Translations under genes and position numbers: made by a program | Shown here: positions 1 to 64,000 of the stretch, in pieces | Layout: each line of letters opens with the position of its first letter | Position numbering within the stretch: position 1 is the first letter of the stretch | From: Candidatus Caldisaccharidevorator malaysiensis | GTDB lineage: Bacteria > Armatimonadota > Fervidibacteria > Fervidibacterales > Fervidibacteraceae | DNA: 64,000 nt | Direction of reading: 5' to 3' | NCBI GenBank assembly: GCA_025057575.1 | Contig: JANXBO010000001.1 | Coordinates: 62,001 to 126,000 of the forward strand | The notes under the pieces: model-generated | Database searches by the model: none | Told to the model about the DNA's origin: nothing | What the model saw: only the letters and a program-made list of their open reading frames with translations

Positions 1-1614
1 TATGTGCCAATAGACAAGAAATTTCTGTTCACCCAGCATTTTTCGGCAATTGCAGCGGCGGGTCCTATTGTCGGTCCGATTCTGGCGGGGCTTGCCTTCG
101 GCTGGCTCCCCGCCCTGCTGTGGATCGTCTTGGGCGCCATTTTCATCGGCGGGATCCACGACCTAACAGCCCTCATCGCTTCGGTCCGCCACAAGGGTCG
201 GTCCATCGCTGAAGTCGTCAAGGAGCATATGACGCCAAGAGCATATGCCCTGTTTCTGTCGTTTGTGTGGCTGGCTCTGGTCTACATCATCGTCGCCTTC
301 ACAGACATCACCGCATCCAGTTTCGTGGGGAGACAGAAATTGGAGAACGGGATGATGGTGCAAGGGGGCGCCATCGCCACTTCTTCCCTTCTGTATCTGG
401 CTCTGCCCGTGATGATGGGACTTCTCTTACGGTTCACACCAATGCCCCTTTGGCTGGCGACTCTCCTTTTTCTTCCACTTGTTGGCGTTGCCATTGTCGT
501 TGGGCGTTACTTCCCCCTTGACTTGGCCGGTTTCCTGAGCATTACGGACCAGCAGGCTCACAAGGTCTGGGATGCGCTTCTCTTGGTTTATTGCTTCGTT
601 GCTTCTGTCCTGCCGATGTGGATTCTCCTTCAACCGAGGGGGCATCTGGGGGGCTTTTTTCTGTTATTTGCCCTTGTTGGGGGTGCCTTAGGGATCCTGT
701 TCGGGGGGCAGTCAGCACAGTTCCCTGCTTTTGTTTCGTGGTCTTCGCCAACGGGCGCCCTGTTCCCGATGATGTTCATCACGATCGCTTGTGGCGCTTG
801 CTCCGGTTTTCACGCCATCATTGCCTCGGGGACCACCTCTAAGCAACTTAAAAAGGAAACGGACGCTGTTTTTGTCGGTTATGGGGCAATGCTCTTGGAG
901 GGAATGGTCGCCGTCGTCTCGCTCGCCTGTTTGATGATGTTAGCAGTCCATTCCGATGTTTTGAAGGAACCGAAACCCAACTTCATCTACGCTTCGGGCA
1001 TTGGTCAGTTTTTGTCGGTCATCGGGATTGATCCGATGGTGGGCGTTTCCTTCGGTCTGATGGCGTTCACGACTTTTGTTTATGACACCCTTGACGTGGC
1101 GACCCGACTGGGGCGCTATGTGGTTCAAGAGTTGACCGGTATGCAGGGTCTCCTGGGACGCTTAATAGCGACGGCGGTCACGGTGGGCGTTCCGTTCCTG
1201 TTCGTGATGAGGACGGCAACGGATGCCGCCGGAAATGTAATCCCCGCCTGGCGACTTTTCTGGGGTCTTTTTGGCGCCAGCAATCAACTACTGGCAGCCC
1301 TCACCCTTTTGGGGGTCACGGTCTGGCTTTGGAGACGGTATCGGGCACATTGGGTTTGGTTGGTCACCGGCATCCCGATGGCTTGGATGTATGTAATGAG
1401 CGTCTGGGCTATTCTGACCATCATCGCCGGACATTGGTCCCGAGGTGCCTTTCTGGATCCCGTTCCCTTGGTGGCGTTGGCATTGGTGGGTTTAGCCCTT
1501 TTGATGCTCATAGAAGGTTTCCGCGTCGTTTGGAAAACCCTCCAGCCGGTGCCCGCGCCTGTTGGCGGTCCTGCTTTTGCTGCCGACCCGCCAGCAGATG
1601 CCGCTAACCGTTAG
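1..1614 (+). CDS. cstA: CstA-family carbon starvation / peptide-pyruvate carrier, 5' partial
   Basis: Polytopic inner-membrane protein of the CstA family, whose members take up pyruvate or peptides during carbon limitation. The first visible residues read Y-V-P, followed by a family-like stretch with AAAGPIVGPILA and HDLTALIASVRHKGRS. The frame is open at base 1, and family proteins carry a further N-terminal membrane segment before this point. The GTG at position 4 is therefore most likely an internal valine and the true start lies upstream of the window. At least a dozen hydrophobic segments follow. The tail (GGPAFAADPPADAANR) is Ala/Pro-rich and hydrophilic. The gene is followed by a small membrane protein, a USP-domain protein and an RCK protein on the same strand, which suggests a regulated transporter module. 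Substrate cannot be told from sequence. Confidence 0.9.
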   Translation, partial: YVPIDKKFLFTQHFSAIAAAGPIVGPILAGLAFGWLPALLWIVLGAIFIGGIHDLTALIASVRHKGRSIAEVVKEHMTPRAYALFLSFVWLALVYIIVAFTDITASSFVGRQKLENGMMVQGGAIATSSLLYLALPVMMGLLLRFTPMPLWLATLLFLPLVGVAIVVGRYFPLDLAGFLSITDQQAHKVWDALLLVYCFVASVLPMWILLQPRGHLGGFFLLFALVGGALGILFGGQSAQFPAFVSWSSPTGALFPMMFITIACGACSGFHAIIASGTTSKQLKKETDAVFVGYGAMLLEGMVAVVSLACLMMLAVHSDVLKEPKPNFIYASGIGQFLSVIGIDPMVGVSFGLMAFTTFVYDTLDVATRLGRYVVQELTGMQGLLGRLIATAVTVGVPFLFVMRTATDAAGNVIPAWRLFWGLFGASNQLLAALTLLGVTVWLWRRYRAHWVWLVTGIPMAWMYVMSVWAILTIIAGHWSRGAFLDPVPLVALALVGLALLMLIEGFRVVWKTLQPVPAPVGGPAFAADPPADAANR

Positions 1615-1693
1615 TTTTTCACCCTTTCAAGACGGACCCTGCCAATGCGTTACCATTTTCACGGACTGTCACGGAACCTTTGTCTGAAGGACG

Positions 1694-1903
1694 ATGAAGG
1701 GAAATTGGTTGATTAAGGGACGGCAGGTTCTGTCCCTTGTAATGATCGTTTTAGGACTGGTGATGATCGGGAGGGGCGCTTACCACTGTTATCAGGCGAG
1801 TTTAGGCTTTTGGTCTTTACTGCAGGTTGTCATTGTCGGCGGACTGGTGACCCTGTTCGGTGTGGTCCGCTGGCGCTTCTGGAGACAGAGAGGTGACCAT
1901 TAA
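1694..1903 (+). CDS. Small two-TM membrane protein next to CstA
   Basis: Codes for 69 residues with two hydrophobic segments (about residues 12-28 and 38-57) separated by a short loop and ending in a basic tail (RWRFWRQRGDH). It starts at ATG behind a GAAGGA ribosome site and stops directly before the ATG of the next gene (TAA then ATG), so translation is probably coupled. It is not the YbdD/YjiX small protein that accompanies cstA in enterobacteria: that protein is soluble and has no such segments. No known family recognised. From position alone it may be an accessory subunit or assembly factor of the CstA carrier. Confidence 0.65.
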   Translation: MKGNWLIKGRQVLSLVMIVLGLVMIGRGAYHCYQASLGFWSLLQVVIVGGLVTLFGVVRWRFWRQRGDH

Positions 1904-2524
1904 ATGGAGAGCGAGGCGAAAGTCCTTCTCAATCCCCACCCTTTGGGCGTTTTAATTGCTTTGTCCTTTGTGATCATTTTGCTGGTCACGATCGCCTGGA
2001 TGCTGAGGGTGCCGCAACCCCTTCAGCAGTTAGCTGCCCGAGCCGTTTTTTCTGTTGAACAAGCCCGACAGGTTATTGTGCCCATCTTGGATTTGTCCTA
2101 CTGGAGGGCAGATTTGGAGTCCGCCTACTACACCGAGCGGGCGGTAGAGTTAGCCTGCCGACTGGTTCGGAACCAAGAGGCGACCATCGGGTTAGTCTAT
2201 GTTGTGGAGATGCCCAGGAGCCTTTCGTTGGATGCGCCGTTACCAGAAGTGCAGGAACAGAAGATGAGAGAGGCGTTAGAAAATGCTCGGCAAATTGTGC
2301 GCCGACACGGTCTGAATTGGAGGGAAGAAATTCGGCGGTGCCGGGAAGCGGACCAGGGCATCCGTCAGGCTGCCCAGGAAAGCCAAGCGGATCTAATTGT
2401 ATTGGGTGCCGCTGCGGGGGACCGGGGGTTCATTGGCAAGTTTGCCCGCATCGTTGATCCCCTTCTGCGCAATCCCCCCTGCGAAGTCCTTATTGATAGC
2501 CTTCCAGCACCATCGCCCTCGTAG
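1904..2524 (+). CDS. Membrane-anchored universal stress protein (UspA domain)
   Basis: 206 residues. An N-terminal hydrophobic anchor (about residues 14-34) precedes a UspA-like domain that begins near the VPILDLSY strand. It has the helix with an ERAVELACRL pattern, a YVVEMP strand, and near the C-terminus the family signature in degenerate form: ADLIVLGAAAGDRGFIGKF, equivalent to the usual ADLIVMG-x2-G-x9-G ATP loop. The loop partly keeps its glycines, so nucleotide binding is possible but not certain. USP domains often sit beside or are fused to carriers and channels as regulatory domains. Here the protein lies between a CstA carrier and an RCK protein, which supports a regulatory role on the transporter. 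Confidence 0.75.
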   Translation: MESEAKVLLNPHPLGVLIALSFVIILLVTIAWMLRVPQPLQQLAARAVFSVEQARQVIVPILDLSYWRADLESAYYTERAVELACRLVRNQEATIGLVYVVEMPRSLSLDAPLPEVQEQKMREALENARQIVRRHGLNWREEIRRCREADQGIRQAAQESQADLIVLGAAAGDRGFIGKFARIVDPLLRNPPCEVLIDSLPAPSPS

Positions 2525-2540
2525 CAAGAGAATCATCAAG

Positions 2541-2570
2541 GTGATGAATAAGGCGATGAATAAGGTGATT
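2541..2570 (+). repeat. Short imperfect 12-base tandem repeat before the RCK gene
   Basis: Two near-perfect copies of a G-T/C-GATGAATAAG unit and a decayed third copy fill the gap between the USP gene and the RCK gene. Each unit carries an AAGG that could act as a ribosome site. The last AAGG lies about 8 to 10 bases before the ATG at 2575. The repeat may tune initiation or be simple slippage. Confidence 0.55.
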
Positions 2571-2574
2571 AACG

Positions 2575-3753
2575 ATGAAAAAAACTATTAAAGTGGTAAT
2601 CCTTGGTTGTGGGCGGGTTGGTTCTACACTGGCATTAATGCTGATTCAAGAAGGTCACCGAGTGACGGTCATTGACAAGGACCCTGACGCCTTTCGGCGC
2701 CTCGGAGAGGATTTTCAAGGCAGGACTTATGTCGGTCAGGGCATTGACGTAGATGTTTTGAGAGAAGCCGGTCTGGAAGAAGCCGACGCCTTCTTAGCCG
2801 TCACCAACGGTGACAACACCAATGTGATGGCTTCCCAAATCGCCAAGGTGCGGTTTCATGTCCCAAAGGTCCTGGCCCGCATTTACGATCCTCTGCGAGC
2901 AGCGGTCTATAAGGAATTAGGGATTGAGACCGTCTCGGTCACAACTTTGGGCGCGGGGATGCTTTTTGATCGCCTCTTTGATCGCCCCTATCGTCCGGTT
3001 GCGGACTATTTGACGATCACCAGAGAAGTGCATCGGCTCTACGCACCCGATATGCCAACTGCCGACCAAGCGGCGGTTCGCAAGGCAGCAGGTAAGCCCG
3101 AATATATCATCGTTGCCGGAGGGGGGAAGGTGGGCTCCCAACTGGCGATTGCTCTTCTCAAAGAGGGTTACGATGTCCTGTTGGTGGAGAAAAGGCGACC
3201 CCGCTATGAACTGTTGCGGGAACAATTGGGGGACAATGTCTTTTTTGGGGATGCGTGCGAGATACGAACGATGATCCGGCTGGGGATGGAGCGCGCCGAT
3301 GTGGTCGTTGCCGTTACTGGTGATGACGAGGACAATCTGGTGATTTGCCAAGTGGCGAAAAAATGGTTTAAAGTTCCCCGAGTCATCGCTCGTGTCAACG
3401 ATCCAAGGAACGAAGAGAACTTTCGTCTCTTAGGGATCGACCAAACGGTCAGCGCCACAGGGCTGTTGATGTCCTTCATTGAGCAGGAAGTGCCGATGCC
3501 CGTCGTTCCCCTCGCTGCCTTAGGACGAGGGGGTCTGGAAGTTGTTGAGGTGTTTTTGCAAAGCGACTCCCCTGCCGTCGGTCAGACGGTGCGGGACCTG
3601 CAACTCCCTCCCGGTTCCCTGTTGGTAGCGGTCCTTAGGAATGAGTCGGCTCAAGCCGTGTCTGGTGATACCGTCCTCTTGGACGGTGATCAGATCCTTG
3701 CGATCGCCCCAAAGGGGTCCGTTGACGACCTAACGAAAGCGCTGACCGGATAG
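2575..3753 (+). CDS. trkA: TrkA-like protein with two RCK (TrkA-N) domains
   Basis: 392 residues in the arrangement TrkA-N, linker, TrkA-N, TrkA-C. The first Rossmann fold starts with GCGRVG (residues 11-16) and is followed by an acidic strand end (VIDKD). The second starts near residue 182 with GGGKVGS. A TrkA-C ligand-binding fold occupies about residues 320-390. Such proteins bind NAD(H), ATP or cyclic dinucleotides and gate K+ uptake channels or other transporters from the cytoplasmic face. No TrkH/KtrB channel gene lies in the window. Directly upstream are a USP protein and the CstA carrier, so the partner could be CstA rather than a K+ channel; that is inference. The family assignment is firm and the symbol is by homology only. 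Confidence 0.85.
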   Translation: MKKTIKVVILGCGRVGSTLALMLIQEGHRVTVIDKDPDAFRRLGEDFQGRTYVGQGIDVDVLREAGLEEADAFLAVTNGDNTNVMASQIAKVRFHVPKVLARIYDPLRAAVYKELGIETVSVTTLGAGMLFDRLFDRPYRPVADYLTITREVHRLYAPDMPTADQAAVRKAAGKPEYIIVAGGGKVGSQLAIALLKEGYDVLLVEKRRPRYELLREQLGDNVFFGDACEIRTMIRLGMERADVVVAVTGDDEDNLVICQVAKKWFKVPRVIARVNDPRNEENFRLLGIDQTVSATGLLMSFIEQEVPMPVVPLAALGRGGLEVVEVFLQSDSPAVGQTVRDLQLPPGSLLVAVLRNESAQAVSGDTVLLDGDQILAIAPKGSVDDLTKALTG

Positions 3754-3763
3754 CGTCAAGGAC

Positions 3764-4507
3764 CTAACCGCCCTCGGGGACTGCTCGTGCCAAGTCCACC
3801 AAGTCCTGAGGGGCACCCTTAGCGTATTCAGCAGGGCGCAGATACTCATACAGAAGGGCTGCCAGCACCGCCCCGAGGCACGGTCCGACGATGTAGACCC
3901 ACAACTGACTGAGTGCTTCGGGTCTGACCTGAATCCCTGCAAAAATTGCCGGACCCAAAGACCGCGCTGGGTTCATTGATCCGCCGGTAAAGGCGCCCCC
4001 ACCGAGGGCTCCAACGATAACGGCGCTTCCGATGGCTAAACCAGCGATACCAGGCGCCGCTCTTTTGTCCGTTGCCACTGCCATTATGACGACCATTAGG
4101 AACAGGGTCAGAATTGCCTCCACTATAAGACCCGTCCCTGAATTGATATCTTTAAGGGTTGTGGCTCCAAAGTCTACATTGACCGCCTCGTTGAGAAGCG
4201 CCCAGTGAAAAAAGGACGCAATCACTGCCCCTGCCACTTGGGCGATCCAGTAATGGGGCGCAAACTTCCAAGGGAAACGACCCGCAATGCAAAAACCCAA
4301 GGTCACCGCAGGATTAAAGTGGGCTGCCGACGCCGGACCAAGAGCGTAGACCATCACCATAATCGTCAGCCCAAAAGCAAGAGCAATCCCAAGACCACCA
4401 AATTTGTCTTCTGCTTTCAAAGCGCTGTTGGCGATAATGGCACCGCAGCCGGCGAAGACCAGAGCAAAAGTCCCCACAAACTCAGCGACCATCGCCCTTG
4501 TCAACAT
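3764..4507 (-). CDS. Aquaporin / MIP-family channel
   Basis: About 247 residues with six hydrophobic segments and both MIP half-helices: HFNPAVT near residue 65 and SMNPARS near residue 179. The arginine after the second NPA is the selectivity-filter arginine. The histidine that AqpZ carries in helix 5 is absent; the equivalent stretch is Gly/Ala-rich (VGALGGGAFTGGS), as in AqpM- or plant TIP-like channels. Water, glycerol, ammonia or another small neutral solute are all possible. I chose the ATG at 4507 because the GGAGG box is properly spaced there, whereas a GTG three codons earlier lies on top of it. The gene converges on the RCK gene with only 10 bases between the stops. Confidence 0.9.
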   Translation of the reverse strand: MLTRAMVAEFVGTFALVFAGCGAIIANSALKAEDKFGGLGIALAFGLTIMVMVYALGPASAAHFNPAVTLGFCIAGRFPWKFAPHYWIAQVAGAVIASFFHWALLNEAVNVDFGATTLKDINSGTGLIVEAILTLFLMVVIMAVATDKRAAPGIAGLAIGSAVIVGALGGGAFTGGSMNPARSLGPAIFAGIQVRPEALSQLWVYIVGPCLGAVLAALLYEYLRPAEYAKGAPQDLVDLARAVPEGG

Positions 4508-4575
4508 CCAAACCACCCCTCCCTTTCAATGGTTCCCTGTTCGCTAAAGGCTGTTGTTGACTATCTTAGGACCCA

Positions 4576-5721
4576 TTATGAAACAGGCTCACTGAGGCGG
4601 TGTGGCGGTCGGGGATAGGGCGGGCTGAACGACTGGAGGGTTTGAATGTCGGCTTTTGCCCCTGTCGCTTCGGCTGCCTTCAGGATCGCCTGTGTGACCA
4701 ACCCTCCCAGCACTCCTGGGTCCAGAGCGACTCTGGCGTTCAAAACCAGGGTGGCTTCTTCTACTTCTCCCAAGTCCACCCCGCTATAGGTCGGCTCGCC
4801 AAGAGCCGCCGTTAGATTCGCCCAGGACATTTGCCCCGAACTGGAGAGTAGAAACTTAAGATGAGCGACTTCCGCATCTCTCTGAGTGAACGCGGAGCGA
4901 AGTTCTGCCATTAAAACCTTGGGAAATCGGGAAGCGTCCATTTTGGGGTTGCCGGTCAGTTGGACGGTGGCGTTCAACCATCCCAGCACGGCTTCACCGC
5001 GAGCATAGACATCGTAGTTGATGTCCTTGAGAATCCGAGAACCCGACGGTGCGTCACTCATCAGGATGCTCATCCACTCGTCCATTCCATCGCCTCTCAG
5101 GGCAGACGCCTTCAAAACTGGTTTATCAGGCTGCCGTCCCTTTAGGGCCTGAACCATTCGGTCGGCTTCCTCTGGAGACAGAGTATCCACCTTGTTCAGG
5201 ACGATCACATCCGCCTCTTCCAGTTGCTTGTCAAAGATGTAACCCACCTCTTCGGGGAATCGGCTGGGAGTCTCTTTCAGGACCAGTTCCCGCACTCTCA
5301 GGGGATCCACAAGAACCGAAAAGGGCGAGATCCGGAAGATTTGACCGTAGTAAAGTTTTAGGGGATTGACGACGGTCGCCGCCAAGTCGGTGCACGAACC
5401 GACGGGTTCGCCCAAAAGGATATCGGGGTTTTCTGCTAAGACCTTTTCCGTTGCCTCTACCAGATCGTCAAAGCGACAGCAGAAACAACCGCCGGCGACT
5501 TCCCCAACCGGCACCCCTAATTCCCGAACGAGAGCGGTGTCCACCAGGTTGGCTGCCTGATCGTTGGTGACCAACCCCACCGTCTTGCCTTGATCCAAGA
5601 ACCGCTTAGCGAGAGCCCCTAAGGCTGTGGTCTTGCCTGCACCCAGAAAGCCTCCTGTAAAGATTACGCGCACCGGCTTGGCTGCTGTTAGCGGCTTGGG
5701 TCTTCCCTCTCCTTGCGCCAC
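4576..5721 (-). CDS. CobW/P47K-type G3E GTPase, metallochaperone-like
   Basis: About 381 residues. The N-terminus has a P-loop (GGFLGAGKTT), then the CobW-family metal motif GGCFCC, a switch region, and NKVD for guanine specificity. These are the marks of G3E GTPases, which deliver metals (Zn, Co, Ni) to targets or sense metal status. The C-terminal half (after about residue 230) does not match the usual CobW_C domain in any way I recognise and may define the partner. The start at GTG 5721 gives good spacing from an AGGGAGG box; a GTG nine bases upstream is too close to it. The gene stands between an aquaporin and a transglutaminase, neither of which reveals the target. Confidence 0.85.
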   Translation of the reverse strand: MAQGEGRPKPLTAAKPVRVIFTGGFLGAGKTTALGALAKRFLDQGKTVGLVTNDQAANLVDTALVRELGVPVGEVAGGCFCCRFDDLVEATEKVLAENPDILLGEPVGSCTDLAATVVNPLKLYYGQIFRISPFSVLVDPLRVRELVLKETPSRFPEEVGYIFDKQLEEADVIVLNKVDTLSPEEADRMVQALKGRQPDKPVLKASALRGDGMDEWMSILMSDAPSGSRILKDINYDVYARGEAVLGWLNATVQLTGNPKMDASRFPKVLMAELRSAFTQRDAEVAHLKFLLSSSGQMSWANLTAALGEPTYSGVDLGEVEEATLVLNARVALDPGVLGGLVTQAILKAAEATGAKADIQTLQSFSPPYPRPPHRLSEPVS

Positions 5722-5761
5722 CCTGTGCACCTCCCTTTCTTGCTGTTGCTTCGCTTGCTTT

Positions 5762-6898
5762 TTATTCTTTCAGCCAGTAAGAAAGATCCCAAGGATTCTT
5801 AACGATCCGATCCGCCTGAACGTCCCAAACCAGCTGCCACGTCAATGCCGAGGCATTGCGATTGGCAGGATCGGGATCGGGAACGACGCGGTTGTCATAA
5901 GCCAGGTAAGCCGTCCGAATGACCGGCGGATTGGGAACGATAGCCGGCTGGATGGGAATGTCGCTGCCAATCGTGCTTCGGAACCAGACATTGGGACGCC
6001 AGCCGGAAAGGAATCGGTTGAGAATCCGTCGCCGGATCGTTTGTTTTTCCCTCTCAGTGAGCGGCAAGTCCTCCAATTTGGTTAACAGTTTGTCCGTCTC
6101 CGATAGGTCAAAAGGAACCCAACCATAAGGGGGAAGGTAAACTTCCAACATACAGTGGGAAGGCGACTGCCGATTAAGGACTTTATAGCCGTAAGTCAGC
6201 CGAGAAGGAATCTTCAGGGACCTGAGCAGGGCAATCCCCAAACCGTGATAGTCACTGCAGTGCCCTTCCCGATTCTCCAGAGCATGAAGAGCACTGGCAA
6301 CAAGAGAGCAGTTTTCGTGACTGTAATCCATCTCTTCTATGACGCCCTTTAATATGGCAAAAACAGACGACGCAAAGTCCGGGCTGTCGCTGACCATCTG
6401 CCGTGCCAACGACTGAACCCGCTGGTCACTGGCAATAATGTAGCGTTCCGATCGGGTCCACAGCGGCGATACTTTCCCGACCTCCTGCACCACTCGTTGG
6501 GGGTCTAAATTCCAAAATAGGTCCCATACCCGCACCCGCATCCGGCATTCTACCGTAATGGCGCCATTAGGATCGGGAAAGCGGAAATAAAGAAGGCGGT
6601 TCCCAAAATCTGCATCAACGACCTCTCGCTCTGGTCGAGGATGGGTTTGATAGAAGAGAACTTCCTGACCAGCATCGTTGGGAGGTCGGACCAGCCATAG
6701 GTGAGCAACTTTTGTCCCGGGCACAGGGGTGAAAACATAAAGAGCCCGAATCGTATAAGTCACGGGATTCTTTTTTTCTGCCGGTCGGTAGGGTTCTATT
6801 AAGGGCTGAGTGGGCGCTGGGGATGTCCACACAATTGCACAGACGGTAGACCCCAAAAGGAGCGCCACGGCAACAACAATCCATTTTGACATATACAT
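5762..6898 (-). CDS. Exported transglutaminase-like cysteine protein
   Basis: 378 residues with an N-terminal signal or anchor segment (about residues 5-22). An Ig-like or pretransglutaminase region follows, then a transglutaminase-like core. The presumed triad is Cys in GHCSDYHG, His in SPSHCMLEVY and Asp in PFDLSETD. These bacterial papain-fold proteins act in the periplasm as proteases or amidases rather than as true cross-linkers. A GGAGG lies five bases before the ATG. Downstream with a 40-base gap is the CobW-like GTPase on the same strand. Function beyond a thiol hydrolase fold cannot be inferred. Confidence 0.8.
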   Translation of the reverse strand: MYMSKWIVVAVALLLGSTVCAIVWTSPAPTQPLIEPYRPAEKKNPVTYTIRALYVFTPVPGTKVAHLWLVRPPNDAGQEVLFYQTHPRPEREVVDADFGNRLLYFRFPDPNGAITVECRMRVRVWDLFWNLDPQRVVQEVGKVSPLWTRSERYIIASDQRVQSLARQMVSDSPDFASSVFAILKGVIEEMDYSHENCSLVASALHALENREGHCSDYHGLGIALLRSLKIPSRLTYGYKVLNRQSPSHCMLEVYLPPYGWVPFDLSETDKLLTKLEDLPLTEREKQTIRRRILNRFLSGWRPNVWFRSTIGSDIPIQPAIVPNPPVIRTAYLAYDNRVVPDPDPANRNASALTWQLVWDVQADRIVKNPWDLSYWLKE

Positions 6899-7077
6899 AT
6901 CTACCTCCTTTGATACATTCTAACGCTTGCCACCGTCCAAAAGTTTCCGTCCTATTCGGTCAACCGACTAAAAGAAGATGCCTCTTGTGCTTGATCGCTA
7001 TGGGCGAAAAACAAGTAAGGGCTCTTTTGCGGCGCCCCTAACCCGAAAGAACTGCGGTCACTCTCTTTCTTACTCAG

Positions 7078-7884
7078 TCACTCTTCCAGAGATTCTCGCA
7101 AGGAACGAAGCCGCTCCCCAATTCGGTGAAGCATTCGCTCCTTTTTTTCTCGAAGGCGGGCTCGCACTTCCGACAACGACAACTTCTTCCCTTCTTCTCT
7201 TGCCTCCTCCAACTCTTCTTTTAAGTCGTCCAGTTCCTCTACGGCATCTTCCACCAAGTCTTCCAGTTCCTCCAGTTCCTCTTTTGCCTTGTCAACCAAT
7301 TCTTCAAGGTCTTCGGTGGGCACTGCGGAAAGGGTCACCGTCTTTGACTGAGGCGGTTCCTTGGGTTCTTCACTGGGCGGGGGTTGGGGCTCTTCCGTCT
7401 TTTTGCCTGGTTTGGCTTTGCGGATGATCTCTTTGATCCAATCGGGGACCGCTGCTTGAATGAGTTCTTTAATTTCTTCTGCCGACGCCACATACACCTC
7501 TGTGAATTCGGTCGGCGACTTCTGCTCCCGGATCCGAATGAGGGGCTCCCTGCGCTCCTTTTTTTCCTCTGGTTTCTCCTCCGGTGCCGGGTGCCCCAAG
7601 AGACCGCGGATAAAGCCTGAAAGTTGGCGAACGGCGGCTCTAAGTGCAAAACGGTCGGCACTGTCATCAAGAGGTTCCAACGGAAGGGACATCTGAAGGA
7701 TCTCTTTTGTCCAAGCGAGAAGAGCGTTCCACTGCCTGTTGATGGCAGGCAAAGATGTTGGCGTCGGACCCGCTCCGGTTAGTTCATACTGACTGAACTG
7801 GCTCTCCATTCTTCTCAACTCTTCGGCGAGAGCGTCCAGTTGCGCAAGGACTCCCCTTAAGAGCACCTTCTTTTGCTCGTCCAC
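7078..7884 (-). CDS. Charged coiled-coil protein coupled to an ECF sigma factor
   Basis: 268 residues, no signal peptide and no membrane segment. The N-terminal third is helical, the middle contains a Glu/Lys/Pro-rich linker, and residues about 195-268 are an almost continuous acidic then basic coiled coil (EELEELEDLVEDAVEELDDL and so on). The start is GTG, placed directly after the TAA of the sigma gene. Its ribosome site (AAGGAGGG) lies inside the sigma gene's last codons, so the two are translationally coupled. No known family recognised. Position suggests it is a target of or cytoplasmic partner for the sigma factor; a classical anti-sigma fold with a zinc motif or TM helix is not visible. 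Confidence 0.75.
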   Translation of the reverse strand: MDEQKKVLLRGVLAQLDALAEELRRMESQFSQYELTGAGPTPTSLPAINRQWNALLAWTKEILQMSLPLEPLDDSADRFALRAAVRQLSGFIRGLLGHPAPEEKPEEKKERREPLIRIREQKSPTEFTEVYVASAEEIKELIQAAVPDWIKEIIRKAKPGKKTEEPQPPPSEEPKEPPQSKTVTLSAVPTEDLEELVDKAKEELEELEDLVEDAVEELDDLKEELEEAREEGKKLSLSEVRARLREKKERMLHRIGERLRSLRESLEE

Positions 7885-8481
7885 TTAGCATCCCTCCTTG
7901 TCTTTAACGGCCATTTTTTTATGCATGAACTCTTTCCCAAACAGCGCCTCCCTTAAAAGCCTTCTGCCTTCGTGAAGGCGCCATTTCACAGTTGTCACGG
8001 GGATGCCGAGGCAACGACTGATGTCTTTAAGGCTTTGAGACCCATAGTAGCGCAACGAGAGAACTTCCCGATAAATGGTCGGAATCCGTGACAAGGCTTG
8101 TTGCACCCCAAGGCGCCGTTGCAGATCCTTTATCCGCTCCTCATCCCAAGCAGCCATTAAGTCGCCGAAAGGGACCCCCTCACCTTCTCTTTTCCACCGA
8201 GATCGATGCCGAGCGACTTTATAGGCTCGGTGGCGCGTGATGGCACAGAGCCAGGAAGCAAATCGGGCAGGATTTTTGAGCATCGGCAGGGCTTTCAGCG
8301 CTGTCAAAAGCCCATCTTCCGCTATATCTTCAGCTTCCTCCCGATTGCCAACAACGGCGAAGGCGACCGCCTGAGCACAAGGACGGTATCGTCGTGCCAG
8401 TTCGCCAAAAGCCTCCAATTCCCCAGCAAGGGTCAAGATCACCAGTTCTTCATCCTTTGCTCTCTTCCACCGGATAGACAA
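7885..8481 (-). CDS. ECF-type RNA polymerase sigma factor
   Basis: 198 residues. Region 2 runs from about residue 20 (ELARRYRPCAQAVAFAVVGNREEAEDIAEDGLL, split here only for description), with the -10 recognition helix in PARFASWLCAITRHRAYK. Region 4 is SRIPTIYREVLSLRYYG followed by a helix-turn-helix (SLKDISRCLGIPVTTVKWRLHEGRRLLRE). Such factors redirect RNA polymerase to stress or envelope promoters. The start is TTG with only a weak ribosome site. The following gene begins right after its stop. A histidine-kinase-like gene is transcribed divergently 229 bases away, which may hint at a shared signalling role. Confidence 0.9.
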   Translation of the reverse strand: MSIRWKRAKDEELVILTLAGELEAFGELARRYRPCAQAVAFAVVGNREEAEDIAEDGLLTALKALPMLKNPARFASWLCAITRHRAYKVARHRSRWKREGEGVPFGDLMAAWDEERIKDLQRRLGVQQALSRIPTIYREVLSLRYYGSQSLKDISRCLGIPVTTVKWRLHEGRRLLREALFGKEFMHKKMAVKDKEGC

Positions 8482-8508
8482 CGATTCCGACCGCCTTTAT
8501 CGCACCCG

Positions 8509-8514
8509 TATAAT
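8509..8514 (+). promoter_or_regulatory. Consensus -10 hexamer in the divergent region
   Basis: An exact TATAAT on the plus strand, in the 229-base divergent interval between the sigma gene and the kinase-like gene. The matching -35 (TTCCGA at 18 bases spacing) is poor. It is a weak promoter candidate for the rightward gene. Confidence 0.3.
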
Positions 8515-8632
8515 AGAGCCTTTTGCTGACGGTAAGGATAGGTGACCAACGCAAATCAAAGGGCAAGGAAACTGGTAAAAGAGAACTCTTACTGACGGGA
8601 TTTTTCCAGCCTGTGATCGCATTCCAACTCAG

Positions 8633-8659
8633 TTGACAAAAAGCGGCACACTTTCTAAT
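8633..8659 (+). promoter_or_regulatory. Candidate sigma-70 promoter for the kinase-like gene
   Basis: A perfect TTGACA (8633-8638) and TCTAAT (8654-8659, five of six) with a short 15-base spacer lie about 50 bases before the ATG at 8711. The TTG of this -35 box is also the first possible start codon of the long open frame, which explains an over-long automatic call. Confidence 0.4.
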
Positions 8660-8710
8660 GGGCGGCAGCAAAGGTGGATAAAGAGGGATAAAGGCGCTGC
8701 TGGGTTAAAA

Positions 8711-10027
8711 ATGGAAACCATCAAGTCGCATCTGGCAGAGATTCTAAATCAGACGCAGGCCGACGGGATCACTGTTTTCCGAGTCGTTGGTGACCAAAAG
8801 GAAATTTTGGCACAGGAAGGATCATGGCAGGACGACAAGGAGGTCTCCACACTCTGCTTAGAAAAGTTCCGACCCGTATCCGTCAAATCCAGAGGCAAGG
8901 AACTGGTATTCGTTGGTATTGAAGGCGGTGGAACCAGCCCACTGACCGTCGTTGGGCTGGCATTTAAATCGTCTGGTCCTAAGGGATCGGGCCGCAGACA
9001 TCAAGCAGCCCTATGGGCAGCCCAACAAATTGCCCTGCTTCTCCAGCACGACTGGGAAAAAGAAGCGATTCTCCGAAGCCTGCCGATCCCAGCCTTCTGG
9101 ACCGATCCCCAGGGAAGGATCATCGCCGTGACCAATGCTGCTGCTGCCGATTTTCCGGCATTGCAGGGCATTTGTGGACAATTTGTGGATGCCGTCTGGA
9201 AAGAGATGCCTTTTTCCATAGGCACTTCAGCGGTGGATAAAAACACAGCCATGAATGGGCGGTTCCGTGAAGAATCGCTACCGCTCCGCGTGACGGTAAT
9301 CCCCAACGGGCTGCGGCTGTGGCACTTGGTCAGATCCGGCGATGTCCAGAAAGACGCCAGTATTTACCAGAGGATTCGCCTCTTGACGAAAATTCTCAGC
9401 CACGTGGTGAATAACTCGCTACAAGTCTTGATCGCCAACGCCGAGATGGCGGCAGAGGCGCTGCCGAAAGAATCCGAATGGGAAAATCGGCTTAGCAGCG
9501 CTTTTTCCGCCATCAATCAGATGAAAGAAGCGATAGAGGCGTTGACAAGGCTCTCTCGCTCTTGGCAAGAGCAAACAACAGGGTCTGTTCCCCTGGCAGC
9601 AGCTGCAGAAGAAGCATTAGGTCTTCTCAAAAGAAAGGGCTTGACCAAGCAAGTAGAAAATCAGCGGTTAGACCGGAAGGTCGTTGTTTTCGGATACTTC
9701 GGCGAGATCAAAGAAATTTTCTACCAAGTTTTGCGGCAGGTCATTGAGAAATGGGAAAGGGCAGTGGGTCTGCGGCTCGGTATCCGAGTCCAGGGTGAGT
9801 CCGCCGTTGCCGAGATCACTCCTATTTGGGGCAGTGTTCCTGCTGCTCCGTGCGGACCTTTAGCGCCGCGACCCCTTTCCGATCAAGAGGGAGACTTAGT
9901 GGAAAACCTGGGATTGATGATCGCTAAAACCCTTCTGAATGAAATGGGCGGGAAATTGCTCGTGTTAATGTCCGAGGATCGCTGCTTGGGCATCCAACTC
10001 AAATGGCCAGCCATTGCGACCAAATAA
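8711..10027 (+). CDS. Degenerate sensor histidine-kinase-like protein (GAF/PAS plus dead ATPase)
   Basis: About 438 residues, soluble. A GAF-like first domain is followed by a PAS-like segment (LPIPAFWTDPQGRIIAV). Next comes an H-box-like helix (ILSHVVNNSLQVLIANAEM, the counterpart of LSHEINNPLQ). The HATPase region lacks a recognisable N-box: the helix reads YQVLRQVIEKWERA where an N-x-x-x-N/D-A pattern is expected, and the G-boxes are missing. A kinase-like end (GLMIAKTLLNEMGGKLLV) remains. The histidine could still accept phosphate, but ATP binding looks lost. I start it at ATG 8711 rather than TTG 8633, which is a -35 box. No response regulator is nearby; a sigma factor gene is divergent. 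Confidence 0.7.
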   Translation: METIKSHLAEILNQTQADGITVFRVVGDQKEILAQEGSWQDDKEVSTLCLEKFRPVSVKSRGKELVFVGIEGGGTSPLTVVGLAFKSSGPKGSGRRHQAALWAAQQIALLLQHDWEKEAILRSLPIPAFWTDPQGRIIAVTNAAAADFPALQGICGQFVDAVWKEMPFSIGTSAVDKNTAMNGRFREESLPLRVTVIPNGLRLWHLVRSGDVQKDASIYQRIRLLTKILSHVVNNSLQVLIANAEMAAEALPKESEWENRLSSAFSAINQMKEAIEALTRLSRSWQEQTTGSVPLAAAAEEALGLLKRKGLTKQVENQRLDRKVVVFGYFGEIKEIFYQVLRQVIEKWERAVGLRLGIRVQGESAVAEITPIWGSVPAAPCGPLAPRPLSDQEGDLVENLGLMIAKTLLNEMGGKLLVLMSEDRCLGIQLKWPAIATK

Positions 10028-10058
10028 GTGAGCGATAATCTATTTGAGGTGAAAGAGA

Positions 10059-10871
10059 GTGGCGGCGGAAGTCAGAGTCGGGGTCTTTGGAGGTTCGGGG
10101 CTCTACGATTGGCCCGGAGTCAAAGTTTTGGAAGAGCGCAAAGTGGAAACGCCCTATGGACCGCCGAGCGATGTAATCACTTTGGTCGAACTGGCAGGTC
10201 TAACCGTTGCCTTCCTGCCCCGGCACGGGCGACGGCATCAGTATCCACCCCACAAGATTCCTTACAAAGCCAATGTGTGGGCCTTGAAATCGTTGGGTGT
10301 GGAACGGGTTTTGGCGCCCAACGCCGTCGGAAGCCTTCAAACTCACATTCGTCCTGGCGATCTGGTCATCTGCGACCAGTTTGTGGACCGGACGCGCCAT
10401 CGGGACGATACCTTTTACAATGGACCCATTACCACTCATATCAGCACGGCAGACCCCTATTGCCCCCAACTAAGGCAAATTGCCATTGACGCCTGTCAGG
10501 AACTTCAATTGCCCTTTCACAAGGAGGGAACCGTAGTCGTCATTGAAGGTCCCCGTTTTTCCACCAAAGCCGAAAGTGCCTGGTTCACCAAAATGGGCTG
10601 GTCGGTCATTAATATGACTCAGTATCCGGAAGTGACCCTTGCCAGGGAACTGGAGATGTGCTACCTGAATATATCCCTCGTCACCGATTACGATACGGGT
10701 TTGGTCGCCGAGGGTTTGGCGGAACCGGTTTCCGCCGCAGAAGTGATGCGGTTGTTTCAACAGAACATTGAAAGGGTGCGCGGGTTGCTGGTCCGGATCA
10801 TAGAGAAGTTGCCGACAGAAAGGACCTGCTCTTGCGGTCGTGCCCTGGAGGCAGCCAGGGTGGAAGTGTGA
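10059..10871 (+). CDS. mtnP: S-methyl-5'-thioadenosine phosphorylase
   Basis: 270 residues of the purine nucleoside phosphorylase family 2. Seen: GVFGGSGLYDW phosphate loop at the N-terminus, the LPRHGRRHQYPPHKIPY segment, APNAVGSL, and the MTAP signature INMTQYPEVTLARELEMCY followed by LVTDYDTG. The enzyme splits methylthioadenosine with phosphate to adenine and 5-methylthioribose-1-phosphate. The start is GTG behind AGGTGAAAGAG. An adenine phosphoribosyltransferase gene follows 18 bases later, so the adenine released would be salvaged to AMP by the next product. The C-terminal tail has a CSCG pair seen in some MTAPs. Confidence 0.95.
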   Translation: MAAEVRVGVFGGSGLYDWPGVKVLEERKVETPYGPPSDVITLVELAGLTVAFLPRHGRRHQYPPHKIPYKANVWALKSLGVERVLAPNAVGSLQTHIRPGDLVICDQFVDRTRHRDDTFYNGPITTHISTADPYCPQLRQIAIDACQELQLPFHKEGTVVVIEGPRFSTKAESAWFTKMGWSVINMTQYPEVTLARELEMCYLNISLVTDYDTGLVAEGLAEPVSAAEVMRLFQQNIERVRGLLVRIIEKLPTERTCSCGRALEAARVEV

Positions 10872-10889
10872 GAAAGGGGGAGGATTGGT

Positions 10890-11426
10890 TTGATCACCGC
10901 AGAGACAGCCGAACGACTCAAACTGGCAATTCGCTCTATCCCCGACTTTCCTAAGCCAGGTGTCCTCTTTCGGGACATTACACCCGTCCTCCAGTCACCC
11001 GAGTTGTTTCGCCAAGTGATTGACGCCTTTACCGACATTTACGAGGGACGGAAGATTAATGTAGTAGCCGCCATTGAGTCTCGCGGTTTCATTTTTGCAG
11101 CGCCGGTGAGCCTGCGGCTCAACGCCGGTTTTGTCCCTCTGCGCAAATCCGGAAAATTGCCCTATATGACTTACAAGGTCCACTACTCTCTGGAATACGC
11201 CTTAGAAGCGATGGAGATGCACGTGGATGCCTTAAAGCCGGGTCAGCGGGTGCTGTTGATGGACGACCTGCTGGCGACGGGCGGGACGGCTCAGGCAGCC
11301 TGCCGGCTGATTCAGCAAGCGGGGGGCATTGTTGAATCCATCGCTTTCTTCATTGAATTGTCCGATCTTAAAGGGAGAGAGAAACTTCACGGCTACGAGG
11401 TCATCTCTTTGGTCCAATTCCCTTAA
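10890..11426 (+). CDS. apt: Adenine phosphoribosyltransferase
   Basis: 178 residues, the usual length. The N-terminus (SIPDFPKPGVLFRDITPVL) is diagnostic for Apt, and VLLMDDLLATGGTAQAA is the PRPP-binding loop. It forms AMP from adenine and PRPP. The start is TTG at 10890 with a strong GGGGGAGGA ribosome site ahead. It is placed directly after mtnP, giving a compact methylthioadenosine/adenine salvage pair. Confidence 0.96.
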   Translation: MITAETAERLKLAIRSIPDFPKPGVLFRDITPVLQSPELFRQVIDAFTDIYEGRKINVVAAIESRGFIFAAPVSLRLNAGFVPLRKSGKLPYMTYKVHYSLEYALEAMEMHVDALKPGQRVLLMDDLLATGGTAQAACRLIQQAGGIVESIAFFIELSDLKGREKLHGYEVISLVQFP

Positions 11427-11444
11427 GTTCCCCTTGCCACTGCT

Positions 11445-11969
11445 ATGGATTGGGGTCGCTTGGCGGAAGGAGCCGGTCTGTTCTTTTCCGTCAGCGGCGC
11501 GATGATGGTGCTTTTGGGATTACCGGGGACCTTCTTCGCCTGGCTCGGGCTCATTCCAGTCACTTTCATAAAGTTTGAGACACGGTTCGCCCTGCTCTGG
11601 ACAATTGGGGGACTTTCGGGATGCTTGGCTATGGAAGCCCTGGACAACTTTGTCCTGTTGGCGGTTGCCGTCAAAATGGGCGCCTCTCGGTCCAGCGCTG
11701 TCGTTGGCTGGATCGGCGGTCTTTTGGGTGCTTTGCTGGGGGGAACCGTTGGGGGAATTCTCGGGTGTCTGTCAGGAGTCCTTGGGGGACTCATCGGCGC
11801 TTTTGGGGGAGGTTTTCTATTCGTTTGGTGGTGGGAGAAACGGTCAGGGAAGAGCGACGAGGTCGCCGTTCGGGCTGCCTTGGGGACGGTTCTGGGAAGA
11901 CTCCTCGGCATCACCCTTAAGATCATCTGGATCGGGCTGATGACTTGGTTTGCTCTGACGAAAGGATAG
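11445..11969 (+). CDS. DUF456-family membrane protein
   Basis: 174 residues with about five hydrophobic segments and very glycine-rich helices (GGLLGALLGGTVGGILG). The layout and the early LLGLPGTFFAWLGLIP motif match DUF456 (PF04306) proteins of unknown function. ATG follows the apt stop by 18 bases, so it is likely in the same transcript. It converges with the KDG kinase gene, with a single base between the stops. Confidence 0.8.
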   Translation: MDWGRLAEGAGLFFSVSGAMMVLLGLPGTFFAWLGLIPVTFIKFETRFALLWTIGGLSGCLAMEALDNFVLLAVAVKMGASRSSAVVGWIGGLLGALLGGTVGGILGCLSGVLGGLIGAFGGGFLFVWWWEKRSGKSDEVAVRAALGTVLGRLLGITLKIIWIGLMTWFALTKG

Positions 11970-11970
11970 G

Positions 11971-12951
11971 TTAACGACGGACGCCGCCCGCCTCTCCCGT
12001 CAGCAATTCCTCCACTTCTTGCCGACTGCCGATAAACCAGTCACCGGGGATCGTATGCTTTAACGCTGCCATCGCCAGTCCGTATCGGACCCCCAGATGA
12101 AGGTCCTTGTGAAGAATCCCGAAAATCAGACCCGCCGCAAAGGCATCGCCGGCACCCAAACGGTCCACGACCTCGGTCCCAATGGCGGATTCAAACAGGG
12201 TGCCTTCGCTGGTCACCAGCGTCACCCCACGGGCACCTTGGGTGACGGTCACTGCCCGAACACCGAACTGAAGAAGGAACTGTTGACCCATCTCTTCAGC
12301 GGTCCCCATCCAGCCAAAAACTGTCCGTCCATCCCTTTCCGTGCAGATGACAATATCGGCGTTGGGCAAGAGCCTCTCTAAGGTCTGCCGGCACTTTTCT
12401 GGGTTCCAAAGTCGGGACCGGTAGTTTACATCAAAAGAGATCGTCATCCCTCTCTTCTTGGCTTCCTTCAGAGCATTTTCGGTCAACTTTCGGGCTCTCT
12501 CGGAAAGGGCAGGAGTTATTCCCGTAATGTGAAAAATTTGAGCCTGCCCGATAAAATCCCAATCCAACTCCTCGCAGTCAAGGAAATTAATCGCCGACCC
12601 TGCCCGATCGTAGAAAACAGTCCCTGCCCTTGCCCCTGCACCCCTCTCGTAAAAGTAAAGACCCATCTTGCCATTGGGATGCCAAAGGACAGCCGACGTA
12701 TCCACCCCAAACCGAGCCGCCTCGCGACAAACTCGCTGACCCAAGGCATTTAATGGGAGTTTGGACACCCACGCAGCCGGGACATCCAACTGGGCAAGGG
12801 CAACCGCCACATTCAACTCAGCCCCGCCAATGTGAATTTCCAATTTGTCCGTGGTTAACAGCCTTTGATGATCGGGAGGGGTCAAACGAATCATTGCTTC
12901 CCCCAGGCTGACCACTTTCGGTGCCTTCGGTGCCCTCAACGATGTCCTCAC
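11971..12951 (-). CDS. kdgK: PfkB-family sugar kinase, probably 2-keto-3-deoxygluconate kinase
   Basis: 326 residues of the ribokinase/PfkB fold. The N-terminus VVSLGEAMIRLTPP and the IGGAELNVAVALAQLD segment match KDG kinases. The C-terminal signature DRLGAGDAFAAGL holds the catalytic aspartate and anion hole. It would phosphorylate 2-keto-3-deoxygluconate to KDPG, in sugar-acid or pectin/alginate breakdown. Fructokinase or another sugar specificity is the main alternative. No KDPG aldolase is in the window. The start is GTG at 12951, and a divergent outer-membrane gene lies upstream. Confidence 0.85.
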   Translation of the reverse strand: MRTSLRAPKAPKVVSLGEAMIRLTPPDHQRLLTTDKLEIHIGGAELNVAVALAQLDVPAAWVSKLPLNALGQRVCREAARFGVDTSAVLWHPNGKMGLYFYERGAGARAGTVFYDRAGSAINFLDCEELDWDFIGQAQIFHITGITPALSERARKLTENALKEAKKRGMTISFDVNYRSRLWNPEKCRQTLERLLPNADIVICTERDGRTVFGWMGTAEEMGQQFLLQFGVRAVTVTQGARGVTLVTSEGTLFESAIGTEVVDRLGAGDAFAAGLIFGILHKDLHLGVRYGLAMAALKHTIPGDWFIGSRQEVEELLTGEAGGVRR

Positions 12952-12998
12952 CGCCTCCGTCTAACCTGTTGGAGTGGTTCCGACTCTTTTAGTATGAA

Positions 12999-13026
12999 GA
13001 CCGGACGCCGCCGGTCAAAAGGCGGC
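12999..13026 (+). promoter_or_regulatory. Two mutually exclusive GC hairpins upstream of the DUF5916 gene
   Basis: GACCGG (12999-13004) pairs with CCGGTC (13011-13016). Alternatively GCCGCC (13007-13012) pairs with GGCGGC (13021-13026). The arms overlap, so only one can form at a time. No T-run follows, so it is not a plain terminator. It could be a leader switch, or the first hairpin could be an operator for the divergent genes. Confidence 0.35.
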
Positions 13027-13069
13027 ACCTAAATATAAGAGAGAAGGCTTGTCGTTTGGGGGTCTTAAA

Positions 13070-15109
13070 TTGAAAAGACGAAAGACAATTTGGGTCTGGG
13101 CAATGGTAGCGTTGACGGGACTGCCGCTCCAGGGGCAGCAGGACAGTCGCACCGTTAGACCCACCATTCCTGCCGTCAAAGTCAACCCTGCGCCGGTCAT
13201 TGACGGCGACCTGTCGGATCAGGCTTGGCAAGAAGCCTTCAAAATCACCGAATTCTTCTCAATGATTCAAGAGCAGGCCCGTTTTTATGAAAAAACGGAA
13301 GCCTATGTCTGTTATGACGACCGGCATCTTTACATCGCTTTTCGGTGCTACGACAGTCAGCCCCAGTTGATTAAGGCTCAACAACGCAAGCGCGGATGGC
13401 GGCTCAACCTGGGCGACGAGGAGGGCTTGATCCCCGTTGACGACATCGTCTTTGTGATGATAGACCCGCTCAACAGGGTTCAGTTCGTCGGCGGGGCAAC
13501 TTACACATTTGCCGTCAATCCCAACGGTGCGCAGACGGAGGACATTCCCGGAGGCGCCGCAGCGAAAATTGAATGGCGAGGCGACTGGAAAGCCGCCACG
13601 AAGATGGATGATCGGGGCTGGTCTGCCGAAATGGCGATCCCCTTTCAGATCCTCCGCTTACCTCCTGACCCCCGTTATTTGGGGCTTGCCTTTTTCCGCG
13701 CCCTCCCGCCACCGCGTCTGGAGGCTTTCTCTTTTCCCTACCGACGACGGGAAGCCTCTAACAATTCCGCCGAATGGGGACCAGCCGACATTCCTCGTCA
13801 AGACCCGCCCGTTTTGACGATGCCCTACACCAGTTTGGGAGCCGGGGCAGGGGTGTCGGGACTGAGAACCGGTTTGGATATTAAGCAGCATTTGCCTAAC
13901 GGGCTTCAATGGCAAGCAACCCTTAATCCCGATTTTCGCACCATTGAAGATGTCGTGGAGACCATTGACTTCACCTATGTGCCCCGACTGCTACCCGACC
14001 GACGACCCTTTTTTGCGGAAGGTCAGGGTTACTTGCCAAGACCCTTTATGTTTCAGACCCGATTGATTTCCGATGTCGTCGCTGGCACCAAGGTTTTTGG
14101 AAAAGTTGGGAGAACCTCTGTTGGATTACTGTCCGCTTATGAGTCCGGCGATCGCCTGTCTATCGGCAGCCGCTTTGGCTATGACATCAATAAATTTGTC
14201 GCCACCCGACTGGAATACGCCCATCGGACCAAATCCCGTGGCAGTCCTGCCCACCGGCTTTCCCTGCGGGCAAACTTTCCGACCCGAAAAGGCTGGACCT
14301 ATAACTTTGGTGCCGAATGGGCGAAAATGGATAGCGACGGATGGGAACTGGAGATCGGTCGCTGGCCCAGTGATCCGGGTAAGTGGGGTTTCTATGCCTC
14401 CCTGGAGCAGCGGGGACGGTTGCGCCCATCCATCGGTTTCATTCCCGAAAGGGATTATCGGGACTTAGATGTCGGATTCAATTACTTTGACCGTCCGGAA
14501 AAAGGATCCCTTTTGGGCTGGGGATGCTTTTTGGATTTTTCTGAGAGGACCCACAGGGGAGCCAGGAAGGGTCAAATACTGGATCGGTCGCGTAACTTAG
14601 GTTTCTTCGCTCAGACCCGATCCGGCTGGTCTGGGACTCTCTTTTACAACCACTATGACCGACCACCTTTTCGAGACCGAGTCATCGGCTTAGACATCAA
14701 TTGGAACAGTTTTGACCAATATCGGCGGGGGGGACTCAGTGTTTCCATCGGGAGGCGTGGCGGCAGGGCTTACCGATTCGTCACCCTCTCCCAAGGGCTC
14801 CGCTTGGCGGACCGGTTTTCCCTCAATCTCTCCTTTGAGCACCTCTCTCGCCAGCAGAAGACTTACCAGGCAGTCCTTTCAGGCGTCTACGACCTAGACT
14901 GGAGGGGCGAACGCTCACTGGTCTTTCGCTTCGTCAAGGGTTCCGTTCCCGAACCGGGCAATCCCTTGACCCTTCTTCCGGTGAACAACGGCTATATCGG
15001 TTTTCGCCAAGTTTTGCCCAGGGGAGCGGATATTTTCCTACTCATTGGTGATCCCAATGCCCGTCAGACGGAGTTCAAAGCCTTGTTGAAAATCGTTCAG
15101 GTGTATTGA
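13070..15109 (+). CDS. DUF5916-type exported protein: CBM9-like domain plus outer-membrane barrel
   Basis: About 679 residues. A signal peptide (basic start, hydrophobic WVWAMVALTGLPLQG) precedes a CBM9-like sandwich (VNPAPVIDGDLSDQAWQ, then YVCYDDRHLYIAFRCYD). After about residue 230 come many alternating beta strands rich in aromatics, ending in a terminal Tyr, as in outer-membrane barrels. The LNPDFRTIEDVVETIDFTY-type segment and the FFAEGQGYL segment are typical of DUF5916. The role of the family is unknown, possibly carbohydrate binding or uptake. The start at TTG 13070 has GGGGG seven bases ahead; an upstream TTG at 13049 has no room for a ribosome site. Evidence for a diderm envelope. 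Confidence 0.8.
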   Translation: MKRRKTIWVWAMVALTGLPLQGQQDSRTVRPTIPAVKVNPAPVIDGDLSDQAWQEAFKITEFFSMIQEQARFYEKTEAYVCYDDRHLYIAFRCYDSQPQLIKAQQRKRGWRLNLGDEEGLIPVDDIVFVMIDPLNRVQFVGGATYTFAVNPNGAQTEDIPGGAAAKIEWRGDWKAATKMDDRGWSAEMAIPFQILRLPPDPRYLGLAFFRALPPPRLEAFSFPYRRREASNNSAEWGPADIPRQDPPVLTMPYTSLGAGAGVSGLRTGLDIKQHLPNGLQWQATLNPDFRTIEDVVETIDFTYVPRLLPDRRPFFAEGQGYLPRPFMFQTRLISDVVAGTKVFGKVGRTSVGLLSAYESGDRLSIGSRFGYDINKFVATRLEYAHRTKSRGSPAHRLSLRANFPTRKGWTYNFGAEWAKMDSDGWELEIGRWPSDPGKWGFYASLEQRGRLRPSIGFIPERDYRDLDVGFNYFDRPEKGSLLGWGCFLDFSERTHRGARKGQILDRSRNLGFFAQTRSGWSGTLFYNHYDRPPFRDRVIGLDINWNSFDQYRRGGLSVSIGRRGGRAYRFVTLSQGLRLADRFSLNLSFEHLSRQQKTYQAVLSGVYDLDWRGERSLVFRFVKGSVPEPGNPLTLLPVNNGYIGFRQVLPRGADIFLLIGDPNARQTEFKALLKIVQVY

Positions 15110-15143
15110 ACCCTTCAATTCATCTTAAGTCGTCGGCGGTCGG

Positions 15144-17249
<2,106 letters not shown>

Positions 17250-17362
17250 TTATTGTCGCTGATCTTTTTAAGCAAAGTCACGCACCAAAGCCGTTCGCAC
17301 TGAACGAAAGCCTTATCCAAGATGCCTTAATCGTCCTTGACAAATGTTGCTTTCCTAAGAGG

Positions 17363-18145
17363 TCAGTGGGTTAACGAGTAGTAAAAAAGGTTCACACCAA
17401 AGGCAAAAGCGTAATCAAAATCCGGCGGCCAGCAGGCGCATCTTGGTCCCATCCATTTCCACGACTGCCAAGAGCATTCTTCGGCGTTCTGAGAGAACAC
17501 GAGACAAACCCTGCCGTTAAGAAGAACGCCTTCGTGAAAGGTCCGCCCACCCTTGCCTGCGGGGACGATTTTCACTTTGTAGGGAACCCGATAGATGGTA
17601 TGATCGTGAGGAAGGCGGATCCATTTCCCTTCCGGCACGATTGTAAGGAGTTCGCTTTTTATGGAAGGGCGCAGGCGCAATTTGGCATCGCACTCGCTGG
17701 CAAAAAGGAACCCACCCCTTCTTAAAAAGTTTCTCAACTTTTCCCGCTCAGCAGTGGTGAGATTCATCGGCTGATGCTCGCTGACAAAGAGCAAAAAGGG
17801 AAATCGGAACAGGTCCTCGCCGTCCAGAGTCAACACCACCCGTTCGGGATAGAGGTGGGACCACTTCAACCGTTCTCGGACCGCCGCAATCAGGTTGAGA
17901 TCCGCCATCGGATCCACCCTCAAAGTGTCTTCCCGAAGCCGAAGGCGCGCGATCGCCACCTGGTGAGGCTTCAGTTTGGGTGGCTTAAGGTAAGCAAGTT
18001 CTTTGGTCCGCTCCAGGAAGGGCTCGCCACCAACGCTTTTCGTCTCCTCGGGCTGGTTCCCACTCATCACCGCCGCTGCCGACAAGATGATTAGGCAAAG
18101 AACGAGAAGGCTCAAAAACCTTGCGACCGATGCCTTTTGATTCAT
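17363..18145 (-). CDS. DUF4159-domain exported protein
   Basis: 260 residues from the ATG at 18145. A signal peptide (FLSLLVLCLIILSAAAVMSG) is followed by a DUF4159 core: VRERLKWSHLYPERV, then FRFPFLLFVSEH, and LRNFLRRGGFLFASECD. This core resembles a glutamine-amidotransferase-like flavodoxin fold found in periplasmic proteins near BatA/DUF58/MoxR genes. The ATG overlaps the TGA of the upstream DUF4175 gene (ATGA), so coupling is tight. A longer frame running back to 18436 is a shadow within that gene. Function unknown. Confidence 0.8.
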   Translation of the reverse strand: MNQKASVARFLSLLVLCLIILSAAAVMSGNQPEETKSVGGEPFLERTKELAYLKPPKLKPHQVAIARLRLREDTLRVDPMADLNLIAAVRERLKWSHLYPERVVLTLDGEDLFRFPFLLFVSEHQPMNLTTAEREKLRNFLRRGGFLFASECDAKLRLRPSIKSELLTIVPEGKWIRLPHDHTIYRVPYKVKIVPAGKGGRTFHEGVLLNGRVCLVFSQNAEECSWQSWKWMGPRCACWPPDFDYAFAFGVNLFYYSLTH

Positions 18146-21100
18146 CGCCGCTGATGACCCCACATTTTTTCCAAAGCAGACCAGTAAGGGTGGGGGATCA
18201 GGATCCGGGACATAGGGATAATCGGCGACATTTTGTCCAGTTGAAGGCTCCTTTTGCCAATGCCGCCAAAAAACGGATCCGCCTGTTTCGGTTCGGGAAT
18301 TTGCTCCATCGGCGGACCGTGCTCCTGAAACCTGTCCCCTTCGTCGTCCGCAGGTCGGCTCTCCCCGTCGCCGTCTTCTTGACTCTCCTGCCCTTGCTGA
18401 CCCTGCCCTTCGCCCAATGCTCTGGCTAATTGCCAAAGGGTTTCCGTTACCGACTCTTGACGCTGCTGAACTTCGGTGCCGGTCTCACCTTGCAGGAGAC
18501 GCTGCTGAATCCAAGAGAGATCTCGCTGCGCACCGCTCAATCTGTCTCTTGCTTGAGAAGTCAGCGCCTCACCCAAAAGTCCTTCTATTCGGGTCAGCGA
18601 CCTCTGAATCGCCCCTTCCTCACCAGCAATTGCCCCGAGCCGTTCGTTCGGCACATTCTTCCCCAGACGGCGGGATCGGTCCAATTCTTGCGTTTCCCTC
18701 ATCAGCCTCAATTGCCGCTGGGCAAGACTCAGCAATTCATTTTCTCCTGCCCCGAACCTTTGCATCACATTACCCTGCTCAGACTGAAGGAACTGTCGCA
18801 GAGCCTCAGCCAACCGTTCCAGAGCCCTTTCGGCACGCATCTGATGGTCAAGGGCTGTGGAGAGCGTTTCCGAAACAGATTGCTTTGCCAGCCGTTCGGC
18901 AGCCGCCGTCATCTGGCGACCCGCCTCGTCGTGGAGGTCAAGGGTTTCGTGCCCCAGTTGGGGCGTCGCCCGAACAGCCCTCTCAAATTGCGGACGCTGA
19001 GCCAACCATTGATCGGCGAGACGACCCTGGCGGTGAGACAGTTCCTCACTCTCTCGCGACGAGTGGGCTTTTCCTTCCGTCTCTTTGCGAATCTGGCGCT
19101 GTTCCTCAAGAGCCTTTTCCGTTTGCGCTAACAGTTGTGCCAACCGGTTTCTCTCACTTCGGTAGGCTTCCGTCAAGGGACTTTGAGTCGGTGAGGTCAG
19201 CATCCGCTCCGCCTCGGTTAGGTCCGCCAGCGCCTGTTGAGAGGACTGTCGGGCGGAAAGTTGGTCTCCCTTTGCGACCGCCTCAATAGTCTGGCTCATC
19301 GCTTGCTGTGCTGGCGTCCGACCCAGAATGCTGAGGACCTCCGAAAGTCGATTCGCTACTCGTTCTTCTCCCCTACCCTGCCACCATTCCCTCTCCTTGT
19401 CCAAGGCATCCTCCAGTCGCCGCAACCTTGACGCCACTTCTTTTTGGACGGTAGCAACAGCCCGGTTAAGCGTTCCCTCGCCAATGCGCTGATAAATGGA
19501 ATGCTGGAGGGATCTCAAAGCGCTGAGTTCCTGCGCCAAGACGGCGAGTCGTTGCTCCGCCAGTGACCTCTCCAACTGTTCCCGAAGCCGTTCCAGTTCC
19601 TCGCTTGCTCTCTTCGGATCGCCTCTTGCAAGGGCTTCCCGAACCCTTCTGAGTCCCTCCCGAATCCAAGACCAGGGCTGACCTTTCGACCAATCCTCCT
19701 CCATCTGGGACAGAATTCTTGAAAGGTTTTGATCCCTCCGTTCCGTCAATGCCCTGAGCAAATTCCTTATTCGTTCCGTCAGCGTTTGCAATTGAGATTC
19801 CCAATCATCGGGCGACTGAATGGGGACCCGCACCCAGCGGCTGCTAGTGGACTTGGGACCACTTACCGTGTCGTTGTCCGTTACCGTCCCCCGAATCCAA
19901 AGAAATGTTCCCTGCTGCGTTACAGGGACGGACAGGCTGACGATTCCCACCCACTCTTTTGCTCCTTCCGTCGGAAGGATTCGGGTCTCCAACAAAGATC
20001 GGGGCGTGTGTTGGTCCCCAAGGTGAGAGCGGACTGAAAAGGAAGAGATCCCGTAGTCGTCAAGAGACTGCACCCTCAAGAGAAAGCGACCACCAGCCAT
20101 CGCCGTTTGGGATAACGGGATGATGGTTAGGTTCGGGGACCGGTCGTCTTTCATTTTCACATCAAGGACCTTCTGCTGGTGCCACAAGTCCAATGGTCCC
20201 TTCATCTCAAGGGACAGACTCAGGTTCGAGCGAACGGGCAAGCGGATGAAAAAGGAGGGTGAAGAAGTCTCCTTGTTACTCTCCCAAGCCCAAGACTGCC
20301 CATTCACTGCCCAGCGACCGGCAAGGATCGGGGTTGTGGTCTCAACAGTGACTGTGACGACAGACCCCTTCAAAGCAGGTATCGCTGCCGGTTCGGTGCC
20401 GGACCATTCGGACAAATCCTCACCCGTATAATCGGGAGGATCCACCGACGCCCGCCAAGCCGTAACTTTGGGAGCATCCAGAGGGATGAGACGGATTGTC
20501 GGACTCTTTTTTGACCCGCTTTCTGCCCATAGAATACCGCTGTCGGTCACCTTCACTTGTCCTAGAAAAACGGTGAGTCCATCTACCCTCAGCGGGATTT
20601 GGCGGCGAACATCGCCTGCCCAATAAACCCTAACCCTCGACGGAATCCCCCCGTGAGCAGTAACGGTGAATGGGACTGTCGCGCCTCGTGGCACTGTCCC
20701 GTTGCCAGCAAGGGAAATAGAAAGCCCACCCGATCGCTCAAAGGCAAACCTTCCAAAGGCGAACTGAAAGTGTTCCAACAGACCCTTCCAAGCAAATCCG
20801 CTTCTCTCTTTGCCGATGAGGAAAAAAGACATCAAAAGTAACCCAGCGCCCAAGGAAGTCAGCGTTCGCCGCCACGATTGGCGAAGAACGGTCTGGCACA
20901 GCCGCTCTTTTACCCCGTTTGTCCAAAGAGCCCAGGCACCAGCAATGCTGTTTCTTGCGAAAACTGAAGACACCCATCGTCCATCCAGGGTGCCCTGCGC
21001 CAAGTCCAGGGCATTGCGAAAGGCTTCCCCATCCCCGCCCAATTGGTCCGCTATGGTCACTAATCGCCAAAACCGCCACTGACGGAGGCTGATGACGGTG

Positions 21101-21372
21101 ATGACGAAAACAGTCAACAGTGCGAGGACAGAAACGATCCCAAGAGTTACCAGAGCCAATAAAAAGACCGGGGGCGAAAGGCGGGAGAAAAAGCGATCCA
21201 AAAGCAGAGCCGCCAGACCAAACCCAAAAACAATGATCAGCACAAGACCCAGGAAAAATGCCAAATTAAGGGAGACAAGGAGGAGCCATGCCTTTAACAA
21301 TTCCCACTTCAAACTCTTAGCCGGTGGGAAACTGACAATGAGCGGTCTGCCACTGACCTTCCCTCTGACCAT
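18142..21372 (-). CDS. DUF4175-like large membrane protein with long coiled coil
   Basis: 1076 residues. Three hydrophobic segments lie near the N-terminus (about residues 26-60, 66-95 and 163-185), followed by a large periplasmic beta-rich region (residues 200-540). A Gln/Arg/Glu-rich helical region (about 545-1000) carries repeats of the LRRLREALA type, and the tail is acidic. This is the DUF4175 arrangement, seen in Bacteroidetes- and Planctomycetes-like genomes together with DUF4159 proteins and MoxR/Bat genes. No ATPase is adjacent here. The coiled coil suggests oligomerisation or envelope-spanning contact. Function unknown; the start is uncertain because no ribosome site stands out. Confidence 0.7.
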   Translation of the reverse strand: MVRGKVSGRPLIVSFPPAKSLKWELLKAWLLLVSLNLAFFLGLVLIIVFGFGLAALLLDRFFSRLSPPVFLLALVTLGIVSVLALLTVFVITVISLRQWRFWRLVTIADQLGGDGEAFRNALDLAQGTLDGRWVSSVFARNSIAGAWALWTNGVKERLCQTVLRQSWRRTLTSLGAGLLLMSFFLIGKERSGFAWKGLLEHFQFAFGRFAFERSGGLSISLAGNGTVPRGATVPFTVTAHGGIPSRVRVYWAGDVRRQIPLRVDGLTVFLGQVKVTDSGILWAESGSKKSPTIRLIPLDAPKVTAWRASVDPPDYTGEDLSEWSGTEPAAIPALKGSVVTVTVETTTPILAGRWAVNGQSWAWESNKETSSPSFFIRLPVRSNLSLSLEMKGPLDLWHQQKVLDVKMKDDRSPNLTIIPLSQTAMAGGRFLLRVQSLDDYGISSFSVRSHLGDQHTPRSLLETRILPTEGAKEWVGIVSLSVPVTQQGTFLWIRGTVTDNDTVSGPKSTSSRWVRVPIQSPDDWESQLQTLTERIRNLLRALTERRDQNLSRILSQMEEDWSKGQPWSWIREGLRRVREALARGDPKRASEELERLREQLERSLAEQRLAVLAQELSALRSLQHSIYQRIGEGTLNRAVATVQKEVASRLRRLEDALDKEREWWQGRGEERVANRLSEVLSILGRTPAQQAMSQTIEAVAKGDQLSARQSSQQALADLTEAERMLTSPTQSPLTEAYRSERNRLAQLLAQTEKALEEQRQIRKETEGKAHSSRESEELSHRQGRLADQWLAQRPQFERAVRATPQLGHETLDLHDEAGRQMTAAAERLAKQSVSETLSTALDHQMRAERALERLAEALRQFLQSEQGNVMQRFGAGENELLSLAQRQLRLMRETQELDRSRRLGKNVPNERLGAIAGEEGAIQRSLTRIEGLLGEALTSQARDRLSGAQRDLSWIQQRLLQGETGTEVQQRQESVTETLWQLARALGEGQGQQGQESQEDGDGESRPADDEGDRFQEHGPPMEQIPEPKQADPFFGGIGKRSLQLDKMSPIIPMSRILIPHPYWSALEKMWGHQRR

Positions 21373-21414
21373 TGGACAGTGTTCCCCTGCTGGTCGGTTG
21401 TTCTCCAGTTTATC

Positions 21415-22482
21415 TCAGTGGCTTTGAAGAAGTTCCAACATTTGCCGATCCAGTTTGTGCCCCCGCCAATTTTCATAAGCCACATCCACCCGACCACTGT
21501 CCAGAATGCCGAAGGAACCCCTAAAGTTCCACAACGCCCAACCCCAGCCCGCCTCTCTCCAGAGTTCCAGGCAGTCTTTCATCCAGGCGAGAACCACTTT
21601 ATGAGGGGTCTTGTTGTAGGACCCAAATTCCCCCACCATCACCCCGAACCCTTGCTTTTCCAATTCCTTCCAAGGTAAGATAGCGGTCCGGTGCAATTGA
21701 TCCTTGTCCCAAACAGTGGAACCTTCCCTGTGGGGATGAGTGGGCTCGCCCCACTGTTCCGATCCCGCCACCCATTCCGCCTTGAAATGGGTTAAAGTGA
21801 AAGGTCGGTAGCCCCTTGTTGCCGCCGCCACCCGGAGACCCGCTAACTCGTGGGGCGGCTCGTTGCCCCATTCTCTCCCGTCGCAGATAATCAGCCTGTT
21901 TTCATCCTCTTCCCTGATGGCGGCGGTGACCCTTTCTACTACCTTGCGATGAACATCGGCAGAGATCCTTGCCGGTTCATTGAAAAGGTTAAAGGAGAGG
22001 AACCGGTTGCCAATCCCTTTGTATCTTTTGGCAAACGCCCGCCAGTGCCCGCAGCAAACCCGCTGGGCTTCCTCATCGGTCCAAAGGGATTTCGGTTCTG
22101 GCGGAGAGGCAACCGTGTAGCCCGGCGCCCGGTGAAAATTGATGCAAATATGAATCCCGTATTGGCGCCCCCATTCAACGGCTTGGTCAATCTCCTTCAA
22201 AACGGGCTCCTTTAACTTCGTCCAATCGGTCTCCTCCGTCCAGCACCGATAGTCCATCGGAAGGCGGACAAAATTGAAGCCCAGTTCAGCAATCCATTCA
22301 AAATCCGATTGAAAGAAGGGACCGTTGCTCCAGTCCCGGTGGAACTTTTCCAATAAATTGAAGCCCCGCCATCGGGGCAATTTTCTCGGGGACGGTTCCG
22401 GCAAGGGAGCACTGGCATTACCCTTCAGACCGATACCGCTTGCCAACAAAGTCACCCCTTTTATCAGTTCTCTTCGTTTCAT
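21415..22482 (-). CDS. Glycoside hydrolase family 5 endoglucanase-like enzyme with export signal
   Basis: About 355 residues. The start at ATG 22482 follows GGAGGCGGCT. The N-terminus MKRRELIKGVTLLASGIG is a Tat-like or Sec signal. The TIM barrel has the GH5 acid/base Glu in SFNLFNEPA and the nucleophile Glu in VMVGEFGSY. It also has RLPMDYRCW near strand 2 and CINFHRAPGY with the conserved His. The family cuts beta-glucans, mannans and similar. A longer frame to 22575 lacks support. It closes the run of minus-strand genes downstream of the glycan block. Confidence 0.88.
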   Translation of the reverse strand: MKRRELIKGVTLLASGIGLKGNASAPLPEPSPRKLPRWRGFNLLEKFHRDWSNGPFFQSDFEWIAELGFNFVRLPMDYRCWTEETDWTKLKEPVLKEIDQAVEWGRQYGIHICINFHRAPGYTVASPPEPKSLWTDEEAQRVCCGHWRAFAKRYKGIGNRFLSFNLFNEPARISADVHRKVVERVTAAIREEDENRLIICDGREWGNEPPHELAGLRVAAATRGYRPFTLTHFKAEWVAGSEQWGEPTHPHREGSTVWDKDQLHRTAILPWKELEKQGFGVMVGEFGSYNKTPHKVVLAWMKDCLELWREAGWGWALWNFRGSFGILDSGRVDVAYENWRGHKLDRQMLELLQSH

Positions 22483-22565
22483 AGCCGCCTCCTGCGAACC
22501 TAAGCATAGTAGCACAGCATTGCCGATACACCGACATTGAAATTTGACAAGGTCTGAAAAACCCG

Positions 22566-23366
22566 TTACAGCCATTCCGCTACCCGCTTCTTGTATCGGT
22601 TAAAGATCAGCCAGCCGATGACGAGCAGTCCGAGCGATTGGATGAGGGCGACAACAAATTGCCATAAGTCCAAAGGCAAGGGTGGGCGCCCGTCGGGCAG
22701 TTGAACGGGCGGCAAAAGGATCTGCCGAAGCACTGTCAGATAAGTGGCAAAGGGGTTCAGCATATAAAGGCGATACCACTCTTCACCAACCATTTCGGAA
22801 AAATAAAAGACGGGGCACAAAAAGAAAAGGGCTCGGAGAACGAAGGCATCCATAATGAACTGAATGTCGTGGTAGAGGACCGACAGAACTGATAGAGCCA
22901 TCACCAGACCGAGAAGGCAAATGCACAGACCCACGATCACCAGGGGCAACAAAAGCCAGGTCGCCCTGACGGGGATGGCTAATATCCTTAAATAGATAAA
23001 AAAGACCGCCAGCGCCAACAAGAAGTGAACCAAGTTGGACAGGACCGAAGAGATGGGAAGGACCTCCCGCCTCATCGGGAACGCCTTGACAAGAGGCATA
23101 TGAAAAAGCATTACCGAGCAACCGTCCAGTAGGGTATTGTTGATAAACTGCCACGCCAGTGCGTTGCAAAAGAGGTAGGCGGAGTAGTTGGGAATGTTGT
23201 ATTTAAAAAACTTCTCAACCACGATCAACCAAAGAATCGCTTGAGCCACTGGAGGAAAGAGGGACCAAAAAAATCCCAAAAAAGTCCTCTTGTAGCGAAC
23301 CCTCAGTTGCCGCCAGACCAGGACCAAAACGGGCTCCCATAAACTTCGCGGTAACGAGATCGTCAG
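22566..23366 (-). CDS. ABC-2 type permease for polysaccharide or O-antigen export
   Basis: About 266 residues with six hydrophobic segments. The N-terminus VWRQLRVRYKRTFLGFFWSLFPP is the signature of Wzm/TagG/KpsM-type permeases, which flip lipid-linked glycans with a Wzt/KpsT ATPase. I infer a CTG start at 23366: it lies 5 bases after the stop of the upstream gene. A GGAGGAGGG box ends 8 bases before it, inside the upstream gene's 3' end, and the extra residues (MTISLPRSLWEPV) match the usual preamble. The alternative is TTG at 23327. No ATPase partner gene is present in the window, which is unusual. Confidence 0.8.
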   Translation of the reverse strand: MTISLPRSLWEPVLVLVWRQLRVRYKRTFLGFFWSLFPPVAQAILWLIVVEKFFKYNIPNYSAYLFCNALAWQFINNTLLDGCSVMLFHMPLVKAFPMRREVLPISSVLSNLVHFLLALAVFFIYLRILAIPVRATWLLLPLVIVGLCICLLGLVMALSVLSVLYHDIQFIMDAFVLRALFFLCPVFYFSEMVGEEWYRLYMLNPFATYLTVLRQILLPPVQLPDGRPPLPLDLWQFVVALIQSLGLLVIGWLIFNRYKKRVAEWL

Positions 23367-23371
23367 TTTTG

Positions 23372-25105
23372 CTACCCTCCTCCTGTATCCCAGTATGGAT
23401 AGCCTGTCTTCTTTAACACCCTAAGAACCGTTTCTCTATCATAGATCCCGACAACCACCACACCCTCATAAGTGGCAGCAAATACTGGTTTCTCTTCTTT
23501 CCACAGGGTCCACGCAAGGCGACGCAGATAATTCGGCAACAACTCCCACTCTGTTTGGCTGGCTTGAATTAAAAGAAAATCTGCTTCTGGTATGTCCCTG
23601 GGATCGCCCATTATCCGAATATGCTTGCCAAGATAACCTCCGTTCTGGTAAAATTCCATATACGCACAAAGGGAATGAGGCAAAAGGAACAGTCCTTTCT
23701 CATCTCTCTGCTGGTTTAGAAAGGGAACCGCATTGATAAGGTTGATGCCCCAATAGGTGGCCTCAAAACCCCATCGGTTAACGGCTCCCTTTATCCCCCC
23801 TATTAAAGAACTGTAGTAAGAAAGTTCAAAAGGATGGGATTCTATCGTATCCCTTAGTCCTGGTCCTACAAAAAGAATTGCCAGCAAATAAACGAACATC
23901 CTTTTCGTGCTGACCGCCACATCTTGTAAACGAATGAAGATCATCTGAATTAATTGAAGAATTTGATAAAAACCATAACCACTTAGGAAAACAAAAAAAG
24001 GGATTGCAGGCTCAAAAAGCCGAACACCATTATACTTTGGCGTGGTCGGAAGCAAAAAAGGTGCTATGTGAATGCAGAAACTAATTAGCGACAACCGAAC
24101 CAAAACGGGCGTTGCTGACCATTTGCCAATGACAAATATAAAGCCAACCATCGCCATTAGAGCAATAACAATCGGAGTGGTAACGATTGTCATCACGATC
24201 GGATAGTGCCAAGGAGCAAAGTCCCAAAGGCGACCAAAATAAAAGGTGTGAACTCCAAAATGCTTAAAATGGAAAAGAAAGTATTGAAAAAAACGGCGAA
24301 ACGGATCCGGCCATAGCCACAACCAGGTGACCAAAAGAAATAGGAGGGCAAACGTGCCGATTAGAAAAACCTTTGAGATCTGCTTAATAACAACGGTTTT
24401 CTCTATTGAGGACCGATTGAGAAACCATTCAGTTATCAAAAAAATAAGCACGGACGGAAGAATCAAAAAACCGTTGGCTTTGGAAGAGAAGGCAAGTCCG
24501 ACAAAAAGAGACGCTACAGCCAATGAGCTTTTTGAGGCAGAAAAAAGGGCGTTTGGCAACATAAAGGTGGCCATAAAAGTTGTGGCAGCGACAGGCAAAT
24601 CCATAGTCAAAAAGTGGGCATCGCCGACCAGCCTGGGTGTGGACGCTAAAGCCAAAGCAACGAACAGCCCGGTCGGGCGGTCCATTGCACTCCGTCCAAA
24701 CCAATAACCGCAAAAGACGAGAAAGCCAAAAAGAATGGCGGTCCCGATTCTCATTGATGCTAAGACCTCGCCAAAAAAATGCCGACTGACTGCATAACCG
24801 AAAGCAGAAAGGACTTTCGGAAAGGGAGGATGCATATCTCTGGCAGACCAGTATCGCTCAATAATGTCAAAACGGAACGGCGAGAAAAAGTCTCCCGAAC
24901 TCCAAGACTGCCAGAGGTAGTGGAACCAGCCCAGATACTTGAGTGCATAACCAGCATAAATCGGTTCGTCATATCCCACTCCTATATCGTTTGCTGTGAG
25001 GATCACCCAAGTCGTTGCCAATATCCCAATTGTGCTCCCTACAATGATGTCCAAACCATTGTTTTTTAACCAGTTTTTGAACAATGATTTATCGTCCGAC
25101 CTCAT
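23372..25105 (-). CDS. GT39/ArnT-like membrane glycosyltransferase
   Basis: 577 residues with about eleven hydrophobic segments. The first periplasmic loop carries GVGYDEPIYAGYAL, the Asp-Glu pair typical of dolichyl- or undecaprenyl-phosphate sugar transferases (PMT/ArnT clan), and RDMHPPFPKVLSA nearby. Such enzymes move a sugar from a polyprenyl carrier to a lipid or protein on the outer face of the membrane. Its start overlaps the 3' end of the YfhO gene by 17 bases, and its stop is 5 bases from the permease. The region looks AT-richer than neighbouring genes, with many A-runs. Confidence 0.75.
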   Translation of the reverse strand: MRSDDKSLFKNWLKNNGLDIIVGSTIGILATTWVILTANDIGVGYDEPIYAGYALKYLGWFHYLWQSWSSGDFFSPFRFDIIERYWSARDMHPPFPKVLSAFGYAVSRHFFGEVLASMRIGTAILFGFLVFCGYWFGRSAMDRPTGLFVALALASTPRLVGDAHFLTMDLPVAATTFMATFMLPNALFSASKSSLAVASLFVGLAFSSKANGFLILPSVLIFLITEWFLNRSSIEKTVVIKQISKVFLIGTFALLFLLVTWLWLWPDPFRRFFQYFLFHFKHFGVHTFYFGRLWDFAPWHYPIVMTIVTTPIVIALMAMVGFIFVIGKWSATPVLVRLSLISFCIHIAPFLLPTTPKYNGVRLFEPAIPFFVFLSGYGFYQILQLIQMIFIRLQDVAVSTKRMFVYLLAILFVGPGLRDTIESHPFELSYYSSLIGGIKGAVNRWGFEATYWGINLINAVPFLNQQRDEKGLFLLPHSLCAYMEFYQNGGYLGKHIRIMGDPRDIPEADFLLIQASQTEWELLPNYLRRLAWTLWKEEKPVFAATYEGVVVVGIYDRETVLRVLKKTGYPYWDTGGG

Positions 25106-27602
25106 ATTGAGCCCCTCTGCTAAAACAGGTCAACATAAAAGCAATACCACAGCCCATCGCTCCAACGCTGACTATCGTGCAGAAGAGCCCGATGATGATT
25201 GTATCCGGATAAAAAACCCACGTCACTCTGGCGGAATCAGAAGGAATCAGTGCTGCCCGAAAAGTGTAGTTAGCAACTTTGTGCGGCACGGACATCCATT
25301 GGTCGCGAATTTTTGAATAAACCCGCCATCCAGGATAGTATGTATCGGCGACGAAAAGGACAGCGTCGTTATCCAAATGAACGGCTAAGGTAAGCACATT
25401 GGGCTGATCGGCAATGATGCGGACACTAGCTTTTGAACCAAAGGATGACTTTGACAAATGGCTGTTTTCCAAAAAAACCTTGTTCGTGCTCTTTTTTCCT
25501 GCTGTCACCATTCCTTTCAATGCTTCTTTAGGATCAGAAACAGTGGCGACCTCACGGGCGAACCACGCTCTTGGAAGGGCCGTTCGGTTTTCGTAGATCC
25601 AAATTTCCCCTTTATAAACAGCCCGTAAGGACGCTTTCTCCGCCTCCTTTAGCCGATTTGGCGTCAGAATATAGCGGACCGACATCATATCCAGAAGAGG
25701 GGAGTCAAAGGACCGGACGGAAAAGCCGGGTGCTCTTTCGTCCCAAGTTTTCAAAAAGGATTGATACCGTCCCAGCACGAGGGAATCCGAGCCCTGAATG
25801 TCCCTTAACTTGTAGACCGTTAATGTGTTGCTTGGTGTCCAGCCTCTGATCGGGTCCGTTCCGGCGGCGACGACACGCCATAATCCTTGATGCTCCGTCA
25901 GCCAATTTAAAGCAGGTGTTCTAAAAAACAGCGCTTCTCTGCTTGCTTGAGGATGCTGCGACCAAGACACCGCCAAAAGATCAGCCGCACAGATCGCTAT
26001 GGTTAAGACCTGCAACAAGGTCAATCCGCCGTTCCCTGACGACGCCCGTTTGTATTTTGCCCATATGATCAAACCACTTGTCAGTCCCCCGATAACCAAG
26101 CCATTGATCAGCGACTGCAGTGTATTGGGCAGCAGCAGCGGATGAAAAGCCGCCTCTCTGTGCACGATAGCAAAAACACTTGTTAGCAAAGCAACCGTAA
26201 GAAACAACACCACCAAGGATAAGTAGAAAAACCGATTCGTTCCCTGCCCGAGTCCCTTTTGTCGTAAAACCTTATGAAGAAAAGACCCAAAGAGTGTCTC
26301 AAAGCCAGCAGCCGATAAAAGTGCGACACCTGCATTAAACAGTAAAAGGGCGCGTGAAAAGCCGACGAAAGACGCCGTGCCCGGCAAACCAAAACCGATT
26401 GCCCGATGAACCGCCGGAAATGTTGCTGCTAAGAGACCGATTGCCACGTAAACGATCCCAAGAACGCTTAATTGATGGACAGTGTTGTATACTTTTTTCA
26501 AAATGGACAGGTGACTAATGGCTATTGCTAAAAACAACCACGCAACCATACCTGGGTATCCAGTCTTTTCCACAAAACTGAATTCCGTAACAGGACTCCA
26601 ATGGGTCCCATCAGCCCAAGTCCCGAAAATCTTAGGGAAAAACAACCGAACCCATTGATCTATCGGCAAATTGGTCCCAACAGGGATTATCTCCGTTGCG
26701 ACAGCCCTTGACGACAACCGCCCAAACTCCAATAACGGCAAGACCTGGGCGGAGCCTAAGAGAAAACCTAAAATTAAGACTCCAAACGCCATTAATAGCG
26801 GCGACCAATGTTTCAATAAAATTGAACCAACGAGACCATAACACCCGATCGCCCAGGTCACATAAAATGCCATCTGGGGATGACCGCCCAACAGCGATAA
26901 TCCAACAGCCAAACTGGCAATTACGAACCCAATAACTTTCTTATTCCATTGACAATCTCGATCTGAAAACTCTTGCGTATCATCTTTCTTAAAAATTAAC
27001 GAGAGACCCCAAAGGGCAGCCGGCAACCAGATCGCCGACGCCACAACTGGAATGTAGGCTAACCAAGCAATCAGAAATCCCGAAAACTGAAAGGAAACAG
27101 CACCCATCAAAGCGGCAAGAGAAAAAGTAATATTGCGAAGAAACAGATACATAAAGACACCAGCCATACTTAGGTGAAACCAAGCAAACCAACCAAACGC
27201 TTTGTCAAGAGGTAAGATTAAGAAAAACAAGTTAAAAGGATAAAACACGCCCGACAGCCCATTCGCAACAAATGGTGTTCCGCAAAACATATAAGGGTTC
27301 CAAAGAGGGATTTCTCCTGACGCAATCTGTTCTCTGTAAAACTGACGCCAAGGATAATATTGTTGTAGAACATCCAGCAGAGGAACCCGAACACGGGTAA
27401 ATTCAGGGAATTTTTCTCTTGCTATATGTTTCCACGGCGGCATTAACAGAAGCAGGTCCGCAGGCACTAGTGTTTGATTACCAACGGTGACGGATGATAA
27501 CAGAACTAAAGGCAAAAGAAAAAGAATTATAAAAGGCATTATGCTACCAATATTTATTTTGTCAGCAGTTAGGGTGCGTTTTGTTCTCTTTGTCTTGGGC
27601 AA
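25089..27602 (-). CDS. YfhO-family membrane protein
   Basis: 837 residues. About a dozen membrane helices in the first two thirds include FQFSGFLIAWLAYIPVVAS, typical of YfhO. A C-terminal periplasmic domain contains the family hallmark VADTYYPGWRVY and a last TM helix. In Gram-positives YfhO takes part in glycosylation of lipoteichoic acid. In other bacteria it marks surface-glycan clusters, and it is distantly related to GT-C enzymes. The start is TTG at 27602 with a weak ribosome site; ATG about 21 codons later is an alternative. It lies in the AT-richer part of the block. Confidence 0.85.
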   Translation of the reverse strand: MPKTKRTKRTLTADKINIGSIMPFIILFLLPLVLLSSVTVGNQTLVPADLLLLMPPWKHIAREKFPEFTRVRVPLLDVLQQYYPWRQFYREQIASGEIPLWNPYMFCGTPFVANGLSGVFYPFNLFFLILPLDKAFGWFAWFHLSMAGVFMYLFLRNITFSLAALMGAVSFQFSGFLIAWLAYIPVVASAIWLPAALWGLSLIFKKDDTQEFSDRDCQWNKKVIGFVIASLAVGLSLLGGHPQMAFYVTWAIGCYGLVGSILLKHWSPLLMAFGVLILGFLLGSAQVLPLLEFGRLSSRAVATEIIPVGTNLPIDQWVRLFFPKIFGTWADGTHWSPVTEFSFVEKTGYPGMVAWLFLAIAISHLSILKKVYNTVHQLSVLGIVYVAIGLLAATFPAVHRAIGFGLPGTASFVGFSRALLLFNAGVALLSAAGFETLFGSFLHKVLRQKGLGQGTNRFFYLSLVVLFLTVALLTSVFAIVHREAAFHPLLLPNTLQSLINGLVIGGLTSGLIIWAKYKRASSGNGGLTLLQVLTIAICAADLLAVSWSQHPQASREALFFRTPALNWLTEHQGLWRVVAAGTDPIRGWTPSNTLTVYKLRDIQGSDSLVLGRYQSFLKTWDERAPGFSVRSFDSPLLDMMSVRYILTPNRLKEAEKASLRAVYKGEIWIYENRTALPRAWFAREVATVSDPKEALKGMVTAGKKSTNKVFLENSHLSKSSFGSKASVRIIADQPNVLTLAVHLDNDAVLFVADTYYPGWRVYSKIRDQWMSVPHKVANYTFRAALIPSDSARVTWVFYPDTIIIGLFCTIVSVGAMGCGIAFMLTCFSRGAQYEVGR

Positions 27603-27608
27603 ACTAAA

Positions 27609-29207
27609 TCACCATTCGAGACGATAGATAGCATTAGAGCCAGAACGAAAGACTTCCGTCCCATACTTGCTGAGTTTTGGGATCCCCCTTGCCTCAATCC
27701 GTTCATATCGTGTAGAGAGTGCAAATCGGATATTATGGTCTTGAAAGAGTTTCTTCGCTTCGTCAATGGTCAGACGCCCTTGCAATACATCCTGCAAAAT
27801 CTTAATTTTTTTCTTTGCGTCAATCGTCCCTGACCAGTGACCGACGAAAACTCTTCTTAGCGTCCAGGCTGGGATGTAGGCGCCTAACTGATAGGAACAG
27901 AGAACGGCGCCGGGTTCCTTTTGTTCCTTCAGCCAGTTTAATGTGGAGATTTCCGACGGACTGAGATAAAGCGTCAGCGCTTTTCGGCTTGTCACGAGCT
28001 GGTTGTTGAGAAGAAATTGTTCCAATTGCCAAAGAGAATAGTATGCGGTGCCGGAGACGAGAAAAAAGATGAGAACAGACGAAATAAGCCGAGGCGAGCG
28101 TTGGAGCAGGAGCGACTTTGGTCGTATGTTCCGATACCATCCGCGAGTTGCCAGCAACGCTAGAGCGATGTGAACTCCTTCAAACAAACGACGGGGTCTC
28201 AAAAAGGGGTTTAGGTAAACGAGAAGAAAGGCGGACAATATCCACAAGATGATGAAACGGAACCTTCGTTCATTTTGCCAGGCAGCGGGTATCTCCGGCA
28301 GTCCAGCTAAGATCAACAGTCCGTGAGCGACCAGGACGTGCCATATCGGTGGCGGTTGAAGAGGAGGGTTCGCAACCCACTTCCCCACTGGGTCTGCTAT
28401 TACTTTCAACCCCAACACAAAAAGCAGAACCCCTGCCGGTATTAATGGCAAAATTACAAAAAGCCTTTCTTGCCAATTTCCTCTCAATCCTAAAAAAGCC
28501 CATAGGAAAGACGTCAGAGCAAAGGCGGGAAAGGGTGACGGATCCGTAATAACCAAAAGGCAACCAAGGATAGCAGCCAATAAAAAAAATTGTGGGGATT
28601 GGTAAGCCTTCATTAGACTTATCAACAAACCCATTGTCAGCGTTAGTCCCCAAACGAACCATGACGTCGCCAGAAAAGCCATTGGTGTAAAAAGTTCTGG
28701 CATCAGATGCCATACGCCTAAGAGCCCGCAGGTAAAGGAGACGAGGAAAAGGAACAGGGAAACCTCATTACGTGCCAGGAAATGCTGCCCCAATTGCCAA
28801 CCAGTCCAATGGAACGCCACAATTCCCAAAGACCGAAACAGATGATAAGATGCTGTCAAACTTATCCCTGTATGTGCTGACACAAAACCGACCAACCAGT
28901 GATGCAAACTAAAAAAAACGGGACGATGAGGTTCTGTAGTAAACAGGTCGTAAAAGAACCATCGCCCCTCCGCTTGCTGGGCAGCAAGAGATAGGTAAAA
29001 CTGAATGTCCAATATATGATCCTGAGTCATCCAAACAAAATAGGTTCCTGATGGTTTGACAAAAAAACCATAAAGGTAAATGGTCCAGGACCACACTAAA
29101 GAAGCGAACGCAAAAAAACACCACTTGGGTAACGAAGCAAAATATTGTTTTAAGAACATCTGTCGATTCTTTGACTGAACAGTTGAGCGAGAATCGTTCA
29201 TTCTCAT
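27609..29207 (-). CDS. Polytopic membrane protein, tandem paralog A
   Basis: 532 residues with ten or more hydrophobic segments. A large conserved loop follows TM1 (VTQDH-like, then FYLSLAAQQAEGRWFFYDLF and EPHRPVFFSLHH), and the soluble C-terminus contains PGAVLCSYQLGAYIPAWTLR. It is clearly homologous along its length to the next gene upstream (29289-30854). The architecture resembles GT-C glycosyltransferases but I recognise no family with certainty. The start could be ATG 29207 or ATG 29159. Its gap to the YfhO start is 6 bases. Confidence 0.75.
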   Translation of the reverse strand: MRMNDSRSTVQSKNRQMFLKQYFASLPKWCFFAFASLVWSWTIYLYGFFVKPSGTYFVWMTQDHILDIQFYLSLAAQQAEGRWFFYDLFTTEPHRPVFFSLHHWLVGFVSAHTGISLTASYHLFRSLGIVAFHWTGWQLGQHFLARNEVSLFLFLVSFTCGLLGVWHLMPELFTPMAFLATSWFVWGLTLTMGLLISLMKAYQSPQFFLLAAILGCLLVITDPSPFPAFALTSFLWAFLGLRGNWQERLFVILPLIPAGVLLFVLGLKVIADPVGKWVANPPLQPPPIWHVLVAHGLLILAGLPEIPAAWQNERRFRFIILWILSAFLLVYLNPFLRPRRLFEGVHIALALLATRGWYRNIRPKSLLLQRSPRLISSVLIFFLVSGTAYYSLWQLEQFLLNNQLVTSRKALTLYLSPSEISTLNWLKEQKEPGAVLCSYQLGAYIPAWTLRRVFVGHWSGTIDAKKKIKILQDVLQGRLTIDEAKKLFQDHNIRFALSTRYERIEARGIPKLSKYGTEVFRSGSNAIYRLEW

Positions 29208-29288
29208 CGCAAAATTGGTAATACTTTATTACTGCCAGCAAAGCATTGCAGATCCAACAGCACGCTAATATTCATTTTGGTTGTCAAA

Positions 29289-30854
29289 TCACCATTTTAA
29301 ACGGTAAACGGAACAATCACCGAACTCAAAGATCTTTCTGCCATACCGGTCTAACTGAATGGGACCCGCAGCCAGCCTCCTTTCGTAGTCGGTAATCAGA
29401 GCGAATCGGATGTGGTGGTTACGAAACAGGTGACTTGCTGTGGGAAAAGGCATCTCTCCTGTCAATATCAGACGCACTGCCCGCAGTTTTTCCATCAAAT
29501 TCACGGTGCCCGACCAATGACCGACAAATACTTTCCTTTTTGTCCAAGGAGGGACATAAGGACCTAACTGGTATGAGCAAAGAACGGCTCCCGGCTCTTT
29601 GTAAGACCGAAGCCAGTTTAAGGCTTCTATTTCGCATTGACTAAGGTAAAGCGGCATCCCCTCACCCTTTTCAGTCAAAGCCCGATTGCTCCGAAACTGC
29701 TCTATCTGCCAAAGGGAGTAGTGAATCAACCCGGAACATATTCCCAAAATTAAGAAAATTCTCACCAGCAGCGGATGGCGGCTAATCAAGGCAGAGTTTG
29801 GGAGAATTTTTTCATACCAACCTCGGGTTGCCAGCAGGCAAAGGGGTATGTGCACCCCTTCAAAAAGGCGACGGGGTCTTAGGAAAGGGTTCAAGTAGAC
29901 GACGATGGCAGTGGAGACGATCCATAAGATAACCAAGCGCCAGCGGGGATCTTCCCGCCAGGCGGAAGAAACGCAAGGCACCCCGGCAACGATCAGCCAC
30001 CCGTGAGCGACAGCGACCTGCCAGATGGGAGGAGGGGGAAGGGGCGGGCTGGCAACTGCGCGACCCGCTGGATCCGACATCCAATAAAGTCCCAATGACA
30101 AAAGAGCGATCACACCCGGTAAGACCGCCGCAAGCTTATTGAATCGCCAATTGCCGCTGATCCAACCCTCCAAAATGGTCCAAATGAGTAAGCAGAACAA
30201 AAGAGCGGGAAAGGGGGACGGATCGGTCAAAACTAAAAGGAGAAAAAGAAAAGCAGAGACCACCGACCAGCCGATAGTTGTTGGCGATCTCACAACGCCG
30301 ATGACGGAACCCATTGTGAGCGTCAATCCCCATACGAACGGCGAGACGCCTAAAAACGCCATAGGAGTGTAAAGTTCTGGCATTGCGTGCCAAAAACCGA
30401 TGAGCCCAGCAGTAAAGGAGAGGAGGAAAAGAAATAACGGCGCTTGTTCGGGCTTCAGAAACTGTTTGCTCAGCTGCCATGCCGTCCAGTGAAAGGCGAC
30501 GATTCCCAGAGACCGAATCAGATGGTAAGATGCTGTCAAGCTCATCCCTGTATGCGAAGACACAAAACCGACCAACCAATGATGAAGACTAAAGAAGACA
30601 GGACGATGGGGTTCCGTGGTGAAAAGATCGTAAAAAAACCACCGACCGTCTGCTTGCTGAGCAGCCAGAGAAAGGTAAAATTGGACATCCAGAGCATGGT
30701 CCTGAGTTACCCAGGTGAACGAAGATCCCTCCGGTCTGACGAAATAGCCGACCAAATAGATAGTCCAGGACCACAGCAGAGAAAGACCAACAATCAACCA
30801 CCATGGCGTTGGCGGGACGATGTGTTGCCGGATGCCTCCCAAAAGTCCCTTCAT
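29289..30854 (-). CDS. Polytopic membrane protein, tandem paralog B
   Basis: About 521 residues. It is a tandem duplicate of the neighbouring gene, sharing the loop motifs FYLSLAAQQADGRWFFYDLF, EPHRPVFFSLHHWLVGFV and the C-terminal PGAVLCSYQLGPYVPPWT. The ATG at 30854 overlaps the TGA of the upstream PHP gene (ATGA). A longer frame back to 30929 is not needed. Probably a GT-C-like surface-glycan enzyme; substrate unknown. The DNA sequences of the two copies also remain visibly similar around 28860-29000 and 30540-30690, so the duplication is not ancient, or has been homogenised. Confidence 0.78.
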   Translation of the reverse strand: MKGLLGGIRQHIVPPTPWWLIVGLSLLWSWTIYLVGYFVRPEGSSFTWVTQDHALDVQFYLSLAAQQADGRWFFYDLFTTEPHRPVFFSLHHWLVGFVSSHTGMSLTASYHLIRSLGIVAFHWTAWQLSKQFLKPEQAPLFLFLLSFTAGLIGFWHAMPELYTPMAFLGVSPFVWGLTLTMGSVIGVVRSPTTIGWSVVSAFLFLLLVLTDPSPFPALLFCLLIWTILEGWISGNWRFNKLAAVLPGVIALLSLGLYWMSDPAGRAVASPPLPPPPIWQVAVAHGWLIVAGVPCVSSAWREDPRWRLVILWIVSTAIVVYLNPFLRPRRLFEGVHIPLCLLATRGWYEKILPNSALISRHPLLVRIFLILGICSGLIHYSLWQIEQFRSNRALTEKGEGMPLYLSQCEIEALNWLRSYKEPGAVLCSYQLGPYVPPWTKRKVFVGHWSGTVNLMEKLRAVRLILTGEMPFPTASHLFRNHHIRFALITDYERRLAAGPIQLDRYGRKIFEFGDCSVYRLKW

Positions 30855-32875
30855 CGTTGAACAAAAACGGGATTGGTCATTGCCAAGGGAACCGGATCGG
30901 GATCCGCGTAGGCGGAAGCGATGATCCAACGGAAAAAAAGAGGCAAGGAGATTTCGGCTTTAAATTCCTTTTTTTGTGCCACTTCAAAAGTGTGCACGAC
31001 CTGACCATCCGCGATCAAGGCAATGCGGCTGACGGGCAGTGCGCTGATTAACTCTATGCGGACGGTAGCGTTATCGCCGGATACAGTCTGCCCTGGCAGT
31101 TGACCATTGACCGTCATCAGAAGAAGGGCACCTCGGCTAAGAAAACTGGGACCTTCTCGGAGGGCGATGACAATGTTTTCCCTGGTCAGGGGTTTGTCCC
31201 CCAGGTAAATGTAAGTGCGCCGACCACCCAGCGGATTGGTCTTGCGGTTGTGGCTGTCGGTGCTGGTCTCAGCGAGGACCCGAACCCCTTTGTTGAGCAG
31301 ATCCCACCAAAGGTGCATTGTCTCTGGCTCTGGGCTATTCCAAACTTCCATTAGGGGGAGCCGATCCAGTTCCCGCGCTAAGTCAGCAGCCTTGGGCGTC
31401 CCCGACCAGCGGGGATGATTTAATTTGATGGTGATCGGTCTGTCCTGTTGATCCAGACTCAAAACCTTATCAATAAGGGATTTCAGAGGGATCGTCGGCA
31501 ATTCCAGGACCGTTCCGTTGATGATGTTGGCATGGTAGATGGGTGTGGTGAATTCCTCGCCGGGAATGATGACGAAGCGCCCGGGCTGATTGAAAGACCA
31601 TGCTTCCTCGTGGGCAATGGTCACTTGTTGGATTAGTGGACCGACCCCGTGATCGGTTAAGGTGAGCCAGTCCAGCCCCTCCGCCTGGGCTGCCGCTGCC
31701 ATCTGAGCGGGTGTGTCGTTGCCGTCCGAGTAAACGGTGTGCGCATGGTTGTCACCGCAAAACCAACCTGCTGGTCTCTTTAGGACCCGAGCCAAACGAA
31801 TTTGAAGCCGATCAGCGGAAGCATCCGCCGCGGTCACTTGCCGGTTAAACTCAAAACCCCGAGAGGCGGTTATTGTGTAAGGAAGGGATGGCAGCAAATG
31901 AAGCACACCATTGCCCCAACTGTCGGTGAAGACGATGTAGGATTCAGTGCCTGCTTTTACCGACGAAATCTCCAGCCGTGCGGGGATACCCTCGCCTGTT
32001 TCGTCCAAGAGGGTGGTGACGGGAACGGGGCGGGGCATCGGCATTAAGGGCTTCTCCGTGCAAAACAGCCGCAACTCCTGCTCAATGCCAATGGAGTAGA
32101 TCCCCTTAACGTTCTCAAGGGTCAGTTGCCACAGACCGTCTATGCCGATGCCGGTCACTTCAAGAAATTCAAGAGAACCTCTGGGAAGACCTCCCCATCG
32201 TTGCCGCCCCGATTTGGGGTGAGGGAGTTTGACCGAGACGGCAACCGTTTCCTCTTCCTTCGGTCGCAGAAAGTTGAAGCGGACCCGATGGACAGCCGGA
32301 GGAACCTGAACGGTCCAGCGATGGACTGACGAACCACCAAACCTTGGTCCGGACATCCGGATGCCTCTTGCCAAGACGACGGGCTCAGGCTTCAGGTAGA
32401 GGTCCACCTCCCCCACGGTCCGGACCATAAAGTAATTGCGGGCGAGCCCCATTGCTCTCCCTTTTTCGTCTTTCGGTGGCTGAGGTCCCGTCACTGTCAG
32501 GCGCCAGATCCCCCATTGCCCGTTTACCGCCACCTCCTGCTCGGTAAAAGTCCCTTTATTGCCACTTTGCCATCTTTTAAACTCTTTCCCATCGGGACTG
32601 ATAAGCACAAAAGTGGTCGGTTCCGAAACGGGCGTTTCGTCCGCACCATCAAAAATCTGCAAACGATAAGAGCCCGTTTGTGGAGGAACGAAGATGTAAA
32701 GGTGAAGGGTTCGGGCTGCACTTGTGCTGTCTACCATTAGGCAGTCGGGAGTCTGGCAAATTCTCTGAGACCAAGCCGGAATCAGCAGAAAGCAACTAAA
32801 GGCGACGGTAACCAATCGGCTCCTGTCCAACCATCTGCGCAGTAGCAAATTCCTTTCCACCGCCTTCTTTTCCAA
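30851..32875 (-). CDS. CehA/McbA-type PHP-domain metallohydrolase, exported
   Basis: 674 residues. An N-terminal hydrophobic stretch (VTVAFSCFLLIPAWS) looks like a signal peptide. Residues about 40-380 are beta-rich, in one or more Ig-like domains. The PHP domain begins with FCGDNHAHTVYSDGNDTP (metal-binding His pair), continues with LTLTDHG, PGEEFTT and NHPRWSG, and ends with TDSHN. A short beta-sandwich closes the protein. PHP enzymes hydrolyse phosphoesters or carbamate-type bonds with a trinuclear metal site. The start is TTG at 32875 (weak); a TTG nine codons later has GGAAAGG ahead. It is coupled by ATGA to a membrane protein gene. Confidence 0.82.
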   Translation of the reverse strand: MEKKAVERNLLLRRWLDRSRLVTVAFSCFLLIPAWSQRICQTPDCLMVDSTSAARTLHLYIFVPPQTGSYRLQIFDGADETPVSEPTTFVLISPDGKEFKRWQSGNKGTFTEQEVAVNGQWGIWRLTVTGPQPPKDEKGRAMGLARNYFMVRTVGEVDLYLKPEPVVLARGIRMSGPRFGGSSVHRWTVQVPPAVHRVRFNFLRPKEEETVAVSVKLPHPKSGRQRWGGLPRGSLEFLEVTGIGIDGLWQLTLENVKGIYSIGIEQELRLFCTEKPLMPMPRPVPVTTLLDETGEGIPARLEISSVKAGTESYIVFTDSWGNGVLHLLPSLPYTITASRGFEFNRQVTAADASADRLQIRLARVLKRPAGWFCGDNHAHTVYSDGNDTPAQMAAAAQAEGLDWLTLTDHGVGPLIQQVTIAHEEAWSFNQPGRFVIIPGEEFTTPIYHANIINGTVLELPTIPLKSLIDKVLSLDQQDRPITIKLNHPRWSGTPKAADLARELDRLPLMEVWNSPEPETMHLWWDLLNKGVRVLAETSTDSHNRKTNPLGGRRTYIYLGDKPLTRENIVIALREGPSFLSRGALLLMTVNGQLPGQTVSGDNATVRIELISALPVSRIALIADGQVVHTFEVAQKKEFKAEISLPLFFRWIIASAYADPDPVPLAMTNPVFVQR

Positions 32876-32914
32876 AGGATTGTGACGCTGGGATGAGCGG
32901 CGAACCGTGAGGGG

Positions 32915-34057
32915 CTAAAGACCGCCCCTTAGCCGCTCCCTTAAGAAAACCCGAGTGACCACCTGGGACAGATGGCGGGCTAAATCTTGGGGCGTCTGCC
33001 CCATTGTCAAAAGGTCCGAATTGTGGATCCGAACGATTGGGTCTTTGTTCCAGGAAAAAACAAGACCGTCTCTGTCAACTTGAAAATGAAATTGAAAGGG
33101 TCGGGCACCGGCGCCAAGGACCGAATCAAGTTTCTGCACAACCGACTGGGCTCTCTGATCGTGGGGAACGCCATCAGCAGAATCCAGCCGGAAAAGTTCC
33201 TCCCCTGCCAGCAACACGACCGAGAGTTTGCGACCGTTGACATCAACCTCTCGGGCTTCCACTTTCAAGGCTCCCGTCACGGGTCTCCTGTTAATAGACA
33301 GCCCTGCTTGTTTTAATTTGTCTCGGACCGCATTCACTCGTTCCGCCATTGTCGGATGGGTCGTCCAGTAACCGGGCATTAGAAAAGCGGTCGGGCTGGC
33401 TTCCTCCATTGTCTTCAGCATCTCCAAAAAGGTCAAAAGTCCGACGGGATTGTAACCAGCGCGAAGGAGGTAGGTAAAAGCTGCTTCATCCGCCTCCCGC
33501 TCCATCTCCTGAGAGTAGCCGAGGCGGAAAATTTGGACGATCAAGTGCACCATTTGAGCCACTTCGGCGCTGGTCTCGTCCCTTGAGACGATGGCGCCGA
33601 TGAGGGCGATGAGGGCAGGTAGGGACAGACGGCTTTCCTTGCGGATCAGCCGAACAGCGTGGAAAAGGGAAATGTGAGCCATCTCGTGGGCAATGACTGC
33701 CGCCAGTTCATCGTCACTTCGGACAATCTTGAGCAATCCGGTCGTCACATACAGGTAGCCACCCGGTAAGGCTAATGCATTGGGTTCCGGATGCTCAAGG
33801 ACCTTTACTTGGTAAAGGATTCGGGGGCGCTCGGTGAAGGGCAAAATCCGAGCGATGATCCCTTCCAGGCGAGGCAATTCGGGATGGTCGGTTACGACCT
33901 TGAACTGTTTCTCCAATTCTTTAACGGCATCAGCACCCAGTCGTGCCTCTTCAGGAGTGATCGTCGGGGGCACCGACGGGGCGGCGGACAGTCGGTTGAT
34001 GAGACCCGAAAGGCAAACGATAGCAACTATGTTGATGAGGAGCGTTGATATTCTCAT
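32915..34057 (-). CDS. M48-family zinc metallopeptidase (BepA/YcaL-like), exported
   Basis: About 380 residues with a signal peptide (STLLINIVAIVCLSGLI). The M48 core shows the zinc motif in AAVIAHEMAHISLFHA and the third ligand region EREADEAAFTYL, then PGYWTTHPTMAERV, a loop typical of outer-membrane quality-control proteases. The C-terminal 100 residues form an extra beta domain without a recognised family. The ATG at 34057 was preferred over TTG 34069. It is transcribed divergently from sat. It would act in the periplasm on misfolded envelope proteins (family knowledge). Confidence 0.87.
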   Translation of the reverse strand: MRISTLLINIVAIVCLSGLINRLSAAPSVPPTITPEEARLGADAVKELEKQFKVVTDHPELPRLEGIIARILPFTERPRILYQVKVLEHPEPNALALPGGYLYVTTGLLKIVRSDDELAAVIAHEMAHISLFHAVRLIRKESRLSLPALIALIGAIVSRDETSAEVAQMVHLIVQIFRLGYSQEMEREADEAAFTYLLRAGYNPVGLLTFLEMLKTMEEASPTAFLMPGYWTTHPTMAERVNAVRDKLKQAGLSINRRPVTGALKVEAREVDVNGRKLSVVLLAGEELFRLDSADGVPHDQRAQSVVQKLDSVLGAGARPFQFHFQVDRDGLVFSWNKDPIVRIHNSDLLTMGQTPQDLARHLSQVVTRVFLRERLRGGL

Positions 34058-34102
34058 ACTTAATCCCAACTGAATTGTGCCATCCTATCACCTGTGGGTT
34101 GA

Positions 34103-34113
34103 GCACTAAGTGC
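34103..34113. promoter_or_regulatory. Small palindrome between the M48 protease and sat genes
   Basis: GCACT-A-AGTGC is an 11-base perfect inverted repeat in the 96-base divergent interval. It could bind a dimeric regulator acting on one or both genes. Size alone makes chance occurrence plausible. Confidence 0.25.
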
Positions 34114-34153
34114 CCGAAAAGAAACCAAAAGAACAGAAGAGGAGGGTATCACT

Positions 34154-35311
34154 GTGACATCTCAGCCTCACGGCGGGGTTCTCGTAGATCGTCTATTGGC
34201 TCCCGAGGAGGCAATGGAAGCACGGGAGAAAGCCCGGTCGTTAGTGCCCATCGTCGCCGACCAAGACACCGTTTGGGACGCCGAAAAGATCGCCATCGGC
34301 GCTTTCAGCCCGTTAACCGGTTTTATGACGGCAGAGGAAGTTCAGACGGTTGTTGCCGATATGAGACTGCCTTCCGGTCTGGTTTGGTCTTTTCCCATTC
34401 TTCTTCCTGTTGAGGAGGAGACGGTGAGTTCTCTCAGAGGGAAAAAGGAAGCCGTCGTGACGGATGGGGAGAAAACCCCAATCGCCGTCATTGCGATTCA
34501 GGATATTTTCCGACCCGACAAAACAGCGATGGTGAAGGAAGTCTTTGGCACGGACGATCCGGCTCACCCTGGGGTTGCCAGGATCCTCTCGCAGTCCGAT
34601 TGGTATGTGGGTGGGGACCTGTGGCTGATTCAGCGACCGGCGAATCCCTACCGGCGATGGGAGATGACGCCCAGAGAGACCCGAGCCTACTTTGACCAGA
34701 AGGGCTGGAAAACGGTGGCGGGATTTCAGACCCGGAACGCCCCTCACAGGGCTCACGAATACCTGCAACGATGTGCCCTGGAGATCTGTGACGGTCTCTT
34801 GATCCAACCGATTATGGGGACGAAAAAAGGAGACGATTTTCCGACGGAAGCCATTCTGACCGCTTACGAAGCCCTGATCGCCTCCTATTTTCCACCGGAC
34901 CGAGTCCTTCTGTCAGGGATCACCACTTGGATGAGGTATGCTGGTCCCAAGGAGGCGGTCTTTCACGCTATTTTTCGAAAGAACTACGGATGCACCCATT
35001 TTCTTGTCGGTCGGGACCATGCGGGTGTCGGAAACTACTATGACCCCTTCGCCGCTCACCGAATCTACGACCAAATCCCTGACCTGGGCATCACCATTCT
35101 GAAAGTTGGTGCGGCTTTTTACTGCAGAAAGTGCGAGAGTCTGGCAACGGACAAGACCTGTGGTCACGATCCGTCCTACCGATTGAGCATCAGTATGACT
35201 GCGTTGAGGAAGATGTTGAGACAGGGGGAGACTCCCCCACCGGAACTGATCCGTCCAGAGGTGGCTCAGGCGCTGGCTGACTGGGCGAAGTCTCAGGCTG
35301 GCGAGGGATAA
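34154..35311 (+). CDS. sat: Sulfate adenylyltransferase (ATP sulfurylase)
   Basis: 385 residues, the length of single-domain ATP sulfurylases. Seen: the PUA-like N-terminus (AFSPLTGFMTAEE), the HXXH loop in FQTRNAPHRAHEYL, and VGRDHAGVGNYY. A Cys-rich zinc region (YCRKCESLATDKTCGH) occurs as in thermophilic and dissimilatory-type enzymes. It forms APS from ATP and sulfate, or works in reverse. No APS kinase, APS reductase, cys or apr gene is near, so direction and pathway are not evident. The start is GTG with GGAGGG ahead. Confidence 0.95.
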   Translation: MTSQPHGGVLVDRLLAPEEAMEAREKARSLVPIVADQDTVWDAEKIAIGAFSPLTGFMTAEEVQTVVADMRLPSGLVWSFPILLPVEEETVSSLRGKKEAVVTDGEKTPIAVIAIQDIFRPDKTAMVKEVFGTDDPAHPGVARILSQSDWYVGGDLWLIQRPANPYRRWEMTPRETRAYFDQKGWKTVAGFQTRNAPHRAHEYLQRCALEICDGLLIQPIMGTKKGDDFPTEAILTAYEALIASYFPPDRVLLSGITTWMRYAGPKEAVFHAIFRKNYGCTHFLVGRDHAGVGNYYDPFAAHRIYDQIPDLGITILKVGAAFYCRKCESLATDKTCGHDPSYRLSISMTALRKMLRQGETPPPELIRPEVAQALADWAKSQAGEG

Positions 35312-35330
35312 AAGGAAGGTAACCCGTTGT

Positions 35331-36263
35331 ATGATGGGCGAGGATCGGAAGAAGCGCCTTTGGTCTTTCCTTCGGCAAGCCGTCAGCCAGTTAGCCAAAA
35401 CCGAAGTAACAGGGAGACGGGCTGTTGACGGGTATCTAACCGGTCACCACCGAAGCCAGCAAAGGGGTTTTAGCATTGAGCCCGCTGATGTTCGCCCTTA
35501 CTACCCCGGCGACGATCCTCGCTATCTGGATTGGAGGGTCTACGGGCGACTGGACCGCCTCTTTGTCCGACAATTTGAGCAGGAATCCACGATGCGCTGC
35601 TATTTGTTAGTGGACGGAAGCGCCTCAATGGGTTATGGGTCCGGAAACGATACCAAATGGGAAGTATCCTCTTTTCTAAGCGCCCTCCTTGCCTACCAAA
35701 CGCTCAGGCAGGGCGATGCCGTTGGTCTGGTCGTTTTCTCTAACCGAATCCGCAGCCTCATCCCGCCGCGACGGATTTTTAGTCATCTAAGAGTTTTGAT
35801 CGAGGAACTGGTCCACCAAATTCCTTCAGGCGACACCTCCCTCGTCCGGCTGACCGAAGAACTGGTGGCGATGGTCCCACGGCGCTCTTTGCTAGTCCTG
35901 ATTTCCGACCTCTTGGACGATCCTGACGCTTTAGGGAAGGCGGCGCGCTTCCTCATTTCAAGGGGTCACGACCTTCTGGTTTTCCAGGTTTTGGACCCTT
36001 TTGAGGTGTCCTTCCCCTTTCAGGTTCCGTCGGTTTTTCAAGATGTAGAAACGAAAGCCACAGTGCCAACGGATCCGGGGTTGGTGGCGGACGCTTACCG
36101 CAGAAGGGTTCGTCAGTTTTTGCAAATCTGCAGGGAGAAGTGTCTGTCAGCAGGAGCCGACTATTTCCCACTGGTTGCACAGAATGGATGGACGGAAGCA
36201 GTAACAAGATTTCTGGTCTGGAGAGCCAAAAGACGGGGAACTTTCAATCTACCTGGATGGTGA
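35331..36263 (+). CDS. DUF58-domain protein (vWA-like)
   Basis: 310 residues without membrane segments. It carries the DUF58 signature GFSIEPADVRPYYPGDDPRYLDWRVYGR (described in pieces) followed by a vWA-like domain with a MIDAS-type start, LVDGSASMGYG. These proteins usually work with MoxR AAA+ ATPases and Bat-type membrane proteins in metal insertion or envelope stress. No MoxR gene is in the window. A DUF4159/DUF4175 pair, often part of the same gene sets, lies about 14 kb away. It converges with and overlaps the zinc-ribbon gene by 20 bases. Confidence 0.88.
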   Translation: MMGEDRKKRLWSFLRQAVSQLAKTEVTGRRAVDGYLTGHHRSQQRGFSIEPADVRPYYPGDDPRYLDWRVYGRLDRLFVRQFEQESTMRCYLLVDGSASMGYGSGNDTKWEVSSFLSALLAYQTLRQGDAVGLVVFSNRIRSLIPPRRIFSHLRVLIEELVHQIPSGDTSLVRLTEELVAMVPRRSLLVLISDLLDDPDALGKAARFLISRGHDLLVFQVLDPFEVSFPFQVPSVFQDVETKATVPTDPGLVADAYRRRVRQFLQICREKCLSAGADYFPLVAQNGWTEAVTRFLVWRAKRRGTFNLPGW

Positions 36264-37029
36264 AGTTTCTCTCCAACATCGTTGCCCGGTAATTAGCCGC
36301 GTAGACTTCTAACGAGAGGGTATAAGGTCTGCGTCGTGGGGATGGGGGCAAAAAGGTAAGGCTGAGGGCGCTGTAACTTCGGGGCATTACTGGGGGATAA
36401 CGGAGGACCAGCGCCTGACCCCTTAGAAATTGCTCAAGGGGAAGGGGTGCAATAGTCGGAGTGCCCCCGTCCGTGATCAGAGTGCCCCTCAAGATGATCT
36501 CCACAGGACCGACAGCAAAACTCTCATCATTGAAAACAATTAACTGAACGGCAATGGGGTCCCCTAAACCAACTCTCCTTGGGACCGTAGCATCGGCTCG
36601 CACAAAGTAAGCCTCCGGTTCGCCGGGAGGCTGCAGACGGGGAAGAATGATGGTGACCACGATCAAGAGGACCGCCACCGCCACTCCCGCTCCATAAGTG
36701 AGAGCCCGAATCAATGGGTTCGCAAGGGCTACAGCGATGGGACCTGCTTGTAATCGCGGCACATTTCCAGGACAGTTCCAATAATGATCGGGCTCGGGAA
36801 TGCGGAATCGTCCCATTTCGTCGCCATAGATGTATCGGATATTGGGATTGGTGCACTCCCAAACGATGGTATCGCCAAAACGACAATACCGGCACTTTCG
36901 CAAATTTTCCCCACAGTGGGGACAAAGGATCGTCGTGGGCTCCGGGCTGAAGACGGACCGGCACTGGGGGCATCGCCACAGGACCGTTGTGGTGGGTGCA
37001 CCAGCCCTTTCAGGAGCCTGCCCTTCCAT
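36244..37029 (-). CDS. Zinc-ribbon protein with one membrane helix
   Basis: 261 residues. The N-terminus has CPQCRSVF and CPHCGENL, then CRYCRFGDTIVWEC, so at least two treble-clef or zinc-ribbon units are likely on the cytoplasmic side. A single TM helix (GVAVAVLLIVVTIIL) lies near residues 115-135. The outer part (residues 140-261) is predicted beta-rich with alternating strands, possibly Ig-like. No known family recognised. It overlaps the end of the convergent DUF58 gene by 20 bases. Confidence 0.72.
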   Translation of the reverse strand: MEGQAPERAGAPTTTVLWRCPQCRSVFSPEPTTILCPHCGENLRKCRYCRFGDTIVWECTNPNIRYIYGDEMGRFRIPEPDHYWNCPGNVPRLQAGPIAVALANPLIRALTYGAGVAVAVLLIVVTIILPRLQPPGEPEAYFVRADATVPRRVGLGDPIAVQLIVFNDESFAVGPVEIILRGTLITDGGTPTIAPLPLEQFLRGQALVLRYPPVMPRSYSALSLTFLPPSPRRRPYTLSLEVYAANYRATMLERNFTIQVD

Positions 37030-37086
37030 CGTCTAATCACCCTGCCCCTTCTCGTGTCCGTCGCAATTATGCCCTATTTTTGCCGA

Positions 37087-38964
37087 TCACAAAACGAATT
37101 GTAGGATCCGCACATCATACGGGAGTAGTTTGAGGGATAAAGAAGCGGTTGGCGTTCGCTCTTGGTAGGAGGGTGTTTCCCCACCTCGTAATTGCCGAAG
37201 GCGCATCGTTTTTGCCGGAAGGGCTCCCAAAACCTCCACTTTCAGGTCGACGATGTCGGCAGTCGTGTTGACCAGAAGAAGGTTGCGCGCTGTTGCGGTG
37301 CTGCCAGCGAGGCAAAGGACCCCAGGGATGCTGGTCGTGGACGACACCAAAGCCGTTCCCACCGGAAAGTAGGTCTGGCACACCCATAACGCCCAGTAGA
37401 GGGGCGTCGGGATCGCTTCAGAATTCAGAAGCCCCCAGCCACCACCGCTGACCTTATATTGCAAAAGCGCTTCCGCTTTACCGGCTAACTGACAGAATAC
37501 GGCAACCAGCCAAGCGACGCCCAGCCCGGAGGAAACCCGTTGATCTAAGGCTTCGCCCTGGGCTCCCTTTTGCCAGTTGACGGCACATTCTGTCACGGCA
37601 AGAGGAACGCCCTTGGGCGGAAACAGGCGTTTCAGCCAATCCACCAGCCCTGTCAACGGCACTTGGTCAGGAAGATCAGATGGGACCGTCCATCGGGCAG
37701 CTGCCATCAGTTCGTCGTCGGATGTGGAGGTGAGACGGGAGCCGTAGAAGTGGACCGACAGAAAATCGGGTTTAAATGGCTGGGATAATAGGAGAGTCAG
37801 TCGTTCCCGCCAAGCCGCTGACTCACCGACGCCTCCTATCTGAATATTGGGCGCACTCCTCTTTAGGACAGTCATCACCCGTTGGAAGTAGTCGGCGCAC
37901 ATCTCCGGTTTCAGTCGTAGAGGGGGTTCCCTGGGTCTTTGAAAGATCTCATAGAGCCGCACGGTTGGCGATAAGCGCTGAGTAATGACCTGGCACTCCG
38001 CTTCAAAAATTCCACTCGTTAAGTCCTCAACGCTTCGTGGAGAGAGATTGACAACTGGCACCATCCTCAGCCCTTGCACCTGCTGGGCCCACCGCTGAAT
38101 TCGGGCAAGAGCCACCTCTAAACTTCCCTGTCGGGCGACTTCATCCATCTGGATGCGAACCCAGCCCAAACTGAGCCCCGCCAACCATTTTCTCGCCCTC
38201 GGGTCTTCTAAGAGTTCCAGGTTTTCAGAAGCAAAGTTCGTTCCCCACCGCAACCCGTTGATAGAGGTCACTGTCCTAAAGTCAACGACCAGACGAGCCC
38301 CTACGATTTTGGGACCCGGCAGGGGCTCCACAGCCGTCAAATCGTCTATAAAGAAGAAAAAGGGCAAAAACGGACCGACTTTCTCCAACCGCAACTCCCT
38401 GGTCCAACTGAGAAAAGGTCCCACTGATAAACCGTCTTCACTAACAAACTGACTCCAGTAAAGTTCCCGTCGCTCCCACTCATCGGGCAACCGCAACGGG
38501 CAGCGAAACAAGGTCTCTTTTCCATCTTGGTAAACGGCCAAAACAAGGAAGATTTCTGATGCACTGCCGTCGCCCAGAAGCCAGAGACTTAATCCTGGGA
38601 TTTTCTCTTTGACGAACCGCTCACCATCCACGGGAAAAACGAAGCGCACGACCTCGCCTGACTGGGCGGCCGAAACCAGAAAAAGTCCGCATCGGGATGA
38701 GGTCTGATGCCTCGGGACGATAACCGGCAACACCGCCCCTAATGGTTGCTTTCTGTTGGGTTTTTCTTCAGAACGGGTTGACCACTTACCAGTGCCCTCC
38801 TCAAAATTGTCCAGCAAGCGGGGCTGACCGGGCACGGGGCAACAGAAACAGCAGACCAATACGCAAAGGATCAGCGATCGCCAGTCGCCGCACGGAAACT
38901 TTCTGTTGATTGGGCGCTCCGAAAGAGGCTTGTTCTCACCAATAGGAAAGGGAGCACCAATCAT
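37087..38964 (-). CDS. Secreted TIM-barrel glycosidase-like protein with N-terminal carbohydrate-binding-like domain
   Basis: 625 residues. A hydrophobic Cys-rich signal (LILCVLVCCFCCPVPG, possible lipobox) precedes LLDNFEEGTGKWS, the start typical of CBM11/CIA30-like sandwiches. After about residue 220 comes a TIM-barrel pattern: RWGTNFAS, LGWVRIQMDE, VPVVNLSP, PDFLSVHFYG and a late PLAVTECAVNW with a candidate catalytic Glu. The C-terminus is beta-rich (RNLLLVNTTADIVDL). It recalls GH39/GH51-like clan A enzymes, but the acid/base Glu at strand 4 is not obvious (YEIFQRPRE). Substrate unknown. Its ATG overlaps the ATPase TGA. Confidence 0.65.
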   Translation of the reverse strand: MIGAPFPIGENKPLSERPINRKFPCGDWRSLILCVLVCCFCCPVPGQPRLLDNFEEGTGKWSTRSEEKPNRKQPLGAVLPVIVPRHQTSSRCGLFLVSAAQSGEVVRFVFPVDGERFVKEKIPGLSLWLLGDGSASEIFLVLAVYQDGKETLFRCPLRLPDEWERRELYWSQFVSEDGLSVGPFLSWTRELRLEKVGPFLPFFFFIDDLTAVEPLPGPKIVGARLVVDFRTVTSINGLRWGTNFASENLELLEDPRARKWLAGLSLGWVRIQMDEVARQGSLEVALARIQRWAQQVQGLRMVPVVNLSPRSVEDLTSGIFEAECQVITQRLSPTVRLYEIFQRPREPPLRLKPEMCADYFQRVMTVLKRSAPNIQIGGVGESAAWRERLTLLLSQPFKPDFLSVHFYGSRLTSTSDDELMAAARWTVPSDLPDQVPLTGLVDWLKRLFPPKGVPLAVTECAVNWQKGAQGEALDQRVSSGLGVAWLVAVFCQLAGKAEALLQYKVSGGGWGLLNSEAIPTPLYWALWVCQTYFPVGTALVSSTTSIPGVLCLAGSTATARNLLLVNTTADIVDLKVEVLGALPAKTMRLRQLRGGETPSYQERTPTASLSLKLLPYDVRILQFVL

Positions 38965-40856
38965 CTTAGGAGCCTTATGGCATTGAGGATAACGATCATA
39001 GCGCTGGCTTCGTGGATGACCGCTCCCCAGATGGGGTTGATCCAGCCCTGACTGGCAGCAACGATGGCGCCGATGTTGACAACCGTGCTAAAGAACAGGT
39101 TCTGCCGAATCACCGAGACAGTTCTTTTGGCGAGATGAAGGGCTTCGGGCATCTTCCTTAGATCGTCCGTCAAGAAGGCGAGATCGGCAACTTCCACAGC
39201 GATATCCGTTCCCGAGCGCCCCATCGCCACTCCCACGTCCGCAGCGGCGAGGGCAGGTCCATCATTAATCCCATCACCGACAAAAGCGACTTTGATGCCC
39301 GCAGAGCGCCAGTTCTCTATAAAGGCGGGCTTCTCCTCAGGAAGGAGCCCCGCATAGTATGTCGGAATGCCCAATGCGGAGGCGACGGAACGGGCGACTC
39401 GTTCGTTGTCGCCCGTCAGAATGGCGAGGTCCACGGCTTGTTGCTTTAAGATCCGGACGGCATCGCCTGCCTCTGCTCGCAGGGTATCCTGAAGACAGAT
39501 CAGTCCCTTCACCGCTCCCCCGACACTCACACCGAGAACAGTGTGACCGTTTTCCTCGTGACGGCTCGCCACGGACAAAACAGACTCAAGGTCCTGTTCC
39601 TTAAAAGATCCGACCCAACGAAGCCGACCGACGGCGACCGTCTGCCCGTTCACTCTTCCCGAGACGCCCTTGCCCGGCACCACCTGAAAGTCTGAAGGTT
39701 GCTCCCAAAGATCTTGCTGATCACGAGCGTAGGCGCAGATCGCCCGAGCAAAAGGATGTTCGCTCAATCGCTCCAAACTGGCAGCGAGACGGACAATCTC
39801 TTTCTCAGAAAGTTCCGATAAGGGGGTGACGCACGTAACGGAAGGTCGTCCTATCGTTAAGGTCCCCGTCTTGTCAAAAGCGGTCAACGTGACTTGCGCT
39901 GTCGCCTCCATCGCCCGACCGCCCTTGACCAGAATCGCTCGTTTGGCAGCCCGACCGATGCCCGCCACGATCGCCGTTGGTGTCGCCAAAACGAGAGCGC
40001 AAGGGCAAAAAACGATAAGGACCGTCACCGCTCGGATCATTTCGCCCGTTACCCACCAGACGACCCCTGCCGTCCCGATCGCCAAGGGGACATACCATTG
40101 AGCGAACCGATCCGCTAATCGCTCAATGGGCGCCTTTCGGGATCGGGCTTCTTCCATCAACCTCTTGATTTGACCGTAAGTCGTTTTGTCGCCGACTCGT
40201 TCACATCGGATTTCCAAAGGTCCCGTAAGATTGATGGTCCCGGCGAAAGCGAAGTCTCCAGGACCCTTGTCAGCGGGAACCGACTCGCCGGTGACGGTGC
40301 TCTCATCCAGGGACGATGCGCCCGAAACGATGACCCCATCAACGGGGAGCCTCTCTCCCGCCCGCACGATAACCCGATCGCCGACCTGCACCTTCTCAAT
40401 AGGGATTTCCTCTTCCCGACCGTCTCGGCGAACTAAAGCCGTCTTTGGAAGACCGACCAAAAGGGAGGCGACCGCCCGCTCCGCTCGGGCAACGGTCCAT
40501 TGTTCCAACAGCCCACCACCCAGCAGCATCACGCCGACGACCGCTCCCGCATGATACTCCCCCCCATAAAGGCTGGCGAGAATGGCTAAACCGACCAAGA
40601 CGTCCACATTCCATTTCCCCGCCCGAAGGGTCTCGAGAGCCGACTTCAGAATCAGCGTCAGCGAGGCAACCGCCGACAATGCATACAGCCAGTCACTGGC
40701 GGAAGGTAACAGGAAATGACTGATCCATCCGCTCATTAGCAGAAGAGCGGCGATGGCGATCACGTTCCCCTCACGACTCTTCAGTAGGGAAAGAAAAGTT
40801 GTTGCGGAGCCTTCAAAACGACAACAATCTGGGCAGGACTGGTTTGTTAATTCCAT
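38961..40856 (-). CDS. P1B-type heavy-metal translocating ATPase
   Basis: 631 residues. Seen in order: an N-terminal SCPDCC cluster instead of an HMA domain; TM helices; the TGES actuator loop (DESTVTGESVP); CPC in TM6 (VFCPCALVLATPT); phosphorylation site DKTGTLT; SEHPFA; the nucleotide domain; and hinge VGDGINDGPALAAADVGVAMG. The last helix reads WGAVIHEASAMIVILNAIRLL. CPC is usual for Cu+ and Zn/Cd pumps, while a His-Glu in the last helices is seen in the Co/Fe-type P1B-4 group, so the metal is uncertain. It sits 18 bases after the selenocysteine peroxiredoxin gene and overlaps the next gene by ATGA, which suggests an oxidative-stress and metal operon. Confidence 0.9.
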   Translation of the reverse strand: MELTNQSCPDCCRFEGSATTFLSLLKSREGNVIAIAALLLMSGWISHFLLPSASDWLYALSAVASLTLILKSALETLRAGKWNVDVLVGLAILASLYGGEYHAGAVVGVMLLGGGLLEQWTVARAERAVASLLVGLPKTALVRRDGREEEIPIEKVQVGDRVIVRAGERLPVDGVIVSGASSLDESTVTGESVPADKGPGDFAFAGTINLTGPLEIRCERVGDKTTYGQIKRLMEEARSRKAPIERLADRFAQWYVPLAIGTAGVVWWVTGEMIRAVTVLIVFCPCALVLATPTAIVAGIGRAAKRAILVKGGRAMEATAQVTLTAFDKTGTLTIGRPSVTCVTPLSELSEKEIVRLAASLERLSEHPFARAICAYARDQQDLWEQPSDFQVVPGKGVSGRVNGQTVAVGRLRWVGSFKEQDLESVLSVASRHEENGHTVLGVSVGGAVKGLICLQDTLRAEAGDAVRILKQQAVDLAILTGDNERVARSVASALGIPTYYAGLLPEEKPAFIENWRSAGIKVAFVGDGINDGPALAAADVGVAMGRSGTDIAVEVADLAFLTDDLRKMPEALHLAKRTVSVIRQNLFFSTVVNIGAIVAASQGWINPIWGAVIHEASAMIVILNAIRLLR

Positions 40857-40874
40857 TGTCTTCGCCCTCGTGAC

Positions 40875-41423
40875 TTATGACACTGCGCCTTCCTCTTCTC
40901 TGTTATCCTTCTGCAACGATTTCAGGACCTTAACGAGGTCCTCACCATGGGTCGCAACATTGACTTTTTGATCAACAAAGCGAATGATCCCTGTCGGATC
41001 AATGATAAAAGTGATTCGTTTTGCCAAACCCCTTTCCTGATCCCAAACACCGAATTGGCGCGCCACGGACCCGTTTTCGTCCGCAATGAGAGAAAAGGGA
41101 AGGTCCTCGGCTTGGGCAAAAGCCTTCTGACGGGTGACGCTGTCAGCACTGACGGCTACGATTGACGTTCCCAGTTGCTCTAATTTCCCCCCTGCCGACC
41201 GCAGGGATCTCATTTGGAGGGTTCATCCGGATGTGTGCGCCTTCACAAAAAAACTGAGGATGAGCCACCTACCCTTGAAGTCGTCGAGACGAACTTCTTT
41301 GCCTTCCTGGTTTCGGGCTTGGAAGAAGGGTGCTTTCTGACCCGGCGTTAGAGGTGCTGGGGGCTCCCCGCTGACCCCGCCACCGGTGTCCACCAGCCAG
41401 CACAGCCCCATCAGGTATCCCAT
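40875..41423 (-). CDS. Peroxiredoxin with in-frame UGA at the peroxidatic cysteine (probable selenoprotein)
   Basis: Read through one TGA (41225-41223) the frame gives 182 residues of a PrxQ/BCP-like peroxiredoxin. It has APFFQARNQEGKEVRLDDF, then WLILSFFVKAHTSG-[TGA]-TLQMRSLR, IVAVSADSVTRQKAF, LPFSLIADENGSVARQFGV, and ITFIIDPTGIIRFV. The TGA is codon 67 and falls exactly where the family has its catalytic Cys (T-P-G-C-T). Both halves are in one frame, so no frameshift is involved. A hairpin suited to be a SECIS follows. I infer insertion of selenocysteine, making a thiol-dependent peroxidase with a Sec nucleophile. Alternatives are a Cys-to-stop mutation or a read error. The start ATG 41423 is weakly supported; the metal ATPase follows in the operon. 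Confidence 0.8.
41190..41206 (-). promoter_or_regulatory. SECIS-like hairpin after the UGA codon
   Basis: On the minus strand CCCTGC (41206-41201), loop GGTCG (41200-41196) and GCAGGG (41195-41190) form a perfect 6-bp stem. The loop starts 22 bases after the TGA. Bacterial SECIS elements lie inside the coding region just after UGA and present a short loop with a G-U that SelB reads. The E. coli fdhF loop is GGUCU, flanked by the same GC closing region. A U-G pair can extend the stem by one. The position and loop agree; SelB binding is not shown. Confidence 0.7.
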
Positions 41424-41562
41424 TGACTCGTTCTCTTCTCCTTTCCGTCATTGCCTGTCCCCGATAAATTTTGAACCAGTAAAGACCTATTGGCTAATTG
41501 GGGACGCATCAAGGGTCTCTGGACGCAAAGTAAAGTTCCAAGGCGCGGAGGAAAATTGTGAA

Positions 41563-42354
41563 TTGAAGGAAAAAGACAAGTTTCGCCTCTATCAAAGGAC
41601 CAGGGACCCAAAATTACGGGAGGAACTGGTTCAATTACACCGACCGTTAGCCGAGCATATCGCCCGTCAGTTTGTTGGGATCGGGGAGCCTTTGGAAGAT
41701 TTGGTCCAGGTCGCTCTCATCGGGCTGATTAAGGCTATTGATCGCTACGATGTGGACCGGGGCACCGCCTTTACGACTTTTGCCTGGTATCACATTAAGG
41801 GTGAGATTAGTCACTATTTGAGAGATCAGGGGAAATTGATCGGTGAGCCCGCCTGGCTTCAAGAAGCCCGAATCCGAGTGGAGCGGGCACGACAGTATTT
41901 GACCCAGAAACTGGGAAGAGAGCCGACGACGGAGGAGATTGTCCAGGAGTCTCGGTTGACCACAGAGGTGGTGGAGAAGGTCCAGAGCACCGCCGGTCTC
42001 TTCCGCGTTTCTTCCCTTGAGGAGGTTGGGTCCGACGAAGCCGACGAGTCGGTGTCCTTAGAGACCACCGTCTTGGACCAGCACGAGATGGACGCAGAGC
42101 AGCAGTTCTGGATTCGCCGAGCGGTGACCCGCCTCCCAGACCTTCAACGGAAAATTATTGAATTACTGTTTTGGAGAGACCTAAGTCAGACCGAGATTGC
42201 GGAAATTTTAGGTGTGTCGGTGACTTACGTCAGTTATCTTTACAAGGAAGCAAGAAACAACCTCCGGCGGTTGCTGTCCGGACAAGTGGTTCGTCCCCGA
42301 GAAAGGGGTCGTCAACGGAAAAAAAGGAAAGGGGAAGCCGACGAGCAAAAATGA
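41563..42354 (+). CDS. Sigma-70 family factor of the SigB/SigF/SigG type (group 3)
   Basis: About 263 residues from TTG 41563, which has GGAGG 11 bases ahead. A longer frame from 41386 would run into the divergent peroxiredoxin gene. Region 2 holds LEDLVQVALIGLIKAIDRYD and AFTTFAWYHIKGEISHYLRD, characteristic of SigB/F-type factors. Region 3 (LGREPTTEEIVQES) and region 4 (DLSQTEIAEILGVSVTYVSYLYKEA) follow, then a basic tail (RERGRQRKKRKGE). It probably controls a stress or developmental regulon. The stop overlaps the cysS start by ATGA, so the pair is co-translated. Target promoters unknown. Confidence 0.9.
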   Translation: MKEKDKFRLYQRTRDPKLREELVQLHRPLAEHIARQFVGIGEPLEDLVQVALIGLIKAIDRYDVDRGTAFTTFAWYHIKGEISHYLRDQGKLIGEPAWLQEARIRVERARQYLTQKLGREPTTEEIVQESRLTTEVVEKVQSTAGLFRVSSLEEVGSDEADESVSLETTVLDQHEMDAEQQFWIRRAVTRLPDLQRKIIELLFWRDLSQTEIAEILGVSVTYVSYLYKEARNNLRRLLSGQVVRPRERGRQRKKRKGEADEQK

Positions 42355-43832
42355 AGCAAAAAAACTTCACGATCCGCCTCTACAACACATTGACTAAGAG
42401 AAAAGAACCCTTACATCCGCGGACGGAAAAAGTTCTGCATATGTATGTCTGCGGTTTAACCCCTTATGACAGTATGCACATCGGACACGCTCGGACCTTC
42501 ACCATTTTTGACGCTTTCCGACGGTTCCTGGAACATCTGGGGTGGACGGTCATCCACGTCCAAAACTGGACTGATATAGACGACAAGATTATTCAAAGGG
42601 CAAACGAAAAGGGCTGTTCGTCTTCTGAACTTGCCGAGGATTACATTGCCGAGGCAATGACCGATTGGCAAAACTTGGGTCTTTGCCCACCTCATATAAT
42701 GCCCAGAGTCACCGATCACATCCCTGAGATCATCCAGAGCATTGGTGAGCTGATAAATGGGGGGTATGCGTATCAGGCAGATGGAGACGTGTATTTTTCG
42801 GTCGCCCGCTATCAGAACGAGTTCGGCGACTACGGTGATCTGTCGGGACAGAACCTGGAAGAGATTCAGGCGGGTGCCCGAGTGGAGCCGGGGGAGCACA
42901 AGAGGAATCCCATTGACTTCGCTTTATGGAAACGGGCAAAGGAAGGGGAGCCCTTTTGGGATAGCCCCTGGGGCAGGGGAAGACCCGGCTGGCATATTGA
43001 ATGCTCGGTCATGTCCCTAAAGTATCTGGGTCATCCGATAGACCTTCACGGGGCAGCCGTTGAACTGACCTTTCCTCATCACGAAAATGAGAAAGCCCAG
43101 TCCCAAGCCCTCGTCCGGGTCCAACCCGTTGTCCGTCACTGGATGCACTGCGGAGTCCTGAATGTGGCGGGCGACAAGATGAGCAAGTCGTTAGGCAACA
43201 TCATTCCTCTGTCCGAAGCCCTTAAGAAGTCTGGTCCCAATGACCTGAGGCTCCTTTTTCTTTCCACCCACTACCGTTCCCCTCTTAATTACACAGACGA
43301 CCTGATGGCAGGTGCCCGTGCCTCTGTCCGTCGCCTGTCGGAAGCACTGACTCAGGTCTTGCAGGTCCCGTCTCAACCCACAAAAGAAGAAGACACCACT
43401 TCTTCCAAGAAAAGCATTAGTCTCTTTCAGCTGGGTCACCAATCCACTGACCTTTTCTACCAAGCCCTTGCCGATGACTTCAATACAGCGGAAGCCCTCG
43501 GCTACGTTTTCCGGATGGTCGGCGGCATCCTAACGACCTTGGCTTTGGAGCGGGAGGGACTCTCCCCCCGCCAGAAGGAGGCGCTTCTGTTCCTTTTTGG
43601 AAAGATCAAATCCTGTTTAACCGTTTTGGGCTTTGATGTGGACCAGATGGTCACCCCTCCAGTCATCCAAGACGAAATGGCACAGGATCTAATGACCCTT
43701 CTCATTGAACTGAGGCAGAAACTGAGGGCGGAAAAATTATTTTCTCTTGCTGATTGGATCCGATCCTCCTTGGGCGAGAAGGGAATCATATTGGAAGACG
43801 GACCAGAGGGGACCCGGTGGCGAAGGAAATAG
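42351..43832 (+). CDS. cysS: Cysteinyl-tRNA synthetase
   Basis: 493 residues. Motifs: YVCGLTPYDSMHIGHAR (zinc Cys and HIGH), the WHIECSVMS zinc ligand, FPHHENEKAQS, and KMSKS in GDKMSKSLGN. The DALR-like anticodon region and C-terminal domain complete the class Ia enzyme. It charges tRNA-Cys. ATG 42351 overlaps the sigma gene stop (ATGA); the much longer frame from 42171 is only read-back through the sigma gene. Coupling of an essential synthetase to a stress sigma factor is unusual but plausible as an operon of convenience. Confidence 0.96.
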   Translation: MKQKNFTIRLYNTLTKRKEPLHPRTEKVLHMYVCGLTPYDSMHIGHARTFTIFDAFRRFLEHLGWTVIHVQNWTDIDDKIIQRANEKGCSSSELAEDYIAEAMTDWQNLGLCPPHIMPRVTDHIPEIIQSIGELINGGYAYQADGDVYFSVARYQNEFGDYGDLSGQNLEEIQAGARVEPGEHKRNPIDFALWKRAKEGEPFWDSPWGRGRPGWHIECSVMSLKYLGHPIDLHGAAVELTFPHHENEKAQSQALVRVQPVVRHWMHCGVLNVAGDKMSKSLGNIIPLSEALKKSGPNDLRLLFLSTHYRSPLNYTDDLMAGARASVRRLSEALTQVLQVPSQPTKEEDTTSSKKSISLFQLGHQSTDLFYQALADDFNTAEALGYVFRMVGGILTTLALEREGLSPRQKEALLFLFGKIKSCLTVLGFDVDQMVTPPVIQDEMAQDLMTLLIELRQKLRAEKLFSLADWIRSSLGEKGIILEDGPEGTRWRRK

Positions 43833-43945
43833 GGTTTTCTTCCACCAGACGGCGAAACCGCTCTTTTCAAGCCTTGAGTGATCAATCCCTACGGTTGACA
43901 TCACAGAAAAGAGACCTCGTTTGCGGTCTAACTGACTGAGGAGCA

Positions 43946-45454
43946 ATGAAGAAAAGGCTTTTAACCTGTTGGATCCTGGTTGGTCTTGCGGGGCTGATAG
44001 GACTTTTTTTTGGCATCGGTCTCTCTTTGTGGCAGAAGTCTGGACGAATCGCCCCCGGTGTCTTTGTAGCCGGTTGTCCTCTTGGGGGGCTCACTTTTCA
44101 GGCGGCAGTTCTTCGCCTTAAAGAAGTGAACCGGTCCTTGTCCGTTCAACCCATAACGATCGTTTTGAACGATCAGCCCATCGGATGCGTGTCCGCTGTC
44201 GACCTGGGTATTACCATTGATGGAAAAGCCACCGTTGAGAAGGCATTGCGGATCGGTCGTGAAGGGTCTGTTGGGGCTATCCTAAGGTCTCTCTGGCAAG
44301 GCTATTATAAAGGTCACCATTTGTCCCCAGTCATCCGATGGGACGAGAACAGAGGCAGAAGAGTCGTTGAACAACTCTCTAAAAGAGTCAACAAACCTGT
44401 AAGAGAAGCCCAAATTCACCTGATAGGGGACCGAGCCTGGGTTACCCGTCCGGAAGCGGGTTGCCAACTTTTGAAAGACAGGACCCTTGCCGTATGGGAG
44501 CAGCGAATCGGTTGGGGTCAATGGAAGACACTGCCCGTCATCGTGAGAATCTTAAAGCCGAAGACCCCAGAAAGCGCTTGGGATCAAGTCGATTCGGTGA
44601 TCGGTCGGCAAACCACCTATTTCCGGACGGGTCAAAGGAACCGATCCCACAACATCCGCCTCGCCGCAGCCTATCTGGACGGAATCTGGATAAGGCCAGG
44701 TCAGGTGATTTCCTTCAACCAATTGGTGGGACCTCGAACGCAGCGCCGGGGCTTTCGGGTTGCCCCTATCTTAGTGAAAGGAGAATACCGACAAGGCTTT
44801 GGAGGTGGCGTCTGTCAGGTTGCCGGCACTTTATACAATGCCGCTCTGAAAGCCGGATTGACGATAGTGGAACGGCATCCTCACAGCATACCCGTTGGTT
44901 ACCTCCCTGCCGGTCTGGACGCAACGGTCAACTTCGGTCTCTTAGACCTCAAGATTGCCAACCCATATCCGACCCCTGTGTGCCTTAAGACGGAAGTGAA
45001 AAATGGTCGGCTCACCGTGCTGGTTCTGGGTAAGAAGACCGGTCCGTCCTTCGTGCTGGTTCGTGATGTCCGACTGATTCATCCGATTGTTAGTGCACCG
45101 CGCAATAAATTGGATCAGAGGAAAGTGAGCAAACGAGGACGCTTTGGTTATGCGGTCCGTGTCTGGAGAATCAGACGGGACGGTTTCTCCGGTGGTCTTA
45201 GAGAGGCTATTAGTTCCGACTACTATCGTCCGGAGTCACCCGTTACCAGCGATGGGCGTGAGACCCCAACAGTGCTGGTCCAGACGGTCAGCGTCCAGCA
45301 AGGGAATCAGCCTTTGCCGGAAACGCCGGCGCCCTCAGAAAGCCATAGCCGCCAAGCAACGAGCGAACCAGTCGTTCGCTCAACGCCCGCCACTACAGAA
45401 GATTCTCAAGACCAAAAGTCACCCCAGGGGGAAGATGCAGGACCTTCTCAATAG
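43946..45454 (+). CDS. VanW-family membrane-anchored protein
   Basis: 502 residues. An N-terminal TM anchor (WILVGLAGLIGLFFGIGLSL) is followed by a peptidoglycan-binding-like domain (residues about 45-190) and the VanW domain (about 225-360) with RSHNIRLAAAYLDG, FNQLVGPRT and GGGVCQVAGTLYNAAL, the family core with its invariant Cys. The last 90 residues are Ser/Thr/Pro/Gln-rich and disordered. VanW proteins occur in envelope and glycopeptide contexts; their activity is unproven. The final 62 bases overlap the 3' end of the convergent dapB gene. Confidence 0.9.
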   Translation: MKKRLLTCWILVGLAGLIGLFFGIGLSLWQKSGRIAPGVFVAGCPLGGLTFQAAVLRLKEVNRSLSVQPITIVLNDQPIGCVSAVDLGITIDGKATVEKALRIGREGSVGAILRSLWQGYYKGHHLSPVIRWDENRGRRVVEQLSKRVNKPVREAQIHLIGDRAWVTRPEAGCQLLKDRTLAVWEQRIGWGQWKTLPVIVRILKPKTPESAWDQVDSVIGRQTTYFRTGQRNRSHNIRLAAAYLDGIWIRPGQVISFNQLVGPRTQRRGFRVAPILVKGEYRQGFGGGVCQVAGTLYNAALKAGLTIVERHPHSIPVGYLPAGLDATVNFGLLDLKIANPYPTPVCLKTEVKNGRLTVLVLGKKTGPSFVLVRDVRLIHPIVSAPRNKLDQRKVSKRGRFGYAVRVWRIRRDGFSGGLREAISSDYYRPESPVTSDGRETPTVLVQTVSVQQGNQPLPETPAPSESHSRQATSEPVVRSTPATTEDSQDQKSPQGEDAGPSQ

Positions 45455-46217
45455 CCAAAAGAACCCCGGGGACGAACGCCTCCCGAGAGAGAGCATCATG
45501 GCGAATGGTTAAAACCTGCCCCGGCATTCCCAGAAGAACCTCCTGATGCGCTACCAGACCGGGAAGGCGAATGCTGTGAATGCGGATGCCCTGGAAATCC
45601 CCTCCCAAAGCACCGTCCAGCAAGACCTCAGGATGGCTAACTTTCGGGGGCGCAATGGCTCGGTTCCTTCCTTTGTGGATCAGTTCGGCAGTCCGCAACG
45701 CTGTTCCCGATGGCGCATCCACCTTGCCGTCGTGGTGGAGTTCTATGATCTCTATCCGGTCAAAGTAGCGGGACGCTTCCACAGCAAATTTCATCATTAA
45801 GACCGCTCCAATAGCGAAGTTCGGGGCGATGACCATAGGAACACCTTGTTCCTTTGCCAAAGCGTCCACCTCTCGGACTTTCTCTTCTGTCCAGCCTGTG
45901 GTCCCAACGACCGGAGACACCTTAAGCCGAAGACAAGTCTTGACATTTTCTACGACGACGGACGGATGGGTAAAATCCACAACGACTTGAGGCGACGCAG
46001 CTGCAACGGCTTCTTCAATCCGATCGTAAATCAAAGCATTAGCCGATTGCCCGACTAACACTTCCCCAATGTCCCGCCCCTGTTCCTTGATGTCTATGCC
46101 CGCTACCAACTGCAGGTCTTGCCGCTTGAGAAGGGCTTTGGACACTTCACTTCCCATTCGCCCGCAGCAGCCACAGACGGCAACCCGCACAGGGAAAGAT
46201 GTTTCTTGTTGTCCCAT
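45393..46217 (-). CDS. dapB: 4-hydroxy-tetrahydrodipicolinate reductase
   Basis: 274 residues. The N-terminal Rossmann loop VAVCGCCGRMGSEV binds NAD(P)H. VGTTGWTEE, the catalytic EIIELHHDGKVDAPSGTAL segment with the His pair and Lys, and APNFAIGAVLM follow. The C-terminus is family-typical. It makes tetrahydrodipicolinate in lysine and diaminopimelate synthesis. It is the last of rpsO-pnp-M16-dapB, an order seen in many bacteria. It overlaps the convergent vanW gene by 62 bases. Start ATG with GGAGGCGG nearby. Confidence 0.96.
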   Translation of the reverse strand: MGQQETSFPVRVAVCGCCGRMGSEVSKALLKRQDLQLVAGIDIKEQGRDIGEVLVGQSANALIYDRIEEAVAAASPQVVVDFTHPSVVVENVKTCLRLKVSPVVGTTGWTEEKVREVDALAKEQGVPMVIAPNFAIGAVLMMKFAVEASRYFDRIEIIELHHDGKVDAPSGTALRTAELIHKGRNRAIAPPKVSHPEVLLDGALGGDFQGIRIHSIRLPGLVAHQEVLLGMPGQVLTIRHDALSREAFVPGVLLAIEKVLHLPPGVTFGLENLL

Positions 46218-46257
46218 TACCGCCGCCTCCTTTTTAATTCTTCCAACGATTGCGCCC

Positions 46258-47562
46258 TTAACCTTCGTTGAGGATAGCCATCAGCCGATCCGCCTGAGAC
46301 TCGTTAACGGGACCGACGAAAGCGGCAGAAAAGGTGGAATTAAGGAACAGATGATGGGCCATTTGGAGAACATCTTCATCTTGGACCTCGTCAATGCGGT
46401 TTAAAATACCCGAAAGGGGAATGGGGCGGGCAAAATAGTAAATCTGGCGACCCAGGCGCATCATGGACCCCAAGACGCTCTCTTGGACAGTGATGGCGCT
46501 CAATTTCAACTGAGTGCGGGCTGCTTCCAGTTCTCCCGCTCTCAGCCCCTCTCGGCACAACCGCTTTAATTCATTAGCAATTACTTTCATCACTTTCTCG
46601 GCTTTCTTGGCATCGCAACTGCCGCTGATCCAAAAGTGCCCTCCTTCCTTGAAAAAAGTGGCTCCTGAAGAGATGGAGTAGGCTAAACCCCTTTTTTCCC
46701 TTACGCTTAAAAAGAGACGGGAACTGGCACCGCCCCCAACAATCGCATCCAATAAGGAGAGAGTGTAAGTTCGGGGATCAGAGGTAGGAAGCCCCGGAAC
46801 GCCGATGCAGAAGTAAAGTTGGGCGGTTGGTCGCCTCTCCAGCCGTATTCTTCCTGCGCCACGGGGTTGGGCAAACAAGGAGCCGGCAGCACCATTTCGG
46901 CGCAGTCGCCCAAAAATTTCTGCCACCCTCTCTTCCAAAGACCCTTCTTCTATAGCGCCGGCACCCACCACGATCATCCGGTCAGGGGTGTAAAAATTTT
47001 TGTGGAACGAAAGAAGAAGACGAGGGGTCATTGACTGGACCGATTGCTCGGTCCCCAAAACGGGACGACTCAACGGATGACCGTCCCAAAGAGCCTCGTA
47101 GAAAAGTTCGCCGACCAAATCGTCGGGCGAGTCTTTTACCGACTGAATCTCAGAGAGAATAATTTGCTTCTCTGTTTCCACATCTTTTGCCCTAATTGCC
47201 GGTTGAGTCGTCAGTTCGTGAAGAAGGGTCAGCGCCTCCGGCACCTGATCGGGCAAAACCTGGCAGTAAAAGCAGGTGACCTCCTTGTCTGTAAACGCGT
47301 CACAATAGCCCCCTAAGGAATCAATGGCTTTGGCGATGGCTTTGCCAGAGCGTCGTTTAGTCCCCTTAAAGGGCATATGCTCTAAAAAATGGGCAATGCC
47401 CTCTTGACCCGGTGTTTCGTTCTGAGAACCTGCCTCCAGCCACACACCGAGGGAAACGGTTTTTGCCCAAGGAAGGGTAAGGAGGCCAATCCGTAGTCCA
47501 TTTTCCAGTCGTCTGACGCTCGCCTCGGACGAGGCAAGGAGAGTGGACTGAATCACGGTCAT
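46258..47562 (-). CDS. M16-family zinc protease (processing peptidase-like)
   Basis: About 434 residues. The inverted zinc motif HFLEHMPFKGT (HxxEH) with the downstream Glu in VETEKQIILSEI is diagnostic of M16. The C-terminal half carries the partner-lobe signature GGGASSRLFLSVREKRGLAYSI. It degrades peptides in the cytoplasm or processes short proteins. The start at ATG 47562 follows GGCGAGGGGGCG; a frame extending to 47673 would overlap pnp and lacks family-like sequence. It lies between pnp and dapB in the conserved order. Confidence 0.92.
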   Translation of the reverse strand: MTVIQSTLLASSEASVRRLENGLRIGLLTLPWAKTVSLGVWLEAGSQNETPGQEGIAHFLEHMPFKGTKRRSGKAIAKAIDSLGGYCDAFTDKEVTCFYCQVLPDQVPEALTLLHELTTQPAIRAKDVETEKQIILSEIQSVKDSPDDLVGELFYEALWDGHPLSRPVLGTEQSVQSMTPRLLLSFHKNFYTPDRMIVVGAGAIEEGSLEERVAEIFGRLRRNGAAGSLFAQPRGAGRIRLERRPTAQLYFCIGVPGLPTSDPRTYTLSLLDAIVGGGASSRLFLSVREKRGLAYSISSGATFFKEGGHFWISGSCDAKKAEKVMKVIANELKRLCREGLRAGELEAARTQLKLSAITVQESVLGSMMRLGRQIYYFARPIPLSGILNRIDEVQDEDVLQMAHHLFLNSTFSAAFVGPVNESQADRLMAILNEG

Positions 47563-47608
47563 CGCCCCCTCGCTGGCGGGAAACAGATGAATGACCAGTC
47601 GCCAACAC

Positions 47609-49807
47609 TTAACCGGACCTTTCCGGCGGTCGGTTCGGTGGAAACGGCGGTCGCCCCAGCCGGTCCCGACCAAACCCTTTGGGGGACCTTGGACCCTCCC
47701 GGCGAGGCACCTCTAAGTTGGGGCGAGGCAAAAGTTCTTTCCGGCTCAACTGGATTTTGCCGTCGGGCTGGACGCCCAGGACTTTGACTTCCAGTTCATC
47801 GCCGACCTTCAAAACATCGGTGACCGCACTAATGTGCTGGTGACTGATCTGCGAAATGTGAAGGAGACCTTCTTTTCCGGGTAGGATCTCCAGAAGGGCA
47901 CCAAACGGCAAAATTCGGGTCACCCGTCCTTTGTAAACCTTACCCACTTCGGGGTCCGATCCATACATTCGGACCATTTCTGCCGCCTTTTCCGCTCTCT
48001 CCAAATCCGGCGAGGTAATATAAACCGTTCCATCCGGTTTCACGTCAACGATGGATCCCGTTTCTTGCTGGATGTGCTTGATGTGTTTCCCTCTTGGACC
48101 GATGACCTCGCCAATCTTGTCTGTTGGGATCCGGATTGTGATCACCCGGGGAGCATGAGGGGAAATTTCGGGTCGGGGTCGGTCAATGACCTGGAGCATT
48201 TTGTCAATGATGATCATTCGGGCATCTCGGGCTTGATAGAGGGCTTTTTCAAGAACCGAAGGCTCCAAACCCGGAATTTTCAGGTCCAGTTGAACGGCGG
48301 TAATCCCCGACAAGGTGCCCGCCACCTTAAAGTCCATATCCCCGTAGCCGTCCTCTGTTCCCTGGATGTCCGTCAACAGGCGATAGTCGGCGCCCTCCAT
48401 CACTAATCCGATAGAGATACCGGCGACGGCGGCGGTGATCGGGACCCCAGCGTCCATCAGGGCTAAAGTGCCCCCGCATACAGACGCCATTGAAGTAGAT
48501 CCATTGGATTGGAGAACTTCCGAAACTAACCGTATGGTGTAGGGGAAGGTATCTTCATCGGGAATGACGGGCTCCAAGGCTCTCTCGGCTAAGGCACCGT
48601 GCCCAATCTCCCGTCGGGACGGTCCCCGTAAGGGGCGCACTTCACCGGTTGAGAACGGGGGAAAGTTGTATTGATGGATGAACCTCTTGGTCTCCTCTTC
48701 CTCAAGAATGGTCTCTAACAACATTTCCTCACTCATTGCGCCCAAAGTGGCGATCGTGAGGACCTGGGTTTCCCCCCTCATAAACAGACCCGAGCCGTGG
48801 GCGCGGGGCGATATCCCGACGGCACAAGAGATGGGCCGGATGTCGGTTGGACCACGTTGATCGGGTCTGATCCCGTCGGTCAGGATGCTCTTTCTGACAA
48901 TTCTGCGGGCAACCTCGTCAACGGCTAAGGGGAGAATCCTCTTTTCCTCCTCAGAAAGTCGTTCCGCCCATATAGTTTGAATTTCTGTCAAGAGGGCTTC
49001 CATCTGATGCTGGCGCTCCGACTTGACATCGGCAAAAATAGCGTTCCGGATTCGGTCGCTCCATTCGGCGCTGACTCTCTCAAGAAAAGCTTCGTCGGGA
49101 AGCAGGATGGTAAAGGGAGTCTTTTCAGCACCGACTTTCTCCGCCAGTTCCCACTGCAGAGTCAGCAACGGCTCCAGCGCCTGGCAGCCTAGTTCAATGG
49201 CGTTGAAGAAAAGAGATTCGGAAACTTCTTGACCACCGCCCTCCAGCATCACGACCTTGTCCTTGGTGCCGGCAACGACCAGATCCAGTCGGCTCTGACT
49301 CAGTTGAGCGAAGGTCGGGTTGACAATTAATTCGTCGCCGATGCACCCGATCCGGACAGCAGCGACTGGACCAAAGAAGGGAATGTCCGACACCATCAGC
49401 GCCGCACTGGCGCCGACAAGCCCCAAGGTATCCAAACTGTTCTCGTGGTCAAAGGAGAGGGCCGTGACAATTACCTGCACGTCGTTGAGGGCTCCTTTGG
49501 GGAAGAGCGGTCTAATGGCTCTATCAATCAAGCGAGCGGTCAAAATGGCCTGATCGCTGGGTCTTCCTTCCCGGCGCAAAAAACGGTGCCCTGGTATTTT
49601 CCCCGCCGCATACATCCGTTCCTCAAAATCCACCACGAGAGGGAAAAAATCCACCCCTTGCCGGGGCTGGGACGCCCGCACGACGGTGACTAAGACCATA
49701 CTGTCCCCATATTGGGCGATAACAGCACCATCGGCTTGCCCAGCAACCAGACCGGTGCTTATGGTAAAGGTTCTTCCCCCGATTACTCTCTCTGCAGACC
49801 CGTTCAT
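47609..49807 (-). CDS. pnp: Polyribonucleotide nucleotidyltransferase (PNPase)
   Basis: About 732 residues: two RNase PH domains joined by a helical linker, then KH (IPTDKIGEVIGPRGKHIKHIQ) and S1 (VGKVYKGRVTRILPFGALLEI) domains. DMDFKVAGT marks the catalytic half. It degrades RNA 3' to 5' with phosphate and takes part in mRNA turnover. A Pro/Arg-rich tail (PRREGPRSPKGFGRDRLG) ends the protein. The ATG 49807 is one codon after a TTG alternative and sits with AGGAAG ahead. rpsO lies directly upstream, the common arrangement. Confidence 0.97.
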   Translation of the reverse strand: MNGSAERVIGGRTFTISTGLVAGQADGAVIAQYGDSMVLVTVVRASQPRQGVDFFPLVVDFEERMYAAGKIPGHRFLRREGRPSDQAILTARLIDRAIRPLFPKGALNDVQVIVTALSFDHENSLDTLGLVGASAALMVSDIPFFGPVAAVRIGCIGDELIVNPTFAQLSQSRLDLVVAGTKDKVVMLEGGGQEVSESLFFNAIELGCQALEPLLTLQWELAEKVGAEKTPFTILLPDEAFLERVSAEWSDRIRNAIFADVKSERQHQMEALLTEIQTIWAERLSEEEKRILPLAVDEVARRIVRKSILTDGIRPDQRGPTDIRPISCAVGISPRAHGSGLFMRGETQVLTIATLGAMSEEMLLETILEEEETKRFIHQYNFPPFSTGEVRPLRGPSRREIGHGALAERALEPVIPDEDTFPYTIRLVSEVLQSNGSTSMASVCGGTLALMDAGVPITAAVAGISIGLVMEGADYRLLTDIQGTEDGYGDMDFKVAGTLSGITAVQLDLKIPGLEPSVLEKALYQARDARMIIIDKMLQVIDRPRPEISPHAPRVITIRIPTDKIGEVIGPRGKHIKHIQQETGSIVDVKPDGTVYITSPDLERAEKAAEMVRMYGSDPEVGKVYKGRVTRILPFGALLEILPGKEGLLHISQISHQHISAVTDVLKVGDELEVKVLGVQPDGKIQLSRKELLPRPNLEVPRREGPRSPKGFGRDRLGRPPFPPNRPPERSG

Positions 49808-49836
49808 CAAAGTGACTTCCTGTCCCTGTAATTGGG

Positions 49837-50175
49837 TTATGTCGGCGATTCGTTCTGCTCTTTTTCCTCAGCGCCTGCTTGTGCCACTGCCCGTAGCCCG
49901 CCGAAGATGTCTCTGATCCCCAAAGTCTCTATCACTTGGCGGTATCGTTCCAAATCGGTGCGCGCCAGATAGCGCAACAGGCGGCGCCTTTTTCCGTGCA
50001 TCTTCAGAAGACCCCTTTGGGAGCTCTTGTCCTTCCGATGCCTTTTGATGTGCTCAGTAAGGTCGTTGATTCGTTTCGTCAGAAGAGCGATTTGGACCTC
50101 CGGTGAGCCGGTGTCCTGAGCCCACCGCGCCCATTGAGCAATAATGTCCTTTTTTTCTTCCTTCGTCAGTCCCAT
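49837..50175 (-). CDS. rpsO: Ribosomal protein S15
   Basis: 112 residues. The S15 core is clear: [47 protein letters not shown] and a final [11 protein letters not shown]. It binds the central domain of 16S rRNA early in assembly. The last 20 residues ([17 protein letters not shown]) are an extra acidic tail beyond the usual 88-90 residues. A GAGGAGGG box lies ahead of the ATG with long spacing. It is followed by pnp. Confidence 0.97.
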
Positions 50176-50217
50176 ATAAGAGTAAGAGCCACCCTCCTCA
50201 GTTGTAAGCCATTCTGT

Positions 50218-51801
50218 CTATCGTAGGGGCGAGGAAAGTTTTCTCAACTCGCCAACAACGATCTCCTTGATTTCCGCCCATTCCTGCCGTGCCCGACGGG
50301 CATCGGCGATGGCTTGGCGATATTGGTCTCGGACCTGGTCCCGGTAGGCTCTCAGAGCCAAGACCAAAACGCCGGCGTATTCCGGCGGGATGAGCCCCTG
50401 ACGGGCAATGGCAAGGTAGCGGTGAAAGTTTCCCGCTGCTGCCGTGCCCGCAACCCCACCACCGCCGGGGGCACCCGCCATTGCACCTGGGGCACCCATC
50501 ATCCCCGGCATCATCCCTGGAGCACCACCCATTGGACCAAACCCGGCACCCGGTCCCTCCTGATCCGGTATACCCATCGTTCCTGGTGGACCTCCCGCCG
50601 GTGGACCACCCATCATCCCCATTGCACCGGGCATAGCACCCGGCGGTCCTCCCGGACCTCCTGGTCCCATCATCCCCGGCATCATCCCCGGCATCATACC
50701 CGGACCAGGCATTCCCGGTCCACCAGGAGCCGTCGGGGCACCGCCCCCGACGGGTGCTGCCGCCGGCGCCCCGGCGACACCGCCGACCATTTGAGCACCC
50801 AGACTTCGGAGGCTCTGAAGAAGGCTGTCCCGAATGTCGGGAAACCAGTTGAGGACCTCCGAGAGAGGCTCCCGCCTGCCCAGCATTCCCAATCGGATTA
50901 GTCGTTGAGGGATCGGCTCGCCGCCGATTGGTGCCGTCACGCCGCTGACATCGCCAGCAATCAACGCTGGAGGAGCGCCCCGAAGCAGAAGCATAGAGAT
51001 TCTTTCTGGTGTCAGTTTTGCCTTGGCGGCAATCGGCAAAAAGGCTCGTTCAAGGACATCAATGCGGGCGAGCACCTCCTGGAGGGCTGCCACAACCCCA
51101 GCCGTCTGGACCATCGCCTGCTCTGCCTGCTCCAACGGAGCGCGAAGAGCCGACGGAACGGCAATGGTCCTCCAACCCAATTCCTCAGCGGCACGAGGGG
51201 AGAAGGTAATTTTTTGTTGGCGCCTTGCCCGTAGTCGCCGAGCCGGATCGCCGGCGGACAAGGAGGGAGGGGCACCCCCAGCGCCTGCGGACCCCTTACT
51301 CATTTGGGCGGTCGGTGATAGCCGTGAACTCACGGAAGGAGACGACGAACTCGGAGACGGCGAAGGTCCACCTGCAGCCCAGTTCCGGAAACTTATGTGA
51401 CATTCCTCTCCTTCGTTAACCGTAACCAAACCCAAACGAGCAAGATGACGATTGAGGCTTCGCCATTGGGCACCGGAAAGAAAGAAAACTTCCGCCCGAA
51501 CTCGCCCACTTTCATCTCTTTGCCGCTTGGGACACACCTCAAGGCGTACCAGTTTGTTCTCCGCCAGCCTTTTCACCTCGGACACTGCCCGATCGGACAA
51601 TTCCCGAGACGAACTGGCTTCTATCCCAATGAGACGGACCGTTCCCACCCCTTCCACCGTCAAAACCTCGGGGCGTTCCACTGACCGACAAAGATAAACC
51701 CCAGAGACCGGCTCTGCCGTCTGATCCTTTTGCTGGGCGAGAGCCAAAAAGCCCGTCGCCAACGCCAGCGTCAGCGCTGCGACCGACAGCCATTTGAGCA
51801 T
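50218..51801 (-). CDS. Exported SNase-like protein with a Gly/Pro/Met-rich low-complexity region
   Basis: 527 residues. A signal peptide (SVAALTLALATGFLALA) is followed by a staphylococcal-nuclease-like fold, residues about 35-135: GTVRLIGIEASS, LVRLEVCPKRQRDESGRVRAEVF, LNRHLARLGLVTV. Catalytic Arg and acidic residues are only partly kept. A Ser/Pro linker and a helical domain (200-345) come next. About 110 residues are rich in Gly, Pro, Met and Ala with PGMM repeats, and a helical end follows. The Met-rich stretch could bind metal or just be flexible. Function unknown. It lies between nuoN and rpsO on the same strand. Confidence 0.7.
   Translation of the reverse strand: MLKWLSVAALTLALATGFLALAQQKDQTAEPVSGVYLCRSVERPEVLTVEGVGTVRLIGIEASSSRELSDRAVSEVKRLAENKLVRLEVCPKRQRDESGRVRAEVFFLSGAQWRSLNRHLARLGLVTVNEGEECHISFRNWAAGGPSPSPSSSSPSVSSRLSPTAQMSKGSAGAGGAPPSLSAGDPARRLRARRQQKITFSPRAAEELGWRTIAVPSALRAPLEQAEQAMVQTAGVVAALQEVLARIDVLERAFLPIAAKAKLTPERISMLLLRGAPPALIAGDVSGVTAPIGGEPIPQRLIRLGMLGRREPLSEVLNWFPDIRDSLLQSLRSLGAQMVGGVAGAPAAAPVGGGAPTAPGGPGMPGPGMMPGMMPGMMGPGGPGGPPGAMPGAMGMMGGPPAGGPPGTMGIPDQEGPGAGFGPMGGAPGMMPGMMGAPGAMAGAPGGGGVAGTAAAGNFHRYLAIARQGLIPPEYAGVLVLALRAYRDQVRDQYRQAIADARRARQEWAEIKEIVVGELRKLSSPLR
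50450..50770 (-). repeat. Low-complexity coding repeat (Gly-Pro-Met-Met type)
   Basis: Within the SNase-like gene the DNA repeats short units read on the minus strand as P-G-M-M and G-G-P-P-G codons, with clusters near 50500-50530 and 50660-50710. Its simple composition may vary in length between strains. Confidence 0.6.
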
Positions 51802-51865
51802 TCCAATCCCTCCTCGTCCGTCAAGTTAGATTGTAAAGCAACGGTGACCGGGCGTCAAACAGACC

Positions 51866-53302
51866 CTAAAAGAGGGCTAGATTGGGCAAATTCAGAACGA
51901 GAGCAGGAACGATTCCCAGGATCAGGACCCAAAGAGCACAAAGGAGGATCAGCGCTTTGACTCCGCTCCAAAGTCGGATTTCTTTTGCCGACGATGGGTT
52001 TCTGGTCTCGTAGAGGGACCAAACGATCCGAAGGTAGTAGTAAGCAGAGACGACCGTATTGAGGACGGCAACGACGACAAGCCCCACATATTGGGCTTCC
52101 AAAGCGACTTTAAAGACGATGACTTTTGCCCAGAATCCCGCCGTGAACGGAATGCCGGTCAGTCCTGCCATAAAAATAGCCATACAAAAACCGAGGACCG
52201 AGTCCCGATAGGCTAAGCCCGTCAGTTCCTGCCAGGTTGCCGGGCGACCGCCTTTTTCTTCCACCATTTGGGTGACGGCAAAGGCACCGACCGTCATCAG
52301 GGTGTAGGAGAGACCGTAGAAAAACAAAGCAACGGCAGCCTCTTTGGTTTTGGAAAGAAGAGCCAACGCCATATAGCCGGCATGGGCGATTGACGAATAC
52401 GCCAACATCCTCTTAACGCTGGTCTGGGGTAGGGCGGAAAGGTTCCCGAGAGTCATCGTCAAAAAGGAGACAAGGACCAGGACTTCGGTGCTGAGCCGCC
52501 CGACCGAAGTTTCCTCAAGCGCCACGGAAAAGACTCGGAAAAAAGCCCCCAGCGCCGCTACTTTCGGGACCGTCGTCATAAAGGCAGCGACGGGTGTTAC
52601 GGAACCCTCGTAAACGTCGGGAGCCCATTGATGAAACGGCACAAAGGCGATTTTAAAAAACAGACCGATTAAAAAAAGACCGGCTCCGATGGAGCCATAG
52701 ACGGACGGGTCCTTCAGCCCAGTGGCTATCTGAAAGATGTCCGTTGTTCCGGTCGCCCCGTAAAGAAAGGCAATGCCATAGGCGAGGAAAGCCGAAGCCA
52801 TCGCCCCCAGCAAAAGATATTTGAGAGCCGCCTCGGTCGGATAAGGGCGATGGGAAGCGTATCCCGCCAAAACATAGAGGGCAAGAGAAAGAGTATCAAG
52901 GGACAAAAATAAAGTGACCAGATCGGTGGCACTGACGAGGAACATCGCCCCAACGCAGGCGAGAAGGAGAAGGGCACAGTATTCCGCCAACCGTCCCATC
53001 AGCCCTTCATCCCTAAGAAACTCCCACGATAAAAGGATCGTCAACAGGGCGCCGATGACCGTTAGGGCTTGGAAAGATAGAGAGAAATGGTCCAGGCGAA
53101 TCATCGGGGCGCTGACGGACCGACCCCAGGACAAGACGATAAGCAGGAAAGACAAAAAGAGACCGACAATGGTGGACGCAAAGGCGCTGTGCCGTGCCAG
53201 TCCCTTGGAAGCAGCCGCTAACAGTAAGATCCAAAGGCAGGTGACCACGAGAACGACCTGGGGCGCAGAACTGACCAAAATTTGGGAAACCTCATTGACC
53301 AC
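51866..53302 (-). CDS. nuoN: NADH-quinone oxidoreductase subunit N
   Basis: 478 residues with about 14 hydrophobic segments. The proton-pump module includes ALKYLLLGAMASAFLAYG and FKIAFVPFHQWAPDVYEGSVTPVAAFM, with the conserved lysines and histidine, and AYSSIAHAGYMALAL. It is part of complex I, moving protons in the membrane arm. The start is GTG at 53302 behind AAGGAAGAGGTGG. The rest of the nuo operon is not adjacent: upstream is a plus-strand gene. Either nuoN is displaced or the other subunits lie elsewhere. Confidence 0.93.
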   Translation of the reverse strand: MVNEVSQILVSSAPQVVLVVTCLWILLLAAASKGLARHSAFASTIVGLFLSFLLIVLSWGRSVSAPMIRLDHFSLSFQALTVIGALLTILLSWEFLRDEGLMGRLAEYCALLLLACVGAMFLVSATDLVTLFLSLDTLSLALYVLAGYASHRPYPTEAALKYLLLGAMASAFLAYGIAFLYGATGTTDIFQIATGLKDPSVYGSIGAGLFLIGLFFKIAFVPFHQWAPDVYEGSVTPVAAFMTTVPKVAALGAFFRVFSVALEETSVGRLSTEVLVLVSFLTMTLGNLSALPQTSVKRMLAYSSIAHAGYMALALLSKTKEAAVALFFYGLSYTLMTVGAFAVTQMVEEKGGRPATWQELTGLAYRDSVLGFCMAIFMAGLTGIPFTAGFWAKVIVFKVALEAQYVGLVVVAVLNTVVSAYYYLRIVWSLYETRNPSSAKEIRLWSGVKALILLCALWVLILGIVPALVLNLPNLALF

Positions 53303-53331
53303 TAAGATTTACCACCTCTTCCTTTTACTTA

Positions 53332-53363
53332 CCTTAATCCATCAATTCCTTAATCCATCAATC
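53332..53363. repeat. 16-base direct repeat upstream of nuoN
   Basis: Two adjacent copies of CCTTAATCCATCAAT plus one variable base, in the interval between nuoN and the ceramidase-like gene. It may be replication slippage or a tandem protein-binding site for one of the two divergent genes. Confidence 0.7.
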
Positions 53364-53417
53364 CTTTTCAATGTTTTCTGATCCTTCCACCAGTATGACA
53401 AACTGAAAAGGAAGGCG

Positions 53418-54743
53418 GTGATTGCTATGGGCTGGAGTGCCGGAGTTGCCGAGGTGGACATTACACCCCCGAGAGGGGTTTGGATGACGGGGTTTGCTAA
53501 CAGGGTCCATCCCGCTGAGGGAATTCACGATCCTTTGAAAGCCCAAGCCCTTGCCATTAAAAATGACCAAGACCAAATGGTTGTCTTGGTCAGTATGGAC
53601 CTGGTGGCGTTGACGGCAGATCAGGTTAAGAGGATCCGCCAGTTAATCAGGGATTGGTCCGGTCTGGATCCATCTTGCCTGATGCTCAATGCGTCGCACA
53701 CCCATTCTGGTCCTGCTGTCGGCGAGTTATCGGCCCCCTGGATGGGATTAACGGACCCTTCTTACCTTGATGTAATGGTCCGAAAGATTGCCACCTGTGC
53801 CGTTATGGCTCAGATGGAGATGAAGCCCGCCCACCTCCATTTTGGAACAGCGGAAAGCCTCATCGGGATCAACCGTCGTCAAAAAAACCCTGACGGTCGC
53901 ATCGTGTTAGGTCACAACCCACAAGGTCCGGTAGACCGGCAAGTGGATCTTTTACTGGTTACCAATGATAAGGGACGCCCGATGGCAGCCCTTGTCGCTT
54001 TTGCTTGCCATCCCGTCATTTTGGGTCCTGAGAACTATCTGTTCTCTGCCGATTTTGTCGGAGTGACCCGACAGTCCCTTTCTACGGCTTTGGACGGAGC
54101 CTCCGTTCTCTTCCTTCAAGGCTGTGCGGGAAACATCAATCCCCGCGATAGAGGCACTTTTAGCGTGGCGGAGACCTTAGGAAATGAACTGGCCCAATCG
54201 GCTGTAACGGCAGCGAAAAAGGCGGAAACGGTTCAGTCCCAAACCCTTCGGGGCGTAATCGGCACAGCGTCTCTCCCCTATTTGCCTCCGCCCTCGGTAT
54301 CGGAATTGAGACACCATGAAAGGCTTCACCGAAAAGCCTATAAGGAAGCCAAGTCTGCAGGGCGATTGGGCGAAGCGAACTGGCGCGGTTGCGAAGTAGA
54401 CTGGGCAAAGGCGTTAGCAGAAGCCATCCGCTCTGAAACGGTGCCCAAAAAAGAGCGAATTAACTTACAGGTTCTGCAAATCGGAGACATTTTGTTTTTA
54501 GCGATGGCGGCGGAAACCTTCACCGAGATCGGTTTGACTTTACGGCAACAATCCCCTCTTCCCCGAACCATACCCCTTGGCTTCACCAATGGTTGCGTCG
54601 GCTACCTGCCGACTGCTTCTGCCTACAGAGAAGGGGGCTATGAGGTGGATATGGCGTTCAAATACTATGGTCGCCTCCTAATGATTGGACCGCAAAGCGA
54701 GCAGATTGTCATTAACTGGCTTTTATCGGCTGCCTCCGGATAA
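53418..54743 (+). CDS. Neutral/alkaline ceramidase-like protein (N-terminal domain type)
   Basis: 441 residues, cytosolic as no signal is visible. The GVAEVDITPPRGVWMTGF start is typical. LNASHTHSGPAVGEL and AFACHPVILGPEN supply the zinc-ligand histidines, and FLQGCAGNINPRD stands where true ceramidases have the GDVSPN nucleophile motif. Here the Ser is replaced, so ceramide hydrolysis is doubtful and another amidase or esterase activity is likely. The C-terminal part (MAAETFTEIG, NGCVGYLPTASAYREGGYE) is well conserved. GTG 53418 or ATG 53427 can start it. It overlaps by one base the start of the following membrane protein. Confidence 0.85.
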   Translation: MIAMGWSAGVAEVDITPPRGVWMTGFANRVHPAEGIHDPLKAQALAIKNDQDQMVVLVSMDLVALTADQVKRIRQLIRDWSGLDPSCLMLNASHTHSGPAVGELSAPWMGLTDPSYLDVMVRKIATCAVMAQMEMKPAHLHFGTAESLIGINRRQKNPDGRIVLGHNPQGPVDRQVDLLLVTNDKGRPMAALVAFACHPVILGPENYLFSADFVGVTRQSLSTALDGASVLFLQGCAGNINPRDRGTFSVAETLGNELAQSAVTAAKKAETVQSQTLRGVIGTASLPYLPPPSVSELRHHERLHRKAYKEAKSAGRLGEANWRGCEVDWAKALAEAIRSETVPKKERINLQVLQIGDILFLAMAAETFTEIGLTLRQQSPLPRTIPLGFTNGCVGYLPTASAYREGGYEVDMAFKYYGRLLMIGPQSEQIVINWLLSAASG

Positions 54744-56212
54744 TGAGTCCCCAAAGCCTTTTCAGTTACACGATTGTCCTTTACTTTCTCCTGTTGTCCT
54801 ATTACGGTGACCGGTGGTTGCCGCCCTGGCACGACGAGGCGGTCTTGGCGCGCATTGGGCAGAACCTTGCGGCAGGGAACGGAATGGTGAACGATTTGGT
54901 GGGGGATCTTTTGCCTGGTGCCGATCGGAAAACTTACTGGCAGATGCCCCTTTATCCCTTGCTCCTCTCTCTCTGGGGGCGATGGTTCTCTTTCTCCCTT
55001 CACCGCCTTCGCATGCTCAGTCGCCTTCTGTCGGCAGGGTGTCTGATCCTGGTGTGGATGTTAGCGTTGAAAGTCGGGATGGGACCTTACTATGCCCTTT
55101 TCCCATTGGCGTGGACGTCAGCCGATATGACCTTTCAACTGGTCGGCAATTTTGTCCGACCCGAGGCTCTCACCTGTTTCTTCTTTCTGCTGTGCCTTTA
55201 TTGTTTACCTCATCAACAGCAGGGGGAAGTGTCTGGGCGTCGCCTTTTTCTCGCCGGCTGTTTTGGTGCTCTTGCTTTTCTGTCCCATCCCATCGCTGTT
55301 CCCGCTCTGATTGGTCTTTCGTTCGGTCTCTGGAAAGAGATCAAGTCCCGTTGGGCTTTTCTTGTCTTGGTGCCGACAGGGGTGTGTCTTTTCTGTTGGC
55401 TGGTTTGGGCCGCCACTGACTGGAACACCTTTATCCTTCAGATGAAAGCCCACACGGGGCACAAGACCTACACCTTTTTTGATTACTTAGCCTTTGTCGT
55501 AGGAGGAACCTTTTGGGGATTGACTCATTACCTTGGCGTCCCTGTCAATCCGTTCCTGTGGAGCGCCGTGATTGTCATTTGGCTTTTGCTCGTTTATCGT
55601 TATGGTGCCCCAGCACCCCAATGGTTGATTTGGTCCAGTGCTTTGGCTTACCTCTCCGTGACGGCAGGTGCCGAAGCCTGGTATCCGGCTTTTTTTGTCC
55701 CTTTAGGATGCCTCCTTATGGCATTCCTTTTCCACCATTTATCTTCAAGGTTCCAAAGACCGTTTTGGGCAGTTTTGGTGGGGAGCCTGTGGCTTTTGTA
55801 TCAACTGACTTTCGTCGCCCGCCACTGGGTTGCCGTTCCCTACATTGGGCTGGAACGGGAAGAGTTTTTTCGCGATCTGTCCCGCAGGCTGCCTACTGGG
55901 AGCAGTGTAATGATCGCCAACTTTGTCCCCGACCCCTACTTTTATCTGTCAGAGAAGCGGGCGGACATTAAGATTCACCAAATGATGCCGCCTTCAATGG
56001 TCAGCGGTCGGGCACTAAAGCAACTTCGCCAGAATCTGGACTTTACCATTACCAACTACTCTACCAAAGGGATTCCTTTGTTGCAGGGTCATACTTTAAA
56101 GTCGTGGTCTTTTCGGTTTGGTGGATTGGCTGATTTTTCCAAAGCCGCCGGTCCGAGCGAAGCCCACCTTGTCCAATTACGGAACAACCGACAAACAACA
56201 GGAGACAAATAA
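54743..56212 (+). CDS. GT39-like membrane glycosyltransferase
   Basis: 489 residues with about ten hydrophobic segments. The early loop WLPPWHDEAVLARIGQ carries the Asp-Glu pattern of GT-C transferases, and YWQMPLYPLLLSLWGR follows. The C-terminal periplasmic part is short. It probably transfers a sugar from a polyprenyl phosphate on the outer face of the inner membrane; acceptor unknown. Its ATG overlaps the TAA of the ceramidase-like gene by one base (TAATG), so the two are coupled. Confidence 0.75.
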   Translation: MSPQSLFSYTIVLYFLLLSYYGDRWLPPWHDEAVLARIGQNLAAGNGMVNDLVGDLLPGADRKTYWQMPLYPLLLSLWGRWFSFSLHRLRMLSRLLSAGCLILVWMLALKVGMGPYYALFPLAWTSADMTFQLVGNFVRPEALTCFFFLLCLYCLPHQQQGEVSGRRLFLAGCFGALAFLSHPIAVPALIGLSFGLWKEIKSRWAFLVLVPTGVCLFCWLVWAATDWNTFILQMKAHTGHKTYTFFDYLAFVVGGTFWGLTHYLGVPVNPFLWSAVIVIWLLLVYRYGAPAPQWLIWSSALAYLSVTAGAEAWYPAFFVPLGCLLMAFLFHHLSSRFQRPFWAVLVGSLWLLYQLTFVARHWVAVPYIGLEREEFFRDLSRRLPTGSSVMIANFVPDPYFYLSEKRADIKIHQMMPPSMVSGRALKQLRQNLDFTITNYSTKGIPLLQGHTLKSWSFRFGGLADFSKAAGPSEAHLVQLRNNRQTTGDK

Positions 56213-56271
56213 TCATCACTGACGATGGGAAAGTGCCATCATCTGCAATATTAAGAAGGAGGGCTGTAGTC

Positions 56272-57333
56272 TTGACAAAGACAAGTTACTGGACGGTAGA
56301 GGAACTGAAGAACCGCCTTCAGTCGCTGCCTCGGGTGTCGCTCGCACCCTTGCCAACTCCGCTGGAACCGCTTCCCCGACTCTCAGAGGAGTGGCAGATT
56401 CGGCTTTTCGTCAAACGAGATGACCTTACAGGACTTGCCTTTGGGGGCAACAAGGTCCGCCATCTGGAGTTTAGCCTGGCGCAAGCCCTTAAGGAAGGTT
56501 GTGACGTGGTCATTAATGGGGCAGCCATCCAGTCTAACTACTGTCGGCAGACAGCCGCTGCCTGTGCCCGGTTGGGGCTTAGATGCGCTCTCGTCCTCAG
56601 GCAAGATCCGAGGGTAGAACCCCTGAAGACGGAGCCTCAAGGAAACTTTCTTTTGGACCAAATTCTCAATGCCGACGTGCGCCTCATCTCCATTGACCAG
56701 GACCTAGAAGAAGCAAAAGAAGCCGTCGCCCAGGAGTATCGGTCTATGGGGCACAAACCGTTCGTCCTTCGCCACCCGATTTCCAATGTGACCGGGGGCT
56801 TTGGTTACCTTGTCTGCTTATTAGAGATTTTGGAACAGTCGGCACAGATGGGCTTTTTCCCGGATTACATTTTCGTTAGTTCCTGCACCGCCACTCAATC
56901 GGGACTGATCGTCGGGGTGAAGGCGCTGGGTTTACCGGTCAAAGTGATCGGAGTTAACCCGTCTCATCGGATGGCTCCCTGCCACTCCCATTTGGCACAG
57001 GTGTCCAACCTCGTTGCGGACGCCCTTCAGTTGAATCTGACTTTTACTGAAGAGGACGTCATCAATACGGACGATTTCATTGGTGACGGTTACGGCATTC
57101 CATCACCGGCTGGCAACCGTGCTCTTTTGGAGGTCGCCCGCAAAGAAGGACTCCTCCTTGATCCGATCTACACGGCAAAGGCGATGGCTGCCCTCTTTCA
57201 TATGGTTCTGACGGGTGAGGTGCCGAAGGGGTCAAGAGTCGTTTTTATTCATACGGGAGGACTGCCTGCTCTCTTCGCCTATCAACCGTCCCTTATCGCT
57301 GCCTTGGCTCCTTCCGCGGCGTTGGACCGATAA
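56272..57333 (+). CDS. D-cysteine desulfhydrase / ACC deaminase family PLP enzyme
   Basis: About 353 residues of fold type II. LFVKRDDLTGLAFGGNKVRHLEF contains the PLP lysine. GAAIQSNYCRQTAAACARLG and SSCTATQSGLIVGVK are substrate and phosphate loops, and GYGIPSPAGN matches D-cysteine desulfhydrases. It releases H2S and pyruvate from D-cysteine or deaminates aminocyclopropane carboxylate; the choice needs the active-site residues compared. The start TTG 56272 has AAGGAGGG ahead; a frame from 56233 is unsupported. Sulfur release could relate to other thiol chemistry but no link is shown. Confidence 0.88.
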   Translation: MTKTSYWTVEELKNRLQSLPRVSLAPLPTPLEPLPRLSEEWQIRLFVKRDDLTGLAFGGNKVRHLEFSLAQALKEGCDVVINGAAIQSNYCRQTAAACARLGLRCALVLRQDPRVEPLKTEPQGNFLLDQILNADVRLISIDQDLEEAKEAVAQEYRSMGHKPFVLRHPISNVTGGFGYLVCLLEILEQSAQMGFFPDYIFVSSCTATQSGLIVGVKALGLPVKVIGVNPSHRMAPCHSHLAQVSNLVADALQLNLTFTEEDVINTDDFIGDGYGIPSPAGNRALLEVARKEGLLLDPIYTAKAMAALFHMVLTGEVPKGSRVVFIHTGGLPALFAYQPSLIAALAPSAALDR

Positions 57334-57366
57334 CCGCCAGGTTTTCAATCGGTTTCTCTTATTCGC

Positions 57367-59103
57367 CTATTCGCCCACAATCTTGCCGTCCGTTTGGGGA
57401 CGAACGAGTCCTTGAGGAGTCCAGGTGGGGACAAAGGGGCACAACCCCCGGACAATCAAAATTCGGGGAGAATCTTCGTAATGGAGCACCCAAGAGAGGG
57501 CGGCGGGAAGGGATCGGTCGTCCCAAGGAGAGACGATTTTTAGGTCAGCGCCAGCGGCTTGCAAAAGGGACTCCATTTTGATCGGTTGGAGGGGTTGACC
57601 CTGAGCATCAAAACCGCTCCCCGGATGGGGCTGACCGCCGGTGTAAGCGGGACCACCATTGTCCACAATAATGATCGCCATTGGCGCCCGCCAAGTGATC
57701 GCATTGAAAATCCCTGTCGCCGCTCCGTGGAAGAAGTCGCTATCACCCACTAAAGCGATGTAGCGTCTGGTCGGGTTCCTTTCCAACTTGGCAAGGGCGC
57801 TGATGATGTTGACAGAACTCCCCATACTGTGCTTGACGGTGACCAGTTCAAAGGGCTTTCCGATGGCAACGATGGAACATCCGGGGTCCGAGCCGACAAT
57901 CGGTTCCCAATTGTGCTGACGGCATTGGTTGATGAGTTCTTGAAGAAAGGGAGGATACGGACAGCCATCGCAGAAGACCAGGCGAAAGCCTTGGGGTCGG
58001 ACCGGATTGGGCAACCCTGCCAGTAACTCGTTGGACAGTCGGAGCCATTTTTTAAGAGCGACGGCGATCTGCCGGTGAGTTATTTGACCCACATCCGGCA
58101 AGTCTCCCGTTTTTTTGCCAAAGACCTTGATGGACATTCCCGATGAGTGAAGAATCGTGCCGACCTCTCTTTCTACAATCGGATCCCCTTCCTCCACCAC
58201 CAAAACTTCTCCCGTTCCCTTTAGTGATTGCAGAAGCCAACGAATGGGCAGGGGTGACGTTGTCTCCAGACCGATAACTTTGAGAGAAGAAGAAGTTGAA
58301 AAATCACCAGCAGAGTCTTTTAACAGTGCCACCACTTCCACGACCACATAGTAGAGAAATCCCGCGGCAATGACGGCAACAGGACCTTGACCGAAAACTT
58401 GGTTGCCATTGGCAGTCTCCCAGAGGTGTTGAATTTGGTTTCTCTTTTCGTGAAGCAGTTTCCGGAGGGTTAACGCATTGCCACCCGAAGCGATGGAAGG
58501 CAGAGGATTCACCGGTGACCCCTCTTTTGTGTGGGGGACAAAATCATCGGCAACCTCTCCAGTGGCAACCGAAAAAGGTTTTGTGAACCGAACAATGACG
58601 GGGAGTTGAAAGCGAGAAGATAAAGAGAAGGCGTCGCGGACCAGGCGGGGCGCCGACGAGACGGTGAGGGGCTCCAGAATGGGAAGTTCACTCATTAGCC
58701 CCAGCCAACGGCTGTCCTGTTCGTTTTGGGAATTCCAGGCGGACGGATCGTCGCCGATCAGAAGGACCAAAGGAGCCGGCACACCGGACAGATTGACGGT
58801 CATTAGGGTGTCCAGCAGGACATTGGCGCCGACACTTTTGACGCAGACAAGGGACGGCAATCCAGCAATAGTCGCCCCGATGGCAACCTCAAGGGCGACT
58901 TTCTCATTGGCAGCCCAGTGAAAGATTACGGATGATCCTTTTCCTTCTGGTAAATCAGCCGCTTCCTTCGCCAGGCTTTGGAGATACTCAAAGGCACCCT
59001 TGCTGGGGGTGCCGGGGTAGCCCGTGACGAACTGAACCCCCGCCGAAAAGGCACCTTGTGCCAGCGCCTGTTCTCCCGAAAGGGTCGTGACTTTTTTAAC
59101 CAT
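57367..59103 (-). CDS. Indolepyruvate oxidoreductase alpha-like TPP enzyme lacking the ferredoxin domain
   Basis: 578 residues. N-terminal pyrimidine-binding part: QFVTGYPGTPSKGAFEYL and a conserved Glu in AANEKVALEVAIGA. The C-terminal TPP domain is GDSDFFHGAATGIFNAI, with DNGGPAYTGGQPHPG near it, as in IorA. The usual tail with eight cysteines for two [4Fe-4S] clusters is missing: the protein ends RGLCPFVPTWTP. One Cys-Pro pair (FCDGCPYPP) lies in the middle. No beta subunit (iorB) is adjacent. A 2-oxoacid:acceptor reaction on aryl pyruvates is the family role; electron transfer here must use another partner, or the enzyme acts differently. Confidence 0.85.
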   Translation of the reverse strand: MVKKVTTLSGEQALAQGAFSAGVQFVTGYPGTPSKGAFEYLQSLAKEAADLPEGKGSSVIFHWAANEKVALEVAIGATIAGLPSLVCVKSVGANVLLDTLMTVNLSGVPAPLVLLIGDDPSAWNSQNEQDSRWLGLMSELPILEPLTVSSAPRLVRDAFSLSSRFQLPVIVRFTKPFSVATGEVADDFVPHTKEGSPVNPLPSIASGGNALTLRKLLHEKRNQIQHLWETANGNQVFGQGPVAVIAAGFLYYVVVEVVALLKDSAGDFSTSSSLKVIGLETTSPLPIRWLLQSLKGTGEVLVVEEGDPIVEREVGTILHSSGMSIKVFGKKTGDLPDVGQITHRQIAVALKKWLRLSNELLAGLPNPVRPQGFRLVFCDGCPYPPFLQELINQCRQHNWEPIVGSDPGCSIVAIGKPFELVTVKHSMGSSVNIISALAKLERNPTRRYIALVGDSDFFHGAATGIFNAITWRAPMAIIIVDNGGPAYTGGQPHPGSGFDAQGQPLQPIKMESLLQAAGADLKIVSPWDDRSLPAALSWVLHYEDSPRILIVRGLCPFVPTWTPQGLVRPQTDGKIVGE

Positions 59104-59226
59104 ACTCTAAACTCCTTTTGGTGGCAAAGTCTTGACAAGTATGGCTACTTTCCGTCGTCCTTTTTCAGCGCTATCGTTTACCTTGGCGGGGACAGTGGGG
59201 GGTTTACGGATAGGAGGACAGGGACA

Positions 59227-61509
59227 ATGAGCCGTCGCCGGACGGCAACAGGAAGTGGTCCCCGGTTGCCCTTTGAACTCTCGGAACTGGGATATGAGGC
59301 AATCGGGTTAATCCTAATGGCTTTCGGATTCCTTCTGCTTTTGGGGTGGGCGGGCGCCGAAGTTGGCTGGATCATTTCGGAGACCAACCGGTTGATTTCC
59401 CTTGCCCTGGGCAAAACCTACCCGCTCATTTCTTTTCTCGTTTTGGTCTCGGGGGCGGTGCTCTTTCTTTGGAAGGACGAATCCCTCCTGCCCTATCTCT
59501 TTTATGGCGCCTTGCCCGTAATCTGGGCTTCTGCAACCGCTCTGAACTTGTGGGTCAATCCCAACAGTGGTTGGGATCCCGTTTCGCTGATGGAGTCTGG
59601 GGGATGGATCGGTCACTTGACCGCATCCCTTTTATCGGCAGGGTTTGGAAGAATTGGTGCCTCTGTCGTTCTGGTGACGGCAACGATCGTCGGTTTTCTT
59701 TATGCCACCCGGAAACCGTTAACCGAAGCAGCGGCCAATTTGGGGCGTTGGGTCAGTAGTGGGATCGGTAAAATCCGAGCCTGGATGATTCATCGGAAAG
59801 AGAGTCGCCAGCAACGGCAGGTTCCGCTTACCGCTACCGCAGCCCCAGTAAGCGTTGCGGATCGGGAACTGAGGAACGGGAAAGAAGAGGAAAAAAAGAA
59901 GGAGGAAAAAACGGAGGCACCAAAAGAAGGCAGAAACACTAAGCCGAGAGTTGAGGAAACGGATTATCCGTTTCCGATGGAGAGTCTGGTCAGCCCATCA
60001 GTGAGCCGAAAGGAGAGGAAAGTGAGCCGATGGCTGCCCAGTGATCATTACGAAAAAGTCATTGCCGTTTTGGAACCTCCCCGGCCGGAAGACAATCCCG
60101 AAACGACTACATCGCTGGAAGAGGGAATCCGCCTGGTGGAAGAGACCCTTGCCAGTTTCAAGATTGATGCCAAAGTCGTCAACGTCAAGCGGGGTCCAGT
60201 CGTCAGCCGATATGAAGTCGCTATCGCTCCGGGAATCAGGGTGCGACGCATTGAGAATTTGGCGGACGATCTCGCTCTTGCTCTTGCAGCCATAGATGTG
60301 CGGGTAGAAGCACCCGTTCCGGGAAAAAGTGTGATCGGCATTGAGGTGCCGAATCGGAGAATTGCTTTGGTGCGGTTAAGGGAACTGTTGGAACTACCCG
60401 AGTTCCGCTCGGCACCGTCCAAACTAACGTTTGCCCTCGGGAAAGACATAGCCGGTGTGCCCCGCCTGGCAGACCTGAGCAAGATGCCCCACATCCTGAT
60501 AGGAGGCGCCACCAACGGGGGAAAAAGTGTCTGCCTCAACGCCCTGATTATCAGCCTGTTAGCAAGGGCTCATCCCAATGAGGTCCGCCTTTCCCTAATT
60601 GATCCTAAACGAGTGGAATTGACTCTTTTCAACGGGATCCCGCACCTGATTCATCCAGTGGTTGTAGAACCACAGCAGGCGTTGGCAGCCCTTAAGTGCG
60701 CCATTCGGGAGATGGAAAGGCGCTATCGGCTCCTCGCCGAAAAAGGGGTCCGAAACCTGGATTCCTATAACTCTTTGGTCGCTCAAACCGATGAAAGTTT
60801 GAGAGAGCCCCACATCGTCATCGTCATAGACGAACTGGCGGATCTGATGATGCAAGTTGGCGCCGAACTGGAGCGCTTGATTTGCCGGATCGCTCAACTG
60901 GCAAGGGCAACGGGCATCCATCTGGTCATCGCCACGCAGAGACCATCCGTGAATGTCATAACGGGTCTGATCAAAGCCAATATACCGTCCCGAATCGCTT
61001 TCGCTGTTGCCTCCCAGACGGACAGCCGAGTGATCCTGGACGCCAACGGTGCCGAAAGACTGATCGGTCGGGGCGATATGCTGTTTCACCCCATAGATGC
61101 CCCCAAACCGATTCGCATACAGGGTGCCTTTGTCAGTGAAGAGGAAGTGCACCGAGTGGCACAGGTCCTGATCAACGAATACGGTGAGCCCGACGAGTAT
61201 CTCTTTGATCTCTCCGTCGACGAAGAGCGGGAGCCCGTCAGCGAGCGCCCAGAGAAAAGGGATCCTCTCTTTGACCGGGCGGTAGAGGTGATCCAGAGAA
61301 AGGGTTATGCCTCTGCATCGCTCCTTCAAAGAGAGTTGGAGATTGGATACCCGAGGGCGGGCAAGTTAATTGACCAACTGGAGAAGGCAGGCATCATTGG
61401 TCCCGCAGAGGGCAACAAACCCCGGAAAGTATTAATTCCGTTCCTGGACCCCGAAAGGCTCCTGCAGAAGACGGATGGGCAGCGGGATTCGGAAGAGTTT
61501 TCTGGGTAA
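59227..61509 (+). CDS. ftsK: FtsK/SpoIIIE DNA translocase
   Basis: 760 residues from ATG 59227, with GGAGGACAGGG ahead; a frame reaching 58978 is read-back. Four hydrophobic segments (about residues 20-170), a Lys/Glu linker, then the motor. Walker A GGATNGGKS is at about residue 426-434, Walker B VIVIDELADLMM follows, and IATQRPSVNVITGLIKANIPSRIAF and the VASQTDSRVILD loop follow that. The gamma winged helix (LLQRELEIGYPRAGKLIDQLE) reads polar sequences. It moves chromosomes through the division septum. It is divergently oriented from the IorA-like gene; 123 bases between them hold a TTGACA but no good -10. Confidence 0.95.
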   Translation: MSRRRTATGSGPRLPFELSELGYEAIGLILMAFGFLLLLGWAGAEVGWIISETNRLISLALGKTYPLISFLVLVSGAVLFLWKDESLLPYLFYGALPVIWASATALNLWVNPNSGWDPVSLMESGGWIGHLTASLLSAGFGRIGASVVLVTATIVGFLYATRKPLTEAAANLGRWVSSGIGKIRAWMIHRKESRQQRQVPLTATAAPVSVADRELRNGKEEEKKKEEKTEAPKEGRNTKPRVEETDYPFPMESLVSPSVSRKERKVSRWLPSDHYEKVIAVLEPPRPEDNPETTTSLEEGIRLVEETLASFKIDAKVVNVKRGPVVSRYEVAIAPGIRVRRIENLADDLALALAAIDVRVEAPVPGKSVIGIEVPNRRIALVRLRELLELPEFRSAPSKLTFALGKDIAGVPRLADLSKMPHILIGGATNGGKSVCLNALIISLLARAHPNEVRLSLIDPKRVELTLFNGIPHLIHPVVVEPQQALAALKCAIREMERRYRLLAEKGVRNLDSYNSLVAQTDESLREPHIVIVIDELADLMMQVGAELERLICRIAQLARATGIHLVIATQRPSVNVITGLIKANIPSRIAFAVASQTDSRVILDANGAERLIGRGDMLFHPIDAPKPIRIQGAFVSEEEVHRVAQVLINEYGEPDEYLFDLSVDEEREPVSERPEKRDPLFDRAVEVIQRKGYASASLLQRELEIGYPRAGKLIDQLEKAGIIGPAEGNKPRKVLIPFLDPERLLQKTDGQRDSEEFSG

Positions 61510-61573
61510 GGAAATGTCATAATCAACGCCAGGTTGACAGCCGAATCAGACCGCCAGTGTGGAGGTGTGGTGA

Positions 61574-62299
61574 TTGGAAAAAACAACGCAGCCCTGGGAA
61601 ACAGTTCGGAACTTTGCGACGGATTACCTACTTCCCGTTCTTGCCCTCTTGTGCGTCGTGATGATCAGTCTGGGTCTTCTGGCTTTGGGAGGGCTCTTCT
61701 TTGCGATCCTGTTCCCCATCGCTCTCGTGATCGGTATACTGCTCCTTTGCCTCTACTTGGGGGCTGACCTGGCGTGGCGGATTAGTGTCCTGGATGGAAT
61801 TATCGGGGTCGTCGGGACTATATTGGCTTTTCCGGGGCTCGTGAATGAGACACTGGCGACGATCGGGGGCGGACTATTGGGGGGCGCCGTCGCCGCCCTT
61901 CTTTACCTTAACGGCGATCCTGGTCCTATCAAACAAAGATACGAGCAATCACTGGAATCGCGGACAGTGGGCGATCAGACCTATACGATCTTGAAGATTG
62001 CGGAACCCTATCTGTCCTTCAATGCCCTGATCGGTAGCGCAGCGGGTTTCGTGCTCTTTCTGTTGGGCTGGCTGGCGCCCTTTCCCGGCGCTACGGCGCT
62101 GGTCCTTTCCTTTGCGGTCGGGCTGAGCCTGGGTAGGTCAGCCGCCTGGTTCGCTGTGGAAAGTGATCAGGAGGTTTTTGTCTTCTGGCAACCGTGGCGC
62201 TTCCTGGCAGACCTGCCAGTTGTCAACACCATTTTCGGCGTCCTTAGGGAGTTAAGACGACTCGTTGGGTTATCCCTCGCCCATTGGGCGGTGCCATAA
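61574..62299 (+). CDS. Hypothetical polytopic membrane protein
   Basis: 241 residues with about five hydrophobic segments (first 20-60, then 75-100, 110-125, 155-175, 180-205) and glycine-rich helices. The start is TTG 61574 behind GGAGGTGTGG. No known family recognised. The following gene starts 3 bases after its stop, so it may be coupled to the molybdopterin gene. Confidence 0.6.
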   Translation: MEKTTQPWETVRNFATDYLLPVLALLCVVMISLGLLALGGLFFAILFPIALVIGILLLCLYLGADLAWRISVLDGIIGVVGTILAFPGLVNETLATIGGGLLGGAVAALLYLNGDPGPIKQRYEQSLESRTVGDQTYTILKIAEPYLSFNALIGSAAGFVLFLLGWLAPFPGATALVLSFAVGLSLGRSAAWFAVESDQEVFVFWQPWRFLADLPVVNTIFGVLRELRRLVGLSLAHWAVP

Positions 62300-62302
62300 C
62301 GA

Positions 62303-62995
62303 TTGACGGTTCGGATTCTTTTCTTCGGTCCTGCGAAGGAAATCGTCGGTCTTCCGGCACTCACCTGCTCCCTTAAGGACGATGCAACTGTTAATGACCT
62401 TCTCGCCCTTCTGTCGGAGCAATATCCCTCATTGGCGGAAGGGCTAACGAACTGGCGAGTGGCGGTGAACGGTTCTTATGCTCAAAAGGTCTGCCGCCTT
62501 TCGGACGGCGATGAAGTCGCCATCATCCCTCCCGTCAGCGGTGGAACCGATGAGGACACCGACTTTGTGCAACTGACCATTGATCCCATTGACTTAGGAC
62601 CCCTTATAGGCTTGGTCGCCAAACCGAACTGCGGTGCGGTGGTTCTTTTCCTGGGAACCGTCCGAAATGAAAACTTTGGTCGGCGAGTCCTTTCGGTTAC
62701 GTACGAAGCCTACGAAAAGATGGCGGTTCAGGAATTAAAAAGAATTGCCGATGAGATCCGGCAAAAGTGGACTATAGGGCGGATCGCCATCGTCCACCGA
62801 ACAGGGAAGTTGACAGTCGGGGAGGTATCGGTTGCCATTGTGGTGTCCGCTCCTCACCGGCACGAGGCTTTTGAGGCAGCGCGCACCGCCATAGAACGGA
62901 TCAAGGAGATCGTGCCGATTTGGAAGCAGGAGGAGTATGCGAGCGGGGAGAGGAAGTGGCTTTTAGGGTCCGTGGACCAACAATCGGAGAGGTGA
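62303..62995 (+). CDS. moaD-moaE: Fused molybdopterin synthase MoaD-MoaE
   Basis: 230 residues. Residues 1-81 form a MoaD/ThiS beta-grasp ending in PPVSGG, the carboxylate that is turned into a thiocarboxylate. After a short linker, MoaE follows from about residue 88: GAVVLFLGTVRN, YEAYEKMAVQEL, IAIVHRTGKLTVGE, SAPHRHEAFEA and VPIWKQEEYASGE, with catalytic Lys in place. It makes molybdopterin from cPMP. In mycobacterial MoaX a similar fusion is cut after the Gly-Gly to free the terminus; this one may be too. The start is TTG. No other moa gene is nearby. Confidence 0.93.
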   Translation: MTVRILFFGPAKEIVGLPALTCSLKDDATVNDLLALLSEQYPSLAEGLTNWRVAVNGSYAQKVCRLSDGDEVAIIPPVSGGTDEDTDFVQLTIDPIDLGPLIGLVAKPNCGAVVLFLGTVRNENFGRRVLSVTYEAYEKMAVQELKRIADEIRQKWTIGRIAIVHRTGKLTVGEVSVAIVVSAPHRHEAFEAARTAIERIKEIVPIWKQEEYASGERKWLLGSVDQQSER

Positions 62996-63000
62996 GCATC

Positions 63001-63768
63001 GTGACCCGACCGATCTCCCTCCCTTGGCCCCTTCGCCGCCTTCGCCGCTGGATCGTCGCGCCTCAACGAGAGTGGCTCCGGCTCTCTAAGAAATGGAGAA
63101 GTTCACCTGTCGTTGCTTTTCCCAGGTTCCTTAACGAGGTAAAAGCGCTCAAGCGTCAACTCATTGCTCTGAGACCCGACGTGGTCGTTGCTAACCTGAG
63201 GAGCGGAGGACCCTACGGGAAAGCCCTGGAACCGGCATTGGAAAGAGAAGGCATTCGGGTCCTTTACCAGCGCATTTGCTCTGCTTGGGGTCATCAAACA
63301 AAGAAGGCGGTGATCGCCGTCACCCGGCTGGATTGGCTTTTGGACCTGTTTGCCTACGGCAACAAAATTGTTCTCTTGGACGTTTCCCGAAGGCATCTGT
63401 CCGATGCCCAGAGGGTTGCTGCTGCCGTTGCCGTTTTCATCTACAATGAAGCCCTTTCCCGTCACCGCACCCCTACCTTTCCTTTTGATCCGACCCCGAC
63501 CCTCAACAAAGCCCTCATCACCTACCTTCGGTCTTTGCCCGAGACTCAAGAGGTCATCAAAAATGTGGAAAGGTTTCTTGAGAACTGGGGTCCGCCGCCT
63601 CAGGACCTTCCCTTCGCCCTGTATCGGATGGTTGCGGAAACAGAGCGTTCACCTTGGGTGAAGGGTTTCTCGTGCTTGGTGCCGATTAACGCTTCCCGAG
63701 AGGGTTGGATGGACGATCGGACCGAACGATATGGCTGGTTCCCAAACATCGCTCGGTTATTGATTTGA
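63001..63768 (+). CDS. Unknown protein with a possible phosphoribosyltransferase-like fold
   Basis: About 255 residues from GTG 63001 with GAGAGGTGAG ahead. The frame continues back into the fusion gene but that part is out of context. It starts with a basic segment (RRLRRWIVAPQREWLRL), then an alpha/beta core with RPDVVVANLRSGGPYGKALEPAL and NKIVLLDVSRRHLSDAQRV, faintly like a PRPP-binding region. No membrane segment. The assignment is tentative; no known family recognised with certainty. The next gene begins 5 bases after its stop. Confidence 0.6.
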   Translation: MTRPISLPWPLRRLRRWIVAPQREWLRLSKKWRSSPVVAFPRFLNEVKALKRQLIALRPDVVVANLRSGGPYGKALEPALEREGIRVLYQRICSAWGHQTKKAVIAVTRLDWLLDLFAYGNKIVLLDVSRRHLSDAQRVAAAVAVFIYNEALSRHRTPTFPFDPTPTLNKALITYLRSLPETQEVIKNVERFLENWGPPPQDLPFALYRMVAETERSPWVKGFSCLVPINASREGWMDDRTERYGWFPNIARLLI

Positions 63769-63773
63769 CGCCG

Positions 63774-64000
63774 ATGGAGCAGGAAAAGCGTGTCCATCGC
63801 CTCTTCGCTTTCGTTTTGTCCAGCTATTCTTTGTGGACCCTGATCTTTCTTCTTTGGGCGACCGCAACCGTTCTCTTACCTCAGGTTAGCGTTCCTGTAT
63901 GGTCTGCGTTCGCCTTATTCGTCGTCACAGGACTTTTAGGTCTCGGGTCTTTGGTTTGGCTGTGCTATCAAGGCGGAAAAATCTGGTCAGGGCTGGGGGG
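63774..64000 (+). CDS. Membrane protein, 3' partial (cut by window end)
   Basis: Open from ATG 63774 to the window end, at least 75 residues. After a charged start (MEQEKRVHRLF) there are two hydrophobic segments, SLWTLIFLLWATATVLL and FALFVVTGLLGLGSLVWL. It follows the preceding gene by 5 bases. No family can be named from the part seen. Confidence 0.6.
   Translation, partial: MEQEKRVHRLFAFVLSSYSLWTLIFLLWATATVLLPQVSVPVWSAFALFVVTGLLGLGSLVWLCYQGGKIWSGLG

Follow-up and report, generated by a model that had tools for sequence, protein, structure and literature searches.

A peroxiredoxin gene with an in-frame TGA at the peroxidatic position, probably encoding a selenoprotein, in Candidatus Caldisaccharidevorator malaysiensis

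Selenocysteine peroxiredoxins and the reading frame of the gene

Peroxiredoxins with selenocysteine (Sec) in the TxxU motif of the PF00578/COG1225 domain are a catalogued family (PMC1794560, PMC1088965, PMC2398784, PMC13188914), which has been on record since at least 2001-2006, with family listings in 2005-2008. The collections hold 12 Sec peroxiredoxin genes (PMC1794560), 43 sequences (PMC1088965) and 253 sequences (PMC2398784), and one member, PrxU of Eubacterium acidaminophilum, was studied experimentally (Sohling 2001, as it is cited in PMC13188914). Additionally, selenoproteins and sel genes have been reported in Planctomycetes (PMC4807772). The gene described here belongs to this already known selenoprotein family and brings no change to known principles. 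It shares with the catalogued members the domain, the position of Sec, a hairpin after the UGA and, as predicted, decoding by SelB and tRNA-Sec; it differs from them by a Val in place of the Pro of the PxxxTxxU motif and by forming its own clade with a single relative, L007.

The gene is located on the reverse strand at 41423-40875 of the window (the whole stretch of 64,000 nucleotides that was analysed). It is a single frame running from ATG to TAA, which is interrupted only by the TGA at 41225-41223: this codon is preceded by 66 sense codons and followed by 115, with no further stop until the TAA. When the TGA is read as U, the product has 182 amino acids and contains the motif FFVKAHTSGUTLQMRSLR with Sec67 in T-S-G-U-T. 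The read-through product gives one continuous AhpC-TSA match across the TGA (PF00578, residues 27-149, profile positions 1-123 of 124; 128.5 bits, 1.7e-37), and the domain is present in the window protein with T-x-x-U at its peroxidatic site. The frame and the unbroken domain match thus bear out the claim of the first-pass annotation that two halves lie in one frame, split only by this TGA. In the alignment codon 67 falls into the column of the peroxidatic Cys of the Cys homologues, and among 66 aligned homologues with a TxxU or TxxC site the codon at this column is TGA in 17 cases and TGC or TGT in 49. The TGA stands therefore exactly at the peroxidatic Cys codon, and the same counts agree with the earlier opinion that it did not hit this codon by chance.

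Fold, catalytic residues and gene neighbourhood

The structure predicted for the read-through protein has high confidence within the domain (mean pLDDT 89.8), and among solved structures it comes closest to Bcp/PrxQ and AhpE peroxiredoxins. Sec67 stands at the start of the helix 65-83 of this model, where peroxiredoxins of this fold carry their peroxidatic residue. Thr64, Sec67 and Arg136 occupy the expected catalytic positions and are invariant in the alignment. The best NCBIfam match, over the full length, is to the Bcp/PrxQ model (thioredoxin-dependent thiol peroxidase, NF006960; 104.7 bits), and Bcp1 of Sulfolobus (3drn) is among the best fold matches; however, the window protein scores below the 140-bit cut-off of the model, has Sec for the peroxidatic Cys and lacks the resolving Cys at +5 (U67-T-L-Q-M-R), with no Cys anywhere after residue 67. 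A resolving Cys at +5 is found in many, not all, PrxQ/Bcp members. The initial label of the protein as 'PrxQ-like' can be kept for the fold and the nearest family, but not in the sense of the NCBI Bcp/PrxQ equivalog, since both the score and the +5 residue fall short of it. AhpE of Mycobacterium, likewise one of the closest solved structures (TM up to 0.89 by target length), is a 1-Cys peroxiredoxin that has a single catalytic chalcogen and relies on an external reductant; it has Cys where the window protein has Sec, and the identity is about 29%. PrxU (NF040737) is a Sec peroxiredoxin of the same superfamily, but the cut-off of its model is 270 bits and the window protein reaches 76.8, so it is not an equivalog.

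The next gene downstream (38961-40856, reverse strand) encodes a heavy-metal P1B-type ATPase (TIGR01525, 587 bits, cut-off 346), and its ORF begins 18 bases past the peroxiredoxin stop. The ATPase has a CPC and a C-terminal HEASA motif; it scores above the cut-offs of both the Cd and the Cu subfamily models, so the metal is uncertain. It is followed, with a 4-base overlap, by the gene of a 625-residue protein (37087-38964, reverse strand) with no Pfam or NCBIfam match, a part of which resembles a glycoside-hydrolase-like barrel by eye only. On the forward strand there are a divergent SigB/SigF/SigG-like sigma factor gene (41386-42354) and cysS, encoding cysteinyl-tRNA synthetase (42171-43832, with the domain from about residue 68). 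The sigma factor ORF as listed (GTG at 41386) overlaps the 5' end of the peroxiredoxin gene, but the sigma domains start near residue 76-81, so the true start is probably downstream of 41386. The sigma factor and cysS are conserved neighbours in the L007 locus, where a WD40-type repeat frame and no ATPase was seen by eye downstream of the peroxiredoxin. The first-pass annotation had placed the gene at the head of a three-gene operon with the metal ATPase: such a common transcript is plausible here, with the ATPase gene probably co-transcribed, but the arrangement is not conserved in L007, so conservation gives no support for a functional tie to metal transport.

If Sec is inserted, the protein might still not be a peroxidase in the cell, but act with altered chemistry as a thiol oxidoreductase or as a sensor that shares the fold, perhaps serving metal or metalloid stress through the ATPase. 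Val60 stands where the Pro of PxxxTxxC/U is nearly always found, and L007 has Val as well; this common substitution, the missing +5 Cys and the adjoining heavy-metal ATPase would fit such a role. Without the Pro, standard peroxidase chemistry is less certain; the assignment as a selenoprotein is not affected. On the other hand the invariant Thr64, Sec67 and Arg136, each where a catalytic residue is expected, the Bcp and AhpE peroxiredoxins as nearest solved folds and the absence of an adjacent ATPase in L007 argue for a peroxidase, and we consider a function outside peroxide reduction improbable. We give only slight credence, furthermore, to the idea that the window protein and L007 represent a distinct one-Sec lineage in which Val for the loop Pro and the lack of a resolving Cys go together with an altered selenolate geometry or with an external reductant dedicated to it, and which may act with the neighbouring ATPase under metal or metalloid stress.

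Conservation of the TGA codon and the selenocysteine machinery

A pseudogene or a sequencing error, in which TGC or TGT was changed to TGA by a point change and the peroxiredoxin was broken, deserves attention since TGC, TGT and TGG are each one base away from TGA and since the genome of the window is a fragmented assembly (102 contigs, 2.78 Mb, contamination estimate 2.3%). For relatives, 61 genomes sampled across the phylum were searched. Apart from the genome of the window itself, the best match is L007 in genome G001, which belongs to the same family but to a different genus; L007 has 54% identity and carries TGA at the same codon. The differences between the two genes at codon positions 1, 2 and 3 number 44, 29 and 75 after the TGA (104 codons) and 16, 10 and 26 before it (44 codons); they are concentrated at third positions on both sides, so both parts evolve as protein. 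Disrupted coding in close relatives, which the first-pass annotation had named as evidence that would speak against a selenoprotein, was not seen, as the coding of L007 is intact on both sides of the TGA. A TGA kept at the same codon in another genus makes a local sequencing error not credible. A broken gene is also opposed by the many homologues at greater distance that carry this TGA, by the long stretch of sense codons past it and by the full Sec machinery of the genome. The independent conservation in L007 refutes it in practice, and its probability is very small.

On a tree of the 66 homologues, built without the Sec/Cys column, at least 7 to 10 changes between Sec and Cys took place. On this tree the window protein pairs with L007 (support 100/97) in a small clade of its own, both members of which have Sec. 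The peroxiredoxin gene adds one more case to the exchange of Sec and Cys that is known for peroxiredoxins. When the genome contigs were searched with an alignment of two sequences, 33 loci were found, mostly Cys homologues, and none of them was close to the window protein.

Other arrangements of Sec were observed among the homologous loci. L016 (G055:C305:9415-10302) has two tandem Sec peroxiredoxin domains in a single open frame, and both domains have a TxGU and a TGA of their own. In L055, L056, L060 and L092, of the AhpC/Prx1 type, the motif FTFVUPTE has TGA where typical 2-Cys peroxiredoxins have their peroxidatic Cys, and in the AhpC/TSA-like L058 and L066 Sec is the first residue of a W-U-P-x-C motif, a UxxC form.

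The first-pass annotation had proposed a search for selA, selB, selC and selD, and all four were found in the genome of the window, on contigs other than that of the window: selA with 560 bits (cut-off 268), selB with 409 bits (cut-off 242), selD with 384 bits (cut-off 125) and tRNA-Sec (selC) with 77.7 bits (Rfam gathering score 47), the same tRNA being called tRNA-SeC with anticodon TCA by ARAGORN. The selD gene (L045, contig C25) has its own in-frame TGA in SPKGGUACKI, the known Sec site of SelD, and is itself a selenoprotein gene. Two TlpA/thioredoxin-like proteins of the same genome, L050 (contig C36) and L051 (contig C31), with UGPC and UGAC motifs, are likely selenoproteins, with a hairpin directly after each UGA (e.g. 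GUGCGGA-GGU-UCCGCAC); a comparable UGPC protein, L052, occurs in the sister genome. Besides the peroxiredoxin and selD, the genome of the window has at least two further redox genes, TlpA-like, with UGA at a cysteine position.

Among the sampled genomes the machinery was seen in 13 of the 15 with TGA at a Cys position in a match to the window protein, which include some AhpC-like and thioredoxin-like matches and not PrxQ-like ones alone, versus 23 of the 46 others (Fisher p = 0.011). The machinery was counted as present when selB was above its curated cut-off or tRNA-Sec reached about 60 bits or more; for the tRNA a bar higher than the gathering score was chosen, as tRNAs of other kinds score 47-58 bits. 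In two of the 15 genomes, G002 (61% complete) and G024 (88% complete), no Sec machinery was seen, which may be due to the incompleteness of the assemblies.

If TGA stood for an ordinary amino acid, be it Trp, Gly or Cys, throughout the organism, the good read-through protein of this locus would also result. Such a reassignment has next to no probability and is not needed: in the window, 12 of 33 large non-overlapping ORFs have TGA as their stop, the in-frame TGA at 10869 separates two unrelated complete genes, the tRNA reading TGA is tRNA-Sec by both Rfam and ARAGORN, and the window does not show in-frame TGAs scattered over many essential genes. The earlier statement that TGA is a normal stop elsewhere in the window, with no reassigned code, is in agreement with the count of the ORF ends.

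A scan of the entire window returned one other strong-looking TGA-split candidate, at 10053-11423 on the forward strand, which was rejected because its two sides are complete unrelated genes. There a PNP_UDP_1 phosphorylase and a phosphoribosyltransferase lie back to back in one frame with the ordinary TGA at 10869, a false positive for selenoprotein scans.

Downstream hairpin and proposed function

A SECIS-like hairpin (UCCCUGC-GGUCG-GCAGGGG) is predicted at 41207-41189 on the reverse strand, beginning 15 bases after the TGA, with 7 pairs (one G-U) and a GGUCG loop. L007 has a hairpin in the same register, with one compensatory pair: 41205/41191 is C-G in the window and G-C in L007, a change that is synonymous on one side and replaces Gly with Ala on the other. 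The 63-base stretch around the hairpin had no excess stability compared to dinucleotide shuffles (z 0.33). For the local hairpin the comparison was therefore made with synonymous recodings, drawn with the codon usage of the window; 10 of 300 recodings were as stable or more for the window hairpin and 8 of 300 for that of L007 (about 3%). Local hairpins are more stable after TGA (n=17) than after TGC/TGT (n=49), with means of -9.2 versus -4.5 kcal/mol (p = 1e-7; thioredoxin-like rows, in which U is three residues earlier, were left out), a comparison confounded by G+C content after the codon (60% versus 53%) and by relatedness. These data are suggestive of a SECIS-like element: the hairpin has the type and the location to be expected of one, which supports the selenoprotein reading and is not decisive alone.

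The first-pass suggestion of a probable selenoprotein is supported, and it passes every test that sequence permits; as far as these could be checked, none of the three refuting findings that the first-pass annotation had named turned up. We hold it almost certain that the gene encodes a functional Sec peroxiredoxin, in which the UGA is decoded through SelB and the hairpin, Sec67 is the peroxidatic residue and an external thiol probably reduces it. According to the proposed mechanism SelB, recruited by the hairpin 41207-41189 just downstream in the mRNA, and Sec-tRNA(UCA) would read the UGA at 41225-41223 as selenocysteine. The selenolate at residue 67, with Thr64 and Arg136 as its conserved partners, would attack peroxides and be oxidised to selenenic acid. 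As the protein lacks a resolving Cys at the PrxQ position and has no Cys after Sec67, recycling would probably proceed through an external thiol, as in AhpE-type 1-Cys peroxiredoxins. Co-expression with the metal ATPase, on the common transcript considered above, would be a further feature of the locus.

In automatic annotation this peroxiredoxin gene would be logged as two fragments or as a pseudogene. Its right reading recovers the closest PrxQ-like peroxiredoxin found in the genome of the window, and it presents the organism as a selenium user with several selenoproteins.
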